The position numbers and the translations under genes were made by a program. The notes under the pieces are model-generated. The model searched no databases. It was not told where the DNA came from and worked only from the letters and a program-made list of their open reading frames with translations. From Gammaproteobacteria bacterium (GTDB lineage: Bacteria; Pseudomonadota; Gammaproteobacteria; Steroidobacterales; Steroidobacteraceae): 16,242 nucleotides of DNA. Below are positions 1 to 16,242 of this stretch, in pieces. Within the stretch, counting starts at the first letter, position 1; each line of letters starts with the position of its first letter. Location of the stretch: assembly GCA_029857655.1 (NCBI GenBank), contig JAOUGR010000006.1, positions 1 through 16,242 on the forward strand. Direction: 5' to 3'.

Positions 1-697
1 CGATCGATAGCCCGAGGCCGGTTCCACCGTATTGCCGGGCAGTCGAGGCATCGGCCTGCATGAATGGCTGGAACAGCCGCGGGATCAGGTCTTCTGCAAG
101 CCCGACGCCGGTATCCTGCACCTCGAAGCGGACCACGATGGCGGCGCCCAGGGCGCGCTCTTTCGTCACGCGGATCACGACCTCGCCGTGGGGCGTGAAC
201 TTGATCGCATTCGACACCAGGTTGGTCAGCGCCTGCCGGATGCGGGCAGGATCGCCCAGTACCCGCTCGGGCAGGTCGAGCGCAACGTCCACGATCAGTT
301 CCAGGTTCTTGGCCGCGGCCTGGATCGCCACGTTGCTCGCGACCTCCTCGACGTGGGCGCGCAGGTCCATCTCGACGCGCTCGAGTTCAAGCTTGCCGGC
401 CTCGATCTTCGAGTAATCGAGCAGGTCGTTGATCACCGCAAGCAGTGAATCGGCGCTGGAACGGATGATGTTCGCGTACTCGCGCTGGCGACGATCCAGC
501 TCCGTGTCCAGCAGCAGGGTGGTCATGCCGATGACGCCATTCATGGGCGTGCGGATCTCGTGACTGACATTGGAGAGAAACTCGCTGCGCGTGCGGCTGG
601 CGGATTCCGCCTGGCGCAGTGCCTTGGCCAGCGCCGAGCGCTGATCCTGGAGGGCCCTCTCAAGCTGCTCAATCCGTCGTTGCGGGTCTTCGCTCAT
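1..697 (-). CDS. Sensor histidine kinase, partial (3' end beyond left edge)
   Basis: Autophosphorylating kinase of a two-component system. The 232 residues in the window read: a short charged, probably coiled-coil lead of about 38 residues, then a HisKA domain with [10 protein letters not shown] (phospho-acceptor His46), an N-box with Asn159 and Asn163, the G1 box D-T-G-V-G-L (Asp195), an F-box region L-F-Q-P-F and the G2 box G-G-T-G-L-G-L-S at the window edge. The H-box form and spacing are those of hybrid kinases such as BarA or RpfC, but any receiver domain would lie outside the window. No transmembrane or PAS sensor precedes the HisKA domain if the ATG at 695-697 is the start, so it may be soluble or fed by a partner. 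The frame stays open upstream into the divergent response regulator, so a longer start cannot be excluded. It starts 27 bp from the response regulator gene, its probable partner. Confidence 0.93.
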
Positions 698-724
698 CGA
701 GTATTCTTCACGCGGTGGGCCAAC

Positions 725-1113
<389 letters not shown>

Positions 1114-1117
<4 letters not shown>

Positions 1118-2277
1118 GCGGATTTCCGCTTCGCCAGCTATTGGCCTGCCTTTGCCTGGTGAGCGCTGCAGACGCGTCCCAGGCCTGCAATGAAGCGGCA
1201 CGAGAGCGTGTCGCGCAAAATGCCGAGGATACCGATGCGGGCTACGAACTCGCACGCTCCTGCGCAGCGGCCGGGCGTCATGAAGAGGCGCTGGCGCAGT
1301 ACGACCTGCTGCTCGCGCGCGACCCGGGCAATTCCGACTGGCTGCTCGGCAAGGCGCAAGCGCTCATCGCGCTGCACCGCCCTGACGAGGCATTACCGCT
1401 CCTTGAGCGCGGACGCAGCATTGCGCCCGCCTATGAAGACATCTGGCGCAGCAACGCGACGGCGCTCGAAATTCTCGAGGATTACGAGCGCGCCGACACC
1501 TTGCTCGCGGCGGCAGGGCGTGCCTTTCCGCAGTCCGGCTGGCCGGGCGCGAAACGCGCTGCACTCGCGGAACAAAGGCTGCTGCGTCGGGGCACGCGCA
1601 TTTCGTTCGCCGCGAGCCATGAGGATCTCTCGGGCGGCCGCGATCCCTGGCAGGCAGTTACGCTTGGCGTAGACAAGCCGCTCGATGACCATCGCCGGGT
1701 CCTCGGCGGCATACATATAGAAGAGCGATTCAAGGCCCGCGACGGTCAGTTTTCGTTCGGCTATGTGGACCGGGTGTCAAAGGACTGGTCTTTCAGCGTC
1801 TCCGGCGATCTCGCTCCCGGCGCCGAGGTGCTGCCGGAGTGGAGTTTCGTCGCGGAAGCCGGCCGCGCCTTGCCGGGTGCCCGCAGCATCGGCCTGCGCG
1901 CGCGCCATGCGAGCTATTCGACGGTGGATGTCGACTCGCTTGCCGCCACCATAGAGCAGTATGCCGCGCAGCTCCGTGTTGCCTACACGCTGACGGGCGC
2001 GCAGCCCTCGGGGCTCGGGACCAGCTTTGGCCATTCCCTGCGCATCGCGCACGACTACGGCATGTCGAGTCATGTAACGCTCGCGCTGGGCTACGGCGAG
2101 GAAGCCGAGACCGTCGCGCCCGGCGTCGTGCTGGTGACGCGGAACAAGGCCATCGGCGTCAACGGGGTGCATTGGCGCAACGCTTCCTGGGGTTACTCCT
2201 GGGAAGCTGGATGGTATGAACAGGGCGATCTCTACAACCGCGTGAGAATCAGCCTTGGACTTCAACACCGGTTCTGA
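1114..2277 (+). CDS. yaiO: YaiO-like TPR plus outer-membrane beta-barrel protein
   Basis: A 387-residue exported protein. Residues 1 to about 21 form a Sec signal peptide (basic start, Leu-rich core, Ala-x-Ala-like cleavage). Residues about 40-140 hold TPR-like helical pairs (for example [11 protein letters not shown] and the L-A-R-D-P-G turn). Residues about 155-387 are alternating polar/aromatic beta-strands ending in L-G-L-Q-H-R-F, the terminal Phe typical of outer-membrane barrels. This order matches the YaiO outer-membrane family and resembles PgaA/HmsH, in which a periplasmic TPR domain feeds an exporting barrel; it is much shorter than PgaA. A polymer-export role is inferred from that likeness and from the glycosyltransferase two genes downstream. 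It overlaps the response regulator by 4 nt (ATGA) and the HEAT gene by 23 nt. Confidence 0.85.
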
Positions 2278-3319
2278 CCTCGTCGTCACGATCGCATGGC
2301 GCAGCGCCATGATCGCGGCGCTCGCCTCCGCGCTGATGCTCACCTTTGCTTTGATCGTGCGACGCTACCTGCATTGGCAGGATCGCGTCCAGGCTCGGGT
2401 CGCCGCCAGATGGAGGCCGCTGCTCACGCAGATCGCGATCGAGGAGCAGGGCTTCATCGAGTTGCCACGACTGCGCGCCCGGCATGTGCCGTTCCTGCTG
2501 GAAGAGTGGAATGCGCTGCATGACGCCGTGCGTGGCGAGTCAACCGCCAGGCTCAACGAAACAGCACTGCGGCTCGGCCTCGACGAAATCGCGCGTCACC
2601 TGATGAATTCGCGCGAGGTCGGCAAGCGGATCCTGGCAATCCGCACGCTCGGCCACCTGCGCGATGCGACGGCCTGGAAGACGCTGCAGGAGCAGCTGGT
2701 TTCGGCGAATGCACTGGTGTCCTTCTACGCCGCTGCGGCGCTGGTGCGGATCGACGCCCAGCGCGCAATGCCCGGCATCATGCTGCAGGTGGCGGAGCGC
2801 GAGAGCTGGCCCGGCGAGGCGATGTCGCGGCTGCTGGTGGACGCGGGCGCCGATGTGGCGCGCGAGCCGATCCGCGCGCTGATGCTTTCGCTCGAGCCCG
2901 CCAAGGTGCCGCCGCTGTTGCCCTGGCTCTCCCACGTGGACGCGGTGCTCGGCAGCGAAGTCGCGACCGAACTGTTGCGCCGCCACGCGGGCGACGATGA
3001 CATCGTCGCCGCCGCGCTGCTGGTGCTGCTGGAGCCCGCAATGCTGCCGGAAGTGCGGCACTACGCGAGTTCTACGGACGCCGACGTCCGCGAGCACCTG
3101 GCGATCGCGATCGGCAACCTGGGCGATCTCGACGAAATGGCACTGCTGATGCGGTTGATGGGCGATCGTGTCTGGTGGGTCCGTTACCGTGCCGCGCAGG
3201 CACTGTTGAAACTCCGGGGCATGAATGCGGGGTTGCTGGAAACGGTGCCCGCGCGACTCACCGATCCGTTTGCGCAGGACATGCTGAAGCACGTGCGGGC
3301 CGAGGCCGCGCTCGGATGA
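2255..3319 (+). CDS. Membrane-anchored HEAT-repeat protein
   Basis: A 354-residue protein with one hydrophobic helix at residues about 13-37, followed at once by basic residues (R-R-Y-L-H-W-Q-D-R), which predicts a cytoplasmic C-terminal part by the positive-inside rule. From about residue 100 onward it is made of HEAT/Armadillo-type helical pairs, for example K-R-I-L-A-I-R-T-L-G-H-L, D-V-R-E-H-L-A-I-A-I-G-N-L-G and V-R-Y-R-A-A-Q-A-L-L. HEAT solenoids are usually protein-binding scaffolds. The frame begins at TTG 2255, 23 nt inside the YaiO gene; the first in-frame ATG is at 2309 and would cut into the membrane helix, so TTG is preferred although its ribosome site is weak. The stop overlaps the glycosyltransferase start (ATGA at 3316-3319). 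I infer that it bridges the synthase and the export apparatus; no enzyme motif is visible. Confidence 0.8.
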   Translation: MDFNTGSDLVVTIAWRSAMIAALASALMLTFALIVRRYLHWQDRVQARVAARWRPLLTQIAIEEQGFIELPRLRARHVPFLLEEWNALHDAVRGESTARLNETALRLGLDEIARHLMNSREVGKRILAIRTLGHLRDATAWKTLQEQLVSANALVSFYAAAALVRIDAQRAMPGIMLQVAERESWPGEAMSRLLVDAGADVAREPIRALMLSLEPAKVPPLLPWLSHVDAVLGSEVATELLRRHAGDDDIVAAALLVLLEPAMLPEVRHYASSTDADVREHLAIAIGNLGDLDEMALLMRLMGDRVWWVRYRAAQALLKLRGMNAGLLETVPARLTDPFAQDMLKHVRAEAALG

Positions 3320-4716
3320 ACCTGCGCGTGGCACTCGAGGGTGTGCAGTGGCTGTTTCTCGGCTACTTCATCGTCCTGAACAGCATTTACCTGGGGCTTG
3401 CATTCATGGCGCTGTTTGGCCTGCGCCGCTACATGAGGGGTATCAGTGTTGCCGAGCGCGTGTACTCGCACCTGCAGATGCCGATTTCGCTGGTCGTGCC
3501 CGCATACAACGAGGCGGCAACCATCGTAACCTCGATCCGCGCGCTATTGCAGCTGCGCTACCAGCACTTCGAGGTCATCATCGTCAACGACGGCTCGAAG
3601 GACGACACGCTTGCTGTCATCGAGCGCGAGTTCAAGCTGCAGCCGTTCCCCGAAGCCTACCGGGTCCAGATCAAGACCAAGCCAGTACGTGGTGTTTACC
3701 GGTCGCTGACGCATCCCAACCTGCGTGTGATCGACAAGGAGAATGGCGGCGGCAAGGCGGATGCCACGAATGCCGGCATCAACGCGGCACGCTATCCCAT
3801 CTTTTATTGCGGCGACGCCGACTCGGTGCTCGACCCGCACAGCATGGAACACGTCGTGCGGCCATTCCTCGAGGACCCGCGCACCGTGGCCTGCGGCGGC
3901 ACGGTGCGGATCATCAACGGCTGCAAGGTGCGCGGCGGCGTGCTGGAAAAGGTCGGGCTGCCGCGCAATCCGCTGGCGCTGGTGCAGGTGGTCGAGTACC
4001 TGCGGGCATTCCTGGGCGGGCGACTCGGCTGGAGTGCGATCAACGGCATGCTGATCGTTTCCGGCGCATTCGGCGTATTCCATCGCGACACGGTGGTCGC
4101 CGCCGGTGGATTCCGCGCCGACGTGATCGGCGAAGACATGGAAATGACGGTCCGGCTGCATCGCAAGCTGAGCGAGCGCGGCGTGCGTTATCGGGTGGCG
4201 TTCATTCCCGATCCCGTGTGCTGGACCGACGCGCCGGAGGACGTGGCTACGCTTGCCAAGCAGCGCAAGCGCTGGCACCGCGGGCTGGCAGAGAGTCTGT
4301 GGGGAAACCGCAAGCTCTGCTTTGCGAAGAACAGCGGCTCCGCGGGCTGGGTCGCATTCCCGTTCTTCGTGCTGTTCGAACTGTTGAGCCCGGTCATCGA
4401 GGTAGGCGGGTTCCTGGTCATGGGCCTGGCATTGGCGCTCGGCATGATGACCGGCACCTCATTCCTGGCATTCGTCGCGGCGGCATTCGCACTGGGCGTG
4501 ATGCTCTCGACCACGGCCCTGCTGCTCGAGGAACTTTCGTTCCATACCTACCCGAAGGCGCGTCATGTGCTGGCGCTCTTTGTGGTCGCCATCCTCGAGA
4601 ACTTCGGTTACCGGCAGGTCATATCGGTGTGGAAACTGCAGGCACTCTACGGCTGGCTCACCGGCCGGCGCATCCCGTGGGGCGACATGAAACGCAAGGC
4701 CAACTGGCAACAGTAA
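3316..4716 (+). CDS. Membrane glycosyltransferase family 2 (PgaC/HmsR/NodC-like polysaccharide synthase)
   Basis: A 466-residue GT2 enzyme that would transfer sugars from a nucleotide-sugar to a growing glycan at the cytoplasmic face of the inner membrane. An N-terminal membrane helix (residues about 11-37) is followed by the GT-A core: P-A-Y-N-E, then N-D-G-S with Asp92, the metal-binding D-A-D (Asp167, Asp169), G-E-D (Glu273, Asp274) and Q-R-K-R-W (316-320), the Q-x-x-R-W motif of processive synthases. Several hydrophobic segments fill residues about 350-440. This layout matches poly-beta-1,6-GlcNAc synthases and relatives, but the substrate cannot be read from sequence. The ATG at 3316 overlaps the HEAT stop; earlier in-frame starts would lie inside that gene. 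No deacetylase, PilZ domain or second synthase subunit is present nearby. Chitin-oligomer or hyaluronan-like products are alternatives. Confidence 0.9.
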   Translation: MNLRVALEGVQWLFLGYFIVLNSIYLGLAFMALFGLRRYMRGISVAERVYSHLQMPISLVVPAYNEAATIVTSIRALLQLRYQHFEVIIVNDGSKDDTLAVIEREFKLQPFPEAYRVQIKTKPVRGVYRSLTHPNLRVIDKENGGGKADATNAGINAARYPIFYCGDADSVLDPHSMEHVVRPFLEDPRTVACGGTVRIINGCKVRGGVLEKVGLPRNPLALVQVVEYLRAFLGGRLGWSAINGMLIVSGAFGVFHRDTVVAAGGFRADVIGEDMEMTVRLHRKLSERGVRYRVAFIPDPVCWTDAPEDVATLAKQRKRWHRGLAESLWGNRKLCFAKNSGSAGWVAFPFFVLFELLSPVIEVGGFLVMGLALALGMMTGTSFLAFVAAAFALGVMLSTTALLLEELSFHTYPKARHVLALFVVAILENFGYRQVISVWKLQALYGWLTGRRIPWGDMKRKANWQQ

Positions 4717-4719
4717 CCG

Positions 4720-5361
4720 TCAGCCGCGGTGCCAGCGGCTCCCGGCCCAGGCGAAAATCCCCGGCGAGATCGAGAGCAGCACGATCAACACGATCACGAT
4801 GCTCAGGTTCTGCCTGACCCACGGAATGTTGCCGAAGAAAAAGCCGGCGAGGCTCAGCGATACAACCCACAGCACCGCCGCCACGACGCAGTAGCCGAGG
4901 TAGCGCAGGTAGGGCATGGCGCCGATGCCCGCGACGAATGGCGCGTAGGTGCGGATGATCGGGATGAAGCGCGCCAGGATGATGGTCTTGCCGCCGTGGC
5001 GCTCGTAGAAATCGTGGGCACGCGCGAGATGCGCCGGGTTGAACCAGCGCGAACGTTCGTAATGGAATACCTTCGGCCCGACCAGCCGTCCGACGCCGTA
5101 ATTGACGTTATCCCCGGTCAGCGCCGCAGCGATCAGCACGATCATGAGTGTCGCGATATCCATCTCACCGGCGGCGGCCAGCGTACCGCTGACGAACAAC
5201 AGTGAATCTCCCGGCAGGAACGGCCAGACCACGAGGCCGGTTTCGATGAACACGATCAGGAACAGGATCGCGTAGATGCCGGTGTGATACTCGGCGACCA
5301 GCGCCTGCAGGTGCACATCGAGGTGCATCGCGATGTCGAGCAGCGAGGCTAGCAGGTCCAT
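4720..5361 (-). CDS. DedA family inner-membrane protein
   Basis: A 213-residue polytopic membrane protein of the DedA/SNARE-associated (VTT) superfamily, whose members are linked to membrane lipid (undecaprenyl-phosphate or phosphatidylethanolamine) translocation, proton-motive-force homeostasis and antibiotic tolerance. It shows the F-I-E-T-G and F-L-P-G-D-S stretch of the first re-entrant region (Glu40, Asp52), G-D-N-V-N-Y-G-V-G-R, and the second region A-R-F-I-P-I-I-R-T with Arg131 and Arg137. These four residues sit at nearly the positions of the essential acidic and basic residues reported for E. coli YqjA (family knowledge). The start at 5361 has no good ribosome site but gives the usual family length. 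Its stop codon is 3 bp from the convergent glycosyltransferase stop. It may be the last gene of the minus-strand run or have its own promoter. Confidence 0.92.
   Translation of the reverse strand: MDLLASLLDIAMHLDVHLQALVAEYHTGIYAILFLIVFIETGLVVWPFLPGDSLLFVSGTLAAAGEMDIATLMIVLIAAALTGDNVNYGVGRLVGPKVFHYERSRWFNPAHLARAHDFYERHGGKTIILARFIPIIRTYAPFVAGIGAMPYLRYLGYCVVAAVLWVVSLSLAGFFFGNIPWVRQNLSIVIVLIVLLSISPGIFAWAGSRWHRG
4722..4740. terminator. Possible stem-loop at the convergent gene junction
   Basis: AGCCGC (4722-4727) and GCGGCT (4735-4740) form a perfect 6-bp stem with a 7-nt loop, 5 nt after the glycosyltransferase stop and inside the last codons of the convergent DedA gene. No T-run follows on either strand, so it is at best a weak or bidirectional terminator. 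Confidence 0.3.
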
Positions 5362-5374
5362 CGGTGGATTCTAG

Positions 5375-5410
5375 CGAATCCCCGGCCATCCAGCCGCGCG
5401 GCCGGATTCG
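5375..5410. terminator. Inverted repeat between the beta-propeller gene and dedA
   Basis: CGAAT-CC-CCGGCC (5375-5387) pairs with GGCCGG-ATTCG (5400-5410): an 11-bp stem interrupted by a 2-nt bulge, with a 12-nt loop. It fills most of the 55-bp gap between the end of the beta-propeller gene and the start of dedA on the minus strand. No T-run follows, so it could be an attenuating or mRNA-stabilising stem or an operator rather than a classical terminator. Confidence 0.4.
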
Positions 5411-5416
5411 CTCGAG

Positions 5417-6343
5417 TCAGGGTGTCGGATTTCCCCAAATCGGCGACCACTGCGTCAGCGGCTGATCCAGCACCAGTGTTGCGGTACCGCCGGCGGTACT
5501 GATCAGGAAAAGATTGTAATCTCCGGTCGCGTCCACCCTGGCGACAGCGAGCAGATCGCCGCCCGGCCACCAGGCCGGGTGAATGAGTGCGTTGGTCGAG
5601 GCGCTGATGGTGAGCGCATGCAGGTCTGTGCCGTCCGCATTCATGATCATGATCTCGGTGTCGATGTGCGCGCCACCGCCGGTCTGCACGCTCTCGAATG
5701 CGATCTTCGTGCTGTCTGCGGACCAGGTCGGGTGAAATTCATCCGTGGATGGCCTGTTGGTCAACCGGACGTCACCTGCGCCGTCGATGCCCATCACGTG
5801 AACTTCGAGATCCTGCGCGCCGTCGCAATTCGTCACGTACGCGATCTTCGTACCGTCGGGTGACCAGGCGGGATCGCTGTCGAAGCAAGTATTGCGCGTC
5901 AACTGCCTCGGGTCATTGCCATTGGGCCTGATCTTGAAGATTTCCATGTCTCCATCCTGATCGGTGGCATAGGCGATCTGGTTTCCGTCCGGATCCCAGC
6001 TCGGCAGGCGGTCCATTTGCGGGCCGCTCGTGATCTGGGATACATTGCTGCCATCGGCGTTCATCACGTAAAGATCAAAATCCCCCGTCCGGTTCGACGC
6101 GAACGCAATCTTCATCTCCTGCTGGTTCCAGTCTGCATCCATGTCATCGCCAAAGCTCTGCGTCAGGTTGACGGGCGTACTCGATGCCGTGCCGCGATCC
6201 ACCACCACGTCCCAGATCTCGAAGCCGGCGGGCTGGGTATTGTTCTGCCCCTCGTAGATGACATGGCCCTTGGCATTTGGGCCGCCGCCGCAGGCAACGC
6301 AGGAAGTGGCCGCACAAAGCAGGATCAGGCTGCGGATATTCAT
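5417..6343 (-). CDS. TolB-like (PD40) beta-propeller lipoprotein
   Basis: A 308-residue exported protein. The N-terminus M-N-I-R-S-L-I-L-L-C is a signal peptide ending in a Cys cluster (A-T-S-C-V-A-C-G-G-G); Cys18 or Cys15 would be the lipidated residue, though neither fits the strict lipobox perfectly. The mature part has about five PD40/WD40-like repeats of the form P-x-W-S-P-D-G-x-x-I-A-Y followed by D-x-x-I-x-x-M-N-A-D-G-x-x-x-x-x-L-T, as in the TolB propeller. It lacks TolB's N-terminal domain, so it is not TolB itself but a surface or periplasmic propeller lipoprotein, perhaps a binding module. I chose the ATG at 6343 because of its signal peptide and a strong GGAGGGG site 7 nt upstream; longer in-frame starts would overlap the upstream transporter gene. 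It follows that gene by 58 bp on the same strand. Confidence 0.85.
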   Translation of the reverse strand: MNIRSLILLCAATSCVACGGGPNAKGHVIYEGQNNTQPAGFEIWDVVVDRGTASSTPVNLTQSFGDDMDADWNQQEMKIAFASNRTGDFDLYVMNADGSNVSQITSGPQMDRLPSWDPDGNQIAYATDQDGDMEIFKIRPNGNDPRQLTRNTCFDSDPAWSPDGTKIAYVTNCDGAQDLEVHVMGIDGAGDVRLTNRPSTDEFHPTWSADSTKIAFESVQTGGGAHIDTEIMIMNADGTDLHALTISASTNALIHPAWWPGGDLLAVARVDATGDYNLFLISTAGGTATLVLDQPLTQWSPIWGNPTP

Positions 6344-6350
6344 TTCGACG

Positions 6351-6357
6351 CCCCTCC
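6351..6357 (-). promoter_or_regulatory. Ribosome binding site of the beta-propeller lipoprotein gene
   Basis: GGAGGGG on the minus strand, 7 nt before the ATG at 6343. It fixes this start against the longer open frame upstream. Confidence 0.75.
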
Positions 6358-6401
6358 GATTGAAATCATCGGACCGACCGAATCGTACACCCGGTGGCAA
6401 C

Positions 6402-7460
6402 CTAGGCAAACACGACCAGGCACCATAGCAATGCGCACAAGCCGGTGAGCAGTGCTGCCAGGAAGGACAGCAGGATCGGACGCCAGCCGGCCTCGCGCAG
6501 ATGCGAGACAGTGACGCCGAGTCCGACCGCGGCCATGCCACAGAGCAGCAACCATTCGGATGCCAGGTTGGCGAGCGCCAGGAATTGTTGCCACCGTGGC
6601 AGCCAGTGCGCCGATTCGCCGCTCGCGCCATCGCCCAGCGTGCGCAGTACGACAAAGCCGATGAAGAACAGCACGAATGCAGGCACGGCTTTGCGACGCA
6701 GGCCCTGCGGCAGCTGCGCCGGCTGGCCGCCATCGCCGCGCGCGCCCCACCATGCGGCCAGCGGCACGAGCAACAAGAGCCCGAGCGTGCGCATGAATTT
6801 CGTGAGCCCGGCGATCGGCACGGCTTCAGGCGCACCGAACTGCTGCGCATATATCAGTGATGCGCCGACGACCTGCGAGGTGTCGTGGATCGAGGCACCG
6901 AAGAACATGCCTGCCGTAACGGGAGCGTCAAATAGCGCCCCGGCAAGCCACGGGTAGCCGATCATCGCCATCGAGCCGAACAGCACGACACAGGTGAGCG
7001 CGACGCCGATGTCGGCCTTGCGCGCATGCAGCAGCGGCGCGACCGCGATGATCGCGGTGCAGCCGCAGATCGCGGTTCCCGCTGCCAGCAACTGGCGCAT
7101 CACCGGCGCGACACCGAGCAGGCGGCCGATGCCGATCGCCGCGGTGATCGCAACTGCGACACAGGACAGCACGACGGGAACCGCCATCAGGCTGACGTCG
7201 CCGAGCACGGCGAGCGTCAGGCGCAGCCCGATCAGCGCAATACCGGCGCGCAGCAACGACTGGCCCGCAAATTCGAGGCCGCGCTCGGCCCAGGCACCGA
7301 CACCCAGCACATTCCGCCACAGCACACCGAGCAGAATTGCGCAGAGCACGGCGCTGATGGCGCCGCCAGTGGCATATGAGGCAACTTTCGCGACGATGGC
7401 GAGTGCGGCCGCGAATGCGAGACCGGGCAGAGTCGCCTGTATGAGTCCGCCGCTCGTCAC
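6402..7460 (-). CDS. yeiH: YeiH/UPF0324-type putative sulfate exporter family membrane protein
   Basis: A 352-residue protein with about ten hydrophobic segments. Family marks are G-I-A-L-I-G-L-R-L-T-L, the G-T-A-I-C-G-C-T-A-I stretch and G-A-S-I-H-D-T-S-Q-V-V-G-A, which identify the YeiH/putative sulfate exporter (PSE) family of inner-membrane proteins. The substrate is not established for most members; the sulfate or sulfonate label comes from a few relatives. The start is GTG at 7458-7460 and has no clear ribosome site, but it lies 3 bp after the amidohydrolase stop, so translational coupling is likely. YeiH genes are often paired with a LysR regulator; none is present here. The next gene on the strand is the propeller lipoprotein. 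Confidence 0.88.
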   Translation of the reverse strand: MTSGGLIQATLPGLAFAAALAIVAKVASYATGGAISAVLCAILLGVLWRNVLGVGAWAERGLEFAGQSLLRAGIALIGLRLTLAVLGDVSLMAVPVVLSCVAVAITAAIGIGRLLGVAPVMRQLLAAGTAICGCTAIIAVAPLLHARKADIGVALTCVVLFGSMAMIGYPWLAGALFDAPVTAGMFFGASIHDTSQVVGASLIYAQQFGAPEAVPIAGLTKFMRTLGLLLLVPLAAWWGARGDGGQPAQLPQGLRRKAVPAFVLFFIGFVVLRTLGDGASGESAHWLPRWQQFLALANLASEWLLLCGMAAVGLGVTVSHLREAGWRPILLSFLAALLTGLCALLWCLVVFA

Positions 7461-7463
7461 GGG

Positions 7464-8876
7464 CTAATGCAGGGATTTCATCAGTACGTCGGGATCGTAG
7501 ATCTTGCCGTCCTTGATGACGCGATAGATGCGGCCAAGATTGCCGGTGTCCGCCAGTGGGTCGGCATCGAGAATGACCAGATCGGCCAGCCTGCCGGCCT
7601 CAATCACGCCAAGGTTCTTTTCCATCCCGAGCGCCTTCGCGCCATCGGTCGTTGCACTTCTCAGAACCTGGAGCGGTGTCAGCCCGGATTCCTGCATCAG
7701 GCGCATTTCGCGCAGGATCGAGGGCCCGTGCAATGTGCCGATATTGCCGGCATCGGTGCCCATCACGATCGTGATGCCCGCATCCAGCAGCTTGCGCAGG
7801 TTCTGCATGCCGACGGTCGGCGCCGCAGGAGGCTTGGCTTCGGCCATCAGCTTCGCCACCAGTGGGGGCCGCTCGTCCGCCGGAATGTCATTCAGGTCGT
7901 CCATCGCGGCGAGAATCTCCGGGTCGGCACGGCGCTGCTCTTCGGGCGTGGCGTGCCACTGGTTCGACAGCGCGAGCGGGTAACCCTGCATGACGAAGAA
8001 TGTCGGGCAATAGATCACCTTGTTGCGGCGCGCGAGTGCGATGAATTCATCGTCCACAGGCGCATCGAACACCGAATGCACCAGGTAATCGGCTCCGGCG
8101 CGCAGCGCGGCCTTGGCGACGACGAGTTCCGTTGCATGGACCGCGAGCTTCTTGCCTGCTGCATGTGCGGCATCGCCCGCGGCCTTGACGATCGCCTCCT
8201 GCGCGGCCAGGTCATCGCCCGGCTGGTGGATGAACCACACCTTGATGTAATCCGGATTGCGCTCCAGCACTCGCTTCACCAGCGCAAGGCCTGCCTCTAC
8301 TGAATCGATGCGGATGATCGGCGGATCGCCCAGATCCAGCTGCGGGCGCGCGACCATCGAGATCAGTGGTCCTGCGACCGCCATGCGCGGTGCCGCGGCA
8401 ACCGTGGCAGCCCTGTCGCGTACCTCGAAATTCCAGAATGGCCCGCCGATGTCCACCACGCCGGTCACGCCATTCGCGAGCCAGACCCTGAAGGTCGCAT
8501 CGAGCCGCGCCTGGTTGCGCGCAACTTCCTCGGCGTAGGGCACGACGGCATTGAAATCTGCGACATCCGGTCGCGTGTAGAGATTGCCGGACTGGAAGAA
8601 ATGCACGTGCGCATCGACCAGCCCCGGTACCACGTAGCGGCCGCGGCCATCGATGACCGTGGCGCCCTGGGTCAGTTCGATTGCGGCGTGCTGGAGCACG
8701 GCCTCGATGCGCTGACCCTGGATGATGACCGTCGAGTCCGGTTCCAGGACGGCGGCGCCCTCGCGTTCCGGATGCACGACCGTAACGCCGGTAATATAGA
8801 TAGTGTCCCTGCCGGGCTGGGCCTGGGCGGCGGTGGCGAGGAAGGCGATTGAGGCGATCAGCAGTTGGCGGAACAT
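7464..8876 (-). CDS. Exported metal-dependent amidohydrolase
   Basis: A 470-residue amidohydrolase-superfamily enzyme with a Sec signal peptide (residues 1 to about 19, ending A-A-Q-A). The metal ligands are visible in order: His90 and His92 in D-A-H-V-H-F, Lys212 in Y-I-K-V-W (probably the carboxylated bridging lysine), His247 in V-H-A-T-E, His267 in L-V-H-S-V and Asp375 in G-T-D-A-G-N. This set is typical of the imidazolonepropionase/Xaa-Pro dipeptidase-like branch acting on cyclic amides or dipeptides; the exact substrate is not readable. The C-terminal part closes the small beta domain with G-R-L-A-D-L-V-I-L-D. The ATG at 8876 has an AGGGAG site 5 nt upstream. It is divergent from the M3-like peptidase (21 bp between starts) and 3 bp upstream of the YeiH gene. 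Exported hydrolase and peptidase together suggest peptide or amide scavenging. Confidence 0.9.
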   Translation of the reverse strand: MFRQLLIASIAFLATAAQAQPGRDTIYITGVTVVHPEREGAAVLEPDSTVIIQGQRIEAVLQHAAIELTQGATVIDGRGRYVVPGLVDAHVHFFQSGNLYTRPDVADFNAVVPYAEEVARNQARLDATFRVWLANGVTGVVDIGGPFWNFEVRDRAATVAAAPRMAVAGPLISMVARPQLDLGDPPIIRIDSVEAGLALVKRVLERNPDYIKVWFIHQPGDDLAAQEAIVKAAGDAAHAAGKKLAVHATELVVAKAALRAGADYLVHSVFDAPVDDEFIALARRNKVIYCPTFFVMQGYPLALSNQWHATPEEQRRADPEILAAMDDLNDIPADERPPLVAKLMAEAKPPAAPTVGMQNLRKLLDAGITIVMGTDAGNIGTLHGPSILREMRLMQESGLTPLQVLRSATTDGAKALGMEKNLGVIEAGRLADLVILDADPLADTGNLGRIYRVIKDGKIYDPDVLMKSLH

Positions 8877-8881
8877 AGACG

Positions 8882-8887
8882 CTCCCT
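8882..8887 (-). promoter_or_regulatory. Ribosome binding site of the amidohydrolase gene
   Basis: AGGGAG on the minus strand, 5 nt before the ATG at 8876. It lies inside the 21-bp gap between the two divergent start codons, leaving no room there for promoters. Confidence 0.6.
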
Positions 8888-8897
8888 GGATAGCACC

Positions 8898-10541
8898 ATG
8901 CGGATCATATTACTTCTCGGCCTGCTGCTAGGCAGCGCAAGCATTGCGAGTGCCGCCGACGCCAACCCCGTCGAGGCGGCCGAGACGACATTCCTAGATT
9001 TCCTCGACGCGGCGAATGCCGTGGGCGCCATCGATTCCGGTCTTTTCGCCGAATACCAGGGCCGCGGCCGGGCCATCTGGGATCAGTTGCAGCGCAACTG
9101 GCAACCGGCGCTGACGGAGCAACTTGCGGCCATCGACCCGGCCGCGCAGTCGCCGGCCGACCGGGCCGCCATTGCGGCAATGCGCGTGACGCTTGCGGAT
9201 TTCGAGGATCCCAGCGCAGCGACGTCCGGGACGCCGGAAGCGCCCAGGTGCGCCGACGCTCCGCGTACCGATCTCGACTACGCGGCACTCCGCGCCGCGC
9301 TGGTCGGTTGCTTCCGGGAATTCGGCAATGCACTTCGATTCGAAGACGGTCTCGTCGATCGTGGGACGGCCTTGCAACTGCTCCATGACATCCCAGAGCC
9401 CGAACGGCGCAAGGCACTCTTCGATGCATTCCGGCCGATGTGGTCGGCGCTCAATGGCAACAATGAACCGGGTAGCCCCTACAGCCGCATGATCCGGATG
9501 GCCGCGGCGGACGCGGCGGAGAACGGCTCGCAGGTGGATGCCGCAGCACGTGCCATCGGCGTCTCGACTGCGGAGGTCGAAAAATGGCTGCTGCAGATCC
9601 TCGAGGCATGGCGTCAGGCGAATGGGCCCGCAATGGTCGAGCCCTGGGATTATCGTCACTCGATCGGGGAGGCCAATCGCATGCTCGCGGCGAAAATCCC
9701 TGCCACGGAACTGGTGCCGCTCAACGAGCGCTTCTATCTCGATCTCGGCTCGGATCTCGAGAAGCTCGGCGTCGTCTATGACCTCGGCGAACGCGCGGAC
9801 AAGTCGCCGCTGGCCTACACGGATTTCCTCAAACGCGGGCGCGAAATCGATGGCGAATGGCATCCCACGATCGCGCGCGTCGTTGGGCGCTATCCGCTCG
9901 GTGGATTGTTCTCGCTGAACGAACTCGTGCACGAGAATGGCCACGCCGTGCATATATCCGCCATCAAGAATCGGCCGGCATTCACGGACTGGCCGGATAC
10001 GATCTTCACCGAGGCCTTCGCCGACGTCCCGTCCTGGAGCGTGTACGAACCCGCATGGCAGAAAAAATATCTCGGCACTGCATTGCCCGAGGCGCTGACG
10101 CTGCGTGCGCTCTACGGAACCGTGGTGCTGGACGTCGCCTGGTCGCTGTTCGAGATCCGCATGCTGCGTGAACCCGCCGGCGATCCCAATGCCGTGTGGA
10201 CCGACATCACGAGCAGGTACCTGCGCATCAAGCCGCATCCGGAGCTGCCCTGGTGGGCGATGCGCGTGCAACTCGCAAGCCGACCCGGCTACATGGTGAA
10301 TTATGGGCTGGGCGCGGTGCTCACCGCCGAGATCCGCGCAGAGACGCGCAGCGCGATCGGCGACTTCGATGCCGGCAATGCCGCCTGGTATGGCTGGAAC
10401 ACCGATCAGCTGCTCAGGTACGGATCGGAGCACAGCGCGAAGGTGTTGATGCTCGCACTGCTCGGGCGCGCGCCGTCACCGGAGGCCGTGCTGGCCCAGA
10501 TCCGGCGGATTCACGGCGTTCTGGACCCGGCAGCGACTTGA
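8898..10541 (+). CDS. Exported M3-like zinc metallopeptidase
   Basis: A 547-residue enzyme with a clear signal peptide (M-R-I-I-L-L-L-G-L-L-L-G-S-A, cleavage near A-S-A-A). The zinc site H-E-N-G-H-A-V-H (His345, Glu346, His349) plus Glu372 in T-E-A-F-A-D, 27 residues after the first His, fits the gluzincin arrangement of peptidase family M3 (thimet oligopeptidase, oligoendopeptidase F), which cleaves short peptides. The rest is largely helical, as expected for M3. It is shorter than typical M3 enzymes (often 600-700 residues) and exported, whereas many M3 enzymes are cytosolic, so it may be a divergent branch; an M2-like assignment is less likely because H-E-x-G-H-A-x-H is the M3 form. I chose the ATG at 8898 because the 11-residue longer start would overlap the divergent amidohydrolase and spoil the signal peptide. 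Confidence 0.85.
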   Translation: MRIILLLGLLLGSASIASAADANPVEAAETTFLDFLDAANAVGAIDSGLFAEYQGRGRAIWDQLQRNWQPALTEQLAAIDPAAQSPADRAAIAAMRVTLADFEDPSAATSGTPEAPRCADAPRTDLDYAALRAALVGCFREFGNALRFEDGLVDRGTALQLLHDIPEPERRKALFDAFRPMWSALNGNNEPGSPYSRMIRMAAADAAENGSQVDAAARAIGVSTAEVEKWLLQILEAWRQANGPAMVEPWDYRHSIGEANRMLAAKIPATELVPLNERFYLDLGSDLEKLGVVYDLGERADKSPLAYTDFLKRGREIDGEWHPTIARVVGRYPLGGLFSLNELVHENGHAVHISAIKNRPAFTDWPDTIFTEAFADVPSWSVYEPAWQKKYLGTALPEALTLRALYGTVVLDVAWSLFEIRMLREPAGDPNAVWTDITSRYLRIKPHPELPWWAMRVQLASRPGYMVNYGLGAVLTAEIRAETRSAIGDFDAGNAAWYGWNTDQLLRYGSEHSAKVLMLALLGRAPSPEAVLAQIRRIHGVLDPAAT

Positions 10542-10573
10542 GTGCACTGTAGCGGCCGAGCCGCGATGACTTG

Positions 10574-10580
10574 GGAGAGG
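10574..10580 (+). promoter_or_regulatory. Ribosome binding site of the mddA-like gene
   Basis: GGAGAGG, 6 nt before the ATG at 10587. It supports this start over the longer in-frame ATGs at 10542 and 10566. Confidence 0.7.
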
Positions 10581-10586
10581 GGGCGC

Positions 10587-11315
10587 ATGAAAAAATTTGC
10601 AATCTTCCTGTACGGGATTCTTTGCTACGTACTTTTCCTGGGGACGTTCCTGTACATGATCGGTTTCATCGGCAATCTCTGGGTGCCGAAAGGCATTGAT
10701 TCGCCGGCCATTTCGCCAACCGGCCAGGCCCTGCTGGTCGACCTCGCGCTGCTCGCGGTCTTTGCCGTGCAGCACACCATCATGGCGCGGTCGGCGTTCA
10801 AGCGCGGGATCAGGAAGATCATTCCGCCTGCGGCCGAGCGCAGCACATACGTGCTGGCCTCGAGCCTCGCGCTGATCCTGCTGGTCTACTACTGGCAGCC
10901 GCTCGGCGGCATGGTCTGGCAGGTCACGGCGCCGGCTGGTGTCGCCGTGCTGTATGCGCTGTTTGCAGCCGGCTGGGCATTGCTGCTCTACAGCACGTTC
11001 CTGATCAATCACTTCGACCTGTTTGGCCTGCGCCAGGTATGGCTCTCCCTGCAGGGGCGCGAATATACGCCGGTCAAATTCGTCCAGCCCTGGCTTTACA
11101 GCAAGATTCGCCATCCGCTGTATGTCGGGTTCTTTATCGGGTTCTGGGCGACACCCACGATGACCATCACGCATCTCGTTTTCGCGGTGATGGCCTCGGC
11201 GTACATCGTGGTCGGCACGCTGTTCGAAGAACACGACCTGAAGATCTTCCATCCGGAATATGCGGAGTACGCGAAGAAAGTGCCGCGCTATATTCCGCGG
11301 CTGATGCGCCGCTGA
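10587..11315 (+). CDS. mddA: MddA-like methanethiol S-methyltransferase (NnrU/ICMT-type membrane protein)
   Basis: A 242-residue membrane protein with five or six hydrophobic segments. MddA methylates methanethiol with S-adenosylmethionine to give dimethyl sulfide (family knowledge). Supporting features are V-Q-H-T-I-M-A-R, the E-R-S-T-Y-V-L stretch, the amphipathic segment N-H-F-D-L-F-G-L-R-Q and the C-terminal S-K-I-R-H-P-L-Y-V-G followed by F-E-E-H-D-L. The R-H-P-x-Y-x-G and E-E cofactor-binding pattern is shared with isoprenylcysteine methyltransferases and the NnrU family, so a different thiol or isoprenoid substrate remains possible; length and the E-R-S-T-Y motif favour MddA. It sits 45 bp after the peptidase gene and 38 bp before the PQQ dehydrogenase on the same strand, with no obvious functional link to either. 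Confidence 0.72.
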   Translation: MKKFAIFLYGILCYVLFLGTFLYMIGFIGNLWVPKGIDSPAISPTGQALLVDLALLAVFAVQHTIMARSAFKRGIRKIIPPAAERSTYVLASSLALILLVYYWQPLGGMVWQVTAPAGVAVLYALFAAGWALLLYSTFLINHFDLFGLRQVWLSLQGREYTPVKFVQPWLYSKIRHPLYVGFFIGFWATPTMTITHLVFAVMASAYIVVGTLFEEHDLKIFHPEYAEYAKKVPRYIPRLMRR

Positions 11316-11353
11316 GCTGCCGGGTCGTTGAATCGGGTGCTTCACGGCGTAGA

Positions 11354-13474
11354 ATGACGTCCATGAGGCGTTCACTCTGCCTCGTCGCGCTGGCCGGGAT
11401 CACCGCCAGTAGCGTCTGTCTCTCCGCTGCCACCGGCTGGTCCCACCCTGGCGGCGACGCCGGCGGCATGCGCTACACGCCGGCGGCCGAAATCACGCCG
11501 GAAAACGTCGATAGACTCGTTCCAGTCTGGACCCATCGCACCGGCCACATGCAGGCGCCGGAAGACGCGCGCGAGCGCTCGAAATTCGAGGTGACTCCGA
11601 TACTCGTCGAAGACAGGCTGGTGCTGTGCACGCCATTCAACGTGATCATCGCGCTCGATCCGGCCACCGGCGTCGAGATCTGGCGCCACGATCCGAAAAT
11701 CGACATGGAGCAGCGGCCCGCGAATGGCTACATCTGCCGCGGTGTCGCCTATTGGCGCGACAGCCAGGCGCCGCCCGATTCAAAGTGCGCGGTACGCATC
11801 TACACGGGCACCAATGACCATCGGGTCATTGCCGTGGACCTGGCAGACGGAAAGCGTTGTGAGGATTTCGGCAGCGGCGGCGAAGTCGTCATCGAGCCCG
11901 AGGTCACGCTCGAGTGGCCGGGCGAGTATCAGATCACCTCGTCCCCGGTCGTCGTCGGCGACACGGTGATCGTGGGCTCGGCCATTTCCGACAACATGAG
12001 CGTCAAGGCGCCGCGCGGCACCGTGCGCGCCTTCGATGCCCGGAGCGGCGCGCCGCGCTGGGCGTTCGACCCGGTGCCGCGCGATGCGGCGGCGGCCGAA
12101 GCGCAGGGCTGGCACGGCGAGGCGCTTCCGGTCGAAGGCCACGCCAATGTTTGGGCGCCGATGTCGGTTGATGAAACGCGCGGCCTGGTGTTCCTGCCGA
12201 CCTCGAGCCCGAGCCCCGACTTCTATGGCGGCCTGCGCCCGGGCGACAACCGCTACGCCGATTCCGTGGTGGCGCTCGATGCCGCAACCGGCGCGGTGCG
12301 CTGGGCCTTTCAGACCGTCCATCATGATGTGTGGGACTACGACATCGCGGCGCAGCCGCTGCTCGCGACGATCAAGGTGGAGGGCGCCGCGCGGGACGTC
12401 GTCATCCAGCCTACCAAGATGGGCCTCATCTTCACGCTCGATCGCGATACCGGCCTGCCGGTCATCCCGGTGGAAGAGCGTCCCGTTCCGCAAGACGGCG
12501 TCGCCGGGGAAGCTCTCTCGCCGACCCAGCCATTCCCGGTTCGCCCGCGCCCATTGTCGGACTCGACCATCACGCCGGAAGAAGCCTGGGGATTCACGCC
12601 CTTCGACCGCAGAGCCTGCGCGCGCCAGATCGAATCGGCGCGGCGCGACGGGCTCTACACGCCGCCTTCGCTGCAAGGCTCCATCGAATTTCCGTTCACG
12701 GCCGGCGGCGTCAACTGGGGCAGCGCCGCATTCGACCCGGCGACCAACCGCCTGTACGTGAATACCTCCAGCATGATGCATCGCATCACGCTGGTCCCGC
12801 GCGCCGAGACCGATGAGGAATGGCACCCCTTGCCTTATGGCGAACACGCGCCGATGAACGGCGCGCCCTACGCGATGCAACGGGTGACCGTGATGAGCCC
12901 GCTGGGGATTCCCTGCAACCCGCCGCCCTGGGGCCTGCTGCACGCGATCGACATGGAGAGCGGAGAAATCGCGTGGGAGTCCGTGCTCGGCACCACCGAG
13001 GAAATCGCTCCGCTCGGTTTCGCGATGCACACCGGCACGCCGACCTCGGGAGGCCCGCTGGTCACCGCCGGCGGCCTGGTCTTCATCAGCGCGACCATGG
13101 ATTACTACCTGCGCGCTTTCGATGCGAAGACGGGCGCCGAGTTGTGGCAGGGCAAGCTTCCCGCCGGTGGCCAGGCTAACCCGATGAGCTACATGTATGA
13201 AGGGCGCCAGTACGTGGTCATAGCTGCCGGTGGTCACAAGGAAATGGAAACCCGGAAGGGCGACTACGTCATCGCCTATGCCCTGCCGCGCGCCGGTGAA
13301 GCGGGGCCGTCGCTGGTGTCGCGAATCCTTGACCGGCCGGGCCGCTGGTTCTACGTGAAAGCAGGCCTGGAACTAATTCTCCTGGCGGCGATCGGATGGG
13401 GTATCCGGTGGCTGGTTCGCCGGCGCCGTGCCAGACGCCGTCGCGATTTCATGGAGCAATCCACCGGCGATTGA
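11354..13474 (+). CDS. PQQ-dependent dehydrogenase, membrane glucose/quinate dehydrogenase family, with C-terminal anchor
   Basis: A 706-residue quinoprotein. After a signal peptide (residues 1 to about 27) comes an eight-bladed propeller: the entry motif G-G-D-A-G-G-M-R-Y-T-P, several A-x-D-x-x-T-G-x-x-x-W blade motifs, H-H-D-V-W-D-Y-D (323-330), which carries the likely catalytic Asp, and P-T-K-M-G with Lys355, which matches the PQQ-contacting Lys of E. coli Gcd. W-G-F-T-P-F-D is typical of the Gcd/quinate dehydrogenase branch rather than of methanol dehydrogenases. There is no cytochrome c motif (C-x-x-C-H). Unlike Gcd, which has five N-terminal membrane helices, this protein ends in one helix (665-688) and an Arg-rich tail, so the propeller is periplasmic and anchored at the C-terminus. 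The substrate (sugar, quinate or other polyol) is unknown. An alternative ATG lies at 11363. No pqq biosynthesis genes are visible. Confidence 0.9.
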   Translation: MTSMRRSLCLVALAGITASSVCLSAATGWSHPGGDAGGMRYTPAAEITPENVDRLVPVWTHRTGHMQAPEDARERSKFEVTPILVEDRLVLCTPFNVIIALDPATGVEIWRHDPKIDMEQRPANGYICRGVAYWRDSQAPPDSKCAVRIYTGTNDHRVIAVDLADGKRCEDFGSGGEVVIEPEVTLEWPGEYQITSSPVVVGDTVIVGSAISDNMSVKAPRGTVRAFDARSGAPRWAFDPVPRDAAAAEAQGWHGEALPVEGHANVWAPMSVDETRGLVFLPTSSPSPDFYGGLRPGDNRYADSVVALDAATGAVRWAFQTVHHDVWDYDIAAQPLLATIKVEGAARDVVIQPTKMGLIFTLDRDTGLPVIPVEERPVPQDGVAGEALSPTQPFPVRPRPLSDSTITPEEAWGFTPFDRRACARQIESARRDGLYTPPSLQGSIEFPFTAGGVNWGSAAFDPATNRLYVNTSSMMHRITLVPRAETDEEWHPLPYGEHAPMNGAPYAMQRVTVMSPLGIPCNPPPWGLLHAIDMESGEIAWESVLGTTEEIAPLGFAMHTGTPTSGGPLVTAGGLVFISATMDYYLRAFDAKTGAELWQGKLPAGGQANPMSYMYEGRQYVVIAAGGHKEMETRKGDYVIAYALPRAGEAGPSLVSRILDRPGRWFYVKAGLELILLAAIGWGIRWLVRRRRARRRRDFMEQSTGD

Positions 13475-13518
13475 TTCGGGTCAGTCGCACCGTCTACGTG
13501 GAGTGCTAACCTTTTTCT

Positions 13519-13523
13519 GGAGG
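13519..13523 (+). promoter_or_regulatory. Ribosome binding site deciding a TTG start
   Basis: GGAGG, 7 nt before TTG 13531. It supports TTG as the start of the thioredoxin-like gene. The 56-bp gap before this gene is also the most likely place for the promoter of the downstream operon, though I cannot identify a convincing -35/-10 pair. Confidence 0.7.
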
Positions 13524-13530
13524 TTGCGCA

Positions 13531-14028
13531 TTGCGCACCGAATACCCACGGAATCCTGTCCGCCGCCGGCTCCTGGCAGTTCTGACGCTGTCACTGTCGC
13601 TAATTGCAGACAGCGGCACGGCTGCAACCGCGCCGGCCACGCCAGACTGGCCACTCCTGAAGAGCTATTCCGGCAAGGTCGTGCTGGTGGATTTCTGGGC
13701 GTCCTGGTGCGGTCCGTGCCTGCGTTCGTTTCCATGGATGAATGATTTGCAACAGCATTACGGCGGCGATGGTCTCGTCATCGTCGCAGTCAATCTCGAC
13801 CAGGAGCGCGCGCTCGCCGACACATTCCTGCAGAAACTTCCGCCGAAGTTTCGGGTCGAATTCGACGCCGCGGGCAATATCGCGCGGCAGTTCGGCGTCC
13901 AGGTGATGCCATCGAGTTTCCTGGTCGACCGCCACGGCCAGGTGCGCGTGCGCCACGCCGGCTTTCGTGACGGCCAGCGTGCCGAGCGCGAAGAGCAGAT
14001 CAAGCAACTGCTGAGGGAATCCCCGTGA
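13531..14028 (+). CDS. TlpA/ResA-like exported thioredoxin
   Basis: A 165-residue thiol-disulfide oxidoreductase. Basic residues R-R-R at 11-13 are followed by a hydrophobic stretch to about residue 31, a signal peptide or membrane anchor, so the thioredoxin domain faces the periplasm. The active site is W-C-G-P-C (Cys60, Cys63) in V-D-F-W-A-S-W-C, and the cis-proline loop is V-M-P-S-S. The domain resembles TlpA/ResA, which reduce disulfides in apocytochromes or metal-centre proteins. The start is TTG with a strong GGAGG site; no in-frame ATG precedes the active site. The stop overlaps the GTG start of the next gene (GTGA at 14025-14028). Because the next gene encodes a lipoprotein with a paired-Cys tail, that protein is a natural candidate substrate (inference). 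Confidence 0.9.
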   Translation: MRTEYPRNPVRRRLLAVLTLSLSLIADSGTAATAPATPDWPLLKSYSGKVVLVDFWASWCGPCLRSFPWMNDLQQHYGGDGLVIVAVNLDQERALADTFLQKLPPKFRVEFDAAGNIARQFGVQVMPSSFLVDRHGQVRVRHAGFRDGQRAEREEQIKQLLRESP

Positions 14029-14243
14029 ACCGACTGCGCCAATGCCTCCTGTTCCTGATTGCGCTTGGCGGCTTCGCACTCGGCGGCTGCGCGACGGTCG
14101 AGCCCTGGGAGCGCGACCTGCACGCACGCGAAGACATGCGCCCGAACGAGCACGATGCGGCGATCGACGATCACATCTATTTCAGCAAGGAGGCATCGAG
14201 CGGTGGACGTGGCTTTGCCGGGGGCGGCTGCGGATGCAACTGA
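14025..14243 (+). CDS. DUF4266 small lipoprotein with Gly/Cys C-terminal tail
   Basis: A 72-residue lipoprotein precursor. The signal ends in a good lipobox L-G-G-C with Cys22 as the lipidated residue, leaving a mature chain of about 51 residues. That chain has V-E-P-W-E-R, then H-I-Y-F-S-K-E-A-S-S-G-G and a tail G-G-G-C-G-C-N (Cys69, Cys71). These are the marks of DUF4266, a family of unknown function that I recall being encoded beside DUF3570 and ApbE genes, as here. The start is GTG, with a GAGGGA stretch about 7 nt upstream, and overlaps the thioredoxin stop; the codons of the Cys tail overlap the start of the DUF3570 gene by 10 nt. Possible roles are metal or heme binding or a thioredoxin substrate; none is established. 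Confidence 0.85.
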   Translation: MNRLRQCLLFLIALGGFALGGCATVEPWERDLHAREDMRPNEHDAAIDDHIYFSKEASSGGRGFAGGGCGCN

Positions 14244-15541
14244 AGAAGCCGATCGGCGCCACGCTCGCGAGCGCCACCTGCAGCCTGCTCGGCGCGCTGC
14301 CGGCCGCGCCGGTCGCCGCCCAGGAAGTGCCGACCTGGCAAGTGGACACGGCGCTCCTTTATTACGGCGAGGACGCGGGCCGCGTCAGCGATGGGAGCCT
14401 GGCGACCTCCATCCGTCGCGTGCTCGACGAGGACCGCAGCTTCAGCCTTAACTTGACGGTGGACGCATTGACCGGCGCCACGCCGAACGGCGCCGTGCCC
14501 AGCAACGGCGTGCAGACCTTCACGAGCCCTTCCGGCGGGGAAAGCTACCGGGTCGCTGCGGGCGAAGCGCCGCTCGACCCCAACTTCAAGGACACGCGCG
14601 TCGCGCTTTCCGGCAGCTGGCAGCAGGCGCTCGGCGATTCGATGCGCTGGAATGTGGGATTCAGCGGCTCGGACGAAATGGACTATCTGCATCTCGGGCT
14701 CGACACGCGGCTCGAACGCGACTTCAACCGCCGCAACACCACGGTCTTTGTCGGCGCCGCCTACGGCCGGGATGAAGTCAGGCCTCTGGGCGGTGCGCCC
14801 ATCGGATTCTCACCGATGATCCCAAGCGTGGGTGGGGGCGAAGACGACGAAGGCGAGGGCGAGGGGGGCGAGACGAAAGACGTCATCGACGCGCTCATCG
14901 GCGTGACGCAGATACTGAGCCGCCGCTCACTGGTGGAGGTTGCGCTCTCCTACGGGAAGAGCGACGGTTATCTGACCGATCCCTACAAGATCCTGTCGGT
15001 CGTCAGTCCGGTCACCGGTGCGCCGGTGCCGGGACCGGTGGGCAGCGGTCTCAACCTGTATCTTCACGAGCAGCGCCCGGATACCCGCACCAAGCAGAGC
15101 GTGTTCGCGGAGTGGCGTTACGCCTTCGATCGCGATTCGCTGGCGATCAGCTATCGGCTGATGGACGACGACTGGGGCGTGACCTCGAACACGGCGGAGG
15201 CCCGCTACCGCTGGAACATCTCGGAGAACAATTACCTCGAGCCGCACCTGCGCTACTACAAGCAGGGCGCCGCGGATTTCTATCGCACCGTGCTGTTCGC
15301 CGGCGCGCCGCTGCCGCAGTTCGCGTCGGCTGATTACCGCCTGGCGGACAACGAGACCTATACGGCCGGCATCAAGTACGGCCATCGAACCGAGCGGGGC
15401 GAGTTCTCCGTGCGTCTCGAGTACTACCACCAGACCGCAACCCCTTCACCGGGATCCGCCATCGGCGATCTGGCGAACTTCGACCTCGTTCCGCCCTTGA
15501 ACGCGGTGATTGCGCAATTTGGCTACAAATCCAGCTTCTGA
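14234..15541 (+). CDS. DUF3570 outer-membrane-type beta-barrel protein
   Basis: A 435-residue exported protein with a signal peptide (residues 1 to about 30, ending V-A-A-Q). The mature part is a series of amphipathic beta-strands and polar loops ending in F-G-Y-K-S-S-F, with the terminal Phe of outer-membrane barrels. Near the N-terminus lies V-D-A-L-T-G-A-T-P-N-G-A (Asp77 to Thr83 is D-A-L-T-G-A-T); I recall this region as conserved in DUF3570, and it matches the Dxx(S/T)GA(T/S) consensus flavinylated by ApbE. A strongly acidic low-complexity loop (residues about 200-216, Gly/Glu/Asp) is probably surface exposed. The ATG at 14234 has a GGGGGCGG stretch upstream and overlaps the DUF4266 gene by 10 nt. 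Family function is unknown; the operon suggests a redox or metal-related envelope role. Confidence 0.87.
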   Translation: MQLKKPIGATLASATCSLLGALPAAPVAAQEVPTWQVDTALLYYGEDAGRVSDGSLATSIRRVLDEDRSFSLNLTVDALTGATPNGAVPSNGVQTFTSPSGGESYRVAAGEAPLDPNFKDTRVALSGSWQQALGDSMRWNVGFSGSDEMDYLHLGLDTRLERDFNRRNTTVFVGAAYGRDEVRPLGGAPIGFSPMIPSVGGGEDDEGEGEGGETKDVIDALIGVTQILSRRSLVEVALSYGKSDGYLTDPYKILSVVSPVTGAPVPGPVGSGLNLYLHEQRPDTRTKQSVFAEWRYAFDRDSLAISYRLMDDDWGVTSNTAEARYRWNISENNYLEPHLRYYKQGAADFYRTVLFAGAPLPQFASADYRLADNETYTAGIKYGHRTERGEFSVRLEYYHQTATPSPGSAIGDLANFDLVPPLNAVIAQFGYKSSF

Positions 15542-16242
15542 TTACGCTCACGAGCGCGGCCTGTGGCGCTTTGAGTTCGAGTCGATGGCGAGCCCCTGCG
15601 TCGTGCTGTGCGAGTCGGAGGACACCGAGTATCTGCGCCGCCTGGCCGCGTTCGCGCGCGCCGAGTCGGCACGGATCGACCGGAAATTCAGCCGCTACCG
15701 CACGGACAGCGTCGTGCACGCGCTGCATTCGAGCCGCGGCAAGCCATTTCGCGTGGATGACGAGACCGCGCGCCTGCTCGAGTTCGGCGCGTCACTGTGG
15801 AAGCTGAGTGAGGGCCGCTTCGACCTGACCTCCGGCGTGCTGCGCCACGCCTGGCGCTTCGACGAAGGACAGTGCGAGGCAGACCCGGCGCGGATCCCGG
15901 GGCTGCTCGGGCGCATCGGTTGGCAGCGCGTGACCTGGCAGCCGCCATTCATCACATTGCCGGAAGGCATGGAGATCGACTTTGGCGGCATCGGCAAGGA
16001 GTACGCGGTCGATCGCGTCGCGGATTGGGCGGCAATCCAGTCGGACTGCCCGTTGCTCGTGAACTTCGGCGGCGACCTGCGCTGTTGCGGGTCACCGCCG
16101 CGAAGCGGCGCCTGGATGGTTGGCATCGAGTCGATCGAGAATTTTGGCCAGGCCGCGCGCCGCATCGAGCTGAAATCCGGTGCGCTCGCAACCAGCGGCG
16201 ATGCGCGCCGCTCGATCGAGATCGACGGCAAGCGCTACGGTC
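15519..16242 (+). CDS. apbE: ApbE-like FAD:protein FMN transferase, partial (3' end beyond right edge)
   Basis: ApbE moves FMN from FAD onto a Thr or Ser of a target protein, using magnesium. The roughly 240 residues present show the family marks in order: M-A-S-P-C near the start, F-D-L-T-S-G-V-L-R, D-F-G-G-I-G-K-E-Y-A-V-D-R (the flavin-binding region), L-V-N-F-G-G-D-L-R and L-A-T-S-G-D-A-R-R. The frame opens after a TGA at 15507-15509. TTG 15510, TTG 15519 or ATG 15585 are the possible starts; I prefer a TTG, which overlaps the DUF3570 gene by about 23 nt, because the ATG lies inside the conserved M-A-S-P-C strand. None of these gives a signal peptide or lipobox, whereas many Gram-negative ApbE proteins are periplasmic lipoproteins. 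The C-terminal part is outside the window. Confidence 0.9.
   Translation, partial: MATNPASDYAHERGLWRFEFESMASPCVVLCESEDTEYLRRLAAFARAESARIDRKFSRYRTDSVVHALHSSRGKPFRVDDETARLLEFGASLWKLSEGRFDLTSGVLRHAWRFDEGQCEADPARIPGLLGRIGWQRVTWQPPFITLPEGMEIDFGGIGKEYAVDRVADWAAIQSDCPLLVNFGGDLRCCGSPPRSGAWMVGIESIENFGQAARRIELKSGALATSGDARRSIEIDGKRYG

Follow-up and report, generated by a model that had tools for sequence, protein, structure and literature searches.

A Clade of Leaderless ApbE Enzymes Linked to Predicted DUF3570 Outer-Membrane Barrels Suggests Flavin Attachment before Export

The window, i.e., the whole 16,242-nucleotide stretch of DNA analyzed here (G000:C53:1-16242, G000 being its genome), ends in four plus-strand genes that form a tight operon with overlapping neighbors. 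The first (13531..14028) specifies a TlpA/ResA-like thioredoxin with a WCGPC motif and a likely N-terminal signal peptide, which matches the Pfam families Redoxin, AhpC-TSA, and Thioredoxin_8. The second (14025..14243; PF14086, E 2.4e-18) encodes a DUF4266 lipoprotein with the C terminus GGGCGCN, i.e., a dithiol CGC tail. The third (14234..15541; PF12094, E 1.6e-124, 416 bits) specifies a DUF3570 protein, a predicted outer-membrane barrel and, by homology, an FMN acceptor. As the original prediction stated, it is followed by an overlapping gene (32 bases) of the ApbE family of FAD:protein FMN transferases (15510..16242; PF02424, E 6.6e-43, 147.6 bits). This gene is partial, being cut at the contig end with its frame still open at the last base of the window. 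By Pfam, all members of the Trx/DUF4266/DUF3570/ApbE cluster are thus present. Since an in-frame TGA (15507-15509) lies directly before it, a TTG at 15510 is the earliest possible ApbE start. This bears out the initial remark that the ApbE shows no export signal: a signal peptide is not possible in the gene as it stands, and the signal peptide/lipobox signature of extracytosolic ApbEs is absent. Among 67 related loci, some of which end at contig edges, DUF3570 has DUF4266 beside it in 63, ApbE in 51, and an upstream thioredoxin in 48, and the four genes occur together in 44. A PQQ dehydrogenase gene (11039-13474) was rejected as a recurrent operon member; its profile had no match besides the window and the copy L001, in a comparison where the sequence of the closest relative, L002, stops short of that upstream region.

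The DUF3570 protein carries, as originally reported, the sequence D77-A-L-T-G-A-T83 (14462..14482, plus strand; acceptor Thr83 codon, 14480-14482), which is its sole strict match to the ApbE flavinylation motif. The same motif and chemistry are found in the FMN-binding domains (PF04205) of NqrC and RnfG, which are modified by exported ApbEs, whereas Pfam gives only DUF3570, and no FMN_bind, in the window protein. Since shuffling the protein 20,000 times also yields the strict pattern D..[ST]GA[ST] in 134 cases, the motif by itself would be no more than suggestive, and conservation decides. Allowing Ala, Ser, Gly, or Pro at position 6, it is present in all of the best 120 of 3,101 proteins (the window's own included), 118 of which match strictly. 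In an alignment of 58 sequences (A1), Asp77 and Gly81 are invariant (58/58 each), position 82 is occupied by Ala (46), Ser (6), Gly (5), or Pro (1), and position 83 by Ser (31) or Thr (27). The originally proposed refutation by loss of Asp77 or Thr83 thus fails in this alignment, where the Asp is constant and the acceptor is always Ser or Thr. Across the related loci, the aligned column shows the Asp and a Ser/Thr acceptor in every intact row (L058 is frameshifted; L066 and L068 are truncated). Among 133 unique sequences, derived from 183 DUF3570-like frames, 127 have the motif (type I, 103; type II, 24). This count, unlike the aligned columns, tilts toward a match, because the permissive pattern accepted G/S/N/T at position 5 and A/S/G/P/N at position 6, the best of the first six hits was taken, and the types were assigned from motif context. 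Of the six frames without the motif, two are frameshifted fragments of L058, two are truncated, and two have E or Q in place of the D but retain [ST]GAS. Motif variants need not be inactive, because mutants of another ApbE target keep flavinylation according to the text of PMC12052999: Asp-to-Ala had a minor effect, and roughly half of the flavinylation remained after Gly-to-Ala or Ala-to-Val. The same text describes a seven-residue motif as enough for ApbE targeting.

A second [ST]GA[ST] motif is lacking in the window protein, where the corresponding residues, five positions on, read N85-G-A-V88 (14486..14497) with Val in place of the acceptor; Gly86 and Ala87 are invariant in A1. This second acceptor (Thr/Ser) occurs in 31 of the 103 type I sequences and in 11 of the 58 in A1, and in none of the best 120 of the 3,101 proteins. 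Judged from these alignments, the "two motifs" described in PMC8238504 are a property of a subset and do not define the class. L088-L090, tried as a negative control lacking both motif and apbE, proved to be type II with the form DxxS[SNG]AS[IV]D. Comparing the motif with a neighboring apbE does not discriminate, because no motif-free DUF3570 clade was found among the loci examined.

That DUF3570 is flavinylated by ApbE is already published. As described in the text of PMC8238504 (Meheust et al. 2021 eLife), the Chlorobium luteolum DUF3570 was flavinylated by its cognate ApbE upon coexpression in E. coli; flavinylation was detected on protein purified from the pellet under denaturing conditions and was lost only when both Ser acceptors were changed. 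The covalent flavin originally proposed is thus supported for the family, because it was demonstrated for this homologue, and would extend to the window protein by homology. The same text reports an alignment of 228 DUF3570s, describes DsbD/Trx/DUF4266 clusters and the CXC tail of DUF4266, and counts 316 such clusters without DsbD; it can be read as giving the C. luteolum ApbE a signal peptide. The window operon shares with these clusters the four gene families, DUF3570 as the ApbE substrate, and the CXC tail of DUF4266, and it represents the DsbD-less form. It differs in the single acceptor of its DUF3570 and in a thioredoxin that matches Redoxin and related families, PF13899 not being among the matches. 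What looks new is a flavin-attaching enzyme without an export signal in this family. The text of PMC8238504, figures and supplements aside, does not mention leaderless ApbEs, an Asp-to-Gly change, barrel topology, or the type II cluster, nor does it use the term "cytosolic ApbE." Among the matches listed for cytoplasmic ApbE and for ApbE with the Sec translocon, flavinylation before export is likewise absent from the titles and abstract openings.

The lack of a leader is not peculiar to the window gene. Of 87 distinct ApbEs encoded no more than 3.5 kb from a type I DUF3570, 86 have no hydrophobic leader, defined by hydropathy rather than by SignalP as a 12-mer with a mean Kyte-Doolittle value of at least 1.9 in the up to 60 residues before the core. 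Strict de-duplication gave 88 such frames, from which we removed L037:3594, a canonical lipoprotein ApbE lying 3.4 kb away from a DUF3570 with an ApbE neighbor of its own. The sole exception, L177, is a frame read upstream of a plausible start. Conversely, a leader was found in all nine type II-linked ApbEs (three on the other strand) and in 47 of 50 other ApbEs; of the remaining three, one is the type II ApbE of G246 (L133), and that of L162 reaches 1.84. At lower cutoffs, a hydrophobic 12-mer is present at the N terminus of 102/102 usable type I DUF3570s (1.0), or 92 of them (1.5), and 77 linked ApbEs below 1.9 include 9 that reach 1.0 and 1 that reaches 1.5. G331 (candidate division Zixibacteria) and its relatives include 11 with DUF3570, each of which carries a linked leaderless ApbE (in one case a cut gene); two of these loci duplicate L041 and L043. 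The missing signal peptide, raised originally as an objection to flavinylation, is therefore not evidence against it, because it is a conserved feature of the clade. In a tree built by a quick method, 83 type I ApbEs fall on one side of a single branch with SH-aLRT support of 99 (L118, the G102 gene, was labeled by hand).

These enzymes also depart from the Ser241-His257-Asp285 triad described for ApbE in the text of PMC12052999. Type I ApbEs keep the Ser and the His (82/82 each) and have Gly for the Asp (82/82). In contrast, this last position is Asp in six and Glu in two type II enzymes, and Asp in 49 and Glu in two of the others, one of which has Ala for the triad Ser. The Gly suggests that type I ApbEs may work differently. 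The window gene itself stops before the triad His and Asp positions. A signal-less ApbE acting on a target with this motif has a counterpart in the cytosolic ApbE of Klebsiella pneumoniae (text of PMC12052999), but that target is a soluble cytosolic fumarate reductase, whereas the window protein has a signal peptide and a predicted outer-membrane location.

Where the flavin would lie can be approached through the predicted fold. The hydrophobicity alternation of A1, with strands assigned by hand, indicates 16 strands and a C-terminal Phe, with short turns near residues 66, 134, 165, 230, 300, 331, and 388. Outer-membrane barrels usually have both termini in the periplasm. Thr83 would then likely open extracellular loop 2, just past a strand end, which speaks against the concern, voiced at the outset, that the flavin site might lie within a barrel strand; by the pattern of strands, Asp77 would point into the lumen. 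Of the 402 mature residues, 125 fall no more than 8 positions from a predicted periplasmic turn or terminus, but none of the 35 invariant ones does, and only 2 of 402 circular shifts match this result; since the turns were picked with the conservation line in view, this bias is support for the topology, not proof. At a distance of 10, the figures are 3/35 invariant residues and 157/402 residues overall. The bias is limited to the invariant set: of 36 nearly invariant positions in the mature protein, 10 are found 8 residues or less from the periplasmic side. A sequence search returned no PDB relative of DUF3570. If the topology is right, the acceptor site would be unreachable for a periplasmic enzyme after barrel insertion, which would favor earlier loading of the flavin.

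The remaining partners hint at how electrons might be supplied. The tail of DUF4266 reads CGCN in 111 of 116 unique DUF4266-like frames; three others end in CGCY, CGCL, or CGCEQ, and two (L051 and L211) seem out of frame. A role of this tail as electron donor to the flavin is plausible but conjectural. The text of PMC8238504 proposes a hybrid thiol/flavin chain with DsbD as the electron source. A DsbD_TM match was found in 10 of 10 genomes tested, which says little, because it was also found in 10 of 14 control genomes. A full DsbD gene adjoins the operon in L007. In G000, the only DsbD_TM match is on contig C162, not in the cluster, which sets the operon outside the strict DsbD-system definition in the text of PMC8238504.

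The absence of a leader in ApbE suggests that the flavin goes on before DUF3570 leaves the cell interior. In the reading that we favor, with a rough probability of 0.56 for the whole, the leaderless ApbE would attach FMN in the cytosol to the unfolded DUF3570 precursor, placing a single flavin on Thr83, a modification demonstrated by others for the family and presumed for this protein. The flavinylated precursor would then cross the inner membrane through Sec and be inserted by BAM. By the predicted topology, folding of the barrel would leave the flavin at the outer mouth, where extracellular loop 2 begins. The exported thioredoxin and the outer-membrane lipoprotein DUF4266, with its flexible CGCN tail, would carry reducing equivalents from DsbD to the flavin, which might hand electrons to an acceptor located on or outside the cell surface. 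A bolder version, which we regard as doubtful, pictures a heme-free outer-membrane conduit: FMN would be loaded in the cytosol by the altered-site leaderless ApbE and pass through Sec and BAM to the outer mouth of the 16-strand barrel, where a Gly-rich CGCN tail threaded through the lumen would reduce it for extracellular acceptors.

The assignment of the enzyme has a rival, as another, exported ApbE might flavinylate DUF3570 in the periplasm while the leaderless operon enzyme acts elsewhere or not at all. Type II DUF3570s lie near exported ApbEs, so that a periplasmic route exists in the superfamily. G000 also holds an exported ApbE (a fragment), and at least two ApbE matches were found in 58 of 69 genomes (16 of 19 phylum-sample genomes with PF12094 matches, G000 set apart, and 42 of 50 picked from the 67 related loci). 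In G001, the only ApbE is exported and unlinked, yet its DUF3570 has the motif; in G299, the single ApbE is exported, and the DUF3570 contig ends before any apbE. The uniform Gly at the Asp285 equivalent points the same way. Against this, the DUF3570-linked leaderless ApbE is the only ApbE found in 9 of the 69 genomes (2/19 and 7/50), the former two being G102 (a single contig) and G231, both rated 100% complete. In all nine, DUF3570 keeps the Asp and the acceptor, although only four retain Ala at position 6, where the others have Gly (4) or Pro (1), a point that tells against the favored reading. FMN_bind had no match in these nine genomes or in G000 (absent from 10 of 11 genomes tested). Furthermore, the Ser241 and His257 equivalents are retained throughout the clade, and, according to the text of PMC8238504, the cognate ApbE modified DUF3570 in the E. 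coli cytosol. With this evidence combined, we consider modification by an exported enzyme unlikely, if worth keeping in view. That the leaderless ApbE is itself exported, by hitch-hiking or some other route, and acts in the periplasm seems most improbable: other ApbEs are indeed exported, but the near-uniform lack of a leader and the cytosolic precedent of Klebsiella (text of PMC12052999) argue otherwise.

A second set of doubts concerns the site rather than the enzyme. DxxTGAT could be a structural turn in a flavin-free protein, given the frequency of the strict motif in shuffled sequences and its persistence in 20 of the 103 unique type I DUF3570s whose examined stretch has no apbE. In some of these cases the sequence is cut by a contig edge, but in others it continues for 7 to 8 kb (L016, L030, L042, L046, and L053) or 14 to 15 kb (L202 and L210), so that there the enzyme would come from elsewhere in the genome or DUF3570 would be unmodified; these cases weigh against the favored reading as well. 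The conserved acceptor and the usual linkage to apbE, together with the flavinylated homologue and its Ser-to-Ala tests (text of PMC8238504), make a purely structural role very unlikely. Alternatively, DUF3570 may be flavinylated as published but with the site in the periplasm or on the periplasmic side of the lumen, where the flavin would serve periplasmic redox chemistry rather than the surface. In favor of this, a periplasmic location is expected for the thioredoxin and DUF4266, the strand pattern would turn Asp77 toward the lumen, and the topology is itself a prediction. The path from the N terminus through strand 1 into loop 1, the short turns after even strands, the C-terminal Phe, and the absence of invariant residues near the periplasmic side all count against such a placement, which we judge to be rather improbable. 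Cytosolic loading followed by a position at the outer mouth thus remains our preferred reading.

PF12094 occurs in 20 of the 299 phylum-sample genomes and in 66 of the 117 order-sample genomes; among these 66, strong type I-like matches (E < 1e-100) are confined to 13, and most of the others are type II. A plasmid search returned three distant Vibrio records (23% identity), and no relatives were found among the viral contigs searched.

What likely merits pursuit is flavinylation before export by a leaderless, triad-altered ApbE clade, together with the probable surface position of the flavin. An ApbE clade without the triad Asp that is tied to one substrate family offers a clean test of enzymology. 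If the flavin is attached before export, DUF3570 would be an unusual envelope protein that crosses Sec and BAM with its covalent redox cofactor already on, and the cell would be spared the export of FAD. MtrCAB-type multiheme conduits carry electrons through an outer-membrane barrel; the DUF3570 system would have a flavin and a dithiol tail in place of heme, with electron transfer as yet hypothetical. Should the site indeed be surface exposed, such operons could represent a flavin-based equivalent of the cytochrome conduits.

The DUF4266 and DUF3570 genes of the window's terminal operon are joined by an overlap (14234-14243), in which the DUF3570 start coincides in part with the DUF4266 stop and the codons for the lipoprotein's final CN and stop double as those for MQL. 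An MQL start is common to many DUF3570 relatives, and this overlap may explain its recurrence. Within the DUF3570 signal peptide (14234-14320), as in those of relatives, a recurrent Cys lies in an A[TS]C context that is at odds with a lipobox. Directly upstream of the operon, the window encodes a PQQ-type dehydrogenase with a hydrophobic C-terminal helix (11039-13474), for which a profile search of the related loci scanned returned no second case.

Several relatives carry unusual copies of the operon genes. The apbE of the window's nearest relative (L002:1587-2003) loses similarity past about 30 residues, a sign of misassembly or a broken gene. A Zhongshania MAG presents thioredoxin, DUF4266 and DUF3570 duplicated in tandem and followed by a single ApbE (L015:7294-11552). 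Second DUF4266/DUF3570 copies occur at L233, L234 and L235, in genomes with a full operon elsewhere; neither apbE nor a thioredoxin gene was found in the approximately 4 kb around them. Genome G102 has a DUF3570 frame of 912 aa, about twice the usual length (L140:7266-10004), and its sole ApbE is leaderless.

Type II loci (L130-L134, L185-L198 and L215-L221) form a second conserved cluster, whose members combine a divergent DUF3570 bearing DxxS[SGN]AS[IV]D with DUF4266-like and thioredoxin genes. Pfam additionally identifies OMP-barrel, SH3 and TPR proteins in the L134 cluster and assigns a hydrazine synthase alpha middle domain to a further protein there, of about 910 aa; L130 includes an ExbB-like gene. 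At several type II loci, exported ApbEs adjoin the cluster or lie as far as about 12 kb away. Part of an exported, type II-like ApbE is also encoded on contig C199 of the genome from which the window derives (L070; sequence IMGTRIVVEVW). In the Manganitrophus genome G337, which also contains locus L051, an exported ApbE adjoins a DUF4266-like protein ending in CGCEQ (L161:1351-3169), an arrangement that perhaps represents another variant.
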